Origin: Solirubrobacterales bacterium | Lineage (GTDB): Bacteria > Actinomycetota > Thermoleophilia > Solirubrobacterales > Solirubrobacteraceae | Assembly (NCBI GenBank): GCA_019240115.1 | Contig: JAFAYV010000088.1 | Coordinates: 1-64,000 of the forward strand | Length of the DNA: 64,000 nucleotides | Direction of reading: 5' to 3' | Program-made: the position numbers and the translations under genes | Notes under the pieces: model-generated | Seen by the model: the letters and a program-made list of their open reading frames with translations, nothing else | The model's database searches: none | Told to the model about the DNA's origin: nothing | In this document: positions 1-64,000 of the stretch, in pieces | Position numbering within the stretch: position 1 is the first letter of the stretch | Layout: each line of letters opens with the position of its first letter

Positions 1-144
1 GCGACAGTCCGGAGTTCCGGAGGAGACCCCCACGCCAAACTAGACGACGGGCTTGCAAGCTCCATAGTGGATCGGCATCCGCAGACGACCCACACATCAT
101 CCCCGTTTTCACCCGACCAGAGCCGGCCGCAGGCCGAGAGGAAC

Positions 145-150
145 TAGCCT
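145..150 (+). promoter_or_regulatory. -10 box of leaderless promoter
   Basis: TAGCCT ends 7 nt before the GTG at 158, which places the expected transcription start on the start codon. No good -35 is visible. Upstream, positions 9-20 hold a short CCGGA/TCCGG inverted repeat, and nothing else is recognisable in 1-144. Confidence 0.5.
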
Positions 151-157
151 GGAAGGG

Positions 158-667
158 GTGACCGATTATCCGATCCGCCCCATCGCACCCGACGACCGCG
201 AGCGCCTGCGCGCGTTTCACCAGCGTCTGTCGACCGAGTCGCAGTACCGCCGCTTTCTGTCGATCAAGCCCGAGCTGAGCTGCCGCGACGCGCGCTCCCT
301 CGTCGAGATCGACGGGCGCGACCACTTCGCGCTCGTGGCGACCGACGGCGACGCGCCCGACGCGCCGCTCGTCGCCGTGGCGCGCTTCATTCGCGTCGCC
401 GAGGGTTCCGAGGCCGCCGAGTTCGCGATCGTCGTCGGCGACGACTACCAGCGCCAGGGGGTCGCCGCCGAGCTGATGCGCCGGCTCGCCGAGGCGGCGG
501 TGGATCGCGGCGTGGTGCGGCTGCGCGCGACGATGCTCTCGACCAACCTGCCGATCCAGCGCCTGATGATGGCGATCGCCGACGGACCCGTGCGCCGCCG
601 CGAGCTCGGGTCGCTCGCCGAGGCGGAGGTCGATCTGGCGGCGGCGCGGCACCGCCGCGCCGCCTGA
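158..667 (+). CDS. GNAT-family N-acetyltransferase
   Basis: A 169-residue protein with the GNAT fold pattern. An N-terminal segment runs PIRPIAPDDRERL, and the acetyl-CoA binding signature QRQGVAAEL lies near residues 95-105, followed by an amphipathic helix. Members transfer an acetyl group from acetyl-CoA to an amine; the substrate cannot be told from sequence. The GTG start is supported by the TAGCCT box 7 nt upstream. The next gene follows after 9 nt, so the two are probably co-transcribed. It resembles the small GNAT domain found in protein acyltransferases, but no nucleotide-binding domain is attached. Confidence 0.8.
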   Translation: MTDYPIRPIAPDDRERLRAFHQRLSTESQYRRFLSIKPELSCRDARSLVEIDGRDHFALVATDGDAPDAPLVAVARFIRVAEGSEAAEFAIVVGDDYQRQGVAAELMRRLAEAAVDRGVVRLRATMLSTNLPIQRLMMAIADGPVRRRELGSLAEAEVDLAAARHRRAA

Positions 668-676
668 CATCGCGGC

Positions 677-1024
677 GTGGCCTACAAGCTCACCGTGCGC
701 GCCGGCCCGAAGGTCCGGCGCAGCCGCCATCGCGATCTCGACGACGCGCTCGATGCGCTCGAGGCGCGCGGCCGCGAGCTGGCGCGCGACGCGCCCGGCG
801 AGGCCGTCGACCTGCGCTACAAGCGCGTCGAGGCCCGCGATCGGATCGTCGCCCGGCTCGAGCTCGCCGGGCCCCAGCGGCTGGTGCCGAGCGTTCGCGC
901 CGGCGTCGACGTGCACGGCGACGGGTCGATCCAGGCCTACCGCGGCCGGGTCCGACGCGCGGCGATCGACGCCGCCGGCGGCGACGCCTACGTGGCGCTC
1001 CGGCGCGCGCTCTCGCAGCGCTGA
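677..1024 (+). CDS. Hypothetical protein, 115 aa
   Basis: A short, charged, Arg- and Ala-rich soluble protein with no signal peptide or membrane segment. I do not recognise a domain. Codon use is strongly GC3-rich like its neighbours, and it starts with GTG 9 nt after the acetyltransferase stop, which argues for a real gene in a two-gene operon. It ends 4 nt before the convergent metalloprotease stop. The sequence alternates acidic and basic stretches (for example RDLDDALDALEARG near residue 20), suggesting helices. No function is proposed. Confidence 0.6.
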   Translation: MAYKLTVRAGPKVRRSRHRDLDDALDALEARGRELARDAPGEAVDLRYKRVEARDRIVARLELAGPQRLVPSVRAGVDVHGDGSIQAYRGRVRRAAIDAAGGDAYVALRRALSQR

Positions 1025-1028
1025 GCGC

Positions 1029-1685
1029 TCAGAGCACGAGCGTCTGGCCGTGCCGGCGCAGCCAGTCGGCGTGCCGGCGGTAGTCCGGGCAGCGGCTTGC
1101 CAGCAGCGCCCAGAACCGCGGCGAGTGGTCCGGAACGCTCAGATGGCAGACCTCGTGCCAGACGACGTAGTCCAGGACGGCGACCGGGGCGAGCATGAGG
1201 CGCCAGTTGAAGCTCATCGCCCCCTCCGGGGAGCAGGACGCCCAGCGCGTGCGCTGGCCGCGGACCGTCAGCCGCGTGTAGCGGGCGCCGGCCGTCGCGC
1301 ACGCCCGATCGAGGCGCGCGGCGACCTCCGCGCGCGCGGCGCGGCGATACCAGCGCTCGAGCGCCGGCCCGCGCTCCTCGCCGGCAGGCACGAGCAGCTC
1401 GGCGCCGCGGCGGGTCACGCGCCGGCGGTCGGGCTGGGTGCGCAGCCACAGCGTCTCCCCGGCGAAGGGCACCGTGTCGCCGCGGGCGGCGACGACCTCG
1501 GCGGCGCGGGCGAGCTCGGCGAGGCGACGCTCGATCCACGGGGTCAGCTCGCGGACCGCGGCGGCGGCCCGGCGCTCGGGCGCCGCACGGGGGAGCACCA
1601 CCTGCACCCCGCGGGCGGCGTCGACGGTGACCCGGACGCGCCGAGCACGATCCGAGCGGCGGATCTCGTAGGCGATCTCGGCCAT
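1029..1685 (-). CDS. YgjP-type (DUF45/SprT-like) zinc metallopeptidase
   Basis: A 218-residue protein with the zinc-metalloprotease signature WHEVCHLSVPDHSPRFW near residues 175-190. The HExxH histidines and glutamate are intact, and the downstream HSPRFW block is typical of the M48-like YgjP/DUF45 family. The upstream block TRWASCSPEGAMSFNWRLML is the usual family core. Members are cytoplasmic and poorly characterised, and in many genomes they sit near restriction or repair genes. I chose the ATG at 1685 rather than upstream codons because a TACCCT box lies 12 nt before it and the added upstream residues do not look like coding sequence. Confidence 0.85.
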   Translation of the reverse strand: MAEIAYEIRRSDRARRVRVTVDAARGVQVVLPRAAPERRAAAAVRELTPWIERRLAELARAAEVVAARGDTVPFAGETLWLRTQPDRRRVTRRGAELLVPAGEERGPALERWYRRAARAEVAARLDRACATAGARYTRLTVRGQRTRWASCSPEGAMSFNWRLMLAPVAVLDYVVWHEVCHLSVPDHSPRFWALLASRCPDYRRHADWLRRHGQTLVL

Positions 1686-1697
1686 CGGCAGCCCATC

Positions 1698-1707
1698 AGG
1701 GTACGGT
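1698..1707. promoter_or_regulatory. Overlapping divergent -10 boxes
   Basis: TACGGT (plus strand, 1702-1707) and TACCCT (minus strand, 1703-1698) share two bases. They serve the acetyltransferase at 1719 and the metallopeptidase at 1685. Spacing to the start codons is 11 and 12 nt, giving leaders of only about 4-6 nt. Confidence 0.5.
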
Positions 1708-1718
1708 CTGAGACCGAC

Positions 1719-2285
1719 ATGCCCGCGCTCCCCGATCTCCCCGCGCCGCTCGCCGGCGACCGCGCGTCGCTGCGCTACGCCGCCGAGCGCGACATCCCCG
1801 AGATCCTCATCGCTCACCAGGACGACCCGCGCCTGTTCGTCGCGCTCGGGCTCGAGCGGCCACCGAGCGGAGCACAGCTCGGCCGACGGGCCGAGGCGGT
1901 CGCCGGCGACCGTGCGAGCGGGACGAGCGCGTGGCTGACCATCACCGAGCCCGGCGCGGACCTGTGCGTCGGCCAGGTCGACGTGTACGAGCTCGACTGG
2001 GAGCAACTCCACGCCGAGGTCTGCATCTGGGTCGCTCCGCGTCACCGCGATCGCGGGATCGCCGCCGACGCCCTGGCGCTCGTCGGCCGGTGGCTGATCG
2101 AGTCCTGCCGGATCATGCGCGTCCAGCTGCTCGCCGATCCCGGCCACGCGGCGCTGCGGCGCGCCGCGCAGCGCGCCGGCTACGTGACCGAGGGCGTCCT
2201 GCGCGGCTACCTGCGCCGGCGCGGCGACCGCGTCGACGTCACCGTCCTGTCGCTCGTCGCCGCCGACCTGGCGGTGGTCCGGTGA
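1719..2285 (+). CDS. GNAT-family N-acetyltransferase (RimJ/RimL-like)
   Basis: A 188-residue acetyltransferase of the RimJ/RimL type. It opens with LRYAAERDIPEIL and carries the acetyl-CoA pyrophosphate loop RHRDRGIAADAL near residues 103-114. A C-terminal AGYVTEGVLRGYLRRRG block is characteristic of this subfamily, in which the modified group is often a protein N-terminus or an amino sugar. The ATG at 1719 fits the TACGGT box 11 nt upstream. It overlaps the next gene by a GTGA junction, so the two are translationally coupled. Confidence 0.85.
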   Translation: MPALPDLPAPLAGDRASLRYAAERDIPEILIAHQDDPRLFVALGLERPPSGAQLGRRAEAVAGDRASGTSAWLTITEPGADLCVGQVDVYELDWEQLHAEVCIWVAPRHRDRGIAADALALVGRWLIESCRIMRVQLLADPGHAALRRAAQRAGYVTEGVLRGYLRRRGDRVDVTVLSLVAADLAVVR

Positions 2286-2560
2286 GGGCGTGGCGCGTGC
2301 CGCTGCCCGCCGGGGTGCGCGCACCCTTCGAGGTCTACGTCAACGGCGTGCGCCAAGAGCTCGGCTCCGACTATCGCGTCGCCGGCGGCGAGCTGCTGTT
2401 CGATCGCGAGCTCGTCCGCGAGAAGCTCAGCCGCTGGGCGTGGTTCCTGGGCTTCTGGGGCATCGGCACCTACAACCGCAACGACGAGATCGACGTCCGC
2501 TACGAGGTCGACGGGCGCCCGACGGTCGCCCACGCGCTCGAGATCAGGCCGCCCGAGTAG
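2282..2560 (+). CDS. Small conserved-looking hypothetical protein, 92 aa
   Basis: A 92-residue protein starting at the GTG that overlaps the acetyltransferase stop (GTGA). It reads like a compact beta-rich domain: FEVYVNGVRQELGSDYRV near residues 15-32, then a Trp-rich stretch (WAWFLGFWGIGTY) and a final strand pattern DEIDVRYEVDGRPTV. The N-terminal block resembles short carbohydrate-binding or phage tail-type beta domains, but I cannot name a family. It ends 16 nt inside the 3' end of the convergent metF gene. Coupling suggests a role beside the acetyltransferase. Confidence 0.65.
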   Translation: MRAWRVPLPAGVRAPFEVYVNGVRQELGSDYRVAGGELLFDRELVREKLSRWAWFLGFWGIGTYNRNDEIDVRYEVDGRPTVAHALEIRPPE

Positions 2561-3464
2561 CCCCGCCCACGACCTCGCGCACGGCCCACGGACGGTGGAG
2601 CCGCAGCGCGGAGAGAATCGCTCGCGTCGCGGGGGAGCGGTTCAACGTGTAGAAGTGGATCCCCGGGGCGCCGCCGGCGAGCAGCTCGGCGCACTGCAGG
2701 GTCGCCTGGGAGACGCCGAGCTGCAGCACCGCCTCGGGATCGTGCGAGCGCCACTCGAGCGCCTCGCGCAGGTCGTCGGGGATCGTCGCCCCGCACATGC
2801 CGGTGAACCGCTTGATCTGGCGCAGGTCGGTGATCGGCATCACCCCGGGGATGATCGGGACGTCGATGCCCGCGTCGCGCGCCTCCTCGACGAAGCGGAA
2901 GTACAGCTCGTTGTCGAAGAACAGCTGCGTGATCAGGAAGTTGACCCCCTGCTCGATCTTCTCGCGCAGGAAGCGCAGGTCGTGCGCGAGGTCGGGCGCC
3001 TCGGGGTGAACTTCGGGGAAGCAGGCCGCCCCGACGCACACGTCGCCGTAGGCGTCGCGGATGAGCGAGACGAGCTCGGTCGAGTAGCTCAGCCCGTCGG
3101 GCGACGGCCTCCAGTCGGGCTCGCCCCGGGGCGGATCGCCGCGCAGCGCGAGCACGTTGTCGATCCCCGCCGCGCGCATGTCGCCGACGATCGCCTGCAG
3201 CTCCTCGCGGGTCGATCCGACGCAGCTGAGGTGCGCCATCGCCTCGATCCCGAGCTCCTGCTTGATCCACTTGACGAGCTCGAGGGTGCGGCCGCGCGAG
3301 CTGCCGCCGGCGCCGTAGGTGACCGACACGAAGTCGGGGGAGAGCTGGCGCAGCGACTCGAGCGCGAGCCCGAGGACGCGCTCGCCGGCATCGCTGCGGG
3401 GCGGGAAGAACTCGAACGAGAAGAGCGGCTCGTCGGCCTTCTCGAGCAGGCGATCGATGCGCAC
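2544..3464 (-). CDS. metF: 5,10-methylenetetrahydrofolate reductase
   Basis: A 306-residue FAD enzyme that reduces 5,10-methylene-THF to 5-methyl-THF, feeding methyl groups to methionine synthesis. Family landmarks are all present: FSFEFFPPRS near residue 16, VSVTYGAGGS near 47, LALRGDPP near 104, ITQLFFDNELYFRF near 178, and PIIPGVMPI near 203. Length matches bacterial MetF. The GTG start sits 6 nt after a TAGGCT -10 box, so the mRNA is probably leaderless. Upstream is a strong inverted repeat overlapping the -35. The methyl-transfer fusion and metK are 31 kb away. Confidence 0.95.
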   Translation of the reverse strand: MRIDRLLEKADEPLFSFEFFPPRSDAGERVLGLALESLRQLSPDFVSVTYGAGGSSRGRTLELVKWIKQELGIEAMAHLSCVGSTREELQAIVGDMRAAGIDNVLALRGDPPRGEPDWRPSPDGLSYSTELVSLIRDAYGDVCVGAACFPEVHPEAPDLAHDLRFLREKIEQGVNFLITQLFFDNELYFRFVEEARDAGIDVPIIPGVMPITDLRQIKRFTGMCGATIPDDLREALEWRSHDPEAVLQLGVSQATLQCAELLAGGAPGIHFYTLNRSPATRAILSALRLHRPWAVREVVGGATRAA

Positions 3465-3470
3465 GGCTGC

Positions 3471-3504
3471 AGCCTAGCAACCTTGACAGAGCTATGTCAA
3501 GGTT
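3471..3504 (-). promoter_or_regulatory. metF promoter with palindromic operator
   Basis: On the minus strand TTGACA (3500-3495) and TAGGCT (3476-3471) are separated by 18 nt, with the metF GTG 6 nt further on. The -35 lies inside a perfect inverted repeat, AACCTTGACA (3479-3488) and TGTCAAGGTT (3495-3504), with a 6 nt spacer. This is a textbook dimer-binding site overlapping a promoter. A related TTGACA-N7-TGTCAA site occurs at 60094-60112. Confidence 0.75.
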
Positions 3505-3553
3505 AGCGCGGATGCGGCCCCACCTTCACGCGTCGGTCCCCGGGGAGCCCGGG

Positions 3554-4546
3554 TCAGGCCGCTCGCCAGCGCACCTGCGCCCCGTCCGGCTGCCGGGCCG
3601 CCTGGCCCGTCGCCTCGAGGTGGGTCAGGTGGGCGAGCGTCTGCGAGGTCAGCCACCACGCCGAGTCGACGTCGGGCCGGCTGTTCCAGATCGGCGCCAG
3701 CAGCTCGGCGACCGAGCGCGGCTCGCGGTCCAGCGCCGCGCGGACGGCGGTCTGGCGCTGCGCGGTCGCGCGCCGGCTCGCCGCGATGTGGCCGGGAACG
3801 TCGACGAACGGCTTGCCGTGTCCCGACAACCCGAGCCGCGAGTCCAGTCCGGCGACGCGGTCCAGCGAGGTCAGGAACGCCCCGACCGGATCCTCGGCGT
3901 AGCCGTAGTCGAAGTAGAGCGCGACCCGTCCGAGCAGGTGGTCGCCGGAGATGAGCAGCCGGCGCCCCGGCAGGTGCAGGCAGACCTCGGACGGGGCGTG
4001 TCCCGGCGTCTCGTAGGTCGTCCAGGTCCCGAGGTCGGTCTGGACCCGGACCCCGTCGACGAGCGGACGGTCGGCCCGCACGTCGCCGGCGACGTACATC
4101 GGCGAGCCCCGGTAGTCCTCGGCGTAGTCGGCGATGAGCTGGTCGGGGATCCCGGCGCGGCGCATGTGCTCGAGTCGTCGCTGCAGGCCCGGCTCGCGTT
4201 CGGCGACCTCGGCCCGGGCGTGGGCGACGTCGGGGTGCATCCACAGCTCACACCCGGCGCGCTCCACCACCGTGGCCGCCTCGCCCCAGTGGTCGTGGTG
4301 GGCGTGGGTGACGACGAGCAGGCTCGCCTGCTCGAGCTGAAGGCCGACCATCTCGAGCGCCTGCTCGAGGTCGGCGAGCGACCCCCGCGCGTGCACCCCG
4401 CAGTCGACGAGCACGAAGCCCGAGCCGGCCGCGATCGCCCAGGCGTTGCCGTGCGGCACCCGCGGCGCCCAGGGCAGCGGCAGCCGCAGCCGCCACAGGC
4501 CGGGCAGCACCCGCTCGCCCCGTCCTCGCTCCCGCTTGGTCGCCAT
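3554..4546 (-). CDS. MBL-fold metallo-hydrolase
   Basis: A 330-residue metallo-beta-lactamase-fold enzyme. The metal-binding motif THAHHDHWGE is near residue 75, the second-site histidine is in TYETPGHAPSEVC near 180, the bridging Asp is in LLISGDHLLG near 200, and the last His is in LGLSGHGKPF near 240. A C-terminal helical domain ends in a Trp-rich winged-helix-like segment, as in many LACTB2/glyoxalase II-like hydrolases. I use ATG 4546, because the alternative GTG at 4561 lies inside the probable TAGTGT -10 box (4563-4558). The substrate is unknown; thioesters or CoA derivatives are possible. Confidence 0.85.
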   Translation of the reverse strand: MATKRERGRGERVLPGLWRLRLPLPWAPRVPHGNAWAIAAGSGFVLVDCGVHARGSLADLEQALEMVGLQLEQASLLVVTHAHHDHWGEAATVVERAGCELWMHPDVAHARAEVAEREPGLQRRLEHMRRAGIPDQLIADYAEDYRGSPMYVAGDVRADRPLVDGVRVQTDLGTWTTYETPGHAPSEVCLHLPGRRLLISGDHLLGRVALYFDYGYAEDPVGAFLTSLDRVAGLDSRLGLSGHGKPFVDVPGHIAASRRATAQRQTAVRAALDREPRSVAELLAPIWNSRPDVDSAWWLTSQTLAHLTHLEATGQAARQPDGAQVRWRAA

Positions 4547-4557
4547 CAGGGGCGCGG

Positions 4558-4601
4558 ACACTAATGGCTGGTGGGGCGGGGCCCCGACGCGCCACTACCC
4601 T
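4558..4601. promoter_or_regulatory. Divergent promoter pair
   Basis: TACCCT at 4596-4601 lies exactly 7 nt before the ATG at 4609 (plus strand, leaderless). TAGTGT at 4563-4558 lies 11 nt before the ATG at 4546 (minus strand). No clear -35 hexamers are visible. Confidence 0.5.
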
Positions 4602-4608
4602 GGACCCG

Positions 4609-4956
4609 ATGGGCCGCCGCCACCGCCAGCGCACCAAGCTCGCCGCGCCGGCCATCGACTACCCCGACGCCGACGGCAACACCCTCGCCCTCCGGGGCTC
4701 GCTCACCCCCGCGGCGCGGCGCGAGTACGGCGAGGTGCTCGCCGGCGGCCTTACGCGCGAGGACGCCCGCCAGCGCGCGCTCGAGCTGCTGTTCGAGCGC
4801 CTCGCCGTCTCCTGGACGATCGCTGAGCTGCCGATCACGCGCCAGAACGAGCTGCTCGCGCGCTACCGCATGGCCACTGCGCCCGAGCGCGCATTCGTCC
4901 TGCAGAGCCTGCGCGCTCACGTCGCCGAGCATTTCCCCGAGCTCGAGGTCCCGTGA
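4609..4956 (+). CDS. Hypothetical protein, 115 aa
   Basis: A soluble 115-residue protein I cannot assign. It begins MGRRHRQRTK, has a short strand-like section (DADGNTLALRGSLTP) and then long helices with many Arg, Glu and Leu residues. The ATG is fixed by a TACCCT box ending 7 nt upstream. Its stop overlaps the GTG start of the M29 aminopeptidase (GTGA), so the pair is translationally coupled. It could be an accessory or regulatory protein of that peptidase, but that is only context. Codon use is typical of the window. Confidence 0.65.
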   Translation: MGRRHRQRTKLAAPAIDYPDADGNTLALRGSLTPAARREYGEVLAGGLTREDARQRALELLFERLAVSWTIAELPITRQNELLARYRMATAPERAFVLQSLRAHVAEHFPELEVP

Positions 4957-6038
4957 TCGACCCCGACGCGTTCGCGGCCCTGCTCTGCGACTGGTGCCTG
5001 GAGGTGGCGCCCGGCCAGCAGGTGATGCTCAACTCGACGACGCTCGCCGAGCCGCTGCTGGCGGCGCTGCATCGGGCGATCCTTGAGCGCGACGCCTGGC
5101 CGAGCCTGCGGATCGCGCTGCCCGGGCAGGCCGCCGACTTCTACCGCCACGCGAGCGCGCGCCACCTCGACGGCTATCCCGAAGCCGAGCTCGCCGAGCT
5201 GCAGGCCACCGACGCGGTCCTCGGGATCGACGCCCCGGCGAACGCGGCCGCGCTGGCCGGGATCGACCCGGCGCTCATCGCCCGGGCGGCCACCGCCCGC
5301 GCGCCGCTGCGCGAGGTGCGGATGGCGCGCCGCTGGTGCGCCACGATCTGGCCGACGCCGGCCCTCGCCCAGCTCGCCGGGATGGACGACCGGGGGTACG
5401 CCGAGTTCGTCCGCGCCGCGATGTTCCTGCACCGCCCCGACCCGGTCGCCGCCTGGCGCGAGCTGTCGCGGCGCCAGGCGGGACTCGCCGAGCGCCTGAC
5501 CGGCGCCGGGCGGATCCGGATCGAGGCCGAGGGCACCGACATCACCCTCGACGTCGCCGGGCGCACCTGGATCAACTCCGACGGCCGGCGCAACATGCCC
5601 TCGGGCGAGATCTTCACCGGTCCTCACGAGCGTTCGGCCAACGGGACGATCCGCTTCACCGTGCCGACCGGTCCGCGCGGCGTCGTCGTCTCGGGCGTCG
5701 AGCTGACCCTACGCGACGGCGAGGTGGTGGCCCACCGGGCCGACCACGGCGAGGACTACCTCGCGGCCTCGCTGGCCACCGACGAGGGCGCCCGCTTGAT
5801 CGGGGAGCTGGGGATCGGCACCAACGCCGGCATCGATCGCGCCACCGGCCACATCCTGTTCGACGAGAAGATGGCCGGCACCGTCCACCTCGCGCTCGGG
5901 CGCTCGTATCCCGAGACCGGAGGCACGAACGCCTCGGCGGTCCACTGGGACCTGATCTGCGACCTGCGCCAGGGAGGCCGGATCACCGCCGACGGCGAGG
6001 TCGTGGTCAGCGACGGCGCGCCGGCAACGGGCGCCTGA
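4953..6038 (+). CDS. M29-family aminopeptidase (AmpS/PepS-like)
   Basis: A 361-residue thermophilic-type (M29) metallo-aminopeptidase that removes N-terminal residues from peptides in the cytoplasm. Family blocks visible are NMPSGEIFTGPHERSANG near residue 212, the GELGIGTN block near 286, the LFDEKMAGTVHLALGRSYPE block near 305 and SAVHWDLICDLR near 329. These carry the Glu, His and Asp ligands of the two-cobalt/zinc site. It is at the short end of the family because the N-terminal domain is compact. The GTG start overlaps the previous gene's stop, and pyruvate kinase follows with its own promoter. Confidence 0.9.
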   Translation: MIDPDAFAALLCDWCLEVAPGQQVMLNSTTLAEPLLAALHRAILERDAWPSLRIALPGQAADFYRHASARHLDGYPEAELAELQATDAVLGIDAPANAAALAGIDPALIARAATARAPLREVRMARRWCATIWPTPALAQLAGMDDRGYAEFVRAAMFLHRPDPVAAWRELSRRQAGLAERLTGAGRIRIEAEGTDITLDVAGRTWINSDGRRNMPSGEIFTGPHERSANGTIRFTVPTGPRGVVVSGVELTLRDGEVVAHRADHGEDYLAASLATDEGARLIGELGIGTNAGIDRATGHILFDEKMAGTVHLALGRSYPETGGTNASAVHWDLICDLRQGGRITADGEVVVSDGAPATGA

Positions 6039-6061
6039 CCGGGACCGTCACCCGGGATCGG

Positions 6062-6067
6062 TAGCGT
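6062..6067 (+). promoter_or_regulatory. -10 box of leaderless pyk promoter
   Basis: TAGCGT ends 7 nt before ATG 6075. This spacing, repeated many times in the window, decides the pyk start in favour of 6075 over the GTG at 6066, which lies within the box. Confidence 0.65.
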
Positions 6068-6074
6068 GCGCGCG

Positions 6075-7481
6075 ATGCGCCGCACGAAGATCGTCGCCAC
6101 GATCGGACCCGCCTCGCGCGATCCCGACACGCTCGCGCGGATGGTGCAGGCCGGCCTCGACGTCGCCCGGCTGAACTTCTCGCACGGCGATCGCCAGCTG
6201 CACGCCGAGAACGCCGAGCGCGTGCGCGAGGCCTCGGCGGCGGTCGGGCGCCCGGTCGCCATCCTCCAGGACCTGCCGGGCCCCAAGCTGCGCATCGGCG
6301 AGCTGCGCGACGGCATCGCCGAGCTGTCCCGCGGCGAGAGCCTGCTGCTGCAGTGCGGCTCGCGCACGGTCGGCGACGGTGTGCGCATGTCGGTTTCGTG
6401 GGACGGGCTCGCCGATGCGGTCGAGCGCGAGGACATCATCTATCTCGCCGACGGCGCCATCCGCCTGCGCGTCGAGGCGGTCCGGTCGGGCGACCGCGAG
6501 ATCGAGACCGTCGTCGAGATCGGCGGTACGGTCGCCACGCGTCAGGGCCTGAACATCCCCGGCTCGACGCGCGGCCTGGCCGCGGTGCCCGAGGAGGATC
6601 TCGACATGCTGCACTTCGGCGAGTCGATCGGAGTCGACATGGTCGCGCTGTCGTTCGTGCGCAGCCCCGACGACGTGCTGACCGTCCGCCGGCACACCCG
6701 GCTGCCGCTCGTGGCCAAGATCGAGAAGCCCCAGGCGGTCGAGGAGGCGACCGAGATCATCCGGGCCGCCGACGTCGTCATGGTCGCCCGCGGCGACCTG
6801 GGGATCGAGCTGCCGATCGAGGACGTGCCGATCGTCCAGAAGCGGCTGCTGCGGACGGCCGGGCGGCTCGCCCGCCCGTCGGTCACCGCCACCCAGATGC
6901 TCGACTCGATGGTCTCCTCGTCACGCCCGACCCGGGCCGAGGCCACCGACGTCGCCAACGCGATCCTCGACGGGACCGACGCGGTGATGCTCTCCCAGGA
7001 GACGGCGATCGGCTCTTTCCCGGTGGAGGCGGTGGCGATGATGGCCTCGATCGCCGAGCGCACCGAGCGCTCGCTGCCCTACGGCGTCTGGAACGAGGAC
7101 CGGGTCCGCCGCGACGCCCGCGATCCGGCGTACACGATCGCCTACGGCGCCTGCGCCGCCGCGCGTGACCTCGGCCTTGCCGCCCTCGTCGTCCCGACTC
7201 TGTCGGGGCGCTCGGCGCGCCTCATCTCCGCCCATCGCCCCAACGTTCCCATCTACGCGCTCTCGCCGGGCCGCGAGACGGTGCGCCGCTGCGGGCTGAT
7301 GTGGGGCGTGCAGGCCTCCCACCTGCCGCGCTACGAGGTGACCGAGGACCTGATCGCGGCCGCCGCCCGCCGCGTGGTCGAGCTCGGCTGGGTGCGCCGC
7401 GGCGAGCGCGTCGGGATCACCGCCGGGCTGCCGAGCGGCAGCCCGGGGACGACGAGCCTGTTTCAGGTGCAGCAGGTCTAG
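6075..7481 (+). CDS. pyk: Pyruvate kinase
   Basis: A 468-residue glycolytic enzyme converting phosphoenolpyruvate and ADP to pyruvate and ATP. It begins RRTKIVATIGPASRD, the universal N-terminus. The active-site segment is LVAKIEKPQAVEEATEI near residues 214-228, then VMVARGDLGIELP near 239. The family signature TATQMLDSMVSSSRPTRAEA spans about 272-291, followed by DVANAILDGTDAVMLSQETA. The C-terminal allosteric domain is complete. Length is normal. The start at ATG 6075 gives the conserved N-terminus and fits the leaderless box; GTG 6066 would add only MRA. Confidence 0.97.
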   Translation: MRRTKIVATIGPASRDPDTLARMVQAGLDVARLNFSHGDRQLHAENAERVREASAAVGRPVAILQDLPGPKLRIGELRDGIAELSRGESLLLQCGSRTVGDGVRMSVSWDGLADAVEREDIIYLADGAIRLRVEAVRSGDREIETVVEIGGTVATRQGLNIPGSTRGLAAVPEEDLDMLHFGESIGVDMVALSFVRSPDDVLTVRRHTRLPLVAKIEKPQAVEEATEIIRAADVVMVARGDLGIELPIEDVPIVQKRLLRTAGRLARPSVTATQMLDSMVSSSRPTRAEATDVANAILDGTDAVMLSQETAIGSFPVEAVAMMASIAERTERSLPYGVWNEDRVRRDARDPAYTIAYGACAAARDLGLAALVVPTLSGRSARLISAHRPNVPIYALSPGRETVRRCGLMWGVQASHLPRYEVTEDLIAAAARRVVELGWVRRGERVGITAGLPSGSPGTTSLFQVQQV

Positions 7482-7550
7482 GTGTAGGACCCGATCGCCG
7501 CTGGCGTCAGCGCCCCGAGAAGTTGCGGACGGACGCTCGACGGCGGGAGG

Positions 7551-8951
7551 TCAGACTGCCGCCCGGGCGTAGAACTCGGCCTCCTGGCGGCCGAGCTCGG
7601 TGGTCGGCGGGTCGTCGTAGAACCACTCGCGCGCGATGCGATGGAAGTTGCCCCGGGCGTGCAGCTGCGCCATCACCGCCAGCGTCAGCACCTCCATCCG
7701 CCGTCCGAAGATGTGATCGGGCGGCGCGGTCTCCTGGCGCAGGTAGCCGAAGTACTCCGAGCGGGGGTCGCCCATGTCGATCAGGACCTGCGCGGCGTAC
7801 TCGGGGGTGAGCTCGATCGCGCCGTCGACCATGTACCAGGAGGCCGCGGCGCGGAAGTGCTCGAGCACGCGCTCGGGGTCGAACCGCTCGGGGTCGGGGA
7901 AGAAGCCGACCTCGGTCCCGAGGCGCATGATCGTCGTGCTGTCGCCCTCGATGACCGCCCGGGCGACCTCGATCTCGAGCGCCACCGCGCCGGCGGGCAT
8001 GTGCTTGAACAGCCCGAAGTCAAAGAACGCCATCCGCCCGTCGCGGAGCAGCATCGAGTTGCCGGGATGGGGATCGCCCGAGAACTGCCCGTGGCGGTAC
8101 AGGCAGCTGAAGTAGAAGCGGTAGATCATCTCGCCGATCCGGTCGCGCTCGGGGTGCGACAGCTGCTTGAGCCCCTCGAAGCCGGTGCCCCGCACGTAGT
8201 CGGAGACCATCATCCGCTCGCGCGAGAGCGAGGTCACCACGCCGGGGATGACGATGAACGGGTGATCGCGGAAGATTCGGTGCAGCGTGCGCTGGTTCTG
8301 GGCCTCGAGCTCGTAGTCGAGCTCCTCCTCGATCCGCGTGCGGATCTCGGCGCCGAGCGTCTTGGGATCGATCCCGGGGGCGATCCGCTTGGCCAGGCGC
8401 AGGATCAGCCCGAGGTTCTGCAGGTCGGCACGCACCGCCGCGGCGACATTGGGGTACTGCACCTTGACCGCGACCTCGCGGCCGTCGAGCAGGCTCGCCC
8501 GGTAGACCTGGCCGATCGAGGCGGCGGCGATCGGCTCGGTGTCGAAGTCGCTGAAGACGTCGGAGAGCGTCTCGCCGAGCTCGGCCTCCATGACCTTGCG
8601 CATGTCCTTGAAGGTGACCGAGGGCGCGGCGTCGCGGAGCGCCGCGAGCTTGCGCTGGAACTCGTCGCGGTACTCGGGCGGGACGAGCCCGGTGTCCAGG
8701 AACGACATCACCTGCCCGATCTTCATCGCCGCGCCCTTCATCGTCCCCAGCGCCTCGACGATCTGCTCGGCGGCCTCGATGTGCCGGCGCTCGAGCGCGG
8801 CGTCGCGCCCCTCCCGGGTGCGGGCGACGTTGGCCGCGCGCGTGCCCGCCTGGCGGATCGCCTGGCCGGCGGCAAGCCCGCCGATGCGCGCCGTCCGGCC
8901 CACCCGGGACGTCGGGATCCCGTCCTGCGGCTTCTTGCGCGGCGTCGGCAC
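7551..8951 (-). CDS. ABC1/UbiB-family atypical kinase
   Basis: A 466-residue member of the ABC1/UbiB/ADCK atypical kinase family. Diagnostic motifs are the KxGQ element in GAAMKIGQVMSFLD near residue 77, the Ala-rich loop IAAASIGQVYRASL near 142, the lysine in VAVKVQYP near 161, GDPHPGNSMLLRDG near 297 and AFFDFG near 313. Members support isoprenoid-quinone metabolism or lipid homeostasis at the membrane; the substrate is unresolved. No C-terminal transmembrane pair is evident. It starts with GTG directly after the stop of the upstream MBL gene (TAG-GTG), so the two form an operon. Confidence 0.9.
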   Translation of the reverse strand: MPTPRKKPQDGIPTSRVGRTARIGGLAAGQAIRQAGTRAANVARTREGRDAALERRHIEAAEQIVEALGTMKGAAMKIGQVMSFLDTGLVPPEYRDEFQRKLAALRDAAPSVTFKDMRKVMEAELGETLSDVFSDFDTEPIAAASIGQVYRASLLDGREVAVKVQYPNVAAAVRADLQNLGLILRLAKRIAPGIDPKTLGAEIRTRIEEELDYELEAQNQRTLHRIFRDHPFIVIPGVVTSLSRERMMVSDYVRGTGFEGLKQLSHPERDRIGEMIYRFYFSCLYRHGQFSGDPHPGNSMLLRDGRMAFFDFGLFKHMPAGAVALEIEVARAVIEGDSTTIMRLGTEVGFFPDPERFDPERVLEHFRAAASWYMVDGAIELTPEYAAQVLIDMGDPRSEYFGYLRQETAPPDHIFGRRMEVLTLAVMAQLHARGNFHRIAREWFYDDPPTTELGRQEAEFYARAAV

Positions 8952-9692
8952 CTACTGCTTGACCTGCGAGCCCGGCACGATGTCGTCGGCGCCGTCGCTC
9001 CAGCGCACCCAGGCCTTGTGCCCGCCGTCGTAGTCGTCGCCGAGCAGGATGAGCGTCGCCGGCTCGCCCATCGCCTCACACGGCGCGTCGCCCTCGGGAT
9101 CGAGGCCGCGCCAGATCCGCACGAAGCGGTTTGATGCAAGCTCGTCGGCGACCGTCGTGGGATCGGTGTGACCGGGATGGATGCGCGTCTGCCCCGGCAA
9201 CGCCAGCAGCGTGTCCATGATCGAGCTGCGCAGGTCGGCGCAGGTCGTGTGATCGGGGGCGCGAACGCCGCCGACCGACCCCCGGAACAGCGTGTCGCCG
9301 GTGAACACGTCGGTGCCGTCGACGAGCAGCGACAGCATCCCCGACGTGTGTCCCGGCGTGTGCAACGGCTCGATCGTCAGCTCGCCCGAGCGGATCGTCT
9401 CCCCGGGGGCCATCGTGTCGGTGACCCCCTCGACGAGGCCGCGCTCGTTGGCGTGGATGAGCACCGGGGTGCCGGGGTGGGCCTGCAGCACCGCCTCGAG
9501 ATCGGCGACGTGGTCGTGATGGTGGTGGGTGAGCAGCACGTGGGTGAGGTCGAGCCGGTTGGCGTTGAGGTACTGAAGCAGCGGCGCCACCGGTCCGCCC
9601 GCGTCGACCATGACCGCCGAGCCGCCCTCGTGGTCGGCGACCACGTACGTGTTGGACAGCCACTGGTCGCTCATCGATCGCTCGATCACCAT
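8952..9692 (-). CDS. MBL-fold hydrolase, glyoxalase II-like
   Basis: A 246-residue metallo-beta-lactamase-fold enzyme of the glyoxalase II/persulfide dioxygenase-like group. The dinuclear metal motif is LTHHHHDHVADLEAVL near residue 55, with further ligands in LHTPGHTSGM near 110, DVFTGDTLFRG near 130 and RIHPGHTDPTT near 170. The C-terminal 60 residues (WVRWSDGADDIVPGSQV) form an extra strand-rich tail. It is divergent from a glyoxalase I-like gene with start codons 44 bp apart, suggesting a joint aldehyde-detoxification role. The ATG is fixed by TACGCT 7 nt upstream. Confidence 0.88.
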   Translation of the reverse strand: MVIERSMSDQWLSNTYVVADHEGGSAVMVDAGGPVAPLLQYLNANRLDLTHVLLTHHHHDHVADLEAVLQAHPGTPVLIHANERGLVEGVTDTMAPGETIRSGELTIEPLHTPGHTSGMLSLLVDGTDVFTGDTLFRGSVGGVRAPDHTTCADLRSSIMDTLLALPGQTRIHPGHTDPTTVADELASNRFVRIWRGLDPEGDAPCEAMGEPATLILLGDDYDGGHKAWVRWSDGADDIVPGSQVKQ

Positions 9693-9699
9693 CTTTCAG

Positions 9700-9729
9700 A
9701 GCGTATCGGCCTCCGGGTGGTTGTAGGCT
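9700..9729. promoter_or_regulatory. Back-to-back leaderless promoters of the glyoxalase pair
   Basis: TACGCT on the minus strand (9705-9700) is 7 nt from the ATG at 9692. TAGGCT on the plus strand (9724-9729) is 7 nt from the GTG at 9737. The two boxes are 18 nt apart, so the -35 regions must overlap across the opposite start region and the two promoters may interfere or be co-regulated. Confidence 0.65.
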
Positions 9730-9736
9730 TGCAGCC

Positions 9737-10117
9737 GTGAGCCTGATCCACACCTGCTACCGGATCCTCGACGTCGACCGCTCGGTCGCCTTCTACGAGG
9801 CGCTCGGCTTTCAGGAGAAGCGCCGGGTGCCGATCCGCGAGGAGGCGATCAACGTCTTCATGGGCTTGCCCGAGGACGGCGAGAACCCGCGGCTCGAGCT
9901 CACCCACAACTTCGACCAGACCGAGCCCTACGAGCTCGGCACGGGCTACGGGCACATCGCGATCACGACCGATGACCTCGACGGCCGTCTCGCCGAGCTC
10001 TCCGAGCAGGGGATCGAGCCCGAGAAGCCCCCGTACACGATCCGCGAGGGGGGCAACCGCCTCTGCTTCGTGCGCGACCCCGACGGGTACCGCATCGAGC
10101 TCATCGAGCGCTCCTGA
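9737..10117 (+). CDS. Glyoxalase I-like VOC protein
   Basis: A 126-residue vicinal-oxygen-chelate protein close to lactoylglutathione lyase. Two beta-alpha-beta-beta-beta modules are visible, with metal ligands His5 (IHTCYRILDVDRSVAFYEALGF), Glu in ENPRLELTHN near 56, His in GYGHIAITTDD near 75, and Glu in DGYRIELIE near 121. This is the full His/Glu/His/Glu set of glyoxalase I. It probably isomerises the thiol adduct of methylglyoxal; in an actinomycete the thiol may be mycothiol rather than glutathione (inference). It is divergent from the glyoxalase II-like gene. Confidence 0.9.
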   Translation: MSLIHTCYRILDVDRSVAFYEALGFQEKRRVPIREEAINVFMGLPEDGENPRLELTHNFDQTEPYELGTGYGHIAITTDDLDGRLAELSEQGIEPEKPPYTIREGGNRLCFVRDPDGYRIELIERS

Positions 10118-10119
10118 CG

Positions 10120-10464
10120 ATGGTCGACACCGTCGGCATGGGCAAGCTGCTCGAGCGCTTCGCGCAGGGAGTGGCGGCCCACGATCGCGAGAACCCCGAT
10201 CACACCAGCTGGGGGATCGGGATGGCGCACTTCGACATCGAGCGCCTCGGCCTCGAGGAGGGGGAGGACATCCTCCCCGGCATCGTGCTCCAGGCCGACG
10301 GCGGCGGCACCGGCAACTTCCGCGTGCTCTGCGACGGCCAGCACGACGGCGCCGGCGAGCTCGAAGAGGAGGAGGTCGTTGACGCGGTCGGCTCCCAGGA
10401 GATCGGCGAGCCGGTCTACGTCGAGGGCGGCGGGGCGCCGCCTCCGGTCAGGCCACCGCTGTAG
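10120..10464 (+). CDS. Hypothetical protein, 114 aa
   Basis: An acidic 114-residue protein with no recognised domain, starting 2 nt after the glyoxalase stop and therefore in the same operon. It has a central predicted beta segment (EDILPGIVLQADGGGTGNFRVLCDGQ) and an acidic run ELEEEEVVDA, ending in a Pro-rich tail. Its last 17 nt overlap the 3' end of the convergent ketopantoate reductase-like gene. Codon use is normal. The tail may be short of conservation, but the start (ATG 10120) and coupling look sound. Confidence 0.6.
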   Translation: MVDTVGMGKLLERFAQGVAAHDRENPDHTSWGIGMAHFDIERLGLEEGEDILPGIVLQADGGGTGNFRVLCDGQHDGAGELEEEEVVDAVGSQEIGEPVYVEGGGAPPPVRPPL

Positions 10465-11338
10465 CGACCCGCTCGGCCACGCGGCCGGCGAGCCACTCGA
10501 TCGTCGGACAGCGGATCCCGTGACGCGCGCCGGCGCGCCGGACCGCTCCCGCGACCGCGTCGAGCTCGGGATCGCGGCCCGCGGCGAGGTCGCGACGCAT
10601 CGAGGAGCCGAGCTGCGGATGCGCGGCCTCGAGTTCGGCCAGCGTCCGCTCCGCCGCGACGTCGGCGCCCTGCGCCCGGGCGACCGTCGCCGCCTCGGCG
10701 ACCGCGCCGTGCAGCGCCGAGCGCCACCGGGGGTCCTCGCGGATTGCGCCGAGCGGCCGATCGGCGGCGCTCGTGGTCAGCGCCAGCGGGCACAGCCGGA
10801 CGAGCTTTGACCACATGACGTCGACCTCGCGCCCCCCGGTTCCGACCGCGAGGCCCGCCCGCCGCAGCGCGCCCGCCAGCGCGAACAGGCCGGGCTGCGC
10901 GCCGGCGAGGTCGACCCGGCAGCCGGGGCTCGTCTGCACGATCTCACCATCCCGCGGGCGGTCGGACTCGAGCCGGATGGTCCCGGCGGCGACGCGCTCC
11001 GAGCCGAAGCGCTCGCGAAGCACCGCCAGGTGCTCGACCCCGTTGAGCAGCGGCACGACGAGCGGCGGCTCGGCCCCGATCCGCTGCAGCGCGGTCCGCA
11101 GGCCGGTCGCCTTGGTGCAGACGAGGAGCGCGTCGACGTCCTGGCGCAGCTGAGCCACGGCCGCGGGGCGCGCGGCGAAGTCGCCGAGCAGGGCGCTGCG
11201 CACCCGGAGCCCGTCGCGCGCCAGCGCCGCGGCGGTGTCCTCGTGGGCGACCACGACGATCTCCCCACCGGCGCGCGTCATCGCCGCCGCCAGGAAGCCG
11301 CCGACGCCGCCCGGTCCCAGCACCGCGATCGGCGGCAC
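10448..11338 (-). CDS. Ketopantoate reductase family protein (PanE-like)
   Basis: A 296-residue NADP-dependent reductase of the PanE/ApbA family. The Rossmann motif PPIAVLGPGGVGGFLAAAM lies at the extreme N-terminus. The DALLVCTKATGLRTAL block is near residue 63, with PLVVPLLNGVEHL near 83 containing the conserved NG, and VMWSKLVRLCPLALTT near 167 carrying the catalytic-type lysine. It may make pantoate for CoA, but the family includes many uncharacterised 2-oxoacid reductases. I start at GTG 11338, 15 nt after the lipoprotein stop; no other good codon precedes the Rossmann motif. Confidence 0.8.
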   Translation of the reverse strand: MPPIAVLGPGGVGGFLAAAMTRAGGEIVVVAHEDTAAALARDGLRVRSALLGDFAARPAAVAQLRQDVDALLVCTKATGLRTALQRIGAEPPLVVPLLNGVEHLAVLRERFGSERVAAGTIRLESDRPRDGEIVQTSPGCRVDLAGAQPGLFALAGALRRAGLAVGTGGREVDVMWSKLVRLCPLALTTSAADRPLGAIREDPRWRSALHGAVAEAATVARAQGADVAAERTLAELEAAHPQLGSSMRRDLAAGRDPELDAVAGAVRRAGARHGIRCPTIEWLAGRVAERVATAVA

Positions 11339-11352
11339 AACGGAGGCGTCGA

Positions 11353-11928
11353 TCAGCCGGCGGCGCCGGCCAGCTGGGCGGGGGCGGGGGCCTTGTCCTG
11401 GATCATCTGCCCCTTGGACGCCGCCGTCGAGCGGATCGACTGCAACCGGGACTGCGTGCCGTCGATGTCCGAGGAGCTGACGTTTCCCCTCTTGATCTTG
11501 CCGGTCAGCGCCCCGATCTGGTCCGCGACCGCCGTCAGCGGAGAGAACAGCTTCGACAGCGTCGGTGAGGCGTGCACGTCCTGCGCCGCCAGTCGGATCT
11601 CGCGCTTGACGTACAGGGCCGCCAGCCCTGCCTTGACGAGGGTCAGCTTGTGCGAGAGGGGATGGCTGAAGTCGCCCGCCTTGAACGGCTTGTAGATGTA
11701 GCGGTGGAAGGCGCCGAAGCCGAGCCCCGCATGGAGCAGGAACTTCGTCTTGGCCAGGTGGATCCCGCTGCTCGTGCTCGTCGCCGCCCCGCTGGAGCTC
11801 GACGCGCCGGAGCTCGACGCGCTGGAGCTCGACGAGCTCGAGCCGCACCCGGCGAGCCCACCGGCCGCGAGACAGGCGGCGACGATCAGGACGAGCGAGA
11901 ACGACCGCATGCTGCGCAGGGCGATCAC
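11353..11928 (-). CDS. Secreted lipoprotein of unknown function
   Basis: A 191-residue lipoprotein. A basic N-terminus is followed by a hydrophobic core and the lipobox AGLAGC, then a Ser/Ala linker of about 25 residues that would tether a globular domain to the membrane. The mature part (FLLHAGLGFGAFHRYIYKPF near 65) is helical and unassigned. Two starts are possible: GTG 11928, with TATCCT 9 nt upstream, or ATG 11910; both keep the signal peptide. The promoter would lie in the last codons of the TetR gene. Similar lipoproteins cannot be placed without a search. Confidence 0.75.
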   Translation of the reverse strand: MIALRSMRSFSLVLIVAACLAAGGLAGCGSSSSSSSASSSGASSSSGAATSTSSGIHLAKTKFLLHAGLGFGAFHRYIYKPFKAGDFSHPLSHKLTLVKAGLAALYVKREIRLAAQDVHASPTLSKLFSPLTAVADQIGALTGKIKRGNVSSSDIDGTQSRLQSIRSTAASKGQMIQDKAPAPAQLAGAAG

Positions 11929-11935
11929 AGATCGC

Positions 11936-12862
11936 TCAGGATAGTCGGGACTTGCGGCCGCGCACCTGTGCCCACGCGTTGCGCGCCTGGCGCATCGCCG
12001 CGAGCACCTGGGCGCGCGTCTCCTCGGCGGCGGCCGCGGCCGCCTGAGCCTGCTGCTTGGCGCGCGCGCCGCGGGCGAGCAGGCCGAACGACCACAGGCC
12101 GGCCTCGAGCAGCCGCCCGCCGCGTTCGAGGTCGTAGGCCACGGCGTCGCGCAGCGCCACGCCTCGCTTCCCCTCGCGGATGTGACGGACGCGTGATTGC
12201 CCGACGACGTCGGCGAGGCCGGCGAGCGCGCGGCCGGCGGCGGTCGGCTCGGGGTCCTGCGGATCGACGCCGGCGATCACGGCGAGCTCGTCGCGCACCG
12301 CGCGGGAGAGGCGATCGTGGAGCTCGAGCCAGGCGGCGCGCAGAGCCGGGGTGTTCTCGACCATCTCGACGAACATCGGCACGAACTCGACGAGCTCCTC
12401 GGGGATCTCGTCGAAGCGCGCCATGTCCTCGCGGATCGAGCGCACCATGGCGTCGGTCAGCGACTCGTCGTCGCGGCGCTCGCGCAGCGCCCGGGCGAGC
12501 CGTTCGATCGTTTCGTCGGCGGTGTCGAGGACCATCGACTCCTTGGTCGGGAAGTAGTTGTAGACGGTCTTCTCCGAGACCCCCACGCGGTCGGCGACCT
12601 CGGCCACCTTGACGTTGTCGAAGCCGCGGATGGCGAACAGCGCGGTCGCGGCGTCGGAGATGAGCTGGCGGGTCAGCCGGCGCTTACGCTCGCGCAGCCC
12701 CTCCTCGGGGTGGACGGCGCGGTAGCGCGCCTCCTCGAGCTCGCGATGGGACCGCATCGCGGCGGCCATCCGATCCCCGAGCTCGTCGGCGATCAGCTCG
12801 TGCAGCGCGGCGTCGCCGAGGTGCTCCTCCTCGCTGTGGCGGACGGGCGGCGGCGTCGACAT
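11936..12862 (-). CDS. TetR-family regulator with N-terminal extension
   Basis: A 308-residue regulator, longer than the usual 190-220. The TetR helix-turn-helix is at about residues 70-120 (RQLISDAATALFAIRGFD, then VAEVADRVGVSEKTVYNYF). About 65 acidic and basic residues precede it, and an Ala/Gln-rich helical tail follows the ligand domain. It is divergent from the ABC exporter and probably represses it through the inverted repeat at 12892-12908. I use ATG 12862 because a TATCCT box ends 11 nt upstream; the TTG at 12874 would lie inside that box. The inducer is unknown. Confidence 0.88.
   Translation of the reverse strand: MSTPPPVRHSEEEHLGDAALHELIADELGDRMAAAMRSHRELEEARYRAVHPEEGLRERKRRLTRQLISDAATALFAIRGFDNVKVAEVADRVGVSEKTVYNYFPTKESMVLDTADETIERLARALRERRDDESLTDAMVRSIREDMARFDEIPEELVEFVPMFVEMVENTPALRAAWLELHDRLSRAVRDELAVIAGVDPQDPEPTAAGRALAGLADVVGQSRVRHIREGKRGVALRDAVAYDLERGGRLLEAGLWSFGLLARGARAKQQAQAAAAAAEETRAQVLAAMRQARNAWAQVRGRKSRLS
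11938..11943 (-). promoter_or_regulatory. -10 box for the lipoprotein gene
   Basis: TATCCT (minus strand) lies 9 nt before GTG 11928 and overlaps the end of the upstream TetR coding region, suggesting the lipoprotein can be transcribed separately from the regulator. Confidence 0.45.
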
Positions 12863-12873
12863 CGCTCGGGTCA

Positions 12874-12879
12874 AGGATA
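12874..12879 (-). promoter_or_regulatory. -10 box of the TetR gene
   Basis: TATCCT on the minus strand, 11 nt upstream of ATG 12862, leaving a leader of about 4 nt. Confidence 0.5.
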
Positions 12880-12891
12880 CCCGACAAAGTT

Positions 12892-12923
12892 CACTTGCAG
12901 CATAAGTGCAGTCTCTGTATCTT
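12892..12923 (+). promoter_or_regulatory. ABC exporter promoter with candidate TetR operator
   Basis: TTGCAG (12895-12900) and TATCTT (12918-12923) are separated by 17 nt, with ATG 12932 eight nt beyond the -10. An inverted repeat CACTT-N7-AAGTG (12892-12908) covers the -35, the natural place for repression by the divergent TetR protein. Confidence 0.6.
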
Positions 12924-12931
12924 TACTGCCC

Positions 12932-13930
12932 ATGACAGAAGCCGCCATCCTTACCCAGGGCCTGACCAAGCGCTTCGGCGCGCTGCGGGCCGTCGATGAC
13001 TTCGACCTCCGCGTGCCCGAGGGCTCGGTCGTGTCGCTGCTCGGGCCCAACGGGGCGGGCAAGACGACGACCGTGCGGATGCTGGCCACCCTCATCGCTC
13101 CCGATGGGGGGCGCGCGTGGGTGGCCGGCCACGACGTCGTCCGGGATGCCGCTCGGGTCCGCGAGCGGATCTCGCTGACCGGCCAGTTCGCCGCCCTGGA
13201 CAAGAACCTGACCGCGCGCGAGAACCTCGTCCTCATGGCCCGGCTGCGCGGACGCACCTCGCGTGCGGCGCGCGAAGTCGCCGACCGGCTGATCGACCGC
13301 TTCGACGTCGGGCGGTTCCGTGACCGCCTGGTCAAGCAGATGTCCGGCGGCGAGCGCCGCCGCGTCGACCTCGCCGCGAGCCTCATCGATCGTCCCCAGG
13401 TGCTCGTGCTCGACGAGCCGACGACCGGCCTCGATCCTCGCAGTCGCCAGGTCGTGTGGGGGACGATCCGCGAGCTCGTCGGCGAGGGCGTCACGCTGCT
13501 CTTGACCACCCAGTACCTCGAGGAGGCCGACGCGCTCGCCGACCGGGTGGTGCTCATCGACCGCGGTCGCGAGGTGGCGGCGGGCTCCCCCGCCCAGCTC
13601 AAGGCTCAGGTCGGAGAGCAGCGGGTCGATGTCATCGCCGCCGACGCCGTCGAGTTCGAGCGCCTCCGGGGGCTGCTCGGCCAGCACTTCGCGATCACCC
13701 CCCTCGAGGAGGTGCGGACCGTGTCCGTCGCCGCCCCCGAGGAGGCCGCCGACCTCGAGCGGGTCGCGCGCGCGGTCCGCGCCGGCGGGATCGCCGTCGA
13801 CGAGATCGCGCTGCGGCGCCCGACGCTCGATGACGCCTTCCTCGCCCTCACCGGCCACGCCCCCCTGTCCGACCCGCCTTCCCCGGACGACGAGCCCGAG
13901 CCGATCCTCGAGACCCGGGAGGCCGCATGA
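12932..13930 (+). CDS. ABC transporter ATP-binding protein, DrrA-type
   Basis: A 332-residue ATPase of the drug/daunorubicin-exporter type. Walker [10 protein letters not shown] is near residue 40, the ABC signature [12 protein letters not shown] near 140, Walker B VLVLDEPTTGLD near 158, and the switch His is replaced in LLLTTQYLEEAD by Gln, which is normal in this family. A 100-residue C-terminal domain (AVRAGGIAVDEIALRRPTLDDAFL) is the DrrA/DUF4162 regulatory tail. It overlaps the permease by ATGA. The pair should export an amphiphilic compound or lipid under TetR control. Confidence 0.95.
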   Translation: MTEAAILTQGLTKRFGALRAVDDFDLRVPEGSVVSLLGPNGAGKTTTVRMLATLIAPDGGRAWVAGHDVVRDAARVRERISLTGQFAALDKNLTARENLVLMARLRGRTSRAAREVADRLIDRFDVGRFRDRLVKQMSGGERRRVDLAASLIDRPQVLVLDEPTTGLDPRSRQVVWGTIRELVGEGVTLLLTTQYLEEADALADRVVLIDRGREVAAGSPAQLKAQVGEQRVDVIAADAVEFERLRGLLGQHFAITPLEEVRTVSVAAPEEAADLERVARAVRAGGIAVDEIALRRPTLDDAFLALTGHAPLSDPPSPDDEPEPILETREAA

Positions 13931-14766
13931 CCTCTGGATCGGTGACGCCGGCGCGCTTCGGCGGCCCGCCGCGCTCCGGCCGCCCGGCGCGCTTCGTCCG
14001 CCACACCGCGCTGCTGACCGGGCGCAGCCTGCGCGCGATCCCGCGCGTGCCCGAGCGCCTGCTCGACGTGACGATCCAGCCGATCGTCTTCATCCTGCTG
14101 TTCCTGTACGTGTTCGGCTCGGCCATCCACGTGCACGGGATCAGCTACAAGGACTATCTGTTCCCCGGGATCATCGGGCAGTCGCTCGCCTTCGGGGTGA
14201 TCAGCACCGGGACCGCGACCTCGGCCGACATGACCGAGGGCGTGATCGACCGCTTCCGGTCGATGCCGATCAGCCGCCTGTCGATCATCAACGGCGAGGT
14301 CATGGGCCAGGTCTGCGAGCAGGTGCTCGGGCTGGTGATCACGGCCGGGTTCGGCCTCGCGCTGGGATGGAGTCCACAGCTGACGCTCGCCCACGCGATC
14401 GAGCTCGCGGTGCTGCTCGCGCTCGGGATGGTCGCGTTCACGTGGTGCGGCGTCCTCGTCGGCCTGCTCGTCCGCTCGCCCGACGCGGTCCAGGGGATGG
14501 GCTTCATCATCATCCTGCCGCTGACCTTCATGGCCGGCACCTTCGTCCCGATCGCGGGGATGGACGCGATCCCGCGCGCGATCGCCGATTGGGACCCGAT
14601 CTCGGCGCTCGTGGCCACCGTGCGCTCGCTCACTCAGGGCGTGCCCACCGGCGGGTCGTGGCAGCTGGCCCATCCCGAGCTGGCCATGATCGGCTGGTGT
14701 GTGCTGCTCATGGCGGTGTGCGTGCCGCTCGCGCTGCGTCGTCTGCACCGCACCGTCGCCGCCTGA
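13927..14766 (+). CDS. ABC-2 type permease, DrrB-type
   Basis: A 279-residue inner-membrane permease partnered with the preceding ATPase through a 4 nt overlap. About six hydrophobic segments are visible, with the DrrB-type features LLDVTIQPIVFILLFLYVFG near residue 55, ISYKDYLFPGIIGQSLAF near 75, and the ABC-2 signature region MGFIIILPLTFMAGTFVP near 195. The motif EGVIDRFRSMPISR near 103 is the usual cytosolic coupling loop. It forms the translocation path; the substrate is not predictable. The next gene has its own promoter. Confidence 0.93.
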   Translation: MTSGSVTPARFGGPPRSGRPARFVRHTALLTGRSLRAIPRVPERLLDVTIQPIVFILLFLYVFGSAIHVHGISYKDYLFPGIIGQSLAFGVISTGTATSADMTEGVIDRFRSMPISRLSIINGEVMGQVCEQVLGLVITAGFGLALGWSPQLTLAHAIELAVLLALGMVAFTWCGVLVGLLVRSPDAVQGMGFIIILPLTFMAGTFVPIAGMDAIPRAIADWDPISALVATVRSLTQGVPTGGSWQLAHPELAMIGWCVLLMAVCVPLALRRLHRTVAA

Positions 14767-14809
14767 GCCGCCGCCCAGCGCCCCCTCCGCCCCCGAGCGA
14801 GGCGGCGAG

Positions 14810-14815
14810 TACGGT
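14810..14815 (+). promoter_or_regulatory. -10 box of leaderless Nudix promoter
   Basis: TACGGT ends exactly 7 nt before ATG 14823 and selects that codon over other in-frame starts upstream. Confidence 0.6.
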
Positions 14816-14822
14816 ATGGGCG

Positions 14823-15476
14823 ATGACCGCCTCCGCCGGCATCCTCGCCCGTGGTCCCTGGCGCCCCGAGGACATCGAGGCGCGCTGGCACGAGGAGCCC
14901 TACGCGCCGTCGCCGCAGGCCGTGCACGAGGCCGACCGCGCGGTCGCGCAGCTGCGTGACCGGGGCTCGCCGAGCCACGACGGCCTCGCCGGCCGGCTGC
15001 GCGGCTGGGAGAGCTCGGGCGGCAAGCTGCGGCTCGATTGCGAGCCGGCGCGCTGGGCGCTGCGCCTGCTTCCCGGCGGCGCCGAGGGGAGCCTGTCGGC
15101 GCTCTGCGTCGTGCGCTCGGTCGACGGCCGCTGGCTGGCGGGTCGCCGCGCGCCCTGGCTGGCCACCTGGGCCTGCCGCTGGGCGCTCGGGGCCGCCGGC
15201 TCGGTCGAGGTCGACGAGAACCCCGCCGAGACGCTCGTCCGCGAGCTGCGCGAGGAATGGTCGGTGACGCCCGAACGGCTCAGCGTCGAGGCGCTGCTCG
15301 AGCTCCCGAGCGGGATCGCCATGGTCCTCGGCCAGGCGTGGCTCGCCGAGGGGGCGAGGGTGACCCCCGACGCCGAGCACGACGAATTCGCGTGGTGGCC
15401 GGCCGACCCCGCCGACTGGCCCGAGCAGGCGGACACGCCGCTGCGGCGCACCGCCGAGCTCGTGTGCGCCGCGTGA
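14823..15476 (+). CDS. Nudix hydrolase-like protein
   Basis: A 217-residue protein with an almost complete Nudix box, GSVEVDENPAETLVREL followed by REEWSV, near residues 126-148. This satisfies Gx5Ex7RExxEE; only the final Gly is Ser. Nudix enzymes hydrolyse nucleoside diphosphates linked to another group. An N-terminal region of about 90 residues (EARWHEEPYAPSP, then a helix) is extra to the core and unassigned. The start is fixed by the leaderless box. It overlaps the following small membrane gene (TGATG). Substrate unknown. Confidence 0.85.
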   Translation: MTASAGILARGPWRPEDIEARWHEEPYAPSPQAVHEADRAVAQLRDRGSPSHDGLAGRLRGWESSGGKLRLDCEPARWALRLLPGGAEGSLSALCVVRSVDGRWLAGRRAPWLATWACRWALGAAGSVEVDENPAETLVRELREEWSVTPERLSVEALLELPSGIAMVLGQAWLAEGARVTPDAEHDEFAWWPADPADWPEQADTPLRRTAELVCAA

Positions 15477-15787
15477 TGCGCCGCCGCCTTATCGGCGTCG
15501 TCACCTTCCAGCGGCTCGAGGGCGTCTCGTTCTTTCACTCGTCGGTGTACCTCGGCCTGCTCGCGTGCGCGTTCGTGGCGCACAACCCGCAGCCCGAGAC
15601 GTTCATCCTCGGCCTCGGCCACGGCCTGCTGTGGATCGGCATGTCGCTCGTCTGCATCGTCGCCGCCCGCGCGCACGTCATCCCGTTCTGGCTCGCGGTG
15701 ACCGTCGTCGTGCTCGGCGGGCTCGGTCCGTTCGCCGGCTCGATCGGCTTCCTGGTGGCCGATCGTCGGCGGCTCGCGACGCAGTAG
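15476..15787 (+). CDS. Small integral membrane protein (DUF3817-like)
   Basis: A 103-residue protein with three hydrophobic segments. The arrangement resembles DUF3817 proteins: an early FQRLEGVSFF block, GLGHGLLWIGMSLVCIVAA near residue 48, and a final PFAGSIGFLVADRR. It is coupled to the Nudix gene by a TGATG overlap; a GTG one codon earlier is possible. Function is unknown for the family. Its TAG stop forms the first bases of TAGAGT, the possible -10 for the large dehydrogenase gene that follows. Confidence 0.65.
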   Translation: MRRRLIGVVTFQRLEGVSFFHSSVYLGLLACAFVAHNPQPETFILGLGHGLLWIGMSLVCIVAARAHVIPFWLAVTVVVLGGLGPFAGSIGFLVADRRRLATQ

Positions 15788-15807
15788 AGTGAAATCGAGC
15801 CACCCGG

Positions 15808-18800
15808 ATGTCGGTCGATACCAGCACCATCGAAGTCGTGATGCCGGCCATGGGCGACTCGGTCGCCGAGGGCACGGTGCTCCAATGGCACAAGCGCGAG
15901 GGCGACGCCGTCGTCGCCGAGGAGACGCTGCTCGAGATCTCGACCGACAAGGTCGACGCCGAGGTTCCCGCTCCCGCCTCGGGCACCCTGGTCAAGATCC
16001 ACGCCGCCGAGGGCGACTCGCTCGCCGTCGGCGCCGTGCTGGCGGAGATCGCCGCCGACGACCCGGACGCCCGGCCGGCGGGCCGGGGCAACGGCGCCCC
16101 GGCCCCGGAGCCCGCTCCGGCGGCCGCGACCGACGCGACGGCCCCGGCCGCGGGCAACGGCGCGATCGAGGCCGAGCGCCCGGCCGCGGGTGACGAGACC
16201 GAGAGCCCGGCCGCGGGTGGCGAGACCGAGCGCCCGGCCGCGGGTGGCGAGACCGAGCGTCCGGCCGCGGGTGACGAGACCGAGCGTCCGGCCGCGGGTG
16301 GCGAGACCGAGCGTCCGGCCGCGGGTGACGACTCGACCGAGACTGAGACCGTCGACCCCGACCTGCCGGTCTCGGGCGAGGCGCCGCCCGTCAGCGAGGC
16401 CGAGGCCGCCGCCGGCGCCCAGACCGAGGCCGAGGGCGTCGCCTCCGCGCAGGCCGCCGTCGCCGGGGACACGATCGAGATCGTCACTCCGACCGGCGGC
16501 GAGTCGGTCTCGGAGGGGACGATCCTCGAGTGGGCGGTCAAGGTCGGCGACGCGGTCGCCGATGGCCAGACGGTCGTCGAGCTCTCGACCGACAAGGTCG
16601 ACATGGAGCTGCCCGCGCCGGCGGCCGGGACGATCACCGAGATCCTCGCCCGGGAGGGCGAGACGGTGTCGGTCGGACAGGTGATCGCGCGCATGGCCGT
16701 CGCCTCGGCCACGCCGGCCGCGCCGGCCGCCGACACGCCGGCCGCCGACACGCCGTCCCCCGCCGCGCCGTCTCCGGCCCTGGCGACGACGACCGCGCCG
16801 CAGACTCCCGACCGCTCCGGACCGGCGGGCAACGGCGCCCCGGCCCCGGCGCCCGCTCACGCCTCGCCGCTCGCCCGCCGGATCGCCGCCGCCGAGGGCA
16901 TCGATCTCTCCACCGTCCGGGGCACCGCCCGCGGCGGTCGGATCACGAAGGCCGACGTGCTCGCGGCGGGCAACGGTGCCGGTGCCCACGCGGCGGCCAC
17001 GGCGCCGCCCACCCCCGCGCCCGACGCCGAGCCGGCCACGCCCGCCGGCGCGCAGCTGATCAAGGGCAGCGGCGCGGCGCTCGCGCGCTACATGGAGCGC
17101 AGCCGCTCGATCCCCACCGCGACGTCGGTGCGCACACTGACCGTGACGACGCTCGACGCCCGCCGCCGGCAGCTGCGCGAGGCCGAGCAGAGGGTCTCCT
17201 TCACTCACCTGATCGCCTACGCGATCGCCCGGGTGGCGACCGAGGAGATGCCGGTCATGGCCCACCACTTCGCCGAGATCGATGGCAAGCCCCATCGCGT
17301 CGACGACGACGCGGTCAACCTCGGGCTGGCGGTCGACGTCGAGCGCCGGGACGGCACCCGCACGCTGATGGTGCCGGTCATCCGCGACGCCGGGCGGCTG
17401 GGCTTCGACGACTTCCTCGCCGCCTACGGCGAGCTCGTCGAGAAGGCGCGCGGCAACGCGCTGACCGCCGACGACCTCGCGGGCGCCAACCTGACGTTGA
17501 CCAACCCGGGCGGGATCGGCACCGTCGCATCGGTGCCGCGGCTGATGGAGGGCCAGGGGACGATCGTCGCCACCGGCGCGATCGCCTACCCGCCCGGCCT
17601 CGGGCGGATCGGCGCCCAGATCGGGGCCGAGAAGGTCATGACGATGACCTCGACCTACGACCACCGGATCATCCAGGGCGCGGAGTCCGGCCGCTTCCTG
17701 CAGCGCGTCGAGGCGCTGCTGCAGGGCGAGTCGGAGTTCTACGAGCGCGTCTTCGCCGACCTCGGGGTGACGCTCGCGCCGCTGCCGACGCCCGCGGAGG
17801 CGGCGACGACGCCCGCTCCGGCGACGCGGCCCGCTCCTGCCCCCGCTCCCGCGACGACGCCGACGCCCGCCGAGGAGGCCGCGCCGGCGCCCGCCGCCGA
17901 CCCCGAGCGCGACGAGCAGATCATGCGCGCCGTCCAAGCCGCCGACTCACTGCTTAAGGCCCATCGCACGCACGGGCATCTCGCCGCCCGCCTCGACCCG
18001 CTCGGGCGCGAGGCCGAGGGCGACCCCGCGCTCGATCCCGGACCGCTGGGGCTGACCACCGAGCTGATGGCCACGATCCCGTCGCACATCCTGCGCATGT
18101 ACGTCCCGGGCGCGACGCTCGCCGAGGCGCTGCCCGTACTGCGCGAGACCTATTGCGGCACGATCGCCTACGAGATCGAGCACATCGGCTCCCATCGCCA
18201 GCGGTTGTGGCTGCGCGAGGCGATCGAGTCGGGGGCGTTCCGCGCGCCGCTGAGCGCCGACGAGCAGAAGGCGCTGCTCAAGCGCCTCACCCAGGTCGAC
18301 GCGTTCGAGCGGTTCATGCACAAGGCCTACCTGGGCCAGAAGCAGTTCTCGGTAGAGGGGCTGGACATGACGGTCCCGATGCTCGACGAGCTGATCCAGC
18401 TCGCGGCGAGCCGGGGCGCGCGCGAGATCGTCATCGGGATGGCCCACCGCGGCCGGCTCAACGTGCTCGCGCACAACCTCGGCCGGCCCTACGACACGAT
18501 CTTCGCGGAGTTCGAGGGATCCTCGACGCTCGAGCCGATCACGACCCTCCCCCAGGGCGGGACCGGCGACGTCAAGTACCACCACGGCGCGCAGGGCTCC
18601 TACCAGATCTCCGACGGCGAGTCGGTCATCGTCCGCCTCGAGTCCAACCCGTCGCACCTCGAGTTCGTCTGCCCGGTCGCCGAGGGGGCGACCCGCGCCG
18701 CCCAGACGACGCGCCAGGGTCCGCACGCCCATCAGGACACCAACGCCGCGATCCCGATCATCCTCCATGGCGACGCCGCCTTCCCCGGACAGGGCATCGT

Positions 18801-20550
18801 CGCCGAGACGCTCAACCTCCAGGCGCTCGACGGCTACACCGTCGGCGGCACCGTTCACATCATCCAGAACAATCAGGTCGGTTTCACCACCGACGCCGAC
18901 GACGCGCGCTCGACCGCGATGGCCTCCGACCTGGCCAAGGGCTTCGACGTCCCGATCATCCACGTCAACGCCGACGACGTAGCCGCCTGCGTCAGCGCGG
19001 TCCGCCTCGCCTTCGCCTTCCGCCAGGAGTTCGGCCACGACGTGCTGATCGACCTCATCGGCTACCGGCGCTTCGGGCACAACGAGGCCGACGAGCCCGC
19101 CTACACCCAGCCCGAGATGTACTCGATGATCAAGAGGCACCCGTCGGTGCGCGAGCTCTACGCGCGCGAGCTGATCGACGCCGACGTCGTCTCCGAGCAG
19201 GAGTCGACCGAGATGACCGACGGGGTGTGGACCGAGCTGACCGAGTGCCACGCCGAGCTCAAGGAGCGGATCGCCGCCGCCAAGCACGTCGATCACGCCA
19301 CCGGCGAGTACCAGCTCGATCGGACCCCGTCGCCCGAGGTCAAGACCGCGGTCGCGCTCGACCGCCTCCAGGTGCTCAACGAGGAGCTGCTTGCGGTGCC
19401 CGACGGCTTCACCGTGCACCCGAAGCTCCTCAAGCAGCTCGAGCAGCGCCGCGAGGCGCTGGCCACCGACGAGCGCAAGATCGTCTGGGCCCATGCCGAG
19501 GCGCTCGCCTTCGCCTCGCTGCTGTCCGAGGGGATCCCGATCCGCCTCACCGGGCAGGACACCGAGCGCGGCACCTTCAGCCAGCGCCACCTCGTCCTGC
19601 ACGACCCCAAGACCGGCCAGGAGCACTGCGCGATGCAGCACCTGCCCGGGGCGCTGGCGCCGATGGAGCTGCACAACAGCCCGCTCTCGGAGATGGCCTG
19701 CGTCGGGTTCGAGTACGGCTACTCCCAGGAGGGGCCCGAGACGCTCGTCCTCTGGGAGGCGCAGTTCGGCGACTTCGTCAACGGCGCCCAGGTGATCATC
19801 GACCAGTTCATCAGCTCGGGCCTGGCCAAGTGGGGCCAGACCTCGCGCCTGACCCTGCTGCTGCCCCACGCCTACGAGGGCTCGGGCCCCGAGCACTCCT
19901 CGGCGCGGCTCGAGCGCTTCCTGCAGCTCGCCGCCGAGGGCAACATCCGGGTCGCCAACCCGACGACGCCCGCCCAGTACTTCCACCTGCTGCGTCGCCA
20001 GGCGCGGATCGCCAAGCAGCGCCCGCTCGTCGTGATGACGCCGAAGAGCCTGCTGCGGCTTGCGCACGCTTCGAGCTCGACCGACCAGCTCGTCTCGGGT
20101 CGCTTCCGCCCGGTGCTGCCCGACCCGAGCACCGATCCGCAGGCGGTCACCCGGCTCGTCCTGTGCACCGGCAAGATCTTCTACGACCTGCTCGGCGCGC
20201 CGGCGCGGGTGGAGAGCCCGCAGGTCGCGCTGGGCCGCGTCGAGCTGCTCTACCCGTTCCCGCAGACCGAGCTGATGGAGCTCGTCGACACGTATCCCAA
20301 CCTCCGCGAGGTCGTCTGGGTCCAAGAGGAGCCACGCAACATGGGCGCGCGGGCGTTCATGTCGCCGCGCCTGCTCCAGGTGCTCCCCGAGCACCTCCAG
20401 TTCGGCTACATCGGCCGGCCGGAGCGCGCCGCCTCGGGCGAGGGTTATCCGATCGCCCACGCCACCGAGCAGAAGCGGATCGTGTCCGCCGCGCTCGACG
20501 CCGACTGCTCGGTCTCGCAGTTCCCGCTCATGCTGCCCGGAGAGCGCTGA
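15808..20550 (+). CDS. kgd: 2-oxoglutarate dehydrogenase E2-E1 fusion with two lipoyl domains
   Basis: A 1580-residue single chain containing almost a whole 2-oxoglutarate dehydrogenase. In order: lipoyl domain 1 (8-83, Lys48 in STDKV), a Pro/Ala/Glu linker with nonapeptide repeats (about 123-177), lipoyl domain 2 (222-300, Lys263), an E3/E1-binding domain (ASPLARRIAAAEGI near 352), an E2 acyltransferase domain (416-655) and a full E1o domain (703-1580). E1 shows the thiamine-diphosphate motif GDAAFPGQG through NNQVGFTT. The E2 motif is DHRIIQGAESG: the catalytic His is present, but the usual Asp is Gln, as in Kgd/OdhA. Mycobacterial Kgd and corynebacterial OdhA lack lipoyl domains. Only E3 is missing. 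It acts in the TCA cycle, making succinyl-CoA and NADH. Confidence 0.95.
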   Translation: MSVDTSTIEVVMPAMGDSVAEGTVLQWHKREGDAVVAEETLLEISTDKVDAEVPAPASGTLVKIHAAEGDSLAVGAVLAEIAADDPDARPAGRGNGAPAPEPAPAAATDATAPAAGNGAIEAERPAAGDETESPAAGGETERPAAGGETERPAAGDETERPAAGGETERPAAGDDSTETETVDPDLPVSGEAPPVSEAEAAAGAQTEAEGVASAQAAVAGDTIEIVTPTGGESVSEGTILEWAVKVGDAVADGQTVVELSTDKVDMELPAPAAGTITEILAREGETVSVGQVIARMAVASATPAAPAADTPAADTPSPAAPSPALATTTAPQTPDRSGPAGNGAPAPAPAHASPLARRIAAAEGIDLSTVRGTARGGRITKADVLAAGNGAGAHAAATAPPTPAPDAEPATPAGAQLIKGSGAALARYMERSRSIPTATSVRTLTVTTLDARRRQLREAEQRVSFTHLIAYAIARVATEEMPVMAHHFAEIDGKPHRVDDDAVNLGLAVDVERRDGTRTLMVPVIRDAGRLGFDDFLAAYGELVEKARGNALTADDLAGANLTLTNPGGIGTVASVPRLMEGQGTIVATGAIAYPPGLGRIGAQIGAEKVMTMTSTYDHRIIQGAESGRFLQRVEALLQGESEFYERVFADLGVTLAPLPTPAEAATTPAPATRPAPAPAPATTPTPAEEAAPAPAADPERDEQIMRAVQAADSLLKAHRTHGHLAARLDPLGREAEGDPALDPGPLGLTTELMATIPSHILRMYVPGATLAEALPVLRETYCGTIAYEIEHIGSHRQRLWLREAIESGAFRAPLSADEQKALLKRLTQVDAFERFMHKAYLGQKQFSVEGLDMTVPMLDELIQLAASRGAREIVIGMAHRGRLNVLAHNLGRPYDTIFAEFEGSSTLEPITTLPQGGTGDVKYHHGAQGSYQISDGESVIVRLESNPSHLEFVCPVAEGATRAAQTTRQGPHAHQDTNAAIPIILHGDAAFPGQGIVAETLNLQALDGYTVGGTVHIIQNNQVGFTTDADDARSTAMASDLAKGFDVPIIHVNADDVAACVSAVRLAFAFRQEFGHDVLIDLIGYRRFGHNEADEPAYTQPEMYSMIKRHPSVRELYARELIDADVVSEQESTEMTDGVWTELTECHAELKERIAAAKHVDHATGEYQLDRTPSPEVKTAVALDRLQVLNEELLAVPDGFTVHPKLLKQLEQRREALATDERKIVWAHAEALAFASLLSEGIPIRLTGQDTERGTFSQRHLVLHDPKTGQEHCAMQHLPGALAPMELHNSPLSEMACVGFEYGYSQEGPETLVLWEAQFGDFVNGAQVIIDQFISSGLAKWGQTSRLTLLLPHAYEGSGPEHSSARLERFLQLAAEGNIRVANPTTPAQYFHLLRRQARIAKQRPLVVMTPKSLLRLAHASSSTDQLVSGRFRPVLPDPSTDPQAVTRLVLCTGKIFYDLLGAPARVESPQVALGRVELLYPFPQTELMELVDTYPNLREVVWVQEEPRNMGARAFMSPRLLQVLPEHLQFGYIGRPERAASGEGYPIAHATEQKRIVSAALDADCSVSQFPLMLPGER
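16174..16338 (+). repeat. 27-bp tandem repeat coding for the lipoyl linker
   Basis: Six head-to-tail copies of a 27-bp unit (the last 30 bp) encode ERPAAGGET-like nonapeptides between the two lipoyl domains. Copies differ by a few bases. The in-frame period means copy-number change would lengthen or shorten the swinging linker without breaking the frame. Confidence 0.9.
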
Positions 20551-20556
20551 GGCACC

Positions 20557-22122
20557 TTGCGCAAGGTGTTGCTGGGGCTTGGGGCGGCCGTGGCGCTGCT
20601 GGGTGCCACCGCGTGCGGGGCGCGATCGCACGCGGACCCGACCCGCCGCGCGGCCGGCACCGTCCCCGCGAGCGCGCTGACCCGTGCCGCCCCGTCCGCC
20701 CCGACGACCCTGACCGTCGGCCCGGCGAGCGTCGGCGGTCCGGTGCCCGGCGGCTTCCTCGGCCTCTCGCTCGACCTGACGTCGCTCGAGCGCTACGCCG
20801 GCGATGACCCGGGGAAGCTCGACACCCCGTTCGTCCACCTCGTGCAGGCGATCTCGGGCGGTGCGCCCCCGCTGCTGCGGGTCGGGGGCGACAGCACCGA
20901 CTGGAGCTGGTGGCAGATCGGCCATCAGCCGCCTCCGCCCGGGATCCGCTACACGCTGACCCCCCGGTGGATGAGCGTCGCCCACGCGCTCGCCCAGACG
21001 CTGCACGGCAAGCTCATCCTCGGCATCAACCTCGAGGCCGACAGCACGCGGCTCGCCTCCGCCGAGGCCGACGCGATGGTCTCGCGGATCGGCGCGCCGC
21101 TCATCTCGGCGCTCGAGATCGGCAACGAGCCCGAGCTCTACGGGTCCTTCCCCTGGTACAAGGACGCAAGCGGCCATCACGTCTACGGGCGCCCGCCGAG
21201 CTACGACGAGTCCGACTTCTACGCCGACTTCGCCCGGATCGCGAGGGTGATGCCCGGCAGCGTCCGGGTCGCCGGTCCCGACAGCGGCGGCCCGCATTGG
21301 CTGCCGACGCTGGGGACCTTCCTCGCCCAGGAGCCGCGGGTCGGCCTGGCCGCGATCCACGCCTATCCGCTCAAGCACTGCACCCACTCGAAGGTGATCA
21401 CTCCCGTCGACCTGCTCGCGCCTTCGTCCTCGGCCGGGTTCGCGCAGCTCGTCTCGCCGTTCATCGCGGCGGCGCACGCCCACGGCCGCCCCGTGCGGAT
21501 CGACGAGATGAACGGGATCTCGTGCGGGGGGGTCAAGGGGGTCAGCGACACCTACACCTCGACGCTGTGGGTGCTCAACACGCTCTTCGAGCTGCTCCGC
21601 GCCGGCGTCGACGGCGTCAACGTCCACACCGTGCCCGGGACGCTGCAGGAGGTGCTCGGGGCGACCGAGCTCCACGGACGCTGGTCGGTCACGGTCCACC
21701 CCGAGTACTACGGGTTGATGATGTTCGCCCAGGCCGCGCCGGCCGGCGCGCGGGTGCTGCGGCTGACCTGGAAGCCGCCGGCGGGTGTCGACGCCTGGGC
21801 GACGCGCGCGACCGACGGGCGCGTGCGGATCGTGCTCATCAACGACCGCACGGTCAGCGCGCAGACCCTGCGGGTGCGCGCCCCCGCCGCCGGACCGGCG
21901 AGCGTCGAGCGGCTGCGCGCCCCTGGCTGGGGCGCGACCTCGGGGGTCACCCTCGGCGGTCAGAGCTTCGGCGCGGCGACCACCACCGGGATGCTGCAGG
22001 GCACCTCGACGCTCTCGACCCTGCGCCCGGTCGCCGGCCAGCTCGTCGTCCGCCTGCCGCCGGCGAGCGCGGCGCTTCTGACGCTCCCGCCGACCGCCGC
22101 CGGCTCAGCTGTGGCACCCTAG
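20557..22122 (+). CDS. Lipoprotein glycoside hydrolase, GH79-like
   Basis: A 521-residue exported enzyme. MRKVLLGLGAAVALLGATAC is a lipoprotein signal with the Cys near residue 20. The body resembles GH79 (heparanase/beta-glucuronidase-like) TIM-barrel enzymes: SALEIGNEPELYGSF near 186 supplies the acid/base Glu in NEP, and RIDEMNGISCGG near 312 supplies the nucleophile Glu. A C-terminal beta-sandwich (about 400-521) is the usual accessory domain. It would act on an external glycoconjugate. The TTG start has a GAGG 4 nt upstream; GTG 20566 is the alternative. It follows the dehydrogenase by 6 nt. Confidence 0.85.
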   Translation: MRKVLLGLGAAVALLGATACGARSHADPTRRAAGTVPASALTRAAPSAPTTLTVGPASVGGPVPGGFLGLSLDLTSLERYAGDDPGKLDTPFVHLVQAISGGAPPLLRVGGDSTDWSWWQIGHQPPPPGIRYTLTPRWMSVAHALAQTLHGKLILGINLEADSTRLASAEADAMVSRIGAPLISALEIGNEPELYGSFPWYKDASGHHVYGRPPSYDESDFYADFARIARVMPGSVRVAGPDSGGPHWLPTLGTFLAQEPRVGLAAIHAYPLKHCTHSKVITPVDLLAPSSSAGFAQLVSPFIAAAHAHGRPVRIDEMNGISCGGVKGVSDTYTSTLWVLNTLFELLRAGVDGVNVHTVPGTLQEVLGATELHGRWSVTVHPEYYGLMMFAQAAPAGARVLRLTWKPPAGVDAWATRATDGRVRIVLINDRTVSAQTLRVRAPAAGPASVERLRAPGWGATSGVTLGGQSFGAATTTGMLQGTSTLSTLRPVAGQLVVRLPPASAALLTLPPTAAGSAVAP

Positions 22123-22177
22123 CGCCATCCGCTTTCGCCGAGACGGCTCCCGTCGCGACAACTCCCGCCGGACGTTC

Positions 22178-23233
22178 ATGCCAAGCCTCGGCGTGCACGA
22201 CATGGCGATCGACCTCGGGACCGCGAACACGCTCGTCTACGTCGGTGGCCGGGGCATCGTCGTGTCCGAGCCCTCGGTGGTCGCGTCCGATCTCGGTAGC
22301 GGCGCGGTGCACGCCGTCGGGGCCGAGGCCGAGCTGATGATCGGCCGCACGCCGGCGACGATCTCGGCCACCCGGCCGCTGCGCCACGGCGTCATCGCCG
22401 ACTTCGAGGTCACCGAGGAGATGCTGCGCTACTTCATCCGTAAGGTCATCGACCGGCGCACCGCGCATCCGCGCCTGATCGTGTGCGCGCCCTCGGGGGT
22501 CACCGAGGTCGAGAAGCGCGCCGTCGAGGAGGCCTCGCTCGCCGCCGGCGCGCGCCAGGTGCACCTCATCGAGGAGCCGATCGCGGCCGCCATCGGGGCC
22601 GGCCTGGAGATCGAGGAGCCGGTCGGGCGGATGGTGGTCGACGTCGGCGGCGGCACGAGCGAGATGGCGGTCATCTCGCTCGGCGGGATCGTCATCGCCC
22701 GCTCGGTCCGTGTTGGCGGCTACGAGATGGACGAGGCGATCGCCAGCTACATCCGCAACGCCTATCAGCTGGCGATCGGCTCACGGACCGCCGAGACGAT
22801 CAAGATCGAGCTCGGCTCGGCGCTGCCGCTCGGCGACGGCGAGCGGATCTTCGAGGTCCGCGGGCGCCATCTCGTCAGCGGCCTGCCGACCGCGGTGCAG
22901 CTGCGCTCCGAGGAGGTGCGCGCCGCGATCGCCACCCCGCTGGCCGAGATCCTGCGGGCGATCCGCGACACGCTCGAGCAGACTCCGCCCGAGCTCGCCT
23001 CCGACATCGCCCGCGACGGCATCCTGCTCGCCGGGGGCGGCACGCTCATCCGCGACTTCGACGAGCTCGTCGCGCGCGAGACCGGGATGCCCGTCTCCCG
23101 CGCCGAGTCACCGCTGACCTGCGTGGCCGTCGGCTCCGGCCAGGCGCTCGACCATCTCGATACGCTGAGCCTGACCACGCGCCAGCTGGGCCGTTCGCCG
23201 GCGACCCCCGACTGGCGCACCGCCCAGTCCTGA
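22178..23233 (+). CDS. mreB: MreB/Mbl-type bacterial actin
   Basis: A 351-residue actin homologue that polymerises under the membrane and guides lateral wall synthesis. Phosphate-1 loop IDLGTANTLVYV is near residue 11, EEPIAAAIGAGL near 130, phosphate-2 loop VDVGGGTSEMAV near 155, and the adenosine motif GILLAGGGTLI near 283. Length matches MreB. No mreC, mreD, rodA or pbp2 is adjacent, so it stands apart from the usual cluster. ATG 22178 keeps a short SLGVHD leader before the first strand. Its last 126 bp overlap the 3' end of the convergent glycosyltransferase gene. Confidence 0.93.
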   Translation: MPSLGVHDMAIDLGTANTLVYVGGRGIVVSEPSVVASDLGSGAVHAVGAEAELMIGRTPATISATRPLRHGVIADFEVTEEMLRYFIRKVIDRRTAHPRLIVCAPSGVTEVEKRAVEEASLAAGARQVHLIEEPIAAAIGAGLEIEEPVGRMVVDVGGGTSEMAVISLGGIVIARSVRVGGYEMDEAIASYIRNAYQLAIGSRTAETIKIELGSALPLGDGERIFEVRGRHLVSGLPTAVQLRSEEVRAAIATPLAEILRAIRDTLEQTPPELASDIARDGILLAGGGTLIRDFDELVARETGMPVSRAESPLTCVAVGSGQALDHLDTLSLTTRQLGRSPATPDWRTAQS

Positions 23234-24478
23234 GCGACGCTCGCGCCCGGTCATGCGCGCGAGCGCGGCGCTGACCGCGCACGCGGCGAGCAGCACGAGG
23301 AACGGGTCGATCGGCTCCCGGAACCGCGGCGTCTCGGCGTTGACGAATACCGTCGAGAGCAGGAGCAGCAGCGGCATCGCCCACACCCAGCGGGGCGCGG
23401 CCCGGGCCTGGCGGGTGCCGACGCCGGCGAGCGCGAGCGCCGCGAGCAGCCAGAACGCGGCCACGCCGGTGCGCGCGACGTCGACGTCCAGTCCCATCGC
23501 CCACGCCGAGGCGTGCCAGGCCGCCGGGCCCTCGAGCTCGGCCATGCGCAGCAGGTTATGCCAGCCGGCGCTCAGCGGCGCGGTCGGATGGTGCTCGACG
23601 TAGCGGACGGCCCGCACGCCCAGGCGACTGCTGAGCTCGGGCTCGGTGTAGCGGCCGGCGGTGGACCTGAGGTCGGAATCGGCGGGGATCTTCCAGAAGT
23701 AGCGCCACTTGAACGGGATCGCCGTCGCGGCCGCCGACGATGGGTTGTAGGTGCCGCGCACCGTGATCCCCGTCTCGTCGGAGACCGGGATGAAGCGGTG
23801 CATCACGACCGCGTTGCGGATCGTCCACGGCGCGATCATCAGCGCGCAGGCGAGCGTCAGCGTGACGACGCCGCGGACGCGGGCGACGGGGGCTATCGCG
23901 AAGGCCAGCGGCAGCCACAGCAGGATCGCGTTCTCATGGGTCAGGGTGGCGAGCCCGAGCACGAGCCCGGTCGCGGCCGCCCAGCGCAGCGGATGGCCCG
24001 AGCGCGCCCCGCGGAGGGCCATCCAGACGGCGCTGAGCTCGAGCACGAGGAGCAGGTTCTCGGCCACCAGCGTGCCCGAGGTCTCGATCAGCACCGGGTA
24101 GATCGCCGCCAGGCCCATCGCGACCAGGGCGGTCGGCATGCCGAACAGCTCCAGCGCGACCAGCCCCACCAGCCCCACCGCCAGCGTCCCGACGACCGCC
24201 TGCTCGATCCGCTCTCCGGGCACGGCGGGGCGGTGCCCCGACGCGTGCCCGTCCAGCAGGTCGGCGATCGCCAGCGCATACGGAAACGCCGGCGGGAAGT
24301 AGGCGGTCGGCCCGCGCGCGCCGCCGGCAGCCGCGCCCGGCCCCGAGCCGGTGTCGTAGTCGCCGGTGCGCGCGATCTCGGAGGCGAGCCGGTTGTACGT
24401 CCCGGCGTCGTTGACCGGCCGGTAGGGGGTGTGCTGCACGTAGGCGATCCGCAGCCCCAGCGCCGCGATCAGGATCAC
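23108..24478 (-). CDS. Polytopic membrane glycosyltransferase (GT39/ArnT-like)
   Basis: A 456-residue membrane protein with about 10 hydrophobic segments. The first loop has VNDAGTYNRLASEI near residue 25, the place of the catalytic Asp in GT-C enzymes, and PTAYFPPAFPYALAI near 62. This fits polyprenyl-phosphate-sugar dependent GT-C transferases that modify proteins or wall glycans outside the membrane. GTG 24478 starts right at the first membrane helix; a TTG at 24529 would add MGLRGHRRHPLTA and overlap the upstream gene by 34 nt. The final 40 residues are antisense to mreB and may not be conserved. Confidence 0.75.
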   Translation of the reverse strand: MILIAALGLRIAYVQHTPYRPVNDAGTYNRLASEIARTGDYDTGSGPGAAAGGARGPTAYFPPAFPYALAIADLLDGHASGHRPAVPGERIEQAVVGTLAVGLVGLVALELFGMPTALVAMGLAAIYPVLIETSGTLVAENLLLVLELSAVWMALRGARSGHPLRWAAATGLVLGLATLTHENAILLWLPLAFAIAPVARVRGVVTLTLACALMIAPWTIRNAVVMHRFIPVSDETGITVRGTYNPSSAAATAIPFKWRYFWKIPADSDLRSTAGRYTEPELSSRLGVRAVRYVEHHPTAPLSAGWHNLLRMAELEGPAAWHASAWAMGLDVDVARTGVAAFWLLAALALAGVGTRQARAAPRWVWAMPLLLLLSTVFVNAETPRFREPIDPFLVLLAACAVSAALARMTGRERRSGLGGAPVGGRRRTAQLARGQAQRIEMVERLAGADGHAGQR

Positions 24479-24495
24479 GCCGACGGCGACGGCCG

Positions 24496-25557
24496 TCAGT
24501 GGATGCCGACGATGCCCGCGCAGACCCAATTCGACGCGCCCGCGCCGCCTTGCCAGATCCGGGAGGCCACCGCGTCCTGGTCGGCCTTCGAGGCGAGGTA
24601 GGCGGCGCCGCCGGCGCCGCCGAACAGCTTCCAGGTGCTGGGGATGATCTGGTAGTAGCCTGAGGCGCCCGCGCCGTTGGGCGGCAGGTTCTGCCCGCCG
24701 GACTCGCACAGGACGATCGGGTACGGGATCGCCCAGTTGCCGCTCGGGCCCAGCGCCCCCGTCGACGGCGGCGGGGCGGGCGGGGCCTGTTCTGCGGCGC
24801 GCGTGGCGGCGGCCTGCTGCGCCTGCAACCGGCCGATCTCGCTCGCGAGGTCGCCGCCGCGGGCGCGGCTGGCGGCGAGCGCCGCGCGCTGGGCATCCTG
24901 CGCCCCGGCGAGCGCCCCCTGCTTGGCGCCCAGCAGGGCGCTCATCCCCACGAGCGCGCGCTGGCGCAGCGCCTGCGCCTGCGTGATCCGGCGGTCGGCA
25001 CGCTCCAAGCGCGCGAGGCTCGTGGCGGCGCGCTGTGCCTGCGCCTGCGCGCTCCGGGTCTCGGTGATCGTCGTCGTGCGCTGGTGCTGGGCCCGGCGCA
25101 GGAAGCTCAGCTGCTCGAGCAGCTGGTCGAAGCCGTTGGCCTGCAGCACGACCGAGACGAGATCCGGTCGGGTCGACTCATAGTCGGCGACGAGCTGGGC
25201 GGCGAGCAGCCGGCGCAGGAGCGCGAGCCGGCGCCGGAGCCGCGCCAGCTGGGCGCGCTGGGAGCCGAGCGCCGACTGGGTGTGGGCCAGCCGCTCCCGG
25301 TCGGCGATCAGCTCGCCGTTCACCGCCGCCTCGCGTGCGCGCACGAGCGAGATCTGGGCGTCGAGCGCGTCGATGAGGCGGTTCAGCGAGGACAGGCTGT
25401 CGGTCAGCGTGCGCTGGCGCGCCTTCTGGGCCGCGAGCGCCGAACGCAGCTGCGCCACGTTCGCGGCGCCCGTGGTGGCGCCGGTGCTCGCGCCGAGCAC
25501 TCCGGCCGCGATCACGACCGCGACGAGCAGCAGGGCGAAGCGCTGGAGGAGGCTCAT
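24496..25557 (-). CDS. Secreted coiled-coil protein with transglycosylase-like (Rpf-like) domain
   Basis: A 353-residue exported protein. A signal sequence (LLQRFALLLVAVVIAAGVLG) leads into about 220 residues of Ala/Leu/Arg/Gln-rich coiled coil, then a short Pro linker and a C-terminal lysozyme-like domain. The block YPIVLCESGGQNLPPN near residue 283 and GASGYYQIIPSTWKLFGG near 301 match the transglycosylase-like domain of resuscitation-promoting factors, with the catalytic Glu in CESGG. The coiled coil (YESTRPDLVSVVLQANGF then QLLEQLSFLRR) is clearly related to that of the NlpC/P60 protein at 49466-50659. It would cleave wall glycan. A TAGCGT box at 25609-25604 leaves a leader of about 40 nt. 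Confidence 0.9.
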   Translation of the reverse strand: MSLLQRFALLLVAVVIAAGVLGASTGATTGAANVAQLRSALAAQKARQRTLTDSLSSLNRLIDALDAQISLVRAREAAVNGELIADRERLAHTQSALGSQRAQLARLRRRLALLRRLLAAQLVADYESTRPDLVSVVLQANGFDQLLEQLSFLRRAQHQRTTTITETRSAQAQAQRAATSLARLERADRRITQAQALRQRALVGMSALLGAKQGALAGAQDAQRAALAASRARGGDLASEIGRLQAQQAAATRAAEQAPPAPPPSTGALGPSGNWAIPYPIVLCESGGQNLPPNGAGASGYYQIIPSTWKLFGGAGGAAYLASKADQDAVASRIWQGGAGASNWVCAGIVGIH

Positions 25558-25795
25558 GCTCTGAGATCGGGCCGCGAACCGGTGGATCAGCGGGGGATTT
25601 GCGACGCTAGCAGGATGTCTGCGGGCCGGCGCGGCGGCCATCGGCCGGGGGCGGTGCCGGGGTGGCGGTGAAACGCCGCCGCGCACGGGTCCCAGCGCGC
25701 CTGCGTCATGCCCGCAGCTGCGACCGGCCGCAGACGGGGCCGGGGCGAGATGCGGTTTCATGGTCGACGATCGTTTGCGACAAGGAGATATCCCG
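25558..25795. other. Divergent intergenic region
   Basis: 238 bp between the wall hydrolase (minus) and the oxidoreductase (plus). A TAGCGT -10-like box for the minus gene is at 25609-25604 and a strong AAGGAG ribosome-binding site for the plus gene at 25782-25787. Between them is a small GGCG/CGCC hairpin near 25663-25680. I see no coding sequence. Confidence 0.5.
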
Positions 25796-26716
25796 ATGCC
25801 ACGCGCTGTCAGGTTCAACGAGTACGGCGACCTCGACGTCCTGCAGGTCGTCGACGTCGACGCCCCGGTCCCCGGTCCCGGCGAGCTGCTCGTCCGGGTC
25901 AGGGCGGCCTCGATCAATCCCGGCGAGGCCAAGATCCGCGACGGCTCGCTCGCCGAGGTGTGGCCGTCGACCTTCCCCTCCGGCGAGGGCTCGGACCTCG
26001 CCGGGGTCGTCGAGCAGGTCGGCGACGGCGTCGACGCCTTCGCCGTCGGCGACGAGGTGATCGGCTACACCGACGAGCGCGCCAGCCACGCCGAGCTCGT
26101 CGCCATCGCGGCCGCCAACGCCACACCGCGTCCGGCGGGCGTGCCCTGGGAGCAGGCGGGCTCGCTGTTCGTGGCCGGCACGACCGCGGTCGCCGTCGTG
26201 CGCGCGGTCGGCCTGGGGGCGGGCGACACCGTCGTCGTCTCCGGCGCGGGGGGCGGCGTCGGCACCCTCGCCGTCCAGCTCGCCGCGCGCGCCGGAGCGA
26301 CCGTCGTCGGCCTCGCCTCCGAGCGCCACCACGCATGGCTGCGCGACCATGACGTCATCCCGGTCACCTACGGCGACGGCGTCGCCGACCGCATCCGCGC
26401 CGGCGCCCCCGACGGCGTCGACGCGTTCATCGATCTCGTGGGCGGCGGCTACGTCGAGCTCGCCCTCGAGCTCGGAGTCGCGCCCGAGCGGATCGACACC
26501 ATCGTCGACTTCGGCGCCGTCGAGGAACATGGCGTCAAGGCCGACGGCTCGGCGACCGCCGCCTCGGCCGACACCCTGACCGAGCTCGCCGCGCTCCTCG
26601 ACGCCGGCGCGCTCGAGATCCCGGTCGCCGCCACCTATCCGCTCGACCGGGTCCGCGACGCGTTCGCCGAGCTCGCCGAGGGGCACACGCGCGGGAAGAT
26701 CGTGCTCGTGCCGTAG
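25796..26716 (+). CDS. Zinc-independent MDR-family NADPH oxidoreductase (quinone reductase-like)
   Basis: A 306-residue medium-chain dehydrogenase of the zinc-free quinone reductase class. The N-terminal GroES-like domain has PVPGPGELLVRVRAASINPGE-type residues near 20-42 and FPSGEGSDLAGVVEQVG near 60. The Rossmann motif is VVVSGAGGGVGTLAVQLA near 148. The Cys and His zinc ligands of alcohol dehydrogenases are absent. It probably reduces an enone or quinone with NADPH. The start is decided by AAGGAG 8 nt before ATG 25796; codons upstream lack it. It stands alone, followed by a repeat-rich spacer. Confidence 0.9.
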   Translation: MPRAVRFNEYGDLDVLQVVDVDAPVPGPGELLVRVRAASINPGEAKIRDGSLAEVWPSTFPSGEGSDLAGVVEQVGDGVDAFAVGDEVIGYTDERASHAELVAIAAANATPRPAGVPWEQAGSLFVAGTTAVAVVRAVGLGAGDTVVVSGAGGGVGTLAVQLAARAGATVVGLASERHHAWLRDHDVIPVTYGDGVADRIRAGAPDGVDAFIDLVGGGYVELALELGVAPERIDTIVDFGAVEEHGVKADGSATAASADTLTELAALLDAGALEIPVAATYPLDRVRDAFAELAEGHTRGKIVLVP

Positions 26717-26733
26717 GGGTCCGCGACCGTCTT

Positions 26734-26865
26734 GGTGGCAGCCGAAATGTCCTGCGGGACCGGCTTATTGGCGGCCACCCCCGCACGCGTGGGGACACAT
26801 GTGCGGCTTTGACACGGGGTGGCATCCGAACTGCCGCGCGGGACCGGCTTATTGGCGGCCACCCC
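26734..26865. repeat. Two copies of a 48-bp palindromic element
   Basis: Copies at 26734-26781 and 26818-26865 are nearly identical, 84 bp apart. Each begins GGTGGC and ends GGCCACCCC, so the ends can pair, and each holds an inner TCC/GGA-type mini-hairpin. This looks like a REP-type intergenic element. It does not encode a plausible protein on either strand. Confidence 0.75.
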
Positions 26866-26873
26866 GCGCTCCG

Positions 26874-26988
26874 GGTTGCCGTCGCCGCCACGCCACCGCC
26901 TACGGGGGCGGCCACCCTCCGGTTGCCGTCGCCGCCCCGCCACCGCCTAGGGGGCGGCCACCCTCCGGTTGCCGTCGCCGCCACGCCA
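26874..26988. repeat. 46-47 bp tandem repeat, about 2.5 copies
   Basis: The block GGTTGCCGTCGCCGCC recurs at 26874, 26921 and 26967, each followed by CACCGCCTA and a GGGGGCGGCCACC run. Its GGCGGCCACC segment is shared with the 48-bp element just upstream, so the two repeats may have a common origin. The array ends about 18 nt before the alkyltransferase-like gene. Confidence 0.75.
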
Positions 26989-27006
26989 GCTGTCATCCTC
27001 ACGAGC

Positions 27007-27282
27007 GTGCCGGATGCCGAGCGTGTCGACGCAATCCTCGCCCGCGTGCGGGCGACGCCGCCCGGCTTCGTGCGCACCTACGGCGACGTCTCCCCGGGCG
27101 CGCCGCGGGTGGCCGGGGCGGTGCTGCACGGATGCGACGATCCCGAGCTCCCCTGGCATCGGATCGTGCGCGCCGACGGGTCGCTGGCCAAGGGGGCGCG
27201 GCAGCGGCGACGCCTGTGGCGCGAAGGGGTGCCGTTCCGCGGCGATCGGGTCGACATGCGCGTGGCGCGGCTGCCCGACTGA
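27007..27282 (+). CDS. atl: Alkyltransferase-like protein (ATL), Cys-less MGMT homologue
   Basis: A 91-residue protein matching the DNA-binding domain of O6-alkylguanine-DNA alkyltransferase. It shows FVRTYGDVSPGAPRVAGAVLHG near residues 21-43 with the Tyr and the Arg-finger region. The active-site PCHR is replaced by PWHR in ELPWHRIVRADG near 48. This Cys-to-Trp change defines ATL proteins, which flag bulky O6-alkylguanine for nucleotide-excision repair instead of repairing it directly. The GTG start lies 7 nt after CATCCT, a weak -10. It is coupled to yjbQ by TGATG. Confidence 0.93.
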   Translation: MPDAERVDAILARVRATPPGFVRTYGDVSPGAPRVAGAVLHGCDDPELPWHRIVRADGSLAKGARQRRRLWREGVPFRGDRVDMRVARLPD

Positions 27283-27710
27283 TGTGGGTCCAGCGCCGGA
27301 TCGAGCTGGCGCCCCGCCAGCGAGGCTTTCACCTCGTCACGCGCGAGGTGCTCGAGGCGCTGCCCGAGCTCGGCGAACTCGACGTCGGCCTGCTGCACCT
27401 GCTCATCCAGCACACCTCGGCCTCGTTGACGCTGAGCGAGAACGCCTCGCCCGACGTCCGGCGCGACTTCGAGACCTGGTTCTCGCGCGCCGTCCCCGAC
27501 GGGGCCGACTACTGGACGCACACGCTCGAGGGCGAGGACGACATGCCCGCGCACGTCAAGGCGGCGCTGCTCGGCCCGTCGTTGACGATCCCGATCGCGC
27601 GCGGACGCCCGGCGCTCGGCACCTGGCAGGGCATCTACCTGTGCGAGCACCGCCAGCGCGGCGGGTCGCGCGCGCTCGTGGCGACCGCCTGGGGCGAGTC
27701 GGGGAGCTAA
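27282..27710 (+). CDS. YjbQ/UPF0047 family protein
   Basis: A 142-residue member of the YjbQ (UPF0047, secondary thiamine-phosphate synthase) family. Core motifs are LIQHTSASLTLSENASPDVRRDF near residues 44-65, the ADYWTHTLEGEDDMPAHVKAALLG block near 75 with conserved His and Asp/Glu residues, and GTWQGIYLCEHR near 115. The homologue YjbQ has weak thiamine-phosphate synthase activity, but the true role is unsettled. Its ATG overlaps the ATL stop. Length is normal. It is followed directly by a 17-bp repeat array. Confidence 0.92.
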   Translation: MWVQRRIELAPRQRGFHLVTREVLEALPELGELDVGLLHLLIQHTSASLTLSENASPDVRRDFETWFSRAVPDGADYWTHTLEGEDDMPAHVKAALLGPSLTIPIARGRPALGTWQGIYLCEHRQRGGSRALVATAWGESGS

Positions 27711-27720
27711 CCGCCCAGCC

Positions 27721-27890
27721 GCCGTTCCCGCCCGGCGGCCGCTCCCGCCCGGCGGCCGTTCCCGCCCGGCGGCCGTTCCCGCCCGGCGGCCCTTCCCGTC
27801 CGGCGGCCCTTCCCGTCCGGCGGCCCTTCCCGCCCGGCGGGCGCTCCCGTCCGGCGGCCCGTCCCGCTCAGCGGCCCTTCCACACCGGCG
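27721..27890. repeat. 17-bp tandem repeat, 10 copies, between convergent genes
   Basis: Ten head-to-tail 17-bp units of the form GCC(G/C)TTCCCGCCCGGCG fill the gap between YjbQ and the enoyl-CoA hydratase. The last two units run into the hydratase: unit 9 contains its stop codon and unit 10 encodes part of the final KGR region. Units at the two ends are more diverged than the centre, as expected for slippage. Not a CRISPR: no spacers. Confidence 0.9.
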
Positions 27891-28632
27891 TGCGCTTCTC
27901 GGCGAACGCGGTGGCGCCCTCGCGCGCGTCCTCGGAGTCGAACACCGGGTCCATGATCGGTTGCTGGCGCTCGAAGAACTCGGCGTCGGGCCAGTCGAGC
28001 GACTCGTTGAGGATGCGCTTGGACGCGGCGAGGCCCAGCGGCGCGTTCTCGGCGATCGTCGCCGCGAGCGCGAGGGCCGCGTCGAGCGCCCCGCCGGGCT
28101 CGGTGAGCCGGTTGACCATGCCGAGCTCGTAGGCGCGCTCGGCGAGGAGCGGCTCGCCGGTCAGCGCCATCTCCATCGCGATCGATCGCGGCAGCACCCG
28201 CGGCAGGCGCAGCAGCCCTCCGGCGGCGGCGACGAGCGAGCGCTTGACCTCGGGGATCGCCAGCCGGGTGCCCTCCGAGGCGACGATGAGATCGCAGGCG
28301 AGCACGATCTCGAGGCCGCCGGCCAACGCGAACCCCTCGACGGCGGCGATCAGCGGCTTGTCCGCCGAGCGCTCGGTGATCCCGGCGAAGCCGCGGCCCG
28401 GCACCCACGGGCGGGTGCCGGCGGCGAACGCCTTGAGGTCCATGCCGGCGGAGAACCCCTTGCCGGCGCCGTTCAGCACGCCGACGGCGAGTTCGCCGTC
28501 GCCGTCGAGCTCGTCGAGCGCGGCCGCGATGCCCTCGGCGACGGTGACGTCGACGGCGTTGCGCTGCTCGGGACGGTTGATGGTGATGACGAGCGTGCGG
28601 TCGCGGCGCTCGGTCAGAAGTGAATCGCTCAT
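27868..28632 (-). CDS. Enoyl-CoA hydratase/isomerase family protein
   Basis: A 254-residue crotonase-fold enzyme acting on acyl-CoA thioesters. The oxyanion-hole segments are GKGFSAGMDLKAF near residue 60 and AVEGFALAGGLEIVLACDLIVAS near 97, followed by AGGLLRLPRVLP near 138 and the typical LAERAYELGMVNRL. The pattern fits beta-oxidation-type hydratases; the acidic residues of the classical hydratase pair are not both evident, so an isomerase or hydrolase role is possible. It overlaps nucS by ATGA and is translated from the same mRNA. Its last codons lie in a tandem repeat. Confidence 0.9.
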   Translation of the reverse strand: MSDSLLTERRDRTLVITINRPEQRNAVDVTVAEGIAAALDELDGDGELAVGVLNGAGKGFSAGMDLKAFAAGTRPWVPGRGFAGITERSADKPLIAAVEGFALAGGLEIVLACDLIVASEGTRLAIPEVKRSLVAAAGGLLRLPRVLPRSIAMEMALTGEPLLAERAYELGMVNRLTEPGGALDAALALAATIAENAPLGLAASKRILNESLDWPDAEFFERQQPIMDPVFDSEDAREGATAFAEKRTPVWKGR

Positions 28633-29321
28633 GCCGCGAACAATCTCAGATCCGGCTCGCGCTCACCCCGCAGGACCGCCAGGTCGATGTCGACGCAGGC
28701 GATCCCACGCGCCCCGGCGAGCACGCGGGCCTGGGGCTTGATCACCTGCGCGGCGAGCACGCCGCGGCAGTCGCCGAGCTCGGGGTCGAGCTGGATGCGC
28801 TGCAGGTAGCGGGTCAGCTGCTCGACCGCCTCGATTCCGGCGACCCGCTTGATCTCGACCGCGATCCAGCACCCGGCCGCGTCGCGGCACATGAGGTCAA
28901 CGGGACCGATGTCGGTCGCCCACTCGCGGCGCACGAGGCGAAAGCCCTCGCCGCACCAGTGCGGCTGCTCGGCGAGCAGCTCCTGGAGATGGGTCTCGAC
29001 CCCGTCCTTGCTGAGCGCGTGGCCGGCGTCGGGGAGGTCGACGGGCGCCATCTCATGCGTCACGTCGGAGAGGACCTCGTGCAGCGCGATGTCGAGCCGA
29101 TCATCGCCCGAGCGCTTGCGCACGAGGAGCCGGCCGGGCTCCTCCTCGATCACCGTCGGCGGGGTCATCCAGTTCAGCGGCTTGACACTCTGGCTGCCGT
29201 GGTCGGACCAGACCATGAACGTGCCGTCGGCCTTGAGCATCAGCAGCCGCGTCGCCTCGGCGAGATGGGTGGTCAGGCGACCGGAGTAGTCGATCGAGCA
29301 GCGGGCGACCATCAGGCGCAT
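28629..29321 (-). CDS. nucS: Mismatch-specific endonuclease NucS/EndoMS
   Basis: A 230-residue NucS. This enzyme cuts both strands at mismatches and provides the MutSL-independent mismatch repair typical of Actinomycetota and archaea. The N-terminal DNA-binding half contains CSIDYSGRLTTHL near residue 8 and LKADGTFMVWSDHGSQSVKPLNW near 30-52. The C-terminal nuclease has the catalytic series ATDIGPVDLMCRD near 137, then AVEIKRV near 155 and QLTRYLQRI near 169. There is no C-terminal beta-clamp motif beyond PDLRLFAA. TAGGCT lies 9 nt upstream of the ATG. It leads a two-gene operon. Confidence 0.95.
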   Translation of the reverse strand: MRLMVARCSIDYSGRLTTHLAEATRLLMLKADGTFMVWSDHGSQSVKPLNWMTPPTVIEEEPGRLLVRKRSGDDRLDIALHEVLSDVTHEMAPVDLPDAGHALSKDGVETHLQELLAEQPHWCGEGFRLVRREWATDIGPVDLMCRDAAGCWIAVEIKRVAGIEAVEQLTRYLQRIQLDPELGDCRGVLAAQVIKPQARVLAGARGIACVDIDLAVLRGEREPDLRLFAA

Positions 29322-29330
29322 GAACCGGCA

Positions 29331-29336
29331 AGCCTA
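29331..29336 (-). promoter_or_regulatory. -10 box of nucS
   Basis: TAGGCT on the minus strand ends 9 nt before ATG 29321, giving a leader of about 2 nt. Confidence 0.55.
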
Positions 29337-29395
29337 GGCGGCTCCCCGGACGGCTGCCAGCGGGCGGGTCCGAGTTCCGCTCGATGCGGGGTTCG

Positions 29396-29401
29396 TATGA
29401 T
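29396..29401 (+). promoter_or_regulatory. -10 box of the GroES-like gene
   Basis: TATGAT, the best -10 match in the window, ends 8 nt before ATG 29410. No TTGACA-like -35 is visible at 17-18 nt. Confidence 0.6.
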
Positions 29402-29409
29402 CGCCCGAG

Positions 29410-29799
29410 ATGCGCAACCAGCTGCGGCCCCTCTTCGATCGGATCGTCATCAAGGAGCTCGATCCCGACCGGGTTCGCCGTTCGGGCCTGCTCGTGCCCG
29501 CCGGCTCCGACGAGCCACCGCCGCAGCAGGGGATCGTGCTCGCCGTCGGACCGGGGCTCGACTGGTGGGACCACGTCGGAGTGCGGATGCCCGTCAACCC
29601 CGGCGACCACGTCGTCTTTCCCGCCTCGGCCGGCGCCTGGGTCGAGATCGACGAGGAGCGGCTGCTCGTCTGCCGCGTCGGCGAGCTGCTCGGCGTGCTC
29701 GAGCAGATCGAGCACTGTCCCGCCTGCCAGGGTCGCGAGCTCGCCGCCGGCGAGTCGTGCCCGGTGTGCGGGAACGAGGGCTCGGTCGCGAACCCCTGA
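29410..29799 (+). CDS. GroES-fold protein with C-terminal zinc ribbon
   Basis: A 129-residue protein. Residues 1-97 follow the GroES fold: LRPLFDRIVIKEL at the start, RRSGLLVPAGSDEPPPQQGIVLAVGPG across the mobile loop, and NPGDHVVFPASAGAWVEIDEERLLVCRVGELLGVL at the end. Residues 102-124 add HCPACQG...SCPVCGN, two CPxC pairs that form a zinc ribbon not found in ordinary GroES. No groEL is nearby. It may be a specialised co-chaperonin or an unrelated protein using the fold. It is convergent, 9 nt away, with a J-domain/TPR gene. Confidence 0.85.
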   Translation: MRNQLRPLFDRIVIKELDPDRVRRSGLLVPAGSDEPPPQQGIVLAVGPGLDWWDHVGVRMPVNPGDHVVFPASAGAWVEIDEERLLVCRVGELLGVLEQIEHCPACQGRELAAGESCPVCGNEGSVANP

Positions 29800-29808
29800 G
29801 CGACGTCC

Positions 29809-31062
29809 TCAGGCCGCCGAGCGCTCGGCAAGCCCCCGCGGGGTCGCCGCCGCGACGCGCGCGAGCAGGTCGCAGACCTCCTCGTCGCCTCCGAGCGCGA
29901 GCGCCCGATGGCAGGCCCGCTCGCACTCGGCAAGCCGGTCGGTGCGCGCGAGGGCGTGCGCGTAGGTCGACCAGGCGCGGCGCGACTCGGAGTCGATCCG
30001 CGTCGCGGCCTCGGCGCTCGAGACCTCGGCGCCGACGTCGCCGGCGAGGTGGTAGGCGAGCGCGAGGTCGAGCAGGCCATCAAGCGACGGGCCGGCGAGT
30101 CGCGCCCGCTCGAGCGCCGAGATGGCGCCCTCGCGGTCCATCAGCCGCAGCCGCAACCGTCCCAACCGCTCCCACGCCGAGGCGTCGGCGGGCGCGCGGT
30201 CGGCGGCTCGCTGCGCGGCGTCGGCCGCCAGGTCGATCGCCCCCATGTCCTCGTAGATCCGAGAGGCGTAGCGCTCGGGCGTCGGGCGGTCGGTCTCGAC
30301 CCGCGCCCAGTCGCGCACGCTGCGCCCGGCGGCCGGCAGGTTGCCCGCCTGCCAGAAGGCGGCGGTCAGCAGCCGCAGCACCGCCGGATTGTCGGGCTCG
30401 GTGTCGCGCGCGTAGACGAGCCGCTGGGCCGCGAGCTCGGCGTCGCCCTCGGCGAGCGCGTGCTGCGCCGCGGTCATGAAGCGCTGGACGCGGTCGGCGG
30501 CCGGATCGGGCTGCGAGAAGTCGACGAACTGCAGCGACCCGGCGGGGATCGTGCGCACGCCGACCTGGAAGCGGACCCGCGCCCACTGCTGCGAGTCCTC
30601 CTCGTCGCCGGAGAAGTAGATGCCGGTCACGGTGCCGACGCCCCATTCGGGATAGGAGACGCAGCGGGCGTAGCGGTGGACGACCGAGTGGTCGGGGACG
30701 CGGGCGCCGAACGGATCGTGCTTGGCGCGGTCCTCGGCGGCGGCACGCGCGCGCTGCTCGTTCTCGTAGGCGCGGCGGCCGGCGTCCTCGCGGGCGCGCC
30801 GGGTGGCGGCGGCCGACGCGCGGACCGCGCTCGCGCTGACGCTGCCGCCCCTCGAGGACTCGGCGAGGCGCTCGAGCTCGTCGGCGGCCTCGTTGATCGC
30901 CTGCAGATGGCGCTGATGCTCGTGACGGCGCCCCGGCGGGGCGATGTCGGGATGCCAGCGTTTGGCCATGCGCCGGCGGGCCAGCTGCACCGCGCGCTGG
31001 TCGAAGGGCGGCTCCAGCTCGAGCAGCAGGAGCGAGGATTCGACGTCGAGGATGCGCGGCAT
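29809..31062 (-). CDS. J-domain-like TPR protein
   Basis: A 417-residue protein. The N-terminal 70 residues look like a J-domain: helices around the HPD tripeptide in AKRWHPDIAPPG near residue 38. Next come a charged Ala/Arg helix (about 80-115) and a small beta domain (SYPEWGVGTVTGIYFSGDEEDSQ near 133), which resembles a Tudor/KOW-type module. The C-terminal 220 residues are TPR-like helical pairs. The HPD motif suggests stimulation of a DnaK-type ATPase. The start is supported by TAACGT 9 nt upstream of ATG 31062. Its neighbour is a GroES-fold protein. Confidence 0.8.
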   Translation of the reverse strand: MPRILDVESSLLLLELEPPFDQRAVQLARRRMAKRWHPDIAPPGRRHEHQRHLQAINEAADELERLAESSRGGSVSASAVRASAAATRRAREDAGRRAYENEQRARAAAEDRAKHDPFGARVPDHSVVHRYARCVSYPEWGVGTVTGIYFSGDEEDSQQWARVRFQVGVRTIPAGSLQFVDFSQPDPAADRVQRFMTAAQHALAEGDAELAAQRLVYARDTEPDNPAVLRLLTAAFWQAGNLPAAGRSVRDWARVETDRPTPERYASRIYEDMGAIDLAADAAQRAADRAPADASAWERLGRLRLRLMDREGAISALERARLAGPSLDGLLDLALAYHLAGDVGAEVSSAEAATRIDSESRRAWSTYAHALARTDRLAECERACHRALALGGDEEVCDLLARVAAATPRGLAERSAA

Positions 31063-31071
31063 CGCCGCGGG

Positions 31072-31077
31072 ACGTTA
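31072..31077 (-). promoter_or_regulatory. -10 box of the J-domain/TPR gene
   Basis: TAACGT on the minus strand ends 9 nt before ATG 31062. Confidence 0.5.
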
Positions 31078-31131
31078 GCGGCAACTCGGCGCTGCGCGCC
31101 TCGCAGCGGACGTTCCCGACGGTTCGGGATC

Positions 31132-31182
31132 TGTCAATAGTTGGTTTCAATTAGTCTCATTTGGTAATTGACCGCGTAGCCT
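31132..31182 (+). promoter_or_regulatory. AT-rich promoter region of the NlpC/P60 gene
   Basis: TAGCCT (31177-31182) ends 7 nt before GTG 31190. Upstream is an unusually AT-rich patch with an inverted repeat CAATTA-N11-TAATTG (31148-31153, 31165-31170), a candidate operator. A longer GTCAAT/ATTGAC pairing flanks the same stretch. Confidence 0.6.
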
Positions 31183-31189
31183 GCCGGGG

Positions 31190-32272
31190 GTGAGCGCCGC
31201 CGCCACCCGAACGCCGATGGGTCTCGTGGCGGGCGGGGTCCTCATAGCGGTGGGGGCGGCGCTCTGCGTCGCGCTCGTCGGCGGCATGCTCGGCGCGCTG
31301 TCGGCGCCGGCCACGTGCGACGACGCCCGAGCGACGCAGCGTTCGATCGCGCTCGGGCCGCCCGGCTCCGGGGCGCGCGTGGGGGCGACCGAGTACGGCG
31401 GACCCGGCGATCCCTCGAGTGGCACCGTCGGGGCCTCGGGCATCGACCTGCTCACGCATCCCGACAGCTACGCCGAACTCGGCGGCACGACCTTCCAGAC
31501 GGCGACCCGGCTCGGCGGCCTGCCCTACATGGCCCCGCTGCGGATCACCTGGGGCGCGCGGGCGGCGATCGCCTACAAGCGCGACTTCGGGCTCGGCGGC
31601 GGTCCGATCGGCGGCCTGCCCCGGGTCATCGACCTGTGGTGGGAGCTCGCCGGCGCGCTTGGGATCCCCTACGAGCACGGCCTCTGGTCGGGGCCGGTGA
31701 CGATCGCGCGCCCGCCCGCGACGGGCTCGGGGAACCTGCTCTCCGGGACGCCGCCGGCGGTTGCGGCGACCCCGGCGCTATCCGCCGCAGCCGGATGCGA
31801 GCCGCCGGTCGGCGTACTGCCGGTCACCGCCGGGCCCCGGGCCACGCTGCTCGGCGGCGGCCGCGCGGCCGCCCCCGCCGACGCGCCCGCCGTCGTCAAG
31901 GGGATCATCGCCGCCGGAGACCAGATCGCCGGCAAGCCGTACGTCTTCGGCGGCAGCCACGGCCTCCCGCTCGACCAGGTCGGGGCCGCCTACGACTGCT
32001 CGTCGAGCGTCGCGCACCTGCTCTACGGCGGAGGTCTGTTGCCGGTCGACTGGGACGGCGATTCGAGCAGCTTCCGATCGTTCGGCCGCCCGGGCCGCGG
32101 CCGTTGGGTGACGATCTACACGAGCTCGGACCACGTGTTCATGTACGTGGCCGGGCTGCGGTGGGACACCCACGACGCCGCCGGTCCCGACGACGGCATC
32201 GCGGGTATCGGGTGGCATCCGCTCATCCGGGAGGCCGCGGGCTTCGTCATCCGCCATCCGGTGGGCTGGTGA
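31190..32272 (+). CDS. Exported NlpC/P60-type peptidoglycan endopeptidase
   Basis: A 360-residue protein anchored or exported by an N-terminal hydrophobic segment (GLVAGGVLIAVGAALCVALVGG). A middle region (about 85-185, with LLTHPDSYAELGG and RITWGARAAIAYK) is unassigned. The C-terminal NlpC/P60 domain has the catalytic Cys in AAYDCSSSVAHLLYGG near residue 269 and the His in TSSDHVFMYVAGLRWDTH near 311. The end FVIRHPVGW matches the C-terminus of the coiled-coil hydrolase at 49466 (FVVRHPTGL), so they are related. It would cut peptide stems of the cell wall. GTG 31190 is set by the leaderless box. Confidence 0.88.
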   Translation: MSAAATRTPMGLVAGGVLIAVGAALCVALVGGMLGALSAPATCDDARATQRSIALGPPGSGARVGATEYGGPGDPSSGTVGASGIDLLTHPDSYAELGGTTFQTATRLGGLPYMAPLRITWGARAAIAYKRDFGLGGGPIGGLPRVIDLWWELAGALGIPYEHGLWSGPVTIARPPATGSGNLLSGTPPAVAATPALSAAAGCEPPVGVLPVTAGPRATLLGGGRAAAPADAPAVVKGIIAAGDQIAGKPYVFGGSHGLPLDQVGAAYDCSSSVAHLLYGGGLLPVDWDGDSSSFRSFGRPGRGRWVTIYTSSDHVFMYVAGLRWDTHDAAGPDDGIAGIGWHPLIREAAGFVIRHPVGW

Positions 32273-32380
32273 GACGCCGCGGGCGATCGCGGTGCTGGTG
32301 AAGCGCCGCGAGGCGATCGTGGCGCTGGTGAAACGCCGCGCGGCGGTTGCGGTGCTGGTGAAGCGCCGCGCGGCGACCGC
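32266..32380 (+). repeat. 30-bp tandem repeat across a gene junction
   Basis: GGTGCTGGTGAAGCGCCGCG-type units begin at about 32291, 32321 and 32351, with a degenerate copy at 32266 covering the stop of the NlpC/P60 gene. Each unit contains an in-frame GTG-Lys-Arg-Arg start, so repeat growth has created several alternative starts for the next gene. Confidence 0.8.
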
Positions 32381-33005
32381 GGCCGTCTGCGTCGCGGCGC
32401 TCTGCGTGCTGACGGTCTCCGGCTGCGGGAGCCTCTCGGCCGGGTCCTCCCACCGCGCAACGCCGCGCGCGACGCGCAGCAGCTCGACCGCGACCGCGAC
32501 CTCGACCTCGACGGCGACCTCGACCTCGACCGCGACCACGTCCGCGCTGCCGCCCGCCGCTCTGCGCCGCGCGCAGCGCACGCACGAGCTCCCGACGCCG
32601 GCGCCGCCCCCGACCGTCGGCGCCGGCTGGCGGACTCCGGTCCAGGCCGCCGAGGAGTTCGCCACCGTCTACATCAACTGGGATGCCGCGACCGTCGGTC
32701 CGCGCCTGCGGGCGCTCGCGGCGATCAGCGTCGGTCAGGCGCGCGCCTCGCTCCTGCTCCAGGCCTCCGAGACGGCCGACGACGCCGACCTTCGCAACGG
32801 CGGGGTCGCCAATGCGGGCGTCGTCGAAGCCGTCGCACCCGTGCGCGCGACCGCGAACCAATATGCGGTCGTCACCCGCGAGCGAACGACCGCCAGCGCC
32901 ACCGGCGCCTATCGCGGCCTGGCGCCCGCCTGGCACGTGGCCGTGGCGACCGTCGCCCGCGTCCATGGCCTGTGGGTGCTGAGCGCCTGGCAGCCCGAGA
33001 ACTGA
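32358..33005 (+). CDS. Secreted lipoprotein of unknown function
   Basis: A 215-residue lipoprotein when started at GTG 32358: MKRRAATAAVCVAALCVLTVSGC is an ideal signal with the lipobox Cys near residue 23. Earlier in-frame GTGs at 32292, 32298 and 32328 exist only because of a tandem repeat and would place extra VKRRA units before the signal. A Ser/Thr linker (about 30-60) is followed by a domain with TPVQAAEEFATVYINWD near 87 and VAVATVARVHGLWVLSAWQPEN at the end, resembling NTF2-like/DUF4878-type folds. It probably follows the NlpC/P60 gene in an operon. Confidence 0.7.
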   Translation: MKRRAATAAVCVAALCVLTVSGCGSLSAGSSHRATPRATRSSSTATATSTSTATSTSTATTSALPPAALRRAQRTHELPTPAPPPTVGAGWRTPVQAAEEFATVYINWDAATVGPRLRALAAISVGQARASLLLQASETADDADLRNGGVANAGVVEAVAPVRATANQYAVVTRERTTASATGAYRGLAPAWHVAVATVARVHGLWVLSAWQPEN

Positions 33006-33025
33006 CCGCCGAAGCCGAGGGTCGA

Positions 33026-34342
33026 TCAGCCGGCCGTCCCCGAGGCCGCGGCGCCGAGCCCGGTGGCGACCTCGGGGCTCCCCGTGCACGTGCCCGACCC
33101 GTACAGCGCGCACCACCCGACGCGCCGGTCGCCGTTGGTATCGGTCAGTCCCGAGTCCCAGTTGGCCTCTCCCTCCCACTGGTACCAGAACAGGTGCGAG
33201 ATCGGCACCGCGTCGCCGGCGCTCGGCAGGGCGAGGAAGGCAGCGGCGCTCGAGAGTTGGCGCGCCGGATGGCCGTTGACACACGCTCCGAGCGTCCCGG
33301 CGTCGTCGACGCCTGCGGCCGGGCAGTCGTCCGCGACGGCGCGATCGGTCAACAGCGTGCCGGACTCGGTGATCCACAGGTCGTGGGCGGCGCCGCCGGT
33401 GATGGCGGCGAGCGCCTGATCGAAGGACGCAAGCTCAGGCAACGCCGTGTCGTGCAAGGCGCGGGTCACGTCGGCGTAGTCGTGGACCGACCAGGTGGCC
33501 GGGAACTGCGCGCCGGGCAGCTGGGTCGCGAGCATGCGTGCGTAGGGAGCCAGATAGTCGGTCGAGGGGTGGGTGAACACGCCGGCGATGACCGTGTCGC
33601 CGGCGTGACCGGCGAACTGGTGGATCAAGCCGGCGGCGAGGACGTAGGCGCACGCGGCCTTGCCGGCGCCGGCGACGACGTTCGTCGAGCCCGAAGCGCA
33701 GGACTCCACCGTCGAGCTCTCGTCGCCGTCGAACGTCGCGAACGCGTCGGGCTCGTTGACGGCCTCCCAGATGTGGGGGCGGACCGCCGCGGGCAGCTTG
33801 GAGACGGCGTTGAGCACCCCCTGGACGCCGCAGTAGTACTCCCAGTAGCCCGTGGTCGTCGTCGGATCGGGGAACGGCCGGTCCCACGGAGGAATCGCGT
33901 TCGGGCTCGCGTACCCAGCGATCGCCACCACCGGGGTCAGGCCGTCGATGCGGGCGGCGATCAGCTCGGCGCGGAGGTCGTTCCAGCTCTGTGCCGCCGC
34001 ATGCGTCCGGCCGGCGCCGTCGCGCCAGGCCTGTTGGGCCACGCGCGAGAGCGCGCAGCCAGGCGCGGTGGTCGAGCCGTCGTAGTCCTCGATCGCGTCG
34101 TAGTCGACGAAGATCCGCACCTCGGTGAGCTGGTGGCGGCTCGCGGGGCTGGCGAGCTCACGGAACGTCGGCTGGCCGAAGAAGCCGCGCATCGCGCTCT
34201 GCGAGCAGCCGCCCGGCCCCGCCACGTTCGGGCAACGGGCGAACGCTCCGGGGGAGTCGCCGATCCCGTAGACGACCGCGGTCGCCGACGCCGGCAGCGC
34301 CGCCAAGGTGCCCAGGACCAGCAGCCAGACCAGCCGTCGCAC
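33026..34342 (-). CDS. Secreted glycoside hydrolase (clan GH-A-like)
   Basis: A 438-residue exported TIM-barrel-type hydrolase. RRLVWLLVLGTLAALPASATA is a Sec signal. The acid/base Glu is in HIWEAVNEPDAFATF near residue 186 (NEP) and the nucleophile Glu is in DLWITESGTLLTDR near 328, spaced as in clan GH-A. Many Cys residues (RCPNVAGPGGCS, CASGS, CAYVLAA) suggest disulfides. The substrate is unknown. GTG 34342 has AAAGGAG 11 nt upstream and a TACGGT -10 at 34414-34409, so this gene has an ordinary leader of about 60 nt. It converges on the lipoprotein gene. Confidence 0.82.
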   Translation of the reverse strand: MRRLVWLLVLGTLAALPASATAVVYGIGDSPGAFARCPNVAGPGGCSQSAMRGFFGQPTFRELASPASRHQLTEVRIFVDYDAIEDYDGSTTAPGCALSRVAQQAWRDGAGRTHAAAQSWNDLRAELIAARIDGLTPVVAIAGYASPNAIPPWDRPFPDPTTTTGYWEYYCGVQGVLNAVSKLPAAVRPHIWEAVNEPDAFATFDGDESSTVESCASGSTNVVAGAGKAACAYVLAAGLIHQFAGHAGDTVIAGVFTHPSTDYLAPYARMLATQLPGAQFPATWSVHDYADVTRALHDTALPELASFDQALAAITGGAAHDLWITESGTLLTDRAVADDCPAAGVDDAGTLGACVNGHPARQLSSAAAFLALPSAGDAVPISHLFWYQWEGEANWDSGLTDTNGDRRVGWCALYGSGTCTGSPEVATGLGAAASGTAG

Positions 34343-34455
34343 GGTGCGGATCGCTCCTTTCGCTCTGCGCCTGCGCGCTCGCGACCACGTCCCCTGCGAG
34401 CGAGTCCGACCGTAGCAAGCCGCCCGGCTCGGTCCGGGCGCGGTCGGCCGAACGC

Positions 34456-34626
34456 TCAGTGGGCGATCGAGTTGAGCGCCACGGCGCCGGCGAAGCACGC
34501 CACCGCGGCCGCGCGCAGCGCCCAGCCGGCGCGATCGCCGGGGCGTCCGGTGACCATCCCGACGACCGCCATGACCATGCACGCCACCGCGATCGTCGCC
34601 AGGATCACCGCGGCGACCCGCAGCAT
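34456..34626 (-). CDS. Small two-helix membrane protein, 56 aa
   Basis: A 56-residue protein made of two hydrophobic helices: LRVAAVILATIAVACMVMAVVG, a short RPGDRAG loop, then AAAVACFAGAVALNSIAH. The start at ATG 34626 is fixed by TAGTGT ending exactly 7 nt upstream; the longer reading from 34746 would cross that promoter. No family is recognised. It is divergent from the homocysteine methyltransferase fusion, with which it may share control. Confidence 0.7.
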   Translation of the reverse strand: MLRVAAVILATIAVACMVMAVVGMVTGRPGDRAGWALRAAAVACFAGAVALNSIAH

Positions 34627-34633
34627 CAGCCGG

Positions 34634-34666
34634 ACACTACCGCCCGCACCCGCGCGATCGTACAGT
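34634..34666. promoter_or_regulatory. Divergent promoters: small membrane gene and methyltransferase fusion
   Basis: TAGTGT (34639-34634, minus) is 7 nt from ATG 34626. TACAGT (34661-34666, plus) would start transcription near 34673, giving a leader of about 33 nt with GAGGATGAGG as ribosome-binding site before ATG 34706. Confidence 0.5.
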
Positions 34667-34705
34667 CGGGTTGCAGGCTCCCACCGGCAGACCGAGGATG
34701 AGGCG

Positions 34706-36474
34706 ATGAACCCGCACGCAGTCGCTCCCACGCCACCCGTGACCACAACCCGTTACCAGCGATTGCTCGAGATGATCGCGGCGCGGCGATGCGTCATCCT
34801 CGACGGGGCGATCGGCACCGAGCTGATCAAGGTCACCGGGCGCCAGCCCGCCGACCACGAGCATCTGTGGGGGCTGACCGCGCTCGTGGACTCCCCCGCC
34901 GAGGTCGAGCGGGTGCACCGCGGCTACATCGACGTCGGCTGCGACGTCGTGTGCACGAACACGTGGGGCCTGCCGACCGCGCTGCGTGACGGCGCCGCCC
35001 GGCTGTCGGATCGCGCGGGCGGACCCGTGCACTGGATGGACGTCGCCCGCCAGGCGGTCCGTCTCGCGCGCCACGCCGCCGCCGACGCCGGGCGCGGGTC
35101 CGAGGTGGCGATCGCGTTCAGCCTCAACGGCGACATGGACGCCCCCGAGGCGCCAGAGACGATCCGCCTGCTGGCGCGAGCGTTTCAGTCAGCGCCGCCC
35201 GACCTCATCCTGGTCGAGACGCTCTCGCTCGTGCGCGAGTCGACGTATGAGACCGTGCGGGCGCTGCTGGCGACCGGGCTGCCGGTGTGGCTGAGCTTCC
35301 GCCGCTGCCGGCGCGGCGTCTGCGGAGTCTACGGCGAGCATTGGGGCGGCCCCGAGGGCGACGCGTTCGGCCGCGCGGCGCACCGCTTCGAGGAGATGGG
35401 CGTCGGTGCGCTCGCGCTCAACTGCATCCCCCCCGACCACGTACCGGGCATGCTCTCGTGGCTGCGCGACTTCACCGACCTGCCGCTCGGCGTCTACCCG
35501 AACCTCGGCTACCTCTCCGCCGGCGGCTGGCTCCAGGAGCCGGGAGTGGCCGGCGACGAGTACGCCGAGCTGGCGCTGCGCTGGCGAGCCGAGGGCGCGC
35601 AGATCATCGGGGGTTGCTGCGGGGTGCGGCCCGAGCACCTGCGCGCCGCGCGGGTCGCCCTCGCGCACACCCATCCCGGGCACGAGCGACCGCTCGCAGT
35701 CGCCGAGGAGTCCGGCGACGCGGCCGCCTCGCTCGCGCCGCCCGAGTGGCAGGACGCCGCGGGCCGGCAGATGTTCCCGCTGCCGATGCCCGAGCTCGTC
35801 GTCGACCCTGGCGTGTTCGTGCCCACGCAGGGCAGCTTCCTGATCTGGAAGTACCTGTTCCGGGAGGGGCTCGGCGCCGGTCGCCGCTGCCTGGACATCG
35901 GCTGCGGGACCGGCCTTCTGACCGCCGCCCTCGCGCTCAACGGCGCCGAGCACGTCCACGCGATCGACATCGACGAGGCCGCGGTGCGCAACACGCTGAC
36001 CAACGCGTATCGCAACGGGGTGGCCGACCGCGTCACCGCCGCCGCCGAGGACCTGTACCCGTGGATCCCCGAGGAGCGCTACGACCTCGTGGTCGCCAGC
36101 CTCTATCAGACCCCCGTGGATCCGACCGAGCAGATCAGCACGCATCGCCCGCTCGACTACTGGGGCCGCAACCTCGTCGACCACCTGATCGGCCTGCTCC
36201 CGAGGCTGCTTGCCGACGACGGGGCCGCGTACGTGATGCAATTGTCCATAATCGGACAGCGCCGGACGACCGAGCTGCTCGCGCGGCTCGGCTACCGGAC
36301 GCGGGTGGTCGACTTCTCGTTCTTTGCGTTCAGCGAGCTGTTCACGAGCAAGAAGGACCAGATCGCCCGGGTCGAAGCCAGCTCCGACGCATATCACCTG
36401 ACCTTCGGGACGACCGACGTGATGGTCGCCTACCTTCTGGAAATCACCCGCGAGCGCAAGGAAAGCCCCCATTC

Positions 36475-36478
<4 letters not shown>
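34706..36478 (+). CDS. Homocysteine S-methyltransferase / SAM-dependent methyltransferase fusion
   Basis: A 590-residue two-domain protein. Residues 25-320 are a zinc homocysteine S-methyltransferase: [14 protein letters not shown] near 30, the first ligand in ALNCIPPDH near 241, and the ligand pair in [13 protein letters not shown] near 307. Residues 350-590 are a Rossmann methyltransferase: [19 protein letters not shown] near 395 and [14 protein letters not shown] near 418. [13 protein letters not shown] near 465 sits where NPPY-type motifs lie. Fused, they could transfer a methyl group to homocysteine and also use SAM. The stop overlaps metK (ATGA), tying it to SAM synthesis. Confidence 0.9.
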
Positions 36479-37683
<1,205 letters not shown>

Positions 37684-37713
37684 GTTGGCCGTCGCGGGCC
37701 TCTGGCATTCCTG

Positions 37714-37736
37714 AATGACTGTTCATTAAGTATTGT
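37714..37736 (+). promoter_or_regulatory. TetR promoter with palindromic operator
   Basis: TATTGT (37731-37736) ends 7 nt before GTG 37744. AATGA-CTGT-TCATT (37714-37727) is a perfect 5-bp inverted repeat just upstream, covering the expected -35 region, and is typical in shape for TetR autoregulation. Confidence 0.65.
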
Positions 37737-37743
37737 GGGCGGC

Positions 37744-38418
37744 GTGCCCGGCCGCCCGCGCATCGTCAGCGACGCCGAGCTGCTCGACGCCGCGGCGCGG
37801 TCGATCTCGCGGGTCGGGCCGGCGCGCCTGACGCTCGCCGACGTCGCCGGCGAGGCGGGCGTGGCCCCCGCGACGCTGATGCAGCGCTTCGGCACCAAGC
37901 GCGGCCTGCTGCTCGCGTTTGCCGCGCGCGCGGCCGCGGGCGTGCAACCGGCGGTCCGGCAGTCCCGAGCCGCCCACGCGTCGGCGCTCGACGCCCTGCT
38001 CGACGACCCGCTCGGGATCGCGCGCGGGATCCGCTCGCCCGAGGAGCTGGCCAACCACCTCGCGTTCCCTCAGCTCGAGCTCGCCGATCCCGAGTTCTTC
38101 GAGCACGCCCTCGCGCAGGCCGAGGCGACCCGGCGCGAGCTGCGGCGGCTCCTCGAGGAGGCCGTCGCGACCGGCGATCTACGCCCGTGCGACACCGGGC
38201 GGCTCGCCGAGGCGCTGCAGGTGACGCACAACGGAACCCTGGCGACGTGGGCGGTCTTCGGGCGGGGCCGGCTCGCCGACGCGCTGCGCCGCCAGACCGC
38301 GCACGTGCTCGCGCCATATCTCGCCGCCGACCCGGCGGACCCGGCGCGCAGCGGCCGGGCGGGCGGCGGCCGGGCGGGCGGCGGCCGGGCGGGCGGCGAC
38401 CGGAGCCTCCTATCCTGA
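37744..38418 (+). CDS. TetR/AcrR-family regulator
   Basis: A 224-residue regulator. The helix-turn-helix occupies residues 8-55 ([19 protein letters not shown], then [20 protein letters not shown]), with a TetR C-terminal domain containing [22 protein letters not shown]. The tail has three GRAGG repeats encoded by a perfect 15-bp tandem repeat. GTG 37744 is set by a TATTGT box 7 nt upstream; the GTG at 37735 lies within it. The promoter carries an inverted repeat suggesting self-repression. It lies 7 nt before ettA, but ettA has its own -10 box. Targets are unknown. Confidence 0.88.
38351..38395 (+). repeat. 15-bp perfect tandem repeat, 3 copies
   Basis: GCGGCCGGGCGGGCG repeats three times without a mismatch, encoding GRAGG units at the C-terminus of the TetR protein. 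Perfect identity suggests recent slippage. Confidence 0.9.
38411..38416 (+). promoter_or_regulatory. -10 box of ettA
   Basis: TATCCT overlaps the last codons of the TetR gene and ends 9 nt before ATG 38426. Confidence 0.5.
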
Positions 38419-38425
38419 GATCGCG

Positions 38426-40081
<1,656 letters not shown>

Positions 40082-40092
40082 GCACGTCGTCG

Positions 40093-40118
40093 AGCGCCGC
40101 GGCAACGGCCGCGGCGCT
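40093..40118. terminator. Strong hairpin between convergent genes
   Basis: AGCGCCGCGGC and its perfect complement GCCGCGGCGCT form an 11-bp stem with a 4-nt AACG loop, between ettA (plus) and the secreted protein gene (minus). There is no U-tract, as is common in high-GC actinomycetes. It can serve both strands. Confidence 0.75.
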
Positions 40119-40141
40119 GCGCGCGCCACCAAGCGAGTGGA

Positions 40142-40543
40142 CTAGGTGACCCGGATACTTTGCCCGGAGATCACGATGTCGCTCGGCTTGGGTCCCGGGA
40201 TCGAGCTCGGCTTCCCGCCGACGAACACGCGCAAGTCGATCTCGTACGCGCCGGAGGCAAGAGTCGTGCCGTTGACCTTCAGGTTCCAGTGAATCGATGG
40301 ATGACCGGAGAACGTGCCCAACAGCACCGTACCCACCCGCGTGTGACCGCGCACCTTGAACACGACCAAGCCGATCGTGCGCTGCTTCTTCATCACGGGC
40401 TTGACGGTGACGCCCTGGCTCACCTTCCCCTTCGCGGAGAGGGTGAACGACGATGGCGCGGGCGGAGTCGCCCCCCAAGCGGTTGCAGTGCACGCCAGCA
40501 AGCTCGCCAGCGCGACGACGAGCGCAGCAATCTTAACCCTCAT
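40142..40543 (-). CDS. Secreted protein of unknown function, 133 aa
   Basis: A 133-residue exported protein. KIAALVVALASLLACTATAWGA is a Sec signal cleaved near residue 25. The mature part is beta-rich (FTLSAKGKVSQGVTVKPVMKKQ, TSASGAYEIDLRVFVGG-like strands) and ends SDIVISGQSIRVT, resembling a single Ig-like or fibronectin-type sandwich. Lys content is higher and GC lower than in neighbours. An AGGAG sequence lies 5 nt before ATG 40543. No family is recognised; a structural or adhesive surface role is only a guess. Confidence 0.7.
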   Translation of the reverse strand: MRVKIAALVVALASLLACTATAWGATPPAPSSFTLSAKGKVSQGVTVKPVMKKQRTIGLVVFKVRGHTRVGTVLLGTFSGHPSIHWNLKVNGTTLASGAYEIDLRVFVGGKPSSIPGPKPSDIVISGQSIRVT

Positions 40544-40887
40544 GTGACTCCTGTCGTATGATGTGCGAGGATCACGCCGAATCGAGGCAAACGAGCGACC
40601 ATCGCTTTCCGGTTTGCGCGCATGGCCCTGATGGTCACGTCGGGCGGTGTCTCCTCTCGGCCCTCATCGTCGCCACGCGAGTGTTCGCCGCGGGCGACGA
40701 TGCCGGGCGGCAATCTAGCGCAGCCGGGCGGTTCGGTCAATCCGGCGCGCCGGAGGGCGGCGACGCGTCCCGCGGCTGCTCTTCGAGCGCCGGCAGATGC
40801 CCGAGCCACGGCCGGGCGTCGCCGTCATCCGTGAGCGTTGACGAGGAAAAGGTCGCGTCGAGAGCGCAAACGCGCAACACTGTCGGC
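40544..40887. other. Intergenic region without recognisable gene
   Basis: 344 bp between divergent genes, less GC-rich at its left end. I see no protein-coding pattern. AACACT at 40876-40881 could be a weak -10 for ATG 40888. A TTGACG lies at 40838-40843. No hairpin or riboswitch fold stands out. Confidence 0.4.
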
Positions 40888-41604
40888 ATGTCCCGGTTGC
40901 CAACCCGCTCGCCGCAGGTCGCATCGCTCGGCCGCCGCGCCGCCGCCGATGCCGTCAATTCGGCGCTCGCTCTCGGCATGGCCGGGGTCGCCGCGACGGC
41001 ATTCGTCGCCTGGCGGTCGCGCGAGCAGCAGCGCGCGGCGATGGCCGCCGGGCGCCCGCACGCCGACCCCGGCCCCGAGCCGGTCGTCGCCGCGACGGCT
41101 GTACCCGCGGCCGCCTCGCTCACCGCGGACGTGCCCACGACGCCATCGCCCGGTGCCGCTGCGCCGTCTCGCGGCGACGCCGTGGGGGACGGCATCGCGG
41201 CCGCCGGCGCCGCTCCGGAGCCCGAGGCCGCCGGAGGCCGCCGGCTCACCCCGGCGCGCGGCTTCCGGTTCGGGCTGCAGGCGCTCGGACTCGTCGCCGC
41301 CGTCGCCGCGCGCAACTGGCGCGGCCCGGGTCAACGGCTGCTCGGCATCCGCCGGATCGACGCCCGGACCCAGGGTCCCGTCACGGTGCGCTCGGCGCTC
41401 ACCAGCCGACTGGTGACGATGGCCTGGGAGGCGGGCGCCGCCCGGGTGCCCGTGCCCGGTCAGCGCGGCGCGGCGCCGACGCTGCTCGGCGCGCTCGTGC
41501 GCACCACGCTGGGACCGGTGGCGCTCGCGCTGTCCGCGCTGACGTCGGCGCGCGCGCAGAGCCTGCCCGACCGCCTCGGCGGGATCGTCGTCGTCCGGGG
41601 CTGA
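40888..41604 (+). CDS. Membrane protein with RDD-like C-terminal region
   Basis: A 238-residue protein. It starts with a cytosolic segment, a hydrophobic stretch (SALALGMAGVAATAFVAW near residue 25), then a low-complexity Ala/Pro linker (about 55-120). A second hydrophobic part begins at GFRFGLQALGLVAAVAARNW, followed by RGPGQRLLGIRRIDARTQGPVTVRSALTSRL, which resembles the first half of an RDD domain. The C-terminal half is more variable. I use ATG 40888 because codons upstream are poor in GC3. Function unknown; the RDD resemblance is tentative. Confidence 0.5.
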   Translation: MSRLPTRSPQVASLGRRAAADAVNSALALGMAGVAATAFVAWRSREQQRAAMAAGRPHADPGPEPVVAATAVPAAASLTADVPTTPSPGAAAPSRGDAVGDGIAAAGAAPEPEAAGGRRLTPARGFRFGLQALGLVAAVAARNWRGPGQRLLGIRRIDARTQGPVTVRSALTSRLVTMAWEAGAARVPVPGQRGAAPTLLGALVRTTLGPVALALSALTSARAQSLPDRLGGIVVVRG

Positions 41605-41634
41605 GGGCCTGGCCGGGCCCAGCCCCGACGGACC

Positions 41635-42351
41635 TCACGCGGGCAGCCAGGCCCCGAGCACCGTGGCGAGCTCGCGACCGTCGCGCGCCACCGCGTCGGC
41701 GTCCTGAAGCTCGGAGGCATCGCACGGTCCGGTGGCAACGGCGACCACGCGCACCTCGTCGGCGCGCGCGCAGGCGATGTCGCGCGGCGTGTCGCCGATG
41801 ACGATCGTCCGCTCGCGGGGGAACGGCACCCCGTCCTCGCCGGCCCGCCGGCGGGCGATCGGCGGCAGCAGCGTGCGGTCTTCCGCATCGGAGCCGAAGC
41901 CGCCCTGGCCCGGCCGGAAGTGGTCTCCGATGCCGGCGGCGCGGAGCTTGAGTCGGGCGACCGCCTCGTAGTTGCCGGTGACCAGCGACGTGACGACGTC
42001 GTCGCGTTCCTCGAGCTGGTCGAGCAGCGCCGCCATGCCGGGGAGCACCTTGTCGGAGAGATCGGCGGGGCCGAGCTGCGCGAACGCCTCGCAGCAGGCG
42101 ATGCGAACGTCGGTCGCGCGCTCGTCGATCTGCTTGGCCGGGATGCCGAGCAGCGTCAGGAGCAGCCTGGCGATCTCGCCGTCGGTGCGCCCGGCGGGTG
42201 AGATTCCGGGACGGGTGCCGGCGATGTCGACGCCATGGACCTCGCGCAGCGCCTGGCGCAGCGCCTCGGCGTGCTCGGTCGCGGCCCGGCGCAGCAGGGT
42301 GCCGTCGATGTCGAACAGCAGCAGGATGGGGCCGCGGGCATCAGCGCTCAA
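41635..42351 (-). CDS. HAD-superfamily phosphatase
   Basis: A 238-residue haloacid-dehalogenase-like hydrolase of the phosphoglycolate-phosphatase type. Motif I is LLLFDIDGTLLR near residue 10 with both catalytic Asp residues, motif II is VTSLVTGNYEAVA near 118, and motif IV is RTIVIGDTPRDIACARAD near 182. A helical cap lies between motifs I and II. It dephosphorylates small phosphate esters; the exact substrate is unknown. The start is a TTG at 42351 that overlaps the M42 peptidase stop by 11 nt, so it is translated after that gene. Confidence 0.88.
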   Translation of the reverse strand: MSADARGPILLLFDIDGTLLRRAATEHAEALRQALREVHGVDIAGTRPGISPAGRTDGEIARLLLTLLGIPAKQIDERATDVRIACCEAFAQLGPADLSDKVLPGMAALLDQLEERDDVVTSLVTGNYEAVARLKLRAAGIGDHFRPGQGGFGSDAEDRTLLPPIARRRAGEDGVPFPRERTIVIGDTPRDIACARADEVRVVAVATGPCDASELQDADAVARDGRELATVLGAWLPA

Positions 42352-43399
42352 ACGACATGCCCGCCGCGAGGTGCTGCGCGAAGGCGGCGATCAGCCGGGC
42401 CGTCGCCTCGATGTCCGACAACGCGACGAGCTCGACCGCCGAGTGCATGTAGCGCAGCGGCACCGAGACCAGCCCGGTCGGGATGCCCGCGCGCGCCACG
42501 TGGACGGCGTCGGCATCGGTGCCCGTGCCGCGCCCGAGCGACTCGACGCTGAACGCCATATCCAGCTCCTCGGCGACGTCGTGCAGCAGGCCGGTGACCG
42601 CCGGGTGCAGCATCGTCCCGCGGGCGATCACGGGCCCCGAGCCGAGCTTGTGGACGGTGACCGGCCCGAGCTCGACGCCCGGCTGGTCGGTGGCGTGGGT
42701 GACGTCGACGACGATCGCGAGATCGGGGTTGAGCCCGTAGGCGCTCGTGCGCGCGCCGGCGAAGGTCGTCTCCTCCTGGGCGACGGCAAGGGCGAGCATC
42801 TCCCCCGGGGCGCCGCCTTGCGCGGCGACCAGGCGCGCCGCCTCGGCCGCGACATAGCAGCCGATGCGGTTATCGAGCGAGCGCGACACGAGACGCTCGT
42901 TGGGCAGGCTGAGCGGCTCGACGTCGATCACCGCCACGTCGCCGATGCGCACCATCTCGCGCGCCTCGTCGCCGGTCCCCGCGCCGATGTCGATGTGCAG
43001 GTCCTTCAGCTTCGGGGCGCGGTCTCGATCGTCGCCCTGGATGAGGTGGATCGGCTTGCGGCCGATGACGCCGAGCAGGTCGCCGCCGCGAGTGGACAGG
43101 CGCACGCGCTGGCCGACGAGCTGGATCGGGTCCCAGCCGCCGACCTCGCCGAAGCGCAGGAAGCCCTCGTCGTCGATGTGGCTGACGTGGAGGCCGATCT
43201 CGTCGATGTGCCCGATGACCGCCAGGGTCGGGGCGCCGGCGGTGCCGGGCACCCGCGCGACCGACGAGCCGACCCGATCGGCGCGGACATCGTCTGTGAA
43301 CGCCGCGCACGCCTCGCGCCAGACCTCGGCGGGGGCGGTCTCGTGGCCCGAGGGTCCGGGCGCGCGCAGCAGTCGATGCAGCAGATCCGGAGTCGGCAT
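42341..43399 (-). CDS. M42-family metallo-aminopeptidase
   Basis: A 352-residue dinuclear-zinc peptidase of the tetrahedral (TET) aminopeptidase/FrvX type. Ligands appear in order: His in VIGHIDEIGLHV near residue 63, Asp in SRSLDNRIGCYVA near 173, catalytic Glu-Glu in AVAQEETTFAGAR near 205, Asp in AIVVDVTHATD near 227, and His in LRYMHSAVELV near 317. It trims peptides in the cytoplasm. I start at ATG 43399 because TAGATT ends 7 nt upstream; the TTG at 43408 lies in that box. It overlaps the HAD gene downstream. Confidence 0.92.
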   Translation of the reverse strand: MPTPDLLHRLLRAPGPSGHETAPAEVWREACAAFTDDVRADRVGSSVARVPGTAGAPTLAVIGHIDEIGLHVSHIDDEGFLRFGEVGGWDPIQLVGQRVRLSTRGGDLLGVIGRKPIHLIQGDDRDRAPKLKDLHIDIGAGTGDEAREMVRIGDVAVIDVEPLSLPNERLVSRSLDNRIGCYVAAEAARLVAAQGGAPGEMLALAVAQEETTFAGARTSAYGLNPDLAIVVDVTHATDQPGVELGPVTVHKLGSGPVIARGTMLHPAVTGLLHDVAEELDMAFSVESLGRGTGTDADAVHVARAGIPTGLVSVPLRYMHSAVELVALSDIEATARLIAAFAQHLAAGMSFER

Positions 43400-43406
43400 C
43401 GTCGGC

Positions 43407-43412
43407 AATCTA
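43407..43412 (-). promoter_or_regulatory. -10 box of the M42 peptidase gene
   Basis: TAGATT on the minus strand ends 7 nt before ATG 43399 and abuts the aconitase stop codon, so the peptidase gene can be transcribed separately from aconitase. Confidence 0.55.
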
Positions 43413-43413
43413 T

Positions 43414-46224
<2,811 letters not shown>

Positions 46225-46260
46225 GGGATCGACGCTCCTGTTCTGCAAAGGGGTGACACC

Positions 46261-46267
46261 TACTCTA
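46261..46267. promoter_or_regulatory. Interlocked -10 boxes, acnA and ltrA remnant
   Basis: TACTCT (plus, 46261-46266) and TAGAGT (minus, 46267-46262) overlap by five bases. The plus box is 8 nt before ATG 46275; the minus box serves acnA with a short leader. Confidence 0.55.
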
Positions 46268-46274
46268 GGGCCGC

Positions 46275-46660
46275 ATGCCTTCCAGAACCGTCCTGCGCGA
46301 TCGCGTGCGCGACGCCGCGCCCGGGTCACGAACCTGGAGCTGTTCTTCGACCTGGTGTACGTCTTCGCGATCACCCAGCTGTCGGACTTCCTCTTCGAGC
46401 ACCTGTCGTGGCGGGGCGTGCTCGAGGCCCTCGTCCTCTTCGGCGCAGTCTGGTGGGCGTGGAACTACACGGCGTGGGCGACGAACCGAATCGATCCCGA
46501 GCGCGCTCCCGGCGCGCTGTTGATGGTCGCGCGGCTGGCGCTGTGGGTCGTGGCGCTTGCGCTCGACGTCGGAGCGCCGAGCCACGGCTTCCGGCTGCCG
46601 GGCGTCGCCCCGACGCCGATGGAGCGCTGGACCCTCGCCGGCGGGCACCTGGGCCCTCAG
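46275..46660 (+). pseudogene. Frameshifted, truncated LtrA-family membrane protein
   Basis: From ATG 46275 the first 15 codons ([16 protein letters not shown]) are GC3-rich and look coding. The LtrA (low temperature requirement A) core, [20 protein letters not shown], is then in the next frame, so about one base was lost or gained near 46310-46325. The match covers roughly three of the expected eleven or so membrane segments, ending near GALLMVARLALWVVALAL, after which homology stops. Reading from GTG 46253 avoids the shift, but its codons (ACA, CCT, ACT, CTA) are unlike local usage. I interpret this as a decayed gene. Confidence 0.7.
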
Positions 46661-46753
46661 CCTCCTACATCCGTCTTAGAGACGTCTTCGCCCTGTCTTG
46701 CGGGAGGGCCCGAGCCTTGACGGGACCATCGACCCAGTCCCGGAGACAAACGC

Positions 46754-46861
46754 ATGCCCACCCTCACCCGTTCGCTGCTGCGCCTGGCCGTCGTGAGCGC
46801 CGGCCTTCTGACCGCCGCCGGCCTGTACACCGAGTACCACCACGCCCCGGATCAGAGCTGA
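46754..46861 (+). CDS. Small single-helix membrane peptide, 35 aa
   Basis: A 35-codon reading frame between the ltrA remnant and the glycosyltransferase. A hydrophobic segment LLRLAVVSAGLLTAAGLY lies between basic residues and a polar tail EYHHAPDQS. Codons are strongly GC3-rich (CCC ACC CTC ACC), unlike chance frames. GGAG lies 8 nt before ATG 46754. It ends 34 nt before the glycosyltransferase and is likely in the same transcript. No family known; short GT partner peptides are possible. Confidence 0.55.
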   Translation: MPTLTRSLLRLAVVSAGLLTAAGLYTEYHHAPDQS

Positions 46862-46895
46862 CCGTGACCGTTCGCTGCCCCGGAGGGCCCCACCG

Positions 46896-49058
46896 ATGAG
46901 CACCACCTCGCTTCGTCTGCCCGGACGCCTGCGCCAGCGCGCCGTGCCGCGCGTCGCCGCCGGCGCCCGCGCCCGGCCCGAGCTGCTCGGCGTGCTTATC
47001 GTCGCCGCGCTGCTGGAGCTGTGGAACCTGTCGATCAACGGCTACGCCAACACGTTCTACTCGGCGGCCGTGCGCTCGATGTCGACGAGCTGGCACGACT
47101 TCCTCTGGGCCTCGCTCGACAAGACGGGCCTGATGACCGTCGACAAGCCTCCACTCGCCCTCTGGGTGCAGGCGCTCTCGGTCCGCATCTTCGGCTTTCA
47201 CTCGCTGAGCATCCTCATCCCCGAAGCTGTGATGGGCGTGCTCGCGGCGGGGCTGACCTACGACCTCGTCCGCCGCTGCTTCGGTCGCCCCGCCGGCTTC
47301 GCGGCCGGGATCGTGCTCGCGCTGACGCCGATCACGGTCGCGATCAACCGCCACAACAACCCCGACGCGCTGCTCATCCTCTGCTGCGTCGCGGCGCTGT
47401 GGTTCGCCGTGCGGGCGCTGCAGGACGGGCGCACCCGGTGGCTGGTGCTCAGCGGCGTCTGCGTCGGCCTCGGCTTCGAGACGAAGATGGCGGTTGCGCT
47501 GTTCGTCGTCCCCGGCATCGCGCTCGCCTACCTGTGGGTCGCCCCCCGCGGCGTCGGGGCCGCGATCCGCCAGCTCGGCGTCTCCGGGATCGTGATGGCG
47601 CTCGTGGCCCTCGCCTGGCCGCTCGCGGTGACGCTGACCCCGGCCGCCGACCGGCCGTGGATCTCCGGGACCTCGGACAACAGCATCTGGTCGCTCATCT
47701 TCAACTACAACGGCGTCGGTCGCGTGACCGGTCAGTCGGGCGCCCCGGCGGCCTTCGGCGGCCACGGCGGCGGCGGAGCCTTGGGCGGCCACGGCGGCGC
47801 CGGCGCCTTCGGCGGCGCCACCGGCGTCTTTCGCCTCCTCGCCTCGGGCCTCGGCGACCAGGCCGGCTGGCTGCTCGGGTTCGCGATCGTCGCCGGCTTC
47901 GCCCTGCTCGCGGTCACGCGACTGCGGCGCGCCGACACGCGCACCGGCTGGCTGATGGCCGTCGGCGGCGCGTTCGCCGTCACGGCGATCGTGTTCAGCT
48001 ACGCCTCGGGCATCTTCCACCCCTACTACGTCTCGTTCCTGGCCCCGTGGTCGGCGATGCTCGTCGGGGCCGGGGTCGGCCTGGCCCTCTCGGGGGGGCG
48101 CCCCGGCCGGATCGTTGCCGTCGCGACCCTCGCCGGCGGCGCGATCAGCGAGCTCGCGGTTCTCGGCAACCTCGGCGACGAGTCGTGGGCGGTGCCGCTC
48201 GTCATCGTCGTCGTCGGCCTCGCGGTGGTCGCGCTCGCGATCGTCGGGGCGCCCCGGCTGCGCGCGGTCGTGCTCGCGGTCGCGCTGGCCGCGTTGCTCG
48301 CGGCGCCCGCGGCGTGGGCGACCGAGACCCTCGGCCACGCGACGAGCTCGACCTTCCCCGCGGGCGGTCCGCGGAGCGCCTCCCAGGGCGGCCTCGGCGG
48401 GTTCGGCGGGTTCGGCGCCCGGCACGGCCTTCGGGTCCGCGCCCTGCGAGGCGGCACCGCCGGCGCCGGTGCGGTCGGCGGTGCCGGTGCGGGCGGTGCT
48501 CCGGGTGGCGCTGCGGGCGGTGGGATGTTCGGCGGCAACAGCAGCACGCTGCAGGCCGCGGTGCGCTACGCCCGGACGCACGGCGGCGGCACGATCGGCG
48601 TCGCGAGCCAGAGCAGCGCCGCGGCGGCGATCCTCGCCACCGATGGCAACGTCGCCGGGCTCGGCGGCTTCTCGGGCCGCGAGAGCACGATCAGCGCGTC
48701 GTGGCTGGCGATGGAGGTCCGGTCGGGCCGGCTGCGCTTCATCGTGGCCGACGACACCGGACTCGGCGGCGGGGCGAGCCTGCCGGGTGCCGGCACGGGC
48801 GCGGGCCCGGGGCCGGGCGCCACGGGCGGCTTTCCGGGCGCCGGCGGCTTTCCGGGCGCCCGCGGGCGGTTCGGCGCCGGGGGGCGCTTCGGCGGCGCGG
48901 GGCCGGGCGGCGACACCCGTCAGGGCAGCACGTCGGCGTTCTCGATCGCCGAGAAGGTCGGTCGCAAGGTGACGTTGACCTCCGGCACTACGACGGTCAC
49001 GATGTACGACCTCCAGGGCAAGTCGGCGGCGATCCTCGCCGCCGCCCGCGGGGGCTGA
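46896..49058 (+). CDS. GT39-type membrane glycosyltransferase with Gly-rich exported domain
   Basis: A 720-residue polytopic enzyme of the ArnT/PMT-like GT39 class, using a polyprenyl-phosphate sugar to glycosylate an exported target. The first extracytoplasmic loop has SINGYANTFYSAAVRSMSTS near residue 47 and LMTVDKPPLALWVQ near 79. TPITVAINRHNNPDALLILC near 147 is a conserved block of this subgroup. An inserted Gly/His-rich loop (AAFGGHGGGGALGGHGG near 285) and a long C-terminal soluble part with Gly/Pro repeats (about 490-690) are unusual. The end (KVTLTSGTTTVTMYDLQG) resembles the family's C-terminal domain. GGAGGG precedes ATG 46896. Confidence 0.88.
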   Translation: MSTTSLRLPGRLRQRAVPRVAAGARARPELLGVLIVAALLELWNLSINGYANTFYSAAVRSMSTSWHDFLWASLDKTGLMTVDKPPLALWVQALSVRIFGFHSLSILIPEAVMGVLAAGLTYDLVRRCFGRPAGFAAGIVLALTPITVAINRHNNPDALLILCCVAALWFAVRALQDGRTRWLVLSGVCVGLGFETKMAVALFVVPGIALAYLWVAPRGVGAAIRQLGVSGIVMALVALAWPLAVTLTPAADRPWISGTSDNSIWSLIFNYNGVGRVTGQSGAPAAFGGHGGGGALGGHGGAGAFGGATGVFRLLASGLGDQAGWLLGFAIVAGFALLAVTRLRRADTRTGWLMAVGGAFAVTAIVFSYASGIFHPYYVSFLAPWSAMLVGAGVGLALSGGRPGRIVAVATLAGGAISELAVLGNLGDESWAVPLVIVVVGLAVVALAIVGAPRLRAVVLAVALAALLAAPAAWATETLGHATSSTFPAGGPRSASQGGLGGFGGFGARHGLRVRALRGGTAGAGAVGGAGAGGAPGGAAGGGMFGGNSSTLQAAVRYARTHGGGTIGVASQSSAAAAILATDGNVAGLGGFSGRESTISASWLAMEVRSGRLRFIVADDTGLGGGASLPGAGTGAGPGPGATGGFPGAGGFPGARGRFGAGGRFGGAGPGGDTRQGSTSAFSIAEKVGRKVTLTSGTTTVTMYDLQGKSAAILAAARGG

Positions 49059-49065
49059 CCAGGAG

Positions 49066-49115
49066 CCGAGCAGCAGCCCCGCCGGTGGGGCCGAGCAGCA
49101 GGCCCGCCGGTGGGG
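49066..49115 (+). terminator. 25-bp tandem repeat with hairpins after the GT39 gene
   Basis: Two copies of a 25-bp unit (49066-49090 and 49091-49115) differ at one base. Each ends in CCC(C)-GCCGGT-GGGG, a small hairpin. Lying directly after the glycosyltransferase stop, they probably act as tandem terminators. Confidence 0.5.
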
Positions 49116-49162
49116 TTGTGAGAAATCGACTTGCGCGTGACCGGCTGAGGATCCCCGCGGGA

Positions 49163-49436
49163 TCATCCGATCCCGGTGGTCGCCCCCCAGATGTCTCGCA
49201 TCAGCGCGTCGGCGCCGGCCGGTGTCAGCCGCAGCGCCCGCGCGAGGTCGGCGCGCATGTCGGCCTCGCGGTGGCCGCCGGTCGGGGCGCGCCCGTCGGG
49301 GTCGGCCTCGGCGAGCGCGGCCTCGAAGGCGTCGCGCTTGACGCCGAGGCGCTCGCGCCAGACGCTCGCGCCACGCGGGCGGGCCGACCCGCTCGAGCAC
49401 CCCGCCGATGTCGAGCGCGACCGCCCGCACCGCCAT
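49163..49436 (-). pseudogene. HAD phosphatase remnant broken by a 13-bp duplication
   Basis: From ATG 49436 the product starts VRAVALDIGGVLERVGPPAWRERL, a HAD motif I with Asn/Gly-type variant (DIGGVL). The sequence CGCTCGCGCCA (plus strand) is repeated at 49350-49360 and 49363-49373, a 13-bp tandem duplication that repeats the WRER codons and shifts the frame. After it, the third frame continues sensibly as LGVKRDAFEAALAEADPDGR and on to LMRDIWGATTGIG with a stop at 49163. It also lacks motifs II-IV. It lies 30 bp behind the NlpC/P60 gene. Confidence 0.75.
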
Positions 49437-49465
49437 CGGCGGGAGACGATGCCAGAGGAGCGCTC

Positions 49466-50659
49466 CTAGAGGCCGGTCGGGTGGCGGACGACGAAGCCGT
49501 CGAACTCGCCGCCGCCCTGCGCCCACCGCGTCCCGTCCTCGGAGAGCGCGACGGTGTCAAAGCGCCAGCCGGCGACCTGCATCCAGACGTGGCCGGCGTT
49601 GGCGTAGATCGTCACCCAGTTGCCGGTCCCCGGCGAGCCCCAGTCCTCGAACGAGCCCGAGGTCATCGGGGAGCTGATCAGCCCGGCGGCGGCGAGCGCG
49701 TAGCTGACCGACCCCGAGCAGTCGTAGCCGTCGGCCTGGAACGACGCGTGGCCACCGCCCCAGATGTACGGGAGGGTCGCGATCGCGTTACCGGCGGCGA
49801 TGATCTGGCGGACCGCCTGCGGGGCGTCCGCCGGGGGCTGGACCATGCCGCCGGTGTTGATCGCGATGCCGCCGACGTCGGCGTTGCCGGTGGCCGCAGC
49901 GCGCATCGCGGCCCGCGCGGCGGCGCGCTCCTCGGCCTCCTCGCGACGCTGCAGGCTTGCGAGCTGCGCGGTGACCGCCTGATAGCGACCGGAGGTCGCG
50001 CTGCGGCGGGAGACCTGTGCGACCTGCTGTTGCAGCAGCGCGGCCTGCAGGGCGGCCATCTGGTTGCGCTGGCCGAGCACTTGGTCGGCCAGGCGCCGAT
50101 CGCGCTGCTCGAGGCCCGCGAGCCGATCGGCCTCGTGCGAGACCTGAATCCGCGCCGCGCGGGTGACGCCGACGATCTGACCGTCGCTGTGGGCCAGGCG
50201 CTGCATGAAGCCGACCTGCTCGAGCAGCTGGTGGAAGCCGTGGGAGCTGAGGATGACCGTCATCAGGTTCGGCTGCTGGCCCTCGTAGCTGGCGACGAGG
50301 TTGGCCGACAGCGCCGCGGTGGCGGCGTGCAGCCGGTTCTCGAGCGAGAGCAGGCGCTGACGCGAGCTCAGCAGGTCGTCCTGGACCCCGCGCAGCTCGT
50401 CGACGCGGCGATCGAGCGTGGTCTGCACCGCGGCCAAGCGGACGCGCGCCTGCGCGAGGCCGTTCTGGGTGGAGGCGATCTGGTGGTCGTCGGCGTTGAT
50501 CTGCGCGCGCAGGGCGACCGCGGCCGAGCGCTTGGCGGCGATCTGCCCGCTGAGGTCGGCGGCGCTGTGCGCGGTCAGCGCGCTCATGCACAGCGCGCCG
50601 GCGGCCGTCAGGGCGGCTGCGAGATGCAGGAATCGGGACCGAAGGCGGGCGGGTGACAT
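49466..50659 (-). CDS. Secreted coiled-coil NlpC/P60 endopeptidase
   Basis: A 397-residue exported hydrolase. RFLHLAAALTAAGALCMSALTAHS is a signal sequence. Residues 35-250 are a coiled coil with YEGQQPNLMTVILSSHGFHQ and LLEQVGFMQRLAH near 130, clearly paralogous to the protein at 24496-25557. The C-terminal NlpC/P60 domain has the catalytic Cys in DGYDCSGSVSYALAAAG near 315 and the His in NAGHVWMQVAGWRF near 352, ending FVVRHPTGL. This is the RipA/PcsB arrangement for splitting wall peptides at division. The coiled coil probably holds the enzyme inactive until recruited. Confidence 0.92.
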   Translation of the reverse strand: MSPARLRSRFLHLAAALTAAGALCMSALTAHSAADLSGQIAAKRSAAVALRAQINADDHQIASTQNGLAQARVRLAAVQTTLDRRVDELRGVQDDLLSSRQRLLSLENRLHAATAALSANLVASYEGQQPNLMTVILSSHGFHQLLEQVGFMQRLAHSDGQIVGVTRAARIQVSHEADRLAGLEQRDRRLADQVLGQRNQMAALQAALLQQQVAQVSRRSATSGRYQAVTAQLASLQRREEAEERAAARAAMRAAATGNADVGGIAINTGGMVQPPADAPQAVRQIIAAGNAIATLPYIWGGGHASFQADGYDCSGSVSYALAAAGLISSPMTSGSFEDWGSPGTGNWVTIYANAGHVWMQVAGWRFDTVALSEDGTRWAQGGGEFDGFVVRHPTGL

Positions 50660-50664
50660 CGCGG

Positions 50665-50684
50665 CAGGGGCAAGCGTGCCCCTG
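50665..50684 (-). promoter_or_regulatory. Hairpin just upstream of the NlpC/P60 start codon
   Basis: CAGGGGCA and TGCCCCTG form a perfect 8-bp stem with a 4-nt loop, ending 5 nt before ATG 50659 (minus strand). A TAGGGT box at 50772-50767 would give a leader of about 100 nt, so the hairpin lies in the mRNA near the ribosome-binding site and may control translation. I could not fit the leader to a known riboswitch. Confidence 0.5.
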
Positions 50685-50944
50685 ACCCGATCGCAATGAT
50701 CCGGCCCGGCGGCACAGTCATGTCTCCCGCGCCGATTCGAGGGGGTGTCGGCGTGGGGCTGCGCCACCCTAACACGCGCCGTCGCTTCGCCGACTTGGCA
50801 TCCTCGTCTGCAAGAAATCCTGCAAACAAGGGGTTTGGCAGCCGCCCTGGCATCGGCCGGGACGGCGGGCGGGGAGGCGCCCCCAGCCCGCCCGATCCCC
50901 GTGGTGCAGCCGGTACGCGATCCGCCCCGGGGTCTCCTCGAGCG

Positions 50945-51352
50945 CTAGCCGGCGGCTCGCGGCTGGCTGAGGCGCAGGTGGTTGCCGCTTGGATCGCGGA
51001 CCGCACAGTCACGAACGCCGTAGGGCTGGTCGATCGGCTCCTGCAGGACCTCCGCGCCGGCGGCACGCAGCGCCTCGAACGTCGCATCAAGGTCGTCGAC
51101 CTGGACGAACACCGGCAGGACGCCCTTGGCGACGATTCCGCGCATGGCGTCGCGGTCGCCGGAGGGGATGTGCTCGTCGACGGCGGCGAGCAGCAGCTCG
51201 TGGGTATCGCCCGGCGCGGCAACGGTGAGCCAGCGCATCTCGGGGAACTGGACGTCGTTGCGGACCTCGAAGCCGAGGCGCTCGGTGTAGAAGGCGCGGC
51301 TGGCGTCGAGGTCGAGGCAGTACACGGGGGTGTGGGTGATGACGGGTGGCAT
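50945..51352 (-). CDS. VOC-family protein (glyoxalase/bleomycin-resistance-like)
   Basis: A 135-residue vicinal-oxygen-chelate protein. It starts ITHTPVYCLDLDASRAFYTERLGFEV and ends VRDCAVRDPSGNHLRLSQP, the two halves of the VOC fold. A His near residue 7 and a polar His/Asn near the C-terminus replace the full metal set, so it may bind a ligand rather than catalyse. The ATG lies 6 nt after TAGGTT, whose first three bases are the stop codon of the AraC gene upstream. VOC plus AraC pairs of this sort are common in actinomycetes. Confidence 0.88.
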   Translation of the reverse strand: MPPVITHTPVYCLDLDASRAFYTERLGFEVRNDVQFPEMRWLTVAAPGDTHELLLAAVDEHIPSGDRDAMRGIVAKGVLPVFVQVDDLDATFEALRAAGAEVLQEPIDQPYGVRDCAVRDPSGNHLRLSQPRAAG

Positions 51353-51358
51353 GGTGGC

Positions 51359-51364
51359 AACCTA
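51359..51364 (-). promoter_or_regulatory. -10 box of the VOC gene, overlapping the AraC stop
   Basis: TAGGTT (minus) begins with the TAG stop of the upstream regulator and ends 6 nt before ATG 51352, so the VOC gene can be expressed as a leaderless mRNA independently of the regulator. Confidence 0.55.
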
Positions 51365-51781
51365 GGCGCGCGAAGCCTGGCGCGCTTCTCCATTCCTGCT
51401 CGGTCGCGTCCAGGTCCTCGCCGCGCACGGCGGGACGCGCGCCAGCTCGGAATGGTCTCCGGCACGGTACGTGCTCGGGGGCATGCCCACCAGGCGAGCG
51501 AACGTCGAGCTGAACGAACCCAGCGAGGTGAACCCGACCTCGAGGCAGACCTCGGTCACCGACAGCTCGCCGCGGCGCAGCAGCGCCATCGCCCGCTCCA
51601 CCCGCCGCGTCTGCAGATACCCGTACGGCGTCTCGCCGTAGGCCTCGCGAAAGCGCCGCGCGAAGTGGCTCGGGGACATCAACGCGCCCCGGGCCATCGT
51701 CGGCACGTCGAGCGGCTCCGCGTAGGCGCGGTCCAGCAGATCGCGGGCTCGGCGCAGGTGTGCGACCTCCTCGACGTCCAT
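51362..51781 (-). CDS. AraC-family regulator (short, DNA-binding domain only)
   Basis: A 139-residue regulator made almost only of the AraC DNA-binding domain. The first helix-turn-helix has LDVPTMARGALMSPSHFARRFREAYGETP near residues 24-52, the second has LSVTEVCLEVGFTSLGSFSSTFARLVGMPPSTYR near 73-106. No effector domain is present. Regulators of this form usually sit beside a VOC gene, as here, where the VOC protein may supply ligand sensing. I choose ATG 51781 (MDVEEVAHLRRARDLLDR), the usual N-terminus; GTG 51841 or ATG 51835 would add about 20 residues. Confidence 0.88.
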   Translation of the reverse strand: MDVEEVAHLRRARDLLDRAYAEPLDVPTMARGALMSPSHFARRFREAYGETPYGYLQTRRVERAMALLRRGELSVTEVCLEVGFTSLGSFSSTFARLVGMPPSTYRAGDHSELARVPPCAARTWTRPSRNGEARQASRA

Positions 51782-51841
51782 GCAGCGGACGATCGCACGC
51801 GGGTCAAGTCGTCGCACCGCGTCGCGGGGCCGCATCGCCAC

Positions 51842-52269
51842 GTCGACGGGGGCGGCACGACTCTGGGGACCCGCGCGCGGGGCCGACGTCGTCTGACCCC
51901 CGGGACGCGGGGGTGCTACGACTCACGGCGACGACGGCGCCACCGGATGTCGCGTTACCCCCTCCGTCTCGGGTGGCCGCCGAAGTGCCGATTCTCTGGG
52001 CGGTGTATTCGTCCACCCCGCTCAGGGCCGCCACCTCCCGGGACTGGTCTCGCCCACGCTCCCGGGCCGGCGTGGGTGGTCTGGATTGCCGCCGACAGCT
52101 GACGTCGATCCAGACCGCGCTCGTCGCCGAAGCCGCGCGGGCGCGAAAGGGTTCGCGCAGGCTCCTCGGTCAGGCGCGACACCAGGCTCGCGGGGTTGTC
52201 GGAGAGCGCGATGCTCACGGAGCGCGAGCCCGCGTGACCGCCGCCCTCACTCAGCTGACCCCGCTGGGC
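51842..52269. other. Intergenic region without confident gene
   Basis: About 430 bp between the AraC gene and the 3' end of typA. A minus-strand frame from GTG 52218 (SIALSDNPASLVSRLTEEPA) has acceptable codons for about 40 residues and then loses coding character, so I do not call it. No clear promoter or hairpin is visible for either neighbour; the region may hold the AraC control sequences. Confidence 0.4.
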
Positions 52270-54183
52270 TCACACCGCCCCGGCGCGCGCCGCGCGTGCC
52301 CGCCGCACGCGATCGTGCTTGTCGAGAGCGACCTTGCGCAGGCGGATGGAGCGCGGGGTGACCTCGACGCACTCGTCGACGCGCAGGAAGTCGAGTGCCT
52401 GATCGAGCGAGAGCTCGCGCTTGGGCACGAGGCGGACGAGCTCGTCGGCGGTCGAGGAGCGCATGTTGGTCAGGTGCTTCTCCTTGACCGCGTTGACGTC
52501 GAGGTCCTCGGCGCGCGAGTTCTCCCCGACGATCATCCCCTCGTAGACCTCGTCGCCGGGCTCGACGAACAGCGTCCCGCGCTCTTGGAGGTTGAACAGG
52601 GCGAACGCGGCGACCCGGCCGCGGCGATCGGCGACGAGCGATCCGCTCGGGCGGGCGCGCAGCTCGCCGACCCACGGCTCCCAGCGGTCGAACACGTGGT
52701 GCGCGATCCCGGTGCCCCGGGTCTCGGTGAGGAACTCGGTGCGAAACCCGATCAGCCCCCGCGCGGGCACGAGGTACTCCATGCGGACCCAGCCAGCCGG
52801 ATGACGCGGGCGCCGCGCGGTCGTGGCGAGGCCGGATGCCGAGCGGGCGTGCGCCGGAGCGTGGTTGACCATCTGCTCCAGGCGGCCCTTGCGTGCCGCC
52901 AGCTGTTGCGTGATGACGCCGATGTACTCCTCGGGCGCATCGATCGAGAGGCGCTCGACCGGCTCGTGGCGCTCGCCGTCGACGACGCGGGTGACCACCT
53001 GCGGTTGGCCGACGGTCAGCTCGAAGCCCTCGCGGCGCATCAGCTCGACGAGCACCGCGAGCGCCAGCTCGCCGCGGCCCTGGACCTCCCAGACGTCGGG
53101 GCGCTCGGTGTCGCGGACGCGCAGCGACACGTTGCCGACCTGCTCGCGATGCAGCCGCGCCTTGACCTGGCTGGCGGTCAGCAGGGTGCCGTCCCGTCCG
53201 GCGAGCGGCCCCGTGTTGATCCCGATGGTGACCGACAGCGACGGCTCGTCGACCGAGATGACCGGGAGCGGCCGCGGGTCGACGGGGTCGGTGAGCGTGT
53301 CGCCGATCGTGATCTCGGGGATGCCGGCGACCGAGATGATCTCGCCTGCCGACGCCTCGGCGGCCTCGACGCGCGCCAGCGCCTCGGTCACGTAGAGCTC
53401 GGTGATGCGCACGCGTTCGAGCGTCCCGTCGTGGCGCGACCAGGCGACGGTCTCGCCCCGACGGATCGTCCCCTCGCGGATCCGGCAGATCGCCACGCGG
53501 CCGACGTAGGGGGAGGCGTCGAGGTTGGTGACGTGCGCCTGCAGCGGATGTCCGGGCTCGTACTCGGGCGCCGGCACGTGCTCGACGAGCAGGTCGAGCA
53601 GAGGTCGCAGGTCGAAATCGGGTCCCGCCCGCCCCTCCGCCCACCCGTCGGGCTCCAGCGACGCCTGGCCCGCTCGGGCATTGGTGTAGACGATCGGGAA
53701 CTCGATCTGCGACTCGTCGGCATCGAGGTCGAGGAACAGCTCGTAGACCTCGTCGACGACCTCGTCGATGCGGGCGTCGGACCGATCGACCTTGTTGACG
53801 ACGAGGATCACCGGCAGTCGCGCCTCGAGCGCCTTGCGCAGTACGAACCGGGTCTGGGGCAGCGGGCCCTCAGAGGCGTCGACGAGCAGCAGCACGCCGT
53901 CGACCATCGTCAGCCCCCGCTCCACCTCGCCGCCGAAGTCGGCGTGGCCGGGCGTGTCGACGATGTTCAGCTTGACGTCGCCGTAGCGCACGGCGGTGTT
54001 CTTGGCGAGGATCGTGATCCCCTTCTCGCGCTCGAGGTCGGTGGAGTCCATCACCCGCTCGGCCACCGCCTGGTTGTCGCGGAAGACGCCCGACTGCCAC
54101 AGCAGGGCGTCGACGAGCGTCGTCTTGCCATGGTCGACGTGGGCGATGATCGCCAGGTTGCGGATGTCGGAGCGGACCGCCAT
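52270..54183 (-). CDS. typA: Translational GTPase TypA/BipA
   Basis: A 637-residue ribosome-binding GTPase. G1 is [15 protein letters not shown] near residue 14, G2 lies in [13 protein letters not shown]3 is [11 protein letters not shown] near 75, G4 is [11 protein letters not shown] near 128. The TypA-specific C-terminal region is present: [23 protein letters not shown] and [25 protein letters not shown]. About 22 extra residues ([20 protein letters not shown]) are inserted between the family's QMVNH and [13 protein letters not shown] segments. TAACCT lies 12 nt before ATG 54183. It helps ribosome assembly and stress adaptation. Confidence 0.96.
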
Positions 54184-54195
54184 GGGCCGCGGGTC

Positions 54196-54201
54196 AGGTT
54201 A
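54196..54201 (-). promoter_or_regulatory. -10 box of typA
   Basis: TAACCT on the minus strand ends 12 nt before ATG 54183. It lies between the slipin stop and typA, so typA need not depend on the slipin operon. Confidence 0.5.
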
Positions 54202-54210
54202 GAACGGGCG

Positions 54211-54275
54211 CTACGGCCGCTACGGCCGCTACGGCTGCGACGGCTGCGACGACTGCGACGACTGCGACGACTGCT
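54211..54275 (-). repeat. 9-bp tandem repeats at the slipin 3' end
   Basis: CTACGGCCG/CTGCGACGA-like 9-bp units run head to tail through the slipin stop codon and encode its SQS/SQP tail. Confidence 0.7.
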
Positions 54276-55176
54276 GCTGCTCGCGGTCGCGCGACGCGGG
54301 GATCTCCGTCGCGGGCGGGAGCTCGTTGGGCCGTCCGGGCGCGAGCTCGCCGGTACCGTTCTCCGCGCTCGCCGGCGCGGTCTCGGCGTCGGGTCGTGCC
54401 GCCGCGGCCGACGGCTGGCCGCCGAACGCCTCGAGCATCGGCCGCACGAGGTCGACCGGCATCGGGAACACGATCGTCGAGTTCTGCTGGCCGCCGATCT
54501 CGCGCAGGGTCTGCAGATAGCGCAGCTGCAGCGTCGTCGGGTTGCGGCTGATGACGTCGGCGGCGTCGGCGAGCTTGGCCGCCGACTGATACTCGCCCTC
54601 GGCGTTGATGATCTTGGCGCGGCGCTCGCGCTCGGCCTCGGCCTGGCGGGCGATCGCGTGCTGCATGCGCTCGGGGATCTCGACGTCCTTGATCTCGACG
54701 CTCGTCACCTTGATGCCCCAGGGCTCGGTCTGGGCGTCGATGACGTGCTGGAGCGACTCGTTGAGCTGCTCGCGATCGGACAGGAGCGTGTCGAGGTCGG
54801 CGTTGCCGAGGATCGAGCGCAGGCTCGTCTGCGCGATCTGGAGCGTCGCCGCCTGGAAGCTCTCCACCTCGGTCACCGCGCGGCTCGGGTCGATCACGCG
54901 GTAGTAGGTGACCGCGGTCACGCGCGCGGGGACGTTGTCGCGGGTGATGATCTCCTGTGCGGGCACGGTGAGCGTGATCGTGCGCAGGCTGACCCGGACC
55001 ATGCGGTCGATCGTCGGGATCAGCAGCTGGAGCCCCGGCCCGCGCTGCTCCATGAGCCGGCCGAGCCGGAACACGACGCCGCGTTCGTACTCGCGCAGCA
55101 CCCGGACCGAGCTGCCCAGCGCGGTCGCCGCCACGACGAGCAGGACGACGACGACGATGGCGAGCACCGCGATCAC
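54229..55176 (-). CDS. Slipin / SPFH (band 7) membrane protein
   Basis: A 315-residue stomatin-like protein. One N-terminal membrane helix (IAVLAIVVVVLLVVAATALG) is followed by the SPFH domain: VLREYERGVVFRLGRLMEQRGPG near residue 29, then VPAQEIITRDNVPARVTAVTYYRV near 75 and LRSILGNADLDTLLSDREQLNE near 123. A helical coiled region and a Gln/Ser repeat tail follow. Slipins organise membrane microdomains and pair with NfeD proteins, as here. The GTG at 55176 overlaps the NfeD stop (GTGA), which fixes the start. Confidence 0.93.
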   Translation of the reverse strand: MIAVLAIVVVVLLVVAATALGSSVRVLREYERGVVFRLGRLMEQRGPGLQLLIPTIDRMVRVSLRTITLTVPAQEIITRDNVPARVTAVTYYRVIDPSRAVTEVESFQAATLQIAQTSLRSILGNADLDTLLSDREQLNESLQHVIDAQTEPWGIKVTSVEIKDVEIPERMQHAIARQAEAERERRAKIINAEGEYQSAAKLADAADVISRNPTTLQLRYLQTLREIGGQQNSTIVFPMPVDLVRPMLEAFGGQPSAAAARPDAETAPASAENGTGELAPGRPNELPPATEIPASRDREQQQSSQSSQSSQPSQP

Positions 55177-55649
55177 AGCAGCTCCCAGTCCTCGGCGGGA
55201 CGGACCGACAGGGTCAGGCCCGAGAGGCGCTCGACGACGACCGGGTCGCCCGCGCGCAGCGTCGCGCCGGCGTCCTCGTCGATCGTGGGCGAGCGCCGCG
55301 CCCTCCACAGCGCACCGTGCAGCGCGACGCTGCCCGAGGCCTGGTCCCAGCGGCGCACCTCGCCGATCTGGCCGACGAGGCCCTCGGCGCCGGTGCGCAC
55401 GCGCCGCTTGCGCACGGCGAAGCCGCTGCGCAGCGACAGGGCGAGGACGCCGCCGCCGATCGTCGCAAGGCCGAGCCCGGCGACCAGCCCGAAGACGAGC
55501 GCGGCGCCGAGGCCGCTGATCGCCAGCGTCGCGCCGACCGCCATCGCCGCCACCCCGAGCCCGCCGACGACGCCATGCGCCGGATAGTGCGCTTCGACGG
55601 TCGCCAGCAGCGCCCCGACGACCAGCAACACCAACCCGAGGACCAGCAT
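55173..55649 (-). CDS. NfeD-like membrane protein
   Basis: A 158-residue NfeD-family protein. Three or four hydrophobic segments (VLGLVLLVVGALLATVEA, then GGLGVAAMAVGATLAISG and AALVFGLVAGLGLATIGGG) lead to a C-terminal OB-fold beta domain: LVGQIGEVRRWDQASGSVALHGALW near 91 and VVVERLSGLTLSVRP near 137. NfeD proteins partner slipins, forming a membrane quality-control complex. It overlaps the slipin start. ATG 55649 is set by TACCAT ending 7 nt upstream. The large reading frame extending further upstream is antisense to transketolase. Confidence 0.92.
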   Translation of the reverse strand: MLVLGLVLLVVGALLATVEAHYPAHGVVGGLGVAAMAVGATLAISGLGAALVFGLVAGLGLATIGGGVLALSLRSGFAVRKRRVRTGAEGLVGQIGEVRRWDQASGSVALHGALWRARRSPTIDEDAGATLRAGDPVVVERLSGLTLSVRPAEDWELL

Positions 55650-55656
55650 GACCACA

Positions 55657-55662
55657 ATGGTA
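55657..55662 (-). promoter_or_regulatory. -10 box of the NfeD-slipin operon
   Basis: TACCAT on the minus strand ends exactly 7 nt before ATG 55649, giving a leaderless operon mRNA. Confidence 0.6.
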
Positions 55663-55751
55663 CGCCTCGTCGTCACCCGGTTACCGGCGAAGTGGCCGGG
55701 CATGCTAGTAACAGAGCCCTGACCGAATGCCCCGACGCGGAGGACGGCGCC

Positions 55752-57632
55752 ATGACCAACGAAGAGATCCATCAGCTTGCCCAGCGCCTGCGCATCGACT
55801 CGATCCGCGCGGCCGACGCCGCCCAGTCGGGGCACCCCACCTCCTCGATGTCGGCCGCCGACCTGATGGCGGTGCTGATGGCGCGCCACCTGCGCTACGA
55901 CTACGACGACCCCGAGAACGCGAACAACGACCATCTCATCTTCTCCAAGGGCCACGCCTCGCCGCTCGTCTATGCGATGTTCGCCGCGGCCGGTGCCATC
56001 ACCGACGAGGAGCTTCTGACCTTCCGCAAGTTCGGCTCGCGCCTCGAGGGCCATCCCACCCCGGTGCTGCCGTGGATCGACGTCGCCACCGGTTCGCTCG
56101 GCCAGGGCATGCCGATCGCCGCCGGGATCGCGCTCTGCGCGCGTGACCTCGACCGCCTGCCCTACCGCGTCTGGACGCTGTGCGGCGACTCCGAGATGGC
56201 CGAGGGCTCGGTCTGGGAGGCCGTCGAGCACGCCGGCAAGGAGGGCCTCGACAACCTCGTGGTGATCGTCGACGTCAACCGTCTCGGCCAGCGCGGCGAG
56301 ACGATGCACGGCTGGAACCTGCACTCCTACGCCGACCGGGCGCGCGCGTCGGGCTGGAGCGCGATCGAGATCGACGGCCACGACATCGCCGCCATCGACC
56401 GCGCGTTCTCCGAGGCCGAAGCGACCGCCGACCGGCCGACGATGATCGTCGCGCGCACGATCAAGGGCTACGGCGCCTCGGAGACCGCCGACCAGCCCGG
56501 CAAGCACGGCCAGCCCCTCAAGGATCCGCAGAAGGCCATCCAGGAGCTCGGCGACGTCGGCCCGGTCCACGTCGAGGTGGCCAAGCCCGAGAGCGCCGGG
56601 GCACCGCATCGCTTCGACGAGGATGCCTCGGTCGCGCTGCCCAGCTACGAGGTGGGCGGCGATCCGGTGCCGACGCGCAAGGCGTTCGGTTCGGGACTGG
56701 CCGGCCTCATGCAGCGCCGCGGCGACGTCGTGGCGCTCGACGGCGAGGTCGGCAACTCGACCCACCTCGAGGACGTGCTGGCCAAGACGCCCGAGCGCTA
56801 CTTCGAGGTCTACATCGCCGAGCAGATGATGATGGCGGAGGCGGTGGGCTTCCAGGTCCGGGGCTGGACCCCGTTCGCCGCCACGTTCGCCGCGTTCCTC
56901 TCGCGCGCGTACGACTTCGTGCGCATGGCGGTCATCTCGGAGGCCAAGCTCTGCCTCAACGGCTCGCACGCCGGCGTGTCGATCGGCGAGGACGGGCCGT
57001 CGCAGATGGCGCTCGAGGATCTCGCCGAGTTCCGTGCGCTGGGCGATTCGGTCGTTCTGTACCCGTGCGATCCCAATCAGACGGTCAAGCTCGTCCAGGA
57101 GATGGCCGACCAGCCGGGCATCTCGTATCTGCGCTCGAGCCGCTCGGGGATGCCGACGATCTACGGCCCCGACGAGGCGTTCCGGATCGGCGGCTCCAAG
57201 GTCGTGCGCGAGTCCGACGACGACCAGGTGACGCTCATCGGCGCCGGGGTGACCCTGCACGAGGCGCTCAAGGCCGCCGAGGCTCTTGCCGGCGACGGCA
57301 TCAACGCCCGCGTCATCGACGTCTACTCGGTCAAGCCGATCGATCACGAGACGCTCGCCGCCGCGTCGGCCGCGACCGGCGGACGGCTCGTCGTCGCCGA
57401 GGACCACTGGCCCGAGGGCGGGCTGGGCGACGCGGTCCTGAGCACGTTCGCCGACAGCGACGAGCGCCCGCGCGTCGTCAAGCTCGGCGTCGACCACCTC
57501 CCGGGCTCGGGCAAGGGGGCCGAGCTCCTGCACGACTGCGGGATCGACGCCGACGCGATCGTGGCCGCCGCCCGGCGGCTGGCGTCGCTGGGGCCGCAGC
57601 TGGCCCGGCCGGCGACGGCCGGCGCGAGCTGA
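55752..57632 (+). CDS. Transketolase, full-length
   Basis: A 626-residue thiamine-diphosphate enzyme of the pentose-phosphate pathway. Landmarks: DAAQSGHPTSSMSAADLMAVL near residue 23, KGHASPLVYAM near 67, the cofactor motif CGDSEMAEGSVWEAVEHAG near 144, catalytic-type Glu in AEQMMMAEAVGF near 357, the conserved HAGVSIGEDGPSQMALED near 407, and a complete C-terminal domain. GGAGG lies 8 nt before ATG 55752. A second, split transketolase is encoded at 61092-62941, so the two probably act on different sugars or conditions. It stands alone. Confidence 0.95.
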   Translation: MTNEEIHQLAQRLRIDSIRAADAAQSGHPTSSMSAADLMAVLMARHLRYDYDDPENANNDHLIFSKGHASPLVYAMFAAAGAITDEELLTFRKFGSRLEGHPTPVLPWIDVATGSLGQGMPIAAGIALCARDLDRLPYRVWTLCGDSEMAEGSVWEAVEHAGKEGLDNLVVIVDVNRLGQRGETMHGWNLHSYADRARASGWSAIEIDGHDIAAIDRAFSEAEATADRPTMIVARTIKGYGASETADQPGKHGQPLKDPQKAIQELGDVGPVHVEVAKPESAGAPHRFDEDASVALPSYEVGGDPVPTRKAFGSGLAGLMQRRGDVVALDGEVGNSTHLEDVLAKTPERYFEVYIAEQMMMAEAVGFQVRGWTPFAATFAAFLSRAYDFVRMAVISEAKLCLNGSHAGVSIGEDGPSQMALEDLAEFRALGDSVVLYPCDPNQTVKLVQEMADQPGISYLRSSRSGMPTIYGPDEAFRIGGSKVVRESDDDQVTLIGAGVTLHEALKAAEALAGDGINARVIDVYSVKPIDHETLAAASAATGGRLVVAEDHWPEGGLGDAVLSTFADSDERPRVVKLGVDHLPGSGKGAELLHDCGIDADAIVAAARRLASLGPQLARPATAGAS

Positions 57633-57733
57633 GAGCGGCGGCCTCGGGTTCGCCGAGCACGCCGATCAGCGGTCCGTCGAGGCGCGCGCAGCACATCGAG
57701 GGGGCCTGAGCCCGCGGCGAACGGTCGCGATGG

Positions 57734-57739
57734 TAGCGT
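57734..57739 (+). promoter_or_regulatory. -10 box of the YihY gene
   Basis: TAGCGT ends 9 nt before ATG 57749. Confidence 0.5.
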
Positions 57740-57748
57740 CGCCCGATC

Positions 57749-58675
57749 ATGAAGTCGCGCAGGATCGCGTCGGCCCGGCCGAGCCCGGCGGCGGTTCGCT
57801 CTTTCGGCGGTGGCCTCCAGCTCAGGGCGCGAGCGAGCGAATTGGCCCGCGCGCTGCTGGACGGGTTCAAGCAGAATGATCTTCTGACCTACTCGAGCGC
57901 GATCTCCTTCCAGATCCTGACCGCGGTCATCCCGTTTTTTCTGTTCGTGCTCGCGGTCGCCGGACTGGTGGATTTGAACAGCGTCTGGCGAGAGCACGTC
58001 GAACCTCAGATCCAGGCGAGTGTCTCGCCCGCCGTGTTCGCGGTCGTCTTGGAAGCCGTCGACAACGTCCTCGCCCGTGGACGCCTGCTGTGGGCGACTC
58101 TGGGGGGCGCGCTGGCGGTGTGGCAGGTATCCGGGGCCGTCCGCGCGGTCATGGGCGCGCTCGCGCGGATCTATGGCACCGCCAGCGAACGCCCGTTCCT
58201 CAGGCGCTACACGGTCTCGTTCGTGCTCTCGATCGAGGTGGGCGGGTGCTTCATCCTGGCCGCCCTGTGCCTGCTGTTCGCGCCGTTTGTCTCGGTCGTC
58301 CACGCTGGGGCCGTCTGGACCGGGCTGGCGTTCGTGGTGCGCTGGACGCTCGCCGTGGGGCTTCTGTTTCTCGCCGTCGGCCTGCTCGTTCGACACGCTC
58401 CGGCGACGGTGCAAACCGTGCCGTGGGTCAGCCTCGGCGCGACGATCATGATCGTGTCGTGGCTGATCATGTCGCTCGTCTTCTATCTGTATCTGACCGA
58501 GTTCGCGTCCTATGAATCGGTGTTCGGAAGCCTGGCCGCGATCATCGTCGCGATGGCCTATCTCTACGTCTCGACGACGGCGTTTCTGTTCGGCGCGCAA
58601 CTCGATGCGATCATCCGGGCACAGGCCACAGGCGCGCTCAGCGGCGTCGAACACGCCTCACTCAAACATTCCTGA
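57749..58675 (+). CDS. YihY/BrkB-family membrane protein
   Basis: A 308-residue inner-membrane protein of the YihY/virulence factor BrkB family. Typical features are GFKQNDLLTYSSAISFQILTAVIPFFLFVLAVAG near residues 39-72, then GRLLWATLGGALAVWQVSGAVRAVMGALARIYG near 110. Six hydrophobic helices are visible, and FASYESVFGSLAAIIVAMAYLYVSTTAFLFGAQL near 252 is the conserved end. Function of the family is unclear; the old ribonuclease BN label is wrong. TAGCGT lies 9 nt upstream. It is slightly lower in GC than its neighbours. Confidence 0.9.
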   Translation: MKSRRIASARPSPAAVRSFGGGLQLRARASELARALLDGFKQNDLLTYSSAISFQILTAVIPFFLFVLAVAGLVDLNSVWREHVEPQIQASVSPAVFAVVLEAVDNVLARGRLLWATLGGALAVWQVSGAVRAVMGALARIYGTASERPFLRRYTVSFVLSIEVGGCFILAALCLLFAPFVSVVHAGAVWTGLAFVVRWTLAVGLLFLAVGLLVRHAPATVQTVPWVSLGATIMIVSWLIMSLVFYLYLTEFASYESVFGSLAAIIVAMAYLYVSTTAFLFGAQLDAIIRAQATGALSGVEHASLKHS

Positions 58676-58771
58676 GTCCGCACCGCGCCGGACGGTCTGC
58701 ATCCCGGCATGATTTTCCCGCCGACGCGCCGCTCGCTGGTTCAATGGGCGAAACGAGCGAGGGAGAGTGCG

Positions 58772-59962
58772 ATGTCCGATTTGTCCGCGGCGGCCGATCA
58801 AGTCCTGCGAGGGGTCACCGAGTCGACGCCGAGGGTGCCGGGGGTCTCCGCGGTGATCACCGACCGGGACGGCAACCTGTACGAGGGCGCGGCCGGCGAG
58901 CGCGTGCTCGGCGGCGCAGATCCGATGACGCCGGACACCGTCTGCGCGATCTTCTCGACGACGAAGGCGCTGACCGGGACCGCCTGCCTGCAGCTCGTCG
59001 AGTCCGGCGACCTCGACCTCGACGCGCCGGCGAGCCGCTACGCGCCGAAGCTCGGCGAGGCCCAGGTGCTCGAGGGGTTCGAGGCGGACGGCACGCCCCA
59101 GCTGCGCTCGCCGCGGACCGAGATCACCACCCGGATGCTGCTGCTGCACACCGCCGGCTTCGGCTACGACTTCTTCAACGAGAACTACAACCGGCTCGCG
59201 CAGGAGCACGGACAGCCGAGCGTCATCACCGCGACGCACGAGTCGCTCCAGACGCCGCTGCTGTTCGAGCCGGGCACCCAGTGGGAGTACGGGTCGAACA
59301 TCGACTGGGCCGGGCAGGTCGTCGAGGGGATCACCGGCAAGCGGCTCGGCGAGGTGTTCGCCGAGCGCATCTGCGGTCCGCTCGGCATGCACGACACCGC
59401 GTTCGGGATCCGCGACGACCAGCGCTCTCGCCTGGCCAAGATCCACCAGCGCGGCGACGACGGCAGCCTGGAGCCGCTCGACCTGGAGCTCCCGAGCGAT
59501 CCGGAGGTCCACATGGGGGGCCACGGCCTGTACTCGACGGTGCTCGACTACGCCAAGTTCATCCGCATGTGGCTGAACGACGGCCGCGGCCCCGACGGCC
59601 CGATCCTCTCGCCGGAGACGGTCGCCGACGCGGCGTCCAACCACCTCGGCACGATGAAGATCAAGATGCTGCCCGGCGTCATCCCGACGCTCTCCAACGA
59701 CGCCGAGTTCTTCCCCGGCATGCCGAAGTCGTGGGCGCTGACGTTCATGGTCAACGACGAGGACGCGCCGACCGGCCGCCCCGCGGGCGCGCTCGCGTGG
59801 GCCGGGCTCGCGAACCTCTTCTACTGGATCGACCGCCGGAACGGGATCGGCGGCTTCTGGGCGACGCAGATCCTCCCCTTCGCCGACCCGACCTCGGTGG
59901 TCGGCTACCTCGATCTCGAGACCGCCGCCTACGCCAACCTGCGCCAGCCCGCCGCGGCCTGA
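58772..59962 (+). CDS. Class C beta-lactamase-fold serine hydrolase (esterase/PBP-like)
   Basis: A 396-residue serine hydrolase. The SxxK nucleophile is in [11 protein letters not shown] near residue 72, the Tyr-x-Asn motif in [16 protein letters not shown] near 172, and a C-terminal HTG-like region near [15 protein letters not shown]. There is no signal peptide, so it is probably cytoplasmic and more likely an esterase or peptidase than a drug-inactivating lactamase. GAGGGAGAG precedes ATG 58772. A hairpin follows the stop. It is unrelated in operon structure to the next enzyme, which has its own promoter. Confidence 0.9.
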
Positions 59963-59972
59963 GCATTCGCCT

Positions 59973-60001
59973 CCGCGGCGGGGCGCCAAGCCGCGCCGCG
60001 G
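59973..60001 (+). terminator. Hairpin after the serine hydrolase gene
   Basis: CCGCGGCG (59973-59980) and CGCCGCGG (59994-60001) form a perfect 8-bp stem with a 13-nt loop that can itself pair partly. It starts 11 nt after the stop codon. Confidence 0.6.
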
Positions 60002-60093
60002 GGTCAGGCCGCGAGCGCCGGTGATCCGGCCACCGTGTCGGCGGGAAGCCGATCGCGACGAGGTTGGATGACGACGTTCCGGATCTCCAATTG

Positions 60094-60122
60094 TTGACAA
60101 TCCGAATGTCAAGCGATAGCGT
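60094..60122 (+). promoter_or_regulatory. Consensus promoter with inverted-repeat operator
   Basis: TTGACA (60094-60099) and TAGCGT (60117-60122) are exactly 17 nt apart, the best full promoter in the window. TTGACA-N7-TGTCAA (60094-60112) is a perfect inverted repeat whose left arm is the -35 itself. A strong GGAGGAGAG site abuts ATG 60155. Confidence 0.75.
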
Positions 60123-60154
60123 CGCCGACGGGGTACGCGGCGATTGGAGGAGAG

Positions 60155-61036
60155 ATGAGCAGTCGACGGCCGGACGAGTTCCAGCACTACGAGCAGCAGG
60201 TTCCAGGCGTGAAGTTGCACTACGTGCGCGAGGGCTCGGGCCCGCCGTTGGTGCTCCTCCACGGGTGGCCCGGATTCTGGTACGAGTGGCACAAGGTCAT
60301 CGGGCCGCTGGCGGAGGGCTACGACGTCATCGTCCCCGACCACCGTGGCTACGGCGACTCCGAGAAGCCGGACCCGAGCGACCCGTCGCTGTACTCGATT
60401 GAGCACGCGATCGACGACGTCGACGCCCTGCTCGACGCGCTGGGGATCGACACGGCGTACGTCGTCGGCCACGACTGGGCGGCCCTGATGGTGCACAAGT
60501 TCGTGCGCAAGTATCGAAGCCGCGTGATCCGGGCGATGATGTTCGATCCGATCACCCCGGACTTCGGGCCCTTCTACCTCGGTTTCCCCCACCTGTCGGA
60601 GTCGTGGTACTCCCAGTTTCATCAGCTGGACATGGCGATCGAGCTGATCGGTTCCAGCCGGGAGGCGTGCACGACCTACTTCCGCCACTTCCTGGACCAC
60701 TGGGCCTACGCGCCACCGCTGCTGTCGCCCGAGGAGATGGAGGTCTACGTCGACACGTTCATGAAGGAGGGCAACCTCCGGGGAGGCTTCAACTGGTACC
60801 GGGCCAACCTGTCGGTCACAAGCGCCCCGTTCAACGAGTTGGACAACACCATCAGCGATGCCCCGATGACGTTCCTCTCGGGGATGGGTGACCCCGTCGT
60901 GCCCCCCGTCACGGCGACCGCCGTCGCGAAGTACTACAACAACTACACCATCGAGTACGTCCCCGACGCCGGCCACTATCTCATGGTGGAGAAGCCCGAC
61001 ATCGTGATCGACAGGGTGCGCCGCGACTTCCGGTGA
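60155..61036 (+). CDS. Alpha/beta hydrolase, epoxide hydrolase-like
   Basis: A 293-residue alpha/beta hydrolase. The oxyanion motif LVLLHGWPGFWYEW is near residue 35, the nucleophile Asp is in YVVGHDWAALMVHKF near 110, and the catalytic His is in DAGHYLMVEKP near 277. Asp as nucleophile in GxDxA form fits epoxide hydrolases or haloalkane dehalogenases; the HGWPG motif favours epoxide hydrolase. A helical cap (about 140-210) covers the site. A strong inducible-looking promoter with an operator lies upstream and a hairpin lies downstream, so it is a single-gene unit. Confidence 0.92.
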   Translation: MSSRRPDEFQHYEQQVPGVKLHYVREGSGPPLVLLHGWPGFWYEWHKVIGPLAEGYDVIVPDHRGYGDSEKPDPSDPSLYSIEHAIDDVDALLDALGIDTAYVVGHDWAALMVHKFVRKYRSRVIRAMMFDPITPDFGPFYLGFPHLSESWYSQFHQLDMAIELIGSSREACTTYFRHFLDHWAYAPPLLSPEEMEVYVDTFMKEGNLRGGFNWYRANLSVTSAPFNELDNTISDAPMTFLSGMGDPVVPPVTATAVAKYYNNYTIEYVPDAGHYLMVEKPDIVIDRVRRDFR

Positions 61037-61059
61037 CCCGACGGTCTCCGAACGTCGGG
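61037..61059. terminator. Hairpin between convergent genes
   Basis: CCCGACG (61037-61043) and CGTCGGG (61053-61059) form a perfect 7-bp stem with a 9-nt loop directly after the hydrolase stop. It lies 33 bp from the stop of the opposing transketolase subunit. Confidence 0.65.
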
Positions 61060-61091
61060 TGAGTCGCGAACTTCGAGCGGCGGGTGAGACG

Positions 61092-62087
61092 TCAGGCCGC
61101 GAGCGCCTGCTTGACCCGCTCCACGACGCGATCGGTCGACAGGCCGTAGCGATCGTGGAGCGTGGGCAGCGCGCCCGCGGCCAGGAACTCGTCGGGGAGC
61201 GCGATCGGGACGATGTTCCGCGGCTCGCCGGCGAACGCCAGGCCGGCCGCGATCGACTCGCCGAGCCCGCCGATGACGGTGTGGTTCTCGAGCGTCACCA
61301 CGAGGCGGTCGCCGCGCGCGAGGCGGCCGATCGTGTCGAGGTCGAGCGGCTTGAGCGTCGCGACGTGCAGCACGCCGGCGTCAACCCTGTCCTCGGCGAG
61401 CCGCTGCGCCGCCTCGAGCGCCCGCATCGTCATCAGACCGGAGGAGATGAGGATCACGTCGCGCCCGGAGCGCAGCTCGGCGGCGGCGCCGAGCGCGAAG
61501 CGGTAGTCGTACTCGTCGAGCACGACGGGCACGTTGCCGCGCAGGAGGCGCATGTACGTCGGCCCGGGGACGTCGGCCAGCGCGGGCACGGCCTGGGCGA
61601 TGTCGATCGCGTCGCAGGGGTCGACGATCGTCAGGTTCGGCATCCCGCGCAGGATCGCCACGTCCTCGGTGGCCTGGTGGCTCGGCCCGTAGCCGGTGGT
61701 CAGCCCCGGCAGCGCGGCGACGACGTTGACGTTGAGCCCGGGCTCGGCGCTGTCCAGGCACAGGAAGTCATACGCGCGGCGCGTGGCAAACACCGAGTAG
61801 GTCGAGGCGAACGGCACCAGGCCGACCTCTGCCATCCCGGCGGCGGCCCCGAACAGCGCCTGCTCGGCCATTCCCATCTGGAAGAAGCGCTCCGGGTGGG
61901 CCTCGGCGAACACGTGCATGTCGGTGTACTTCGAGAGATCGGCGCTGAGGCCGACGACCTCGGAGCGCTCCTCCGCGAGCGCGACGAGAGCGTGCCCGAA
62001 GGGCGCCGCGCTCCTCCGCTGATCGGCATCGGCGATCGAGGCGATCATCGCCGAGGTGGTCGCTCGCTTGGCCTTCGCATCGCTCAT
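61092..62087 (-). CDS. Transketolase C-terminal subunit
   Basis: A 331-residue protein matching the second half of transketolase: pyrimidine-binding domain plus C-terminal domain. EVVGLSADLSKYTDM is near residue 44, the catalytic Glu is in QMGMAEQALFGAAAGMAEVG near 71, then TGYGPSHQATEDVAILRGMP near 132 and VTLENHTVIGGLGESIAAGLA near 274. It must combine with the N-terminal subunit encoded just upstream. Its ATG overlaps that gene's stop (ATGA), favouring one-to-one synthesis. Split transketolases of this kind often serve a dedicated sugar-degradation pathway. Confidence 0.93.
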   Translation of the reverse strand: MSDAKAKRATTSAMIASIADADQRRSAAPFGHALVALAEERSEVVGLSADLSKYTDMHVFAEAHPERFFQMGMAEQALFGAAAGMAEVGLVPFASTYSVFATRRAYDFLCLDSAEPGLNVNVVAALPGLTTGYGPSHQATEDVAILRGMPNLTIVDPCDAIDIAQAVPALADVPGPTYMRLLRGNVPVVLDEYDYRFALGAAAELRSGRDVILISSGLMTMRALEAAQRLAEDRVDAGVLHVATLKPLDLDTIGRLARGDRLVVTLENHTVIGGLGESIAAGLAFAGEPRNIVPIALPDEFLAAGALPTLHDRYGLSTDRVVERVKQALAA

Positions 62088-62941
62088 CTCGCGTACCTCT
62101 CCTCCAGCTGTGTGCGACAGGTCGCCCACTCGTCGTCGTCGATCCGCATGAAGTGCGCCTTCTCCCGGTTCTCGAGCAGCTCGATGCCGCGGCCGACGAG
62201 CGTGTCGCAGACGATCGCCCGCGGCGTGTGCTCGTCCTCGCGCTGCGCCGCGTCGAAGGCCGCGAGCAGCGCGGGCACGTCGTTGCCGTCGACCCGGTGC
62301 GCGGCCCACCCGAACGCGCGCCATTTCTCGGTCACCGACTCGGTCTTCAGGACGTTCGCCGTCGGCCCGTCGGCCTGCAGCGCGTTGACGTCGACGATCG
62401 CCGTCAGCCCGCCCAGCCGGTGGTGCGCCGCGGCCATCGCCGCCTCCCACGTGGCTCCCTCGTCGAGCTCGCCGTCGGACAGGTAGTCATAGACGTGGGC
62501 GTTCCGGCCCTGATGGCGCAGCCCGAGCGCCATCCCGACGCCGATCCCGAGGCCGTGGCCGAGCGACCCGCCGGAGATCTCCATCCCGGGGGTGTAGGTC
62601 GACATGCCCGACATCGGCAGGCGGCTGTCGTCGGCTCCGTAGGTGGGAAGCTCTGACTTGTCGAGCACGCCGGCCTCGCCGAGCGCCGCGTACAGCGCGA
62701 GCGCATAGTGCCCGATCGACAGCAGCAGCCGGTCGCGATCCTCCCACTCGGGGTCCTCGGCGCGGTAGCGCAGACGATCGAAGTACAGGACGGCGAGCAC
62801 GTCGGCCACGGCGAGCCCCTGGCCGACGTAGCCCTGCCCCTGCACCTCGGCCATCTGCAGGATGCTGCGCCGGATGCCGAGCGCGGCGTTGGTGACGCGG
62901 CGGGTGCGCACTTCGTCGACGTGCGTCGTCACGTCAGCCAC
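62084..62941 (-). CDS. Transketolase N-terminal subunit
   Basis: A 285-residue protein matching the thiamine-diphosphate half of transketolase. The cofactor region is GGSLGHGLGIGVGMALGLRHQG near residue 120, then YDYLSDGELDEGATWEAAMAAA near 147 with the GDG-type metal motif as SDGEL, and LTAIVDVNALQADGPT near 175. Its start is GTG 62941, or GTG 62932 two nt after the cyclase stop; both leave the domain whole. It overlaps the C-terminal subunit gene. In this operon it follows a dehydrogenase and a cyclase-like protein, pointing to catabolism of an unusual sugar. Confidence 0.92.
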   Translation of the reverse strand: MADVTTHVDEVRTRRVTNAALGIRRSILQMAEVQGQGYVGQGLAVADVLAVLYFDRLRYRAEDPEWEDRDRLLLSIGHYALALYAALGEAGVLDKSELPTYGADDSRLPMSGMSTYTPGMEISGGSLGHGLGIGVGMALGLRHQGRNAHVYDYLSDGELDEGATWEAAMAAAHHRLGGLTAIVDVNALQADGPTANVLKTESVTEKWRAFGWAAHRVDGNDVPALLAAFDAAQREDEHTPRAIVCDTLVGRGIELLENREKAHFMRIDDDEWATCRTQLEERYAR

Positions 62942-63341
62942 CGCCGCCGCCCATGATCGCCACCGCGCGACCGGGCCCGCCGCTGCCGCCCTCCACCCGC
63001 ATCGGGAGGAAGACGAAGTAGGCGCCGACCGCCGGGCCGCGCAGTTGCTCGAGCGCCACCTGCTCACTGGTGACCGTGCCCGCGCTGTCGGCGAACTCGT
63101 AGCCGCTGTCGGGCGGGGGCACGAAGTGCGCGGGCGCGTCGAAGTGGGTCCCGGTGTGCTCGTCGATCGCCCACCAGCGCGTGTAGTACGGCCACACGCC
63201 GGAGAACCTCGTCCACACCGTGTGCCGGAACTGCATGCTGTACGGGTACGACGGATACTCGTTGGACACCGGGGCCGAGAGGTCGATCCATACCGCGTCG
63301 GCCAGGTCGCGGGCCAGCGCCCGATCGCCGGTCGTCCTCAT
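62934..63341 (-). CDS. Shortened cyclase/kynurenine formamidase-family protein
   Basis: A 135-residue protein of the cyclase (PF04199-type) family, which usually has 210-300 residues. The N-terminal part is present: VWIDLSAPVSNEYPSYP near residue 15 and the metal motif DEHTGTHFDAPAHFVPP near 57. It then jumps from SEQVALEQLRGPAVG near 90 to YFVFLPMRVEGGSGGPGRAV, which looks like the C-terminal end of longer relatives, so roughly 100 middle residues appear missing. The frame is open throughout and coupled (ATGA) to both neighbours. Activity is doubtful unless the short form is functional. Confidence 0.75.
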   Translation of the reverse strand: MRTTGDRALARDLADAVWIDLSAPVSNEYPSYPYSMQFRHTVWTRFSGVWPYYTRWWAIDEHTGTHFDAPAHFVPPPDSGYEFADSAGTVTSEQVALEQLRGPAVGAYFVFLPMRVEGGSGGPGRAVAIMGGGGG

Positions 63342-64000
63342 AGAAGCACCGTCACTTTCAGGTGGTCGGTGCCGTCGACCATGTCTCGCACCATCGCGGG
63401 GGCCTCGTCGAGCCCGATCCGGTGGCTGATGAGCGCCTCCACGTCGAGCGCGCCCGAGTTGATGAACGCCACCGCCGCGCCGAAGTCGTCCGGGGTGTAC
63501 ATCGACGAGCCGCGCAGGGTGAGCTCCCCGGTGACGAGCGCGTCCATGTCGACCGGCACGGGCTCGGCGAACAGCGCGATCGCCACGATCATGCCGCCCT
63601 TCCGGCACAGCGCCTGCGCGTCGCGCAGGACCACCGGGGCCCCCGCCGCGACGAACACCGCGTCGAATCCCTGACCGTCGGTGAGCGCGCTGCCGGCATC
63701 CCGCGCCGATCCGCCGCCCACGTTGATCGTCGTGGCGCCGGTCGCCGCGGCGACCGCGTCGAGGTTGGGCTGGCGGACGTCGGTCACGAGCAGCCTCGTC
63801 GCCCCGCCGTGGCGCGCGAGCAGCGCGACGAGCGCCCCGATCGCGCCGACGCCGAGCACGGCCACGCGCCTGCCCAGGCAGTCGCCGAACGCCCGCACCG
63901 CGCGGCAGGCGACGGCGAGCGGCTCGGCCATCGCGCCGATCGCCCAGTCGATGTCGCCCGCCAGCGGATAGACGATGCTGTCGGGGACGGCCACCTCCTC
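63338..64000 (-). CDS. Zinc-type alcohol/polyol dehydrogenase, 5' part beyond window
   Basis: The last 220 residues of a medium-chain dehydrogenase of the threonine/sorbitol dehydrogenase type. The Rossmann motif VAVLGVGAIGALVALLA lies about 45 residues into the visible part, followed by [34 protein letters not shown] just before it is the typical hinge. The catalytic zinc ligands lie in the missing N-terminal part. It uses NAD(P) to oxidise a sugar or polyol. It is first in the visible operon, overlapping the cyclase by ATGA. The gene continues past position 64000. Confidence 0.88.
   Translation of the reverse strand, partial: EEVAVPDSIVYPLAGDIDWAIGAMAEPLAVACRAVRAFGDCLGRRVAVLGVGAIGALVALLARHGGATRLLVTDVRQPNLDAVAAATGATTINVGGGSARDAGSALTDGQGFDAVFVAAGAPVVLRDAQALCRKGGMIVAIALFAEPVPVDMDALVTGELTLRGSSMYTPDDFGAAVAFINSGALDVEALISHRIGLDEAPAMVRDMVDGTDHLKVTVLL

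What the first reader, a model, noticed from the sequence alone, without database searches (positions are those of the whole stretch)
3471..3504. metF operator: 10-bp perfect palindrome over the -35 of a leaderless promoter
AACCTTGACA-N6-TGTCAAGGTT is centred on the -35 of metF. Such symmetry suggests a dimeric repressor (TetR-, MerR- or GntR-like). metF control by a dedicated regulator would link folate methyl supply to a signal.
Basis: partly seen in the sequence, partly recalled or inferred. Interest (0 to 1): 0.6.

Follow-up and report, generated by a model that had tools for sequence, protein, structure and literature searches.

The report
MerR-type repressor of the methyl cycle
The palindrome in front of metF is one of just three copies in this soil bacterium's genome, the other two lying before metH and before a small MerR-type regulator gene followed by S-adenosylhomocysteine hydrolase genes, which points to an apparently undescribed switch for recycling the cell's methyl-group carrier.

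Summary
In detail: AACCTTGACA-N6-TGTCAAGGTT at 3479-3504 overlaps the -35 of a leaderless metF promoter. It looks like a real operator. Its arms are nearly invariant, while spacer and flanks vary, upstream of metF in all 16 same-genus loci read. The window's genome holds exactly three copies (0 in the reversed control): metF, metH, and a 117-aa MerR-family gene heading an operon with ahcY1 and ahcY2. Of 80 MerR relatives found by protein alone, 79 carry the site upstream and 78 have ahcY downstream. MerR and site co-occur (Fisher 1.5e-8).

Best reading: an autoregulated MerR-family repressor of the activated-methyl (SAH) cycle. It does the job of the ArsR-family SahR of Proteobacteria with an unrelated protein. 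The operator sits at several registers, often on the -10 itself, unlike classical MerR activators, so repression is likely; SAH as signal is inferred.

Unexpected: the second AhcY of the operon has lost its catalytic Lys/Asp/Asn (Glu/Asn/Asp in 47 of 48 copies nearest to the own one) yet is under purifying selection. It may be a dedicated SAH sensor, as glutamine synthetase is for GlnR. That is untested, and 12 loci lack it next to merR. No paper in the searched library describes this regulator.

The parts
3479..3504 (.). operator palindrome AACCTTGACA-N6-TGTCAAGGTT
   Evidence: exact match; conserved before metF in 16 of 16 same-genus loci read
3495..3500 (-). metF -35 TTGACA, inside the upstream arm of the operator
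   Evidence: sequence; in 18 of 22 metF promoters a TAnnnT lies 17-18 bases downstream of this hexamer
3471..3476 (-). metF -10 TAGGCT, 18-bp spacer from the -35
   Evidence: sequence; the TAnnnT starts at operator position 28-30 in 19 of 22 metF promoters
2544..3464 (-). metF, 5,10-methylenetetrahydrofolate reductase, GTG start, leaderless
   Evidence: PF02219 E 1.7e-95, TIGR00676 above cut-off

Best explanation
The palindrome is the operator of a short (117 aa) MerR-family protein encoded elsewhere in the same genome (G000:C83, locus L105:1498-1848:-), first gene of the operon merR-ahcY1-ahcY2. The protein, as a dimer, represses three leaderless or nearly leaderless promoters: metF (5-methyl-THF supply), metH (homocysteine to methionine) and its own operon (SAH to homocysteine). 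Binding covers the -35 and spacer at metF, and the -10 itself at its own promoter. When S-adenosylhomocysteine builds up, repression is lifted, and SAH removal and remethylation rise together. Shown by computation: operator, conservation, three-site regulon, genome context, co-occurrence, MerR fold. Inferred: direct binding, repression rather than activation, SAH as the signal.
For: Site before metF in 16 of 16 same-genus loci and 1 of 14 others among the 30 read. Own genome: 3 sites, metF, metH, merR operon. Loci fetched by MerR protein alone: 79 of 80 have the site (at least 14 of 20 positions), 78 of 80 have ahcY downstream. 19 further genomes: 34 sites against 3 in the control; of 16 non-merR sites read, 13 precede metH, 2 metF, 1 neither. 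MerR and site in 61 genomes: both 35, MerR only 2, site only 6, neither 18, p 1.5e-8; both MerR-only genomes carry a weaker site before merR. Registers: the -10 starts at operator position 20 in 81 of 91 merR promoters and 2 of 22 metF; at 28-32 in 19 metF, 17 of 36 metH, 5 merR; at 40-42 in 19 metH; at 62-63 in 2 merR. The right arm keeps TGTC only when the -10 is not inside it: 0 of 81 near against 6 of 10 far, p 3e-7. MerR_1 domain E 4.5e-13; MerR-family structures lead the fold search. No Rfam family in seven loci; no SAH riboswitch over cut-off in 61 genomes.
Against: No binding, expression or ligand data exist. In the own genome the merR site is the weakest (16 of 20 positions). Among the metF loci read outside the genus 13 of 14 lack the site, so the core is merR-ahcY and metH and metF is a later or local member. 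The ligand is argued only from regulon content. The register clusters lie about 10-11 bp apart (20, 30, 41, 62), which could mean face-of-helix contact with polymerase rather than plain blocking.
Confidence: 0.75

Rival explanations
1. Same regulator and regulon, but the repressor is switched through the second AhcY (AhcY2), a catalytically altered SAH-binding protein encoded in its operon, as GlnR is switched by feedback-inhibited glutamine synthetase.
For: AhcY2 lost Lys/Asp/Asn (END in 47 and ESD in 1 of 48 rows) while AhcY1 keeps KDN in 99 of 99; the END/ESD rows form one clade and KDD, QAN and MDN arose outside it; dN/dS 0.24 against 0.23 for AhcY1; AhcY2-type gene in 36 of 37 merR+ and 5 of 24 other genomes; GlnR precedent (PMC9249791).
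Against: 12 merR-ahcY1 loci with enough flank have no adjacent ahcY2; the MerR C-terminal motif is the same with and without ahcY2; some ahcY2 copies keep KDN; no complex was modelled.
Confidence: 0.25
2. The repressor senses homocysteine, SAM, methionine, cobalamin or adenosine instead of SAH.
For: The regulon content fits several metabolites of the cycle.
Against: SAM or methionine sensing would be expected to include metK or methionine biosynthesis genes; only merR-ahcY, metH and metF were found.
Confidence: 0.3
3. A classical MerR activator that untwists a promoter with an over-long spacer.
For: The protein is MerR family and the operator overlaps promoters.
Against: The -10 sits at several distances from the operator, often inside its right arm, and the metF spacer is mostly 17-18 bp; classical promoters have 19-20 bp with the operator between the boxes (recalled).
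Confidence: 0.1
4. The site belongs to HspR, a related MerR-family heat-shock repressor whose operator (CTTGAGT-N7-ACTCAAG, PMC6102357 passages) looks similar, or to an unrelated TetR or GntR protein.
For: CTTGA...TCAAG arms resemble the HspR repeat; HspR is among the nearest NCBIfam models.
Against: A true HspR is present in all 11 genomes tested, among them G006, G011, G012, G017, G024, G037, G041 and G053, which have no convincing site; MerR scores 32-38 bits against the HspR cut-off of 105; the HspR consensus with up to 1 mismatch was absent from the own genome.
Confidence: 0.04
5. An RNA hairpin, terminator or chance palindrome.
For: Perfect 10-bp inverted repeats occur in shuffles of this GC-rich window.
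Against: Sequence conservation with free spacer, only three genome sites before related genes, no T run after it, no Rfam match.
Confidence: 0.02

Closest known systems
SahR (ArsR family, Proteobacteria)
   Same: Regulon logic: own gene, ahcY, metH and metF in the core; palindromic operator; regulator tied to SAH-cycle genes (PMC4239095: abstract, introduction and SahR section read).
   Different: MerR-family protein, not ArsR; operator CCTTGACA-N6-TGTCAAGG, not ATC-N10-GAT; metK not seen in the regulon; occurs in Thermoleophilia and a few other Actinomycetota.
GlnR/TnrA (MerR-like, Bacillota)
   Same: Short MerR-like repressor encoded next to the enzyme it controls (glnRA); the enzyme is the sensor (PMC9249791: passages read).
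   Different: Other enzyme and pathway; TnrA equivalog not reached (23-25 bits, cut-off 140); enzyme sensing is only a hypothesis here.
HspR (MerR family)
   Same: Short MerR repressor with a CTTGA...TCAAG inverted repeat that overlaps its own promoter (PMC6102357: passages read).
   Different: Below the HspR cut-off (32-38 bits against 105); a separate HspR is present in all 11 genomes tested; other spacing and targets.
McbR (TetR family, Corynebacterium)
   Same: Actinobacterial SAH-responsive repressor of methionine genes (PMC4239095 introduction).
   Different: TetR-type protein and a regulon that also covers cysteine genes; its operator differs (recalled).

Membership tests
MerR family | N-terminal MerR winged helix-turn-helix | tested here: met
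   PF13411 E 4.5e-13 and PF00376 E 1.4e-11, above cut-offs; fold search led by CueR, CarH, GlnR, CadR
MerR family | C-terminal dimerisation helix | tested here: inconclusive
   Model has helix 98-116 (pLDDT 95.9, pTM 0.75); no dimer was modelled
Classical MerR activator | 19-20 bp spacer with the operator between -35 and -10 (recalled) | tested here: not met
   Several registers; metF spacer 17-18 in 18 of 22
SahR | ArsR-family protein | tested here: not met
   MerR models only
SahR | core regulon of own gene, ahcY, metH, metF and metK | tested here: inconclusive
   own gene, ahcY, metH and metF found; metK not seen; metF only in the genus and some relatives
SahR | responds to SAH | not testable with these tools
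   needs biochemistry
HspR | NF047375 equivalog cut-off of 105 bits | tested here: not met
   31.9 and 38.1 bits
GlnR/TnrA | TnrA equivalog (NF053740) cut-off of 140 bits | tested here: not met
   23.0 and 24.7 bits
GlnR-like enzyme sensing | regulator switched by the adjacent enzyme | not testable with these tools
   only co-occurrence and loss of catalytic residues
Catalytic AhcY (applied to AhcY2) | Lys/Asp/Asn of the NDxxTKxxFDN motif (catalytic role recalled) | tested here: not met
   END in 47 and ESD in 1 of 48 rows; intact in the aligned solved relatives 7o5l and 7r37; some lineages keep KDN

The most novel reading that the evidence does not exclude
A new regulatory architecture: a short MerR repressor of the SAH cycle whose sensor is a retired enzyme. 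An AhcY that was catalytic next to merR (as in family f7, where it is the AhcY beside merR and has an intact motif) was relieved by a second, active AhcY and became a conserved SAH-binding pseudoenzyme (fixed Glu/Asn/Asp, with separate losses in other lineages) that switches the repressor controlling metF, metH and its own operon.
Probability: 0.25. Interest if true: 0.85.

Novelty: new variant of a known kind. Interest (0 to 1): 0.68.

Why it matters
Control of the methionine/methyl cycle was known through MetJ, MetR, SahR, SamR, McbR, MtaR and riboswitches (PMC4239095). This adds a MerR-family solution in Thermoleophilia (mostly soil bacteria) and a few other Actinomycetota, with a regulon small and clean enough to test by gel shift. 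The conserved, catalytically altered AhcY in the same operon would make the passage from enzyme to sensor directly testable in living relatives, since lineages with intact and with altered motifs both survive.

Tried and rejected
HspR as owner of the sites: rejected, it is present where convincing sites are absent. SAH riboswitch or other RNA element: nothing over threshold (one 31.6-bit match in G026, cut-off 37). Classical MerR activation: rejected on geometry. Chance: one search showed that palindromy alone is weak evidence here, so conservation was used instead. A check of whether the MerR C-terminus follows the presence of ahcY2 gave no support for docking. A 3-mismatch search of the own genome with the 16-position core missed the merR site; it was found through the protein.

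Literature: ten searches of an open-access PMC library; none of the listings showed a paper on a MerR-family regulator of ahcY, metH or metF. Most subscription papers are not covered and no regulon database was available. In one search the word-start match made 'metH' hit words such as 'methyl', so that search was weak. PMC8870050 was opened for spacer data and held none.

Limits: many genomes are fragmented metagenome bins. One search listed only part of its matches; I fetched 40 regions, and the output was cut, so counts come. One search kept only sites with 15 or more of 20 positions and a start codon nearby. One search left out rows under 200 residues. In one search, L150's 36% row is AhcY1-like and should not count as AhcY2. 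The co-occurrence test treats related genomes as independent. Of the six site-only genomes, G024 and G047 look like chance matches, and G007, G014, G025 and G051 are 75-89% complete; contigs of G007 and G014 end in or just past ahcY1, so merR may be missing from the assembly, and G051 has a merR fragment beside its site.

Full report
Observation. The window carries a perfect inverted repeat, AACCTTGACA-GAGCTA-TGTCAAGGTT, at 3479-3504. On the minus strand it supplies the -35 TTGACA (3500-3495) of metF; an 18-bp spacer, -10 TAGGCT (3476-3471) and six bases lead to the GTG start at 3464, so the promoter is leaderless. metF is a genuine methylenetetrahydrofolate reductase. Palindromy alone is weak evidence in 72.6% GC DNA: 17 such repeats occur in the window and about 8 on average in shuffles, though no shuffle gave one with such A/T-rich arms.

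Conservation at metF. Of 30 metF loci read, the own one included, all 16 from the genus and one of 14 from elsewhere carry the palindrome with 19-20 of 20 arm positions; the rest reach at most 11. The six spacer bases and the flanks vary. Further sites before metF in family members turned up later.

Regulon. In the own genome (4.03 Mb, 95.6% complete) a pattern written to cover the three sites finds exactly three places at up to 3 mismatches and none in the reversed control: metF, metH and a small merR gene. In 19 genomes searched by handle there are 34 sites against 3 in the control. Of 16 non-merR sites read, 13 stand before metH, 2 before metF and 1 before neither.

Regulator. The merR gene encodes 117 aa with a MerR winged helix, scores below the cut-off of every NCBIfam equivalog listed and folds like MerR proteins. 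A scan with its protein alignment, blind to the operator, confirmed 229 relatives and kept the best 80: 79 have the site upstream (at least 14 of 20 positions; the exception is cut by its contig end) and 78 have ahcY downstream. Most are Solirubrobacterales, among them Solirubrobacter, Conexibacter and Patulibacter; a few records are labelled Fodinicola, Frankiales, Geodermatophilaceae or Acidimicrobiaceae. In the class sample 91 of 249 genomes have it, in the phylum sample 11 of 396, all from this class. Across 61 relatives MerR and site co-occur (35 both, 2 MerR only, 6 site only, 18 neither; p 1.5e-8). The two MerR-only genomes do have weaker sites before merR.

Mode of action. Over 22 metF, 36 metH and 91 merR promoters the -10 lies at four distances from the operator. 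In 81 of 91 merR promoters it lies inside the right arm, which then mostly reads TGNTAAGGTT; the right arm shows TGTC in 0 of 81 merR promoters with the start codon close by and in 6 of 10 with it further away (p 3e-7). This trade-off between operator and -10, and the changing register, speak for a repressor that covers core promoter elements, against the fixed geometry of classical MerR activators (recalled). The registers cluster about 10-11 bp apart, which I note without a test.

Signal. The targets run SAH to homocysteine (AhcY), homocysteine to methionine (MetH) and 5-methyl-THF supply (MetF). This matches the SahR core regulon of Proteobacteria except metK (PMC4239095), so SAH is the likeliest signal; that is inference. 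No known RNA element was found in seven loci, and no SAH riboswitch over cut-off in 61 genomes.

A second AhcY. In the own genome the operon continues merR-ahcY1-ahcY2, followed by a ROK kinase gene. AhcY2 is the short AhcY type, closest in the PDB to adenosylhomocysteinases 7o5l and 7r37. Its motif reads TERALND where AhcY1 reads TKSKFDN and the aligned solved relatives keep Lys, Asp, Asn; the catalytic role of these residues is recalled. Over the loci held at that point, AhcY1 keeps KDN in 99 of 99; AhcY2 rows closest to the own one have END in 47 and ESD in 1 of 48; 16 rows closer to the f7 protein vary (KDN 7, one of them AhcY1-like; KDD 3, QAN 2, ADT, END, MDN, RDH 1 each). Fourteen further regions added END, KDN, QDT and AEN cases. 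On a tree the END/ESD rows form one clade (44 rows, support 100/98) and KDD is nested among Conexibacter-type copies with an intact motif, so motif loss happened more than once. dN/dS between two species is 0.24, as for AhcY1 (0.23), so AhcY2 is not decaying (one pair, simple counting method). An AhcY2-type gene occurs in 36 of 37 merR+ genomes and 5 of 24 others. Where it is the AhcY beside merR (family f7) the motif is intact, and mtnA follows in L259. This suggests an enzyme turned sensor, like glutamine synthetase for GlnR (PMC9249791). Against it: 12 merR-ahcY1 loci with enough flank lack an adjacent ahcY2, and the MerR C-terminal motif does not follow the presence of ahcY2.

Verdict. The finding is real and larger than reported: a MerR-family, probably repressing, autoregulated methyl-cycle regulon. 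The literature listings searched do not describe it, within an open-access library only. Direct binding, repression and the signal remain to be tested at the bench.

Noticed in passing
L253:5169-6458 (-), G000:C83: Second AhcY in the merR operon with the catalytic Lys/Asp/Asn replaced by Glu/Asn/Asp, conserved across the order and under purifying selection; changed separately in other lineages (KDD, QAN, MDN, ADT, RDH, QDT, AEN).
   Followed up: partly
G006, G011, G012, G017, G024 (same genus): Genomes of the genus that lack merR, a second AhcY and convincing sites, and whose best metF match is a divergent type (35-38% identity).
   Followed up: no
L259 and L260 (family f7 genomes): merR is followed by the short-type ahcY with intact motif and then, in L259, mtnA of methionine salvage; the next gene, 368 aa, matched no NCBIfam model at the threshold used. 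L260 shows the same order by eye.
   Followed up: partly
L253:4173-5150 (-): ROK-family kinase gene directly after ahcY2 in the own genome; also seen by eye in L254 and L255. Role unclear.
   Followed up: no
metH promoters: Two operator registers in metH, about 11 bp apart; all registers (20, 30, 41, 62) look spaced by helical turns.
   Followed up: partly
L149 and L158: Records titled Chlamydiae bacterium and Bifidobacterium breve carry this Solirubrobacterales-type locus, probably mislabelled bins.
   Followed up: no
window 11936-12874 (-): TetR-family regulator (PF00440), not linked to the palindrome.
   Followed up: no
L240 (G026:C150:13627-13700): Weak SAH-riboswitch-like match, 31.6 bits, below the cut-off of 37.
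   Followed up: no

What the first reader, a model, noticed from the sequence alone, without database searches (positions are those of the whole stretch)
29410..29799. GroES-fold protein ending in a zinc ribbon, facing a J-domain/TPR protein
Two CPxC pairs after a GroES-like domain are not part of ordinary co-chaperonins. A J-domain/TPR gene is only 9 nt away. This may be a dedicated co-chaperone unit for metal- or nucleic-acid-binding clients, or a GroES fold recruited for something else.
Basis: partly seen in the sequence, partly recalled or inferred. Interest (0 to 1): 0.65.

Follow-up and report, generated by a model that had tools for sequence, protein, structure and literature searches.

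The report
Second chaperonin lid with zinc tail
Soil bacteria of one order (Solirubrobacterales) carry, besides their normal GroES, a second and very different GroES-like chaperonin lid with its own promoter, which in about a quarter of them ends in a small four-cysteine zinc-ribbon-like tail and of which one phage carries a copy; the neighbouring J-domain/TPR gene appears to be there by accident.

Summary
In detail: window 29410-29799 (+) encodes a 129-aa Cpn10/GroES-fold protein (Pfam 6.8e-17; predicted fold Z 11-13 to solved GroES) ending in CPAC-x10-CPVC, 9 nt from a convergent J-domain/TPR gene. It is not the cell's GroES, which lies beside groEL on another contig. It belongs to an order-wide paralogue subfamily: 63 of 103 sampled genomes of the order, nothing comparable elsewhere in the phylum. 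Core identity is about 80%, against about 36% to canonical GroES of the same genomes. Diagnostic features: a GroEL-docking-type mobile loop (SGL-x-V-P), an invariant Asp-Trp-Trp at the dome roof, and a stand-alone leaderless-type promoter (TANNNT 11-15 nt before the start in 74 of 103 genes, 1.9 expected). The ribbon is all-or-none (30 of 108 distinct genes), always five residues after the core: one origin, repeated loss. The J/TPR neighbour is adjacent only within one genus, occurs without the paralogue and is missing where the ribbon persists, so a 'co-chaperone unit' is not supported. A tailed-phage contig carries a 58%-identical copy and no detected GroEL. Best reading: an alternative lid for the housekeeping GroEL; the ribbon is a dispensable accessory, perhaps a metal or redox element. 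GroEL binding and zinc are untested.

The parts
29410..29799 (+). GroES-paralogue gene, 129 aa (P0001)
   Evidence: ORF and translation; Cpn10 61.7 bits; orthologues with intact frames
29422..29697 (+). Cpn10/GroES domain (residues 5-96)
   Evidence: Pfam, PDB sequence hits all GroES/Cpn10, predicted fold matches GroES Z 10.7-13.4 and T4 gp31 Z about 9
29482..29499 (+). Mobile-loop GroEL-contact-type motif SGLLVP (residues 25-30)
   Evidence: S25, G26, L27 invariant and V29, P30 near-invariant in 40 paralogues; aligns with SG(I/L)VLP of canonical GroES of the same genomes; pLDDT under 50 at residues 24-28, as expected of a flexible loop
29560..29568 (+). Asp-Trp-Trp (residues 51-53) at the dome-roof position
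   Evidence: Invariant in 40 paralogues, kept in the phage copy, replaced by other, mostly acidic/Gly turn sequences in canonical GroES; helix 51-55 in the model
29716..29769 (+). Zinc-ribbon-like Cys tetrad C103-x2-C106-x10-C117-x2-C120
   Evidence: Present in 30 of 108 distinct relatives, fixed attachment and spacing; modelled at pLDDT about 80; zinc itself not shown
29396..29401 (+). TATGAT -10-type element, 14 nt upstream of the start codon (leaderless-type promoter)
   Evidence: TANNNT starts 11-15 nt upstream in 74 of 103 distinct upstream regions against 1.9 expected by shuffling
29809..31062 (-). Convergent neighbour: J-domain (HPD) + TPR protein, 417 aa; judged NOT part of a unit
   Evidence: distribution independent of the paralogue
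28629..29321 (-). Divergent neighbour: NucS endonuclease; not part of the system
   Evidence: NCBIfam 285.7 bits; next to the paralogue only in the window's genus

Best explanation
An alternative co-chaperonin (a second GroES-type lid) specific to Solirubrobacterales. It would assemble as a heptameric dome, dock on the housekeeping GroEL through its kept mobile loop, and give a folding chamber with a different, tryptophan-lined ceiling for a subset of clients. It is expressed from its own leaderless-type promoter, independently of groES-groEL. The four-Cys ribbon on a short linker after the last strand is an ancestral accessory lost several times; most likely it binds zinc on the outside of the lid as a stabiliser, adaptor or redox/metal-sensitive element, and is not needed for the core function. 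Shown: subfamily, predicted fold, conservation, promoter signal, ribbon pattern, independence from the J/TPR gene, phage copy. Inferred: GroEL binding, heptamer, clients, zinc.
For: GroES fold. GroEL-contact-type motif SG(L)xVP invariant. Core conserved almost as strongly as canonical GroES itself in the same 21 genomes (79.7% against 83.3% mean pairwise identity) while only 36.5% alike to it, so it is under strong selection for a different job. 60 of 63 genomes keep canonical GroES as well. Most paralogue genomes show one GroEL (44 of 63; 7 of 9 single-contig genomes), so a shared GroEL is the available partner. Own promoter signal. A tailed-phage contig (terminase, portal, major head protein, tape measure) carries a copy with the same type of loop and the DWW roof, with no GroEL found on the contig, as T4 carries gp31 to use host GroEL (PMC6318259). 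Precedent for two GroES lids with one GroEL: Bdellovibrio GroES2 (PMC3464611).
Against: No binding data. The gene was not seen beside groEL in the loci read. The first half of its mobile loop is basic (DRVRR) where canonical GroES has EEEETTA. 40 of 103 genomes of the order lack it. The window's own genome has two GroELs, and two-GroEL genomes are somewhat commoner among carriers (18 of 63 against 5 of 40, p = 0.09). In a cyanobacterium a duplicated GroES was reported not to interact detectably with its own GroEL (PMC5381637).
Confidence: 0.6

Rival explanations
1. It is a regulatory subunit that co-assembles with canonical GroES into mixed heptamers (like chloroplast Cpn20/Cpn10 mixtures), tuning the lid and not forming one of its own.
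For: Both genes are kept together in 60 of 63 genomes; the paralogue aligns over the whole Cpn10 fold, including the end strands that pair between subunits in GroES. Cpn20/Cpn11-type chains appear among the PDB matches (7ekq).
Against: Only about 36% identity to the co-resident GroES, separate promoter signal, and a phage copy.
Confidence: 0.15
2. GroES fold recruited for a role without GroEL (for example a scaffold, nucleic-acid or metal-handling protein).
For: Gene is an orphan away from groEL; the roof and the first half of the loop differ from canonical GroES; small four-Cys tails are common in nucleic-acid-binding and redox proteins.
Against: The GroEL-contact-type motif is invariant over an order and kept in the phage copy; the ribbon is missing from most orthologues.
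Confidence: 0.2
3. A metallochaperone lid like Helicobacter HspA: the tail stores or delivers a metal.
For: Same architecture, GroES domain plus a metal-binding-type C-terminal tail; HspA's tail sequesters nickel and serves hydrogenase maturation (PMC4671568).
Against: The tail is a fixed four-Cys ribbon, not a His/Cys-rich sink; it is absent from about 70% of orthologues; no neighbour recurs across genera.
Confidence: 0.1
4. Dedicated co-chaperone unit with the adjacent J-domain/TPR protein.
For: 9 nt apart here; convergent adjacency recurs through the window's genus.
Against: Outside the genus not adjacent; J/TPR gene present without the paralogue (G011, G087, G107, G115, G127) and absent where paralogue and ribbon are present (G103, G118, G005, G029, G172); convergent genes cannot share a promoter.
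Confidence: 0.03

Closest known systems
Canonical GroES/Cpn10 (PF00166)
   Same: Fold, mobile loop with SG-hydrophobic-P motif, length of core, conserved Gly/Asp framework
   Different: About 36% identity to the GroES of the same genome; D-W-W roof; FPASAG-W in place of YSKYGGTE; not beside groEL; optional four-Cys tail
Bdellovibrio bacteriovorus GroES2 (Bd3349)
   Same: Second, orphan, diverged GroES in a genome with a groES-groEL operon; proposed alternative lid (PMC3464611)
   Different: Single organism; no ribbon reported there; not compared by sequence here
Bacteriophage T4 gp31
   Same: Alternative lid for host GroEL; structural match to the model (Z about 9); a phage copy exists for this subfamily too
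   Different: gp31 lacks roof loops (PMC6318259) whereas this subfamily keeps a rebuilt, aromatic roof segment; the host carries it chromosomally
Helicobacter pylori HspA
   Same: GroES with a C-terminal metal-binding-type extension (PMC4671568)
   Different: HspA is the sole GroES and its tail is His/Cys-rich; here the tail is a C-x2-C-x10-C-x2-C ribbon on an extra paralogue
M. tuberculosis Ruc (Rv0991c) / Hsp33
   Same: Chaperone-associated four-Cys zinc sites used as redox switches (PMC7448276): a lead for the ribbon
   Different: No GroES domain; no homology tested or claimed

Membership tests
Cpn10/GroES family (PF00166) | Sequence profile match over the full domain | tested here: met
   61.7 bits against 21.1 cut-off, positions 2-92 of 93
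Cpn10/GroES family (PF00166) | GroES beta-barrel fold | tested here: met
   AlphaFold model pLDDT 82.6; Foldseek and VIA hits to solved GroES, Z up to 13.4, well above other folds
Cpn10/GroES family (PF00166) | Mobile loop with hydrophobic GroEL-contact tripeptide | tested here: met
   S-G-L-[LVI]-V-P conserved; low-confidence flexible segment 24-28
Cpn10/GroES family (PF00166) | Heptameric ring that binds GroEL with nucleotide | not testable with these tools
   Needs biochemistry
Canonical groES (operon partner of groEL) | Lies with groEL and is the housekeeping copy | tested here: not met
   Canonical copy is beside groEL on contig C91; this one is on C81; below all NCBIfam GroES cut-offs
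Helicobacter HspA-type GroES | His/Cys-rich metal-sequestering tail on the sole GroES | tested here: not met
   Four-Cys ribbon without a His cluster, on a second GroES
Zinc ribbon | Two CxxC knuckles with conserved spacing | tested here: met
   C-x2-C-x10-C-x2-C in 28 of 30 ribbon-bearing genes
Zinc ribbon | Match to a curated zinc-ribbon family above cut-off | tested here: not met
   Only sub-threshold hits (TackOD1, Zn_ribbon_TFIIB); therefore called ribbon-like, not a member of a named ribbon family
Zinc ribbon | Bound zinc | not testable with these tools
   Needs metal analysis
Phage gp31-type co-chaperonin | No roof loop in the dome | tested here: inconclusive
   The segment is present and contains D-W-W, modelled as a short helix; ring not modelled
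Co-chaperone unit with J/TPR gene | Conserved synteny or co-occurrence | tested here: not met
   Adjacent only in one genus; independent distribution

The most novel reading that the evidence does not exclude
A whole bacterial order runs its GroEL with two lids: the ordinary GroES and a second lid with a tryptophan ceiling and, ancestrally, a ring of seven zinc ribbons that could act as a redox or metal switch, for a separate client set; a phage has taken the second lid for its own proteins.
Probability: 0.3. Interest if true: 0.7.

Novelty: new variant of a known kind. Interest (0 to 1): 0.45.

Why it matters
Alternative GroEL lids are known mainly from T4-like phages and, as a proposal, from Bdellovibrio. 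An order-wide chromosomal second lid with its own promoter, a distinct roof and an optional zinc-ribbon-like tail gives a natural test of whether the lid helps choose chaperonin clients, and a set of ribbon-bearing and ribbon-less orthologues for testing what the tail does.

Tried and rejected
Partner is the second GroEL: rejected as a rule, since most carriers show a single GroEL (p = 0.09 for association). J/TPR unit: rejected by distribution. Functional link with NucS, enoyl-CoA hydratase or UPF0047 neighbours: genus-local synteny only; no neighbour recurs across genera. Recurrent independent gain of the ribbon: disfavoured because attachment point and spacing are fixed and ribbon-less genes in the window's genus end in DAPV-stop where relatives read DCPxC, the stop falling on the second Cys codon. 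HrcA control: no CIRCE-type inverted repeat found in the window or in the five canonical loci looked at. First structure prediction with paralogues only was poor (pLDDT 56.6); adding canonical GroES rows fixed it. The core tree is short (93 columns) and poorly resolved, so the nine counted changes of ribbon state are a rough figure.

Full report
What is there. Window 29410-29799 (+) is an intact 129-codon gene. Its first 97 residues are a Cpn10/GroES domain (PF00166, 61.7 bits). The tail holds C103-PA-C106-x10-C117-PV-C120, a zinc-ribbon-like pattern that no curated ribbon family matches above its cut-off. It ends 9 nt from a convergent 417-aa protein with a weak but HPD-bearing J domain and TPRs. 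The divergent neighbour is NucS.

It is a second GroES. The window's genome has a canonical GroES next to a GroEL on contig C91 and a second, stand-alone GroEL on C57. In 299 genomes of the class the query finds two sharply separated sets: matches of 64-86% identity, E below 1e-40, in 63 of the 103 genomes of the same order and in none of the others, and matches of about 29-41%, which are canonical GroES. A profile search over 396 genomes of the phylum shows the same gap (1e-58 or better against 1e-21). Named genomes with it are Conexibacter, Solirubrobacter, Patulibacter, Svornostia, Paraconexibacter and Thermoleophilaceae MAGs, that is, Solirubrobacterales. 60 of the 63 also have the canonical copy. 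Counts by order and by GroEL number were made by hand from the tables.

Constraint. In 21 genomes where both copies were fetched, mean pairwise identity is 79.7% for the paralogue, 83.3% for canonical GroES, and 36.5% between the two in one genome. So the paralogue is held nearly as tightly as GroES but in a different state. Invariant positions include S25-G26-L27 of the mobile loop, with V29-P30 nearly so, matching the SG(I/L)VLP segment of the canonical copies, and D51-W52-W53 at the position of the dome roof. A model built with canonical rows in the alignment (pLDDT 82.6) matches solved GroES at Z 10.7-13.4 and T4 gp31 at about 9; the mobile loop is the least confident stretch. The ring itself was not modelled, so 'roof' rests on the alignment and on established knowledge of the GroES dome.

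Ribbon. Among 108 distinct genes, 30 have exactly four tail Cys as two CxxC, 77 have none, one has a single Cys. The first Cys always follows the core by five residues, spacing is 10 in 28 of 30, the second knuckle is CPVCGR in nearly all, and both Cys codons are in use at each site. Ribbon-bearing genes lie in three families of the order. On the poorly resolved core tree the state changes at least nine times. In ribbon-less members of the window's genus the tail ends ...DAPV-stop where relatives read ...DCPxC, with TGA at the second Cys codon. One origin and repeated loss explains this best; the ribbon is conserved where kept but dispensable.

Promoter. In 103 distinct upstream regions a TANNNT element starts 11-15 nt before the start codon in 74, against 1.9 expected from shuffles; several more have it at 16-17. 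In the window it is TATGAT at 29396-29401. This spacing fits leaderless transcription and a gene that stands alone.

Neighbours. The J/TPR gene follows the paralogue in the window's genus with or without the ribbon. It occurs in many genomes of two families, including ones without the paralogue, is absent from the f2 and f3 genomes that carry paralogue and ribbon, and lies megabases away in complete genomes such as G198 and G017. No other neighbour recurs across genera. The proposed co-chaperone unit is not supported.

Phage copy. A 141,737-base IMG/VR contig encodes a 116-aa relative, 58% identical over residues 1-97, with SGLVLP, DWW and GDHVVFPA. The contig holds a terminase large subunit, portal, head maturation protease, major head protein and a 2057-aa tape measure, plus RecT and an exonuclease, so it is a tailed phage. 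No GroEL was found on it; the record may be a fragment. Only one such contig was found. Phage carriage of a lid without its own GroEL parallels T4 gp31, which uses host GroEL (PMC6318259).

Interpretation. The best-supported mechanism is an alternative lid for the housekeeping GroEL with a changed ceiling, expressed on its own schedule; two lids with one GroEL have been proposed for Bdellovibrio (PMC3464611). The ribbon resembles in position the metal-binding tail of Helicobacter HspA (PMC4671568) but differs in type. Zinc-thiol sites act as redox switches in other chaperones (PMC7448276), which is a lead only. GroEL binding, oligomeric state, zinc and clients are not shown. No paper in the searched library describes this subfamily; that library is partial.

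Noticed in passing
L210:3001-3348 (IMGVR_UViG_3300044692_000034): A tailed phage carries a GroES of the Solirubrobacterales-specific subfamily without the ribbon and with no GroEL detected; probably a phage of this order.
   Followed up: yes
L217 2041-3864 (same phage contig): Phage-encoded TROVE/Ro60-type protein with a vWA domain; the contig also has a class II-like ribonucleotide reductase and two tRNAs.
   Followed up: no
L159 (CAMCVN010000010.1) and L140 (CAJCHW010000068.1): Records titled Bifidobacterium breve and Chlamydiae bacterium carry the Solirubrobacterales-only paralogue and group with Solirubrobacterales in the tree; they look mislabelled or contaminated.
   Followed up: partly
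window 29809-31062 (-): J-domain/TPR protein conserved at about 55-84% identity across two families of the order; between J domain and TPRs lies an unassigned segment (SYPEWGVGTVTGIYFSGDEED...).
   Followed up: partly
G000 contig C57:73846-75342 (L067): Second, stand-alone GroEL in the window's genome, with a lower profile score than the operon copy.
   Followed up: no
window 29396-29401: Leaderless-type TANNNT element before the paralogue start, conserved across the order.
   Followed up: yes
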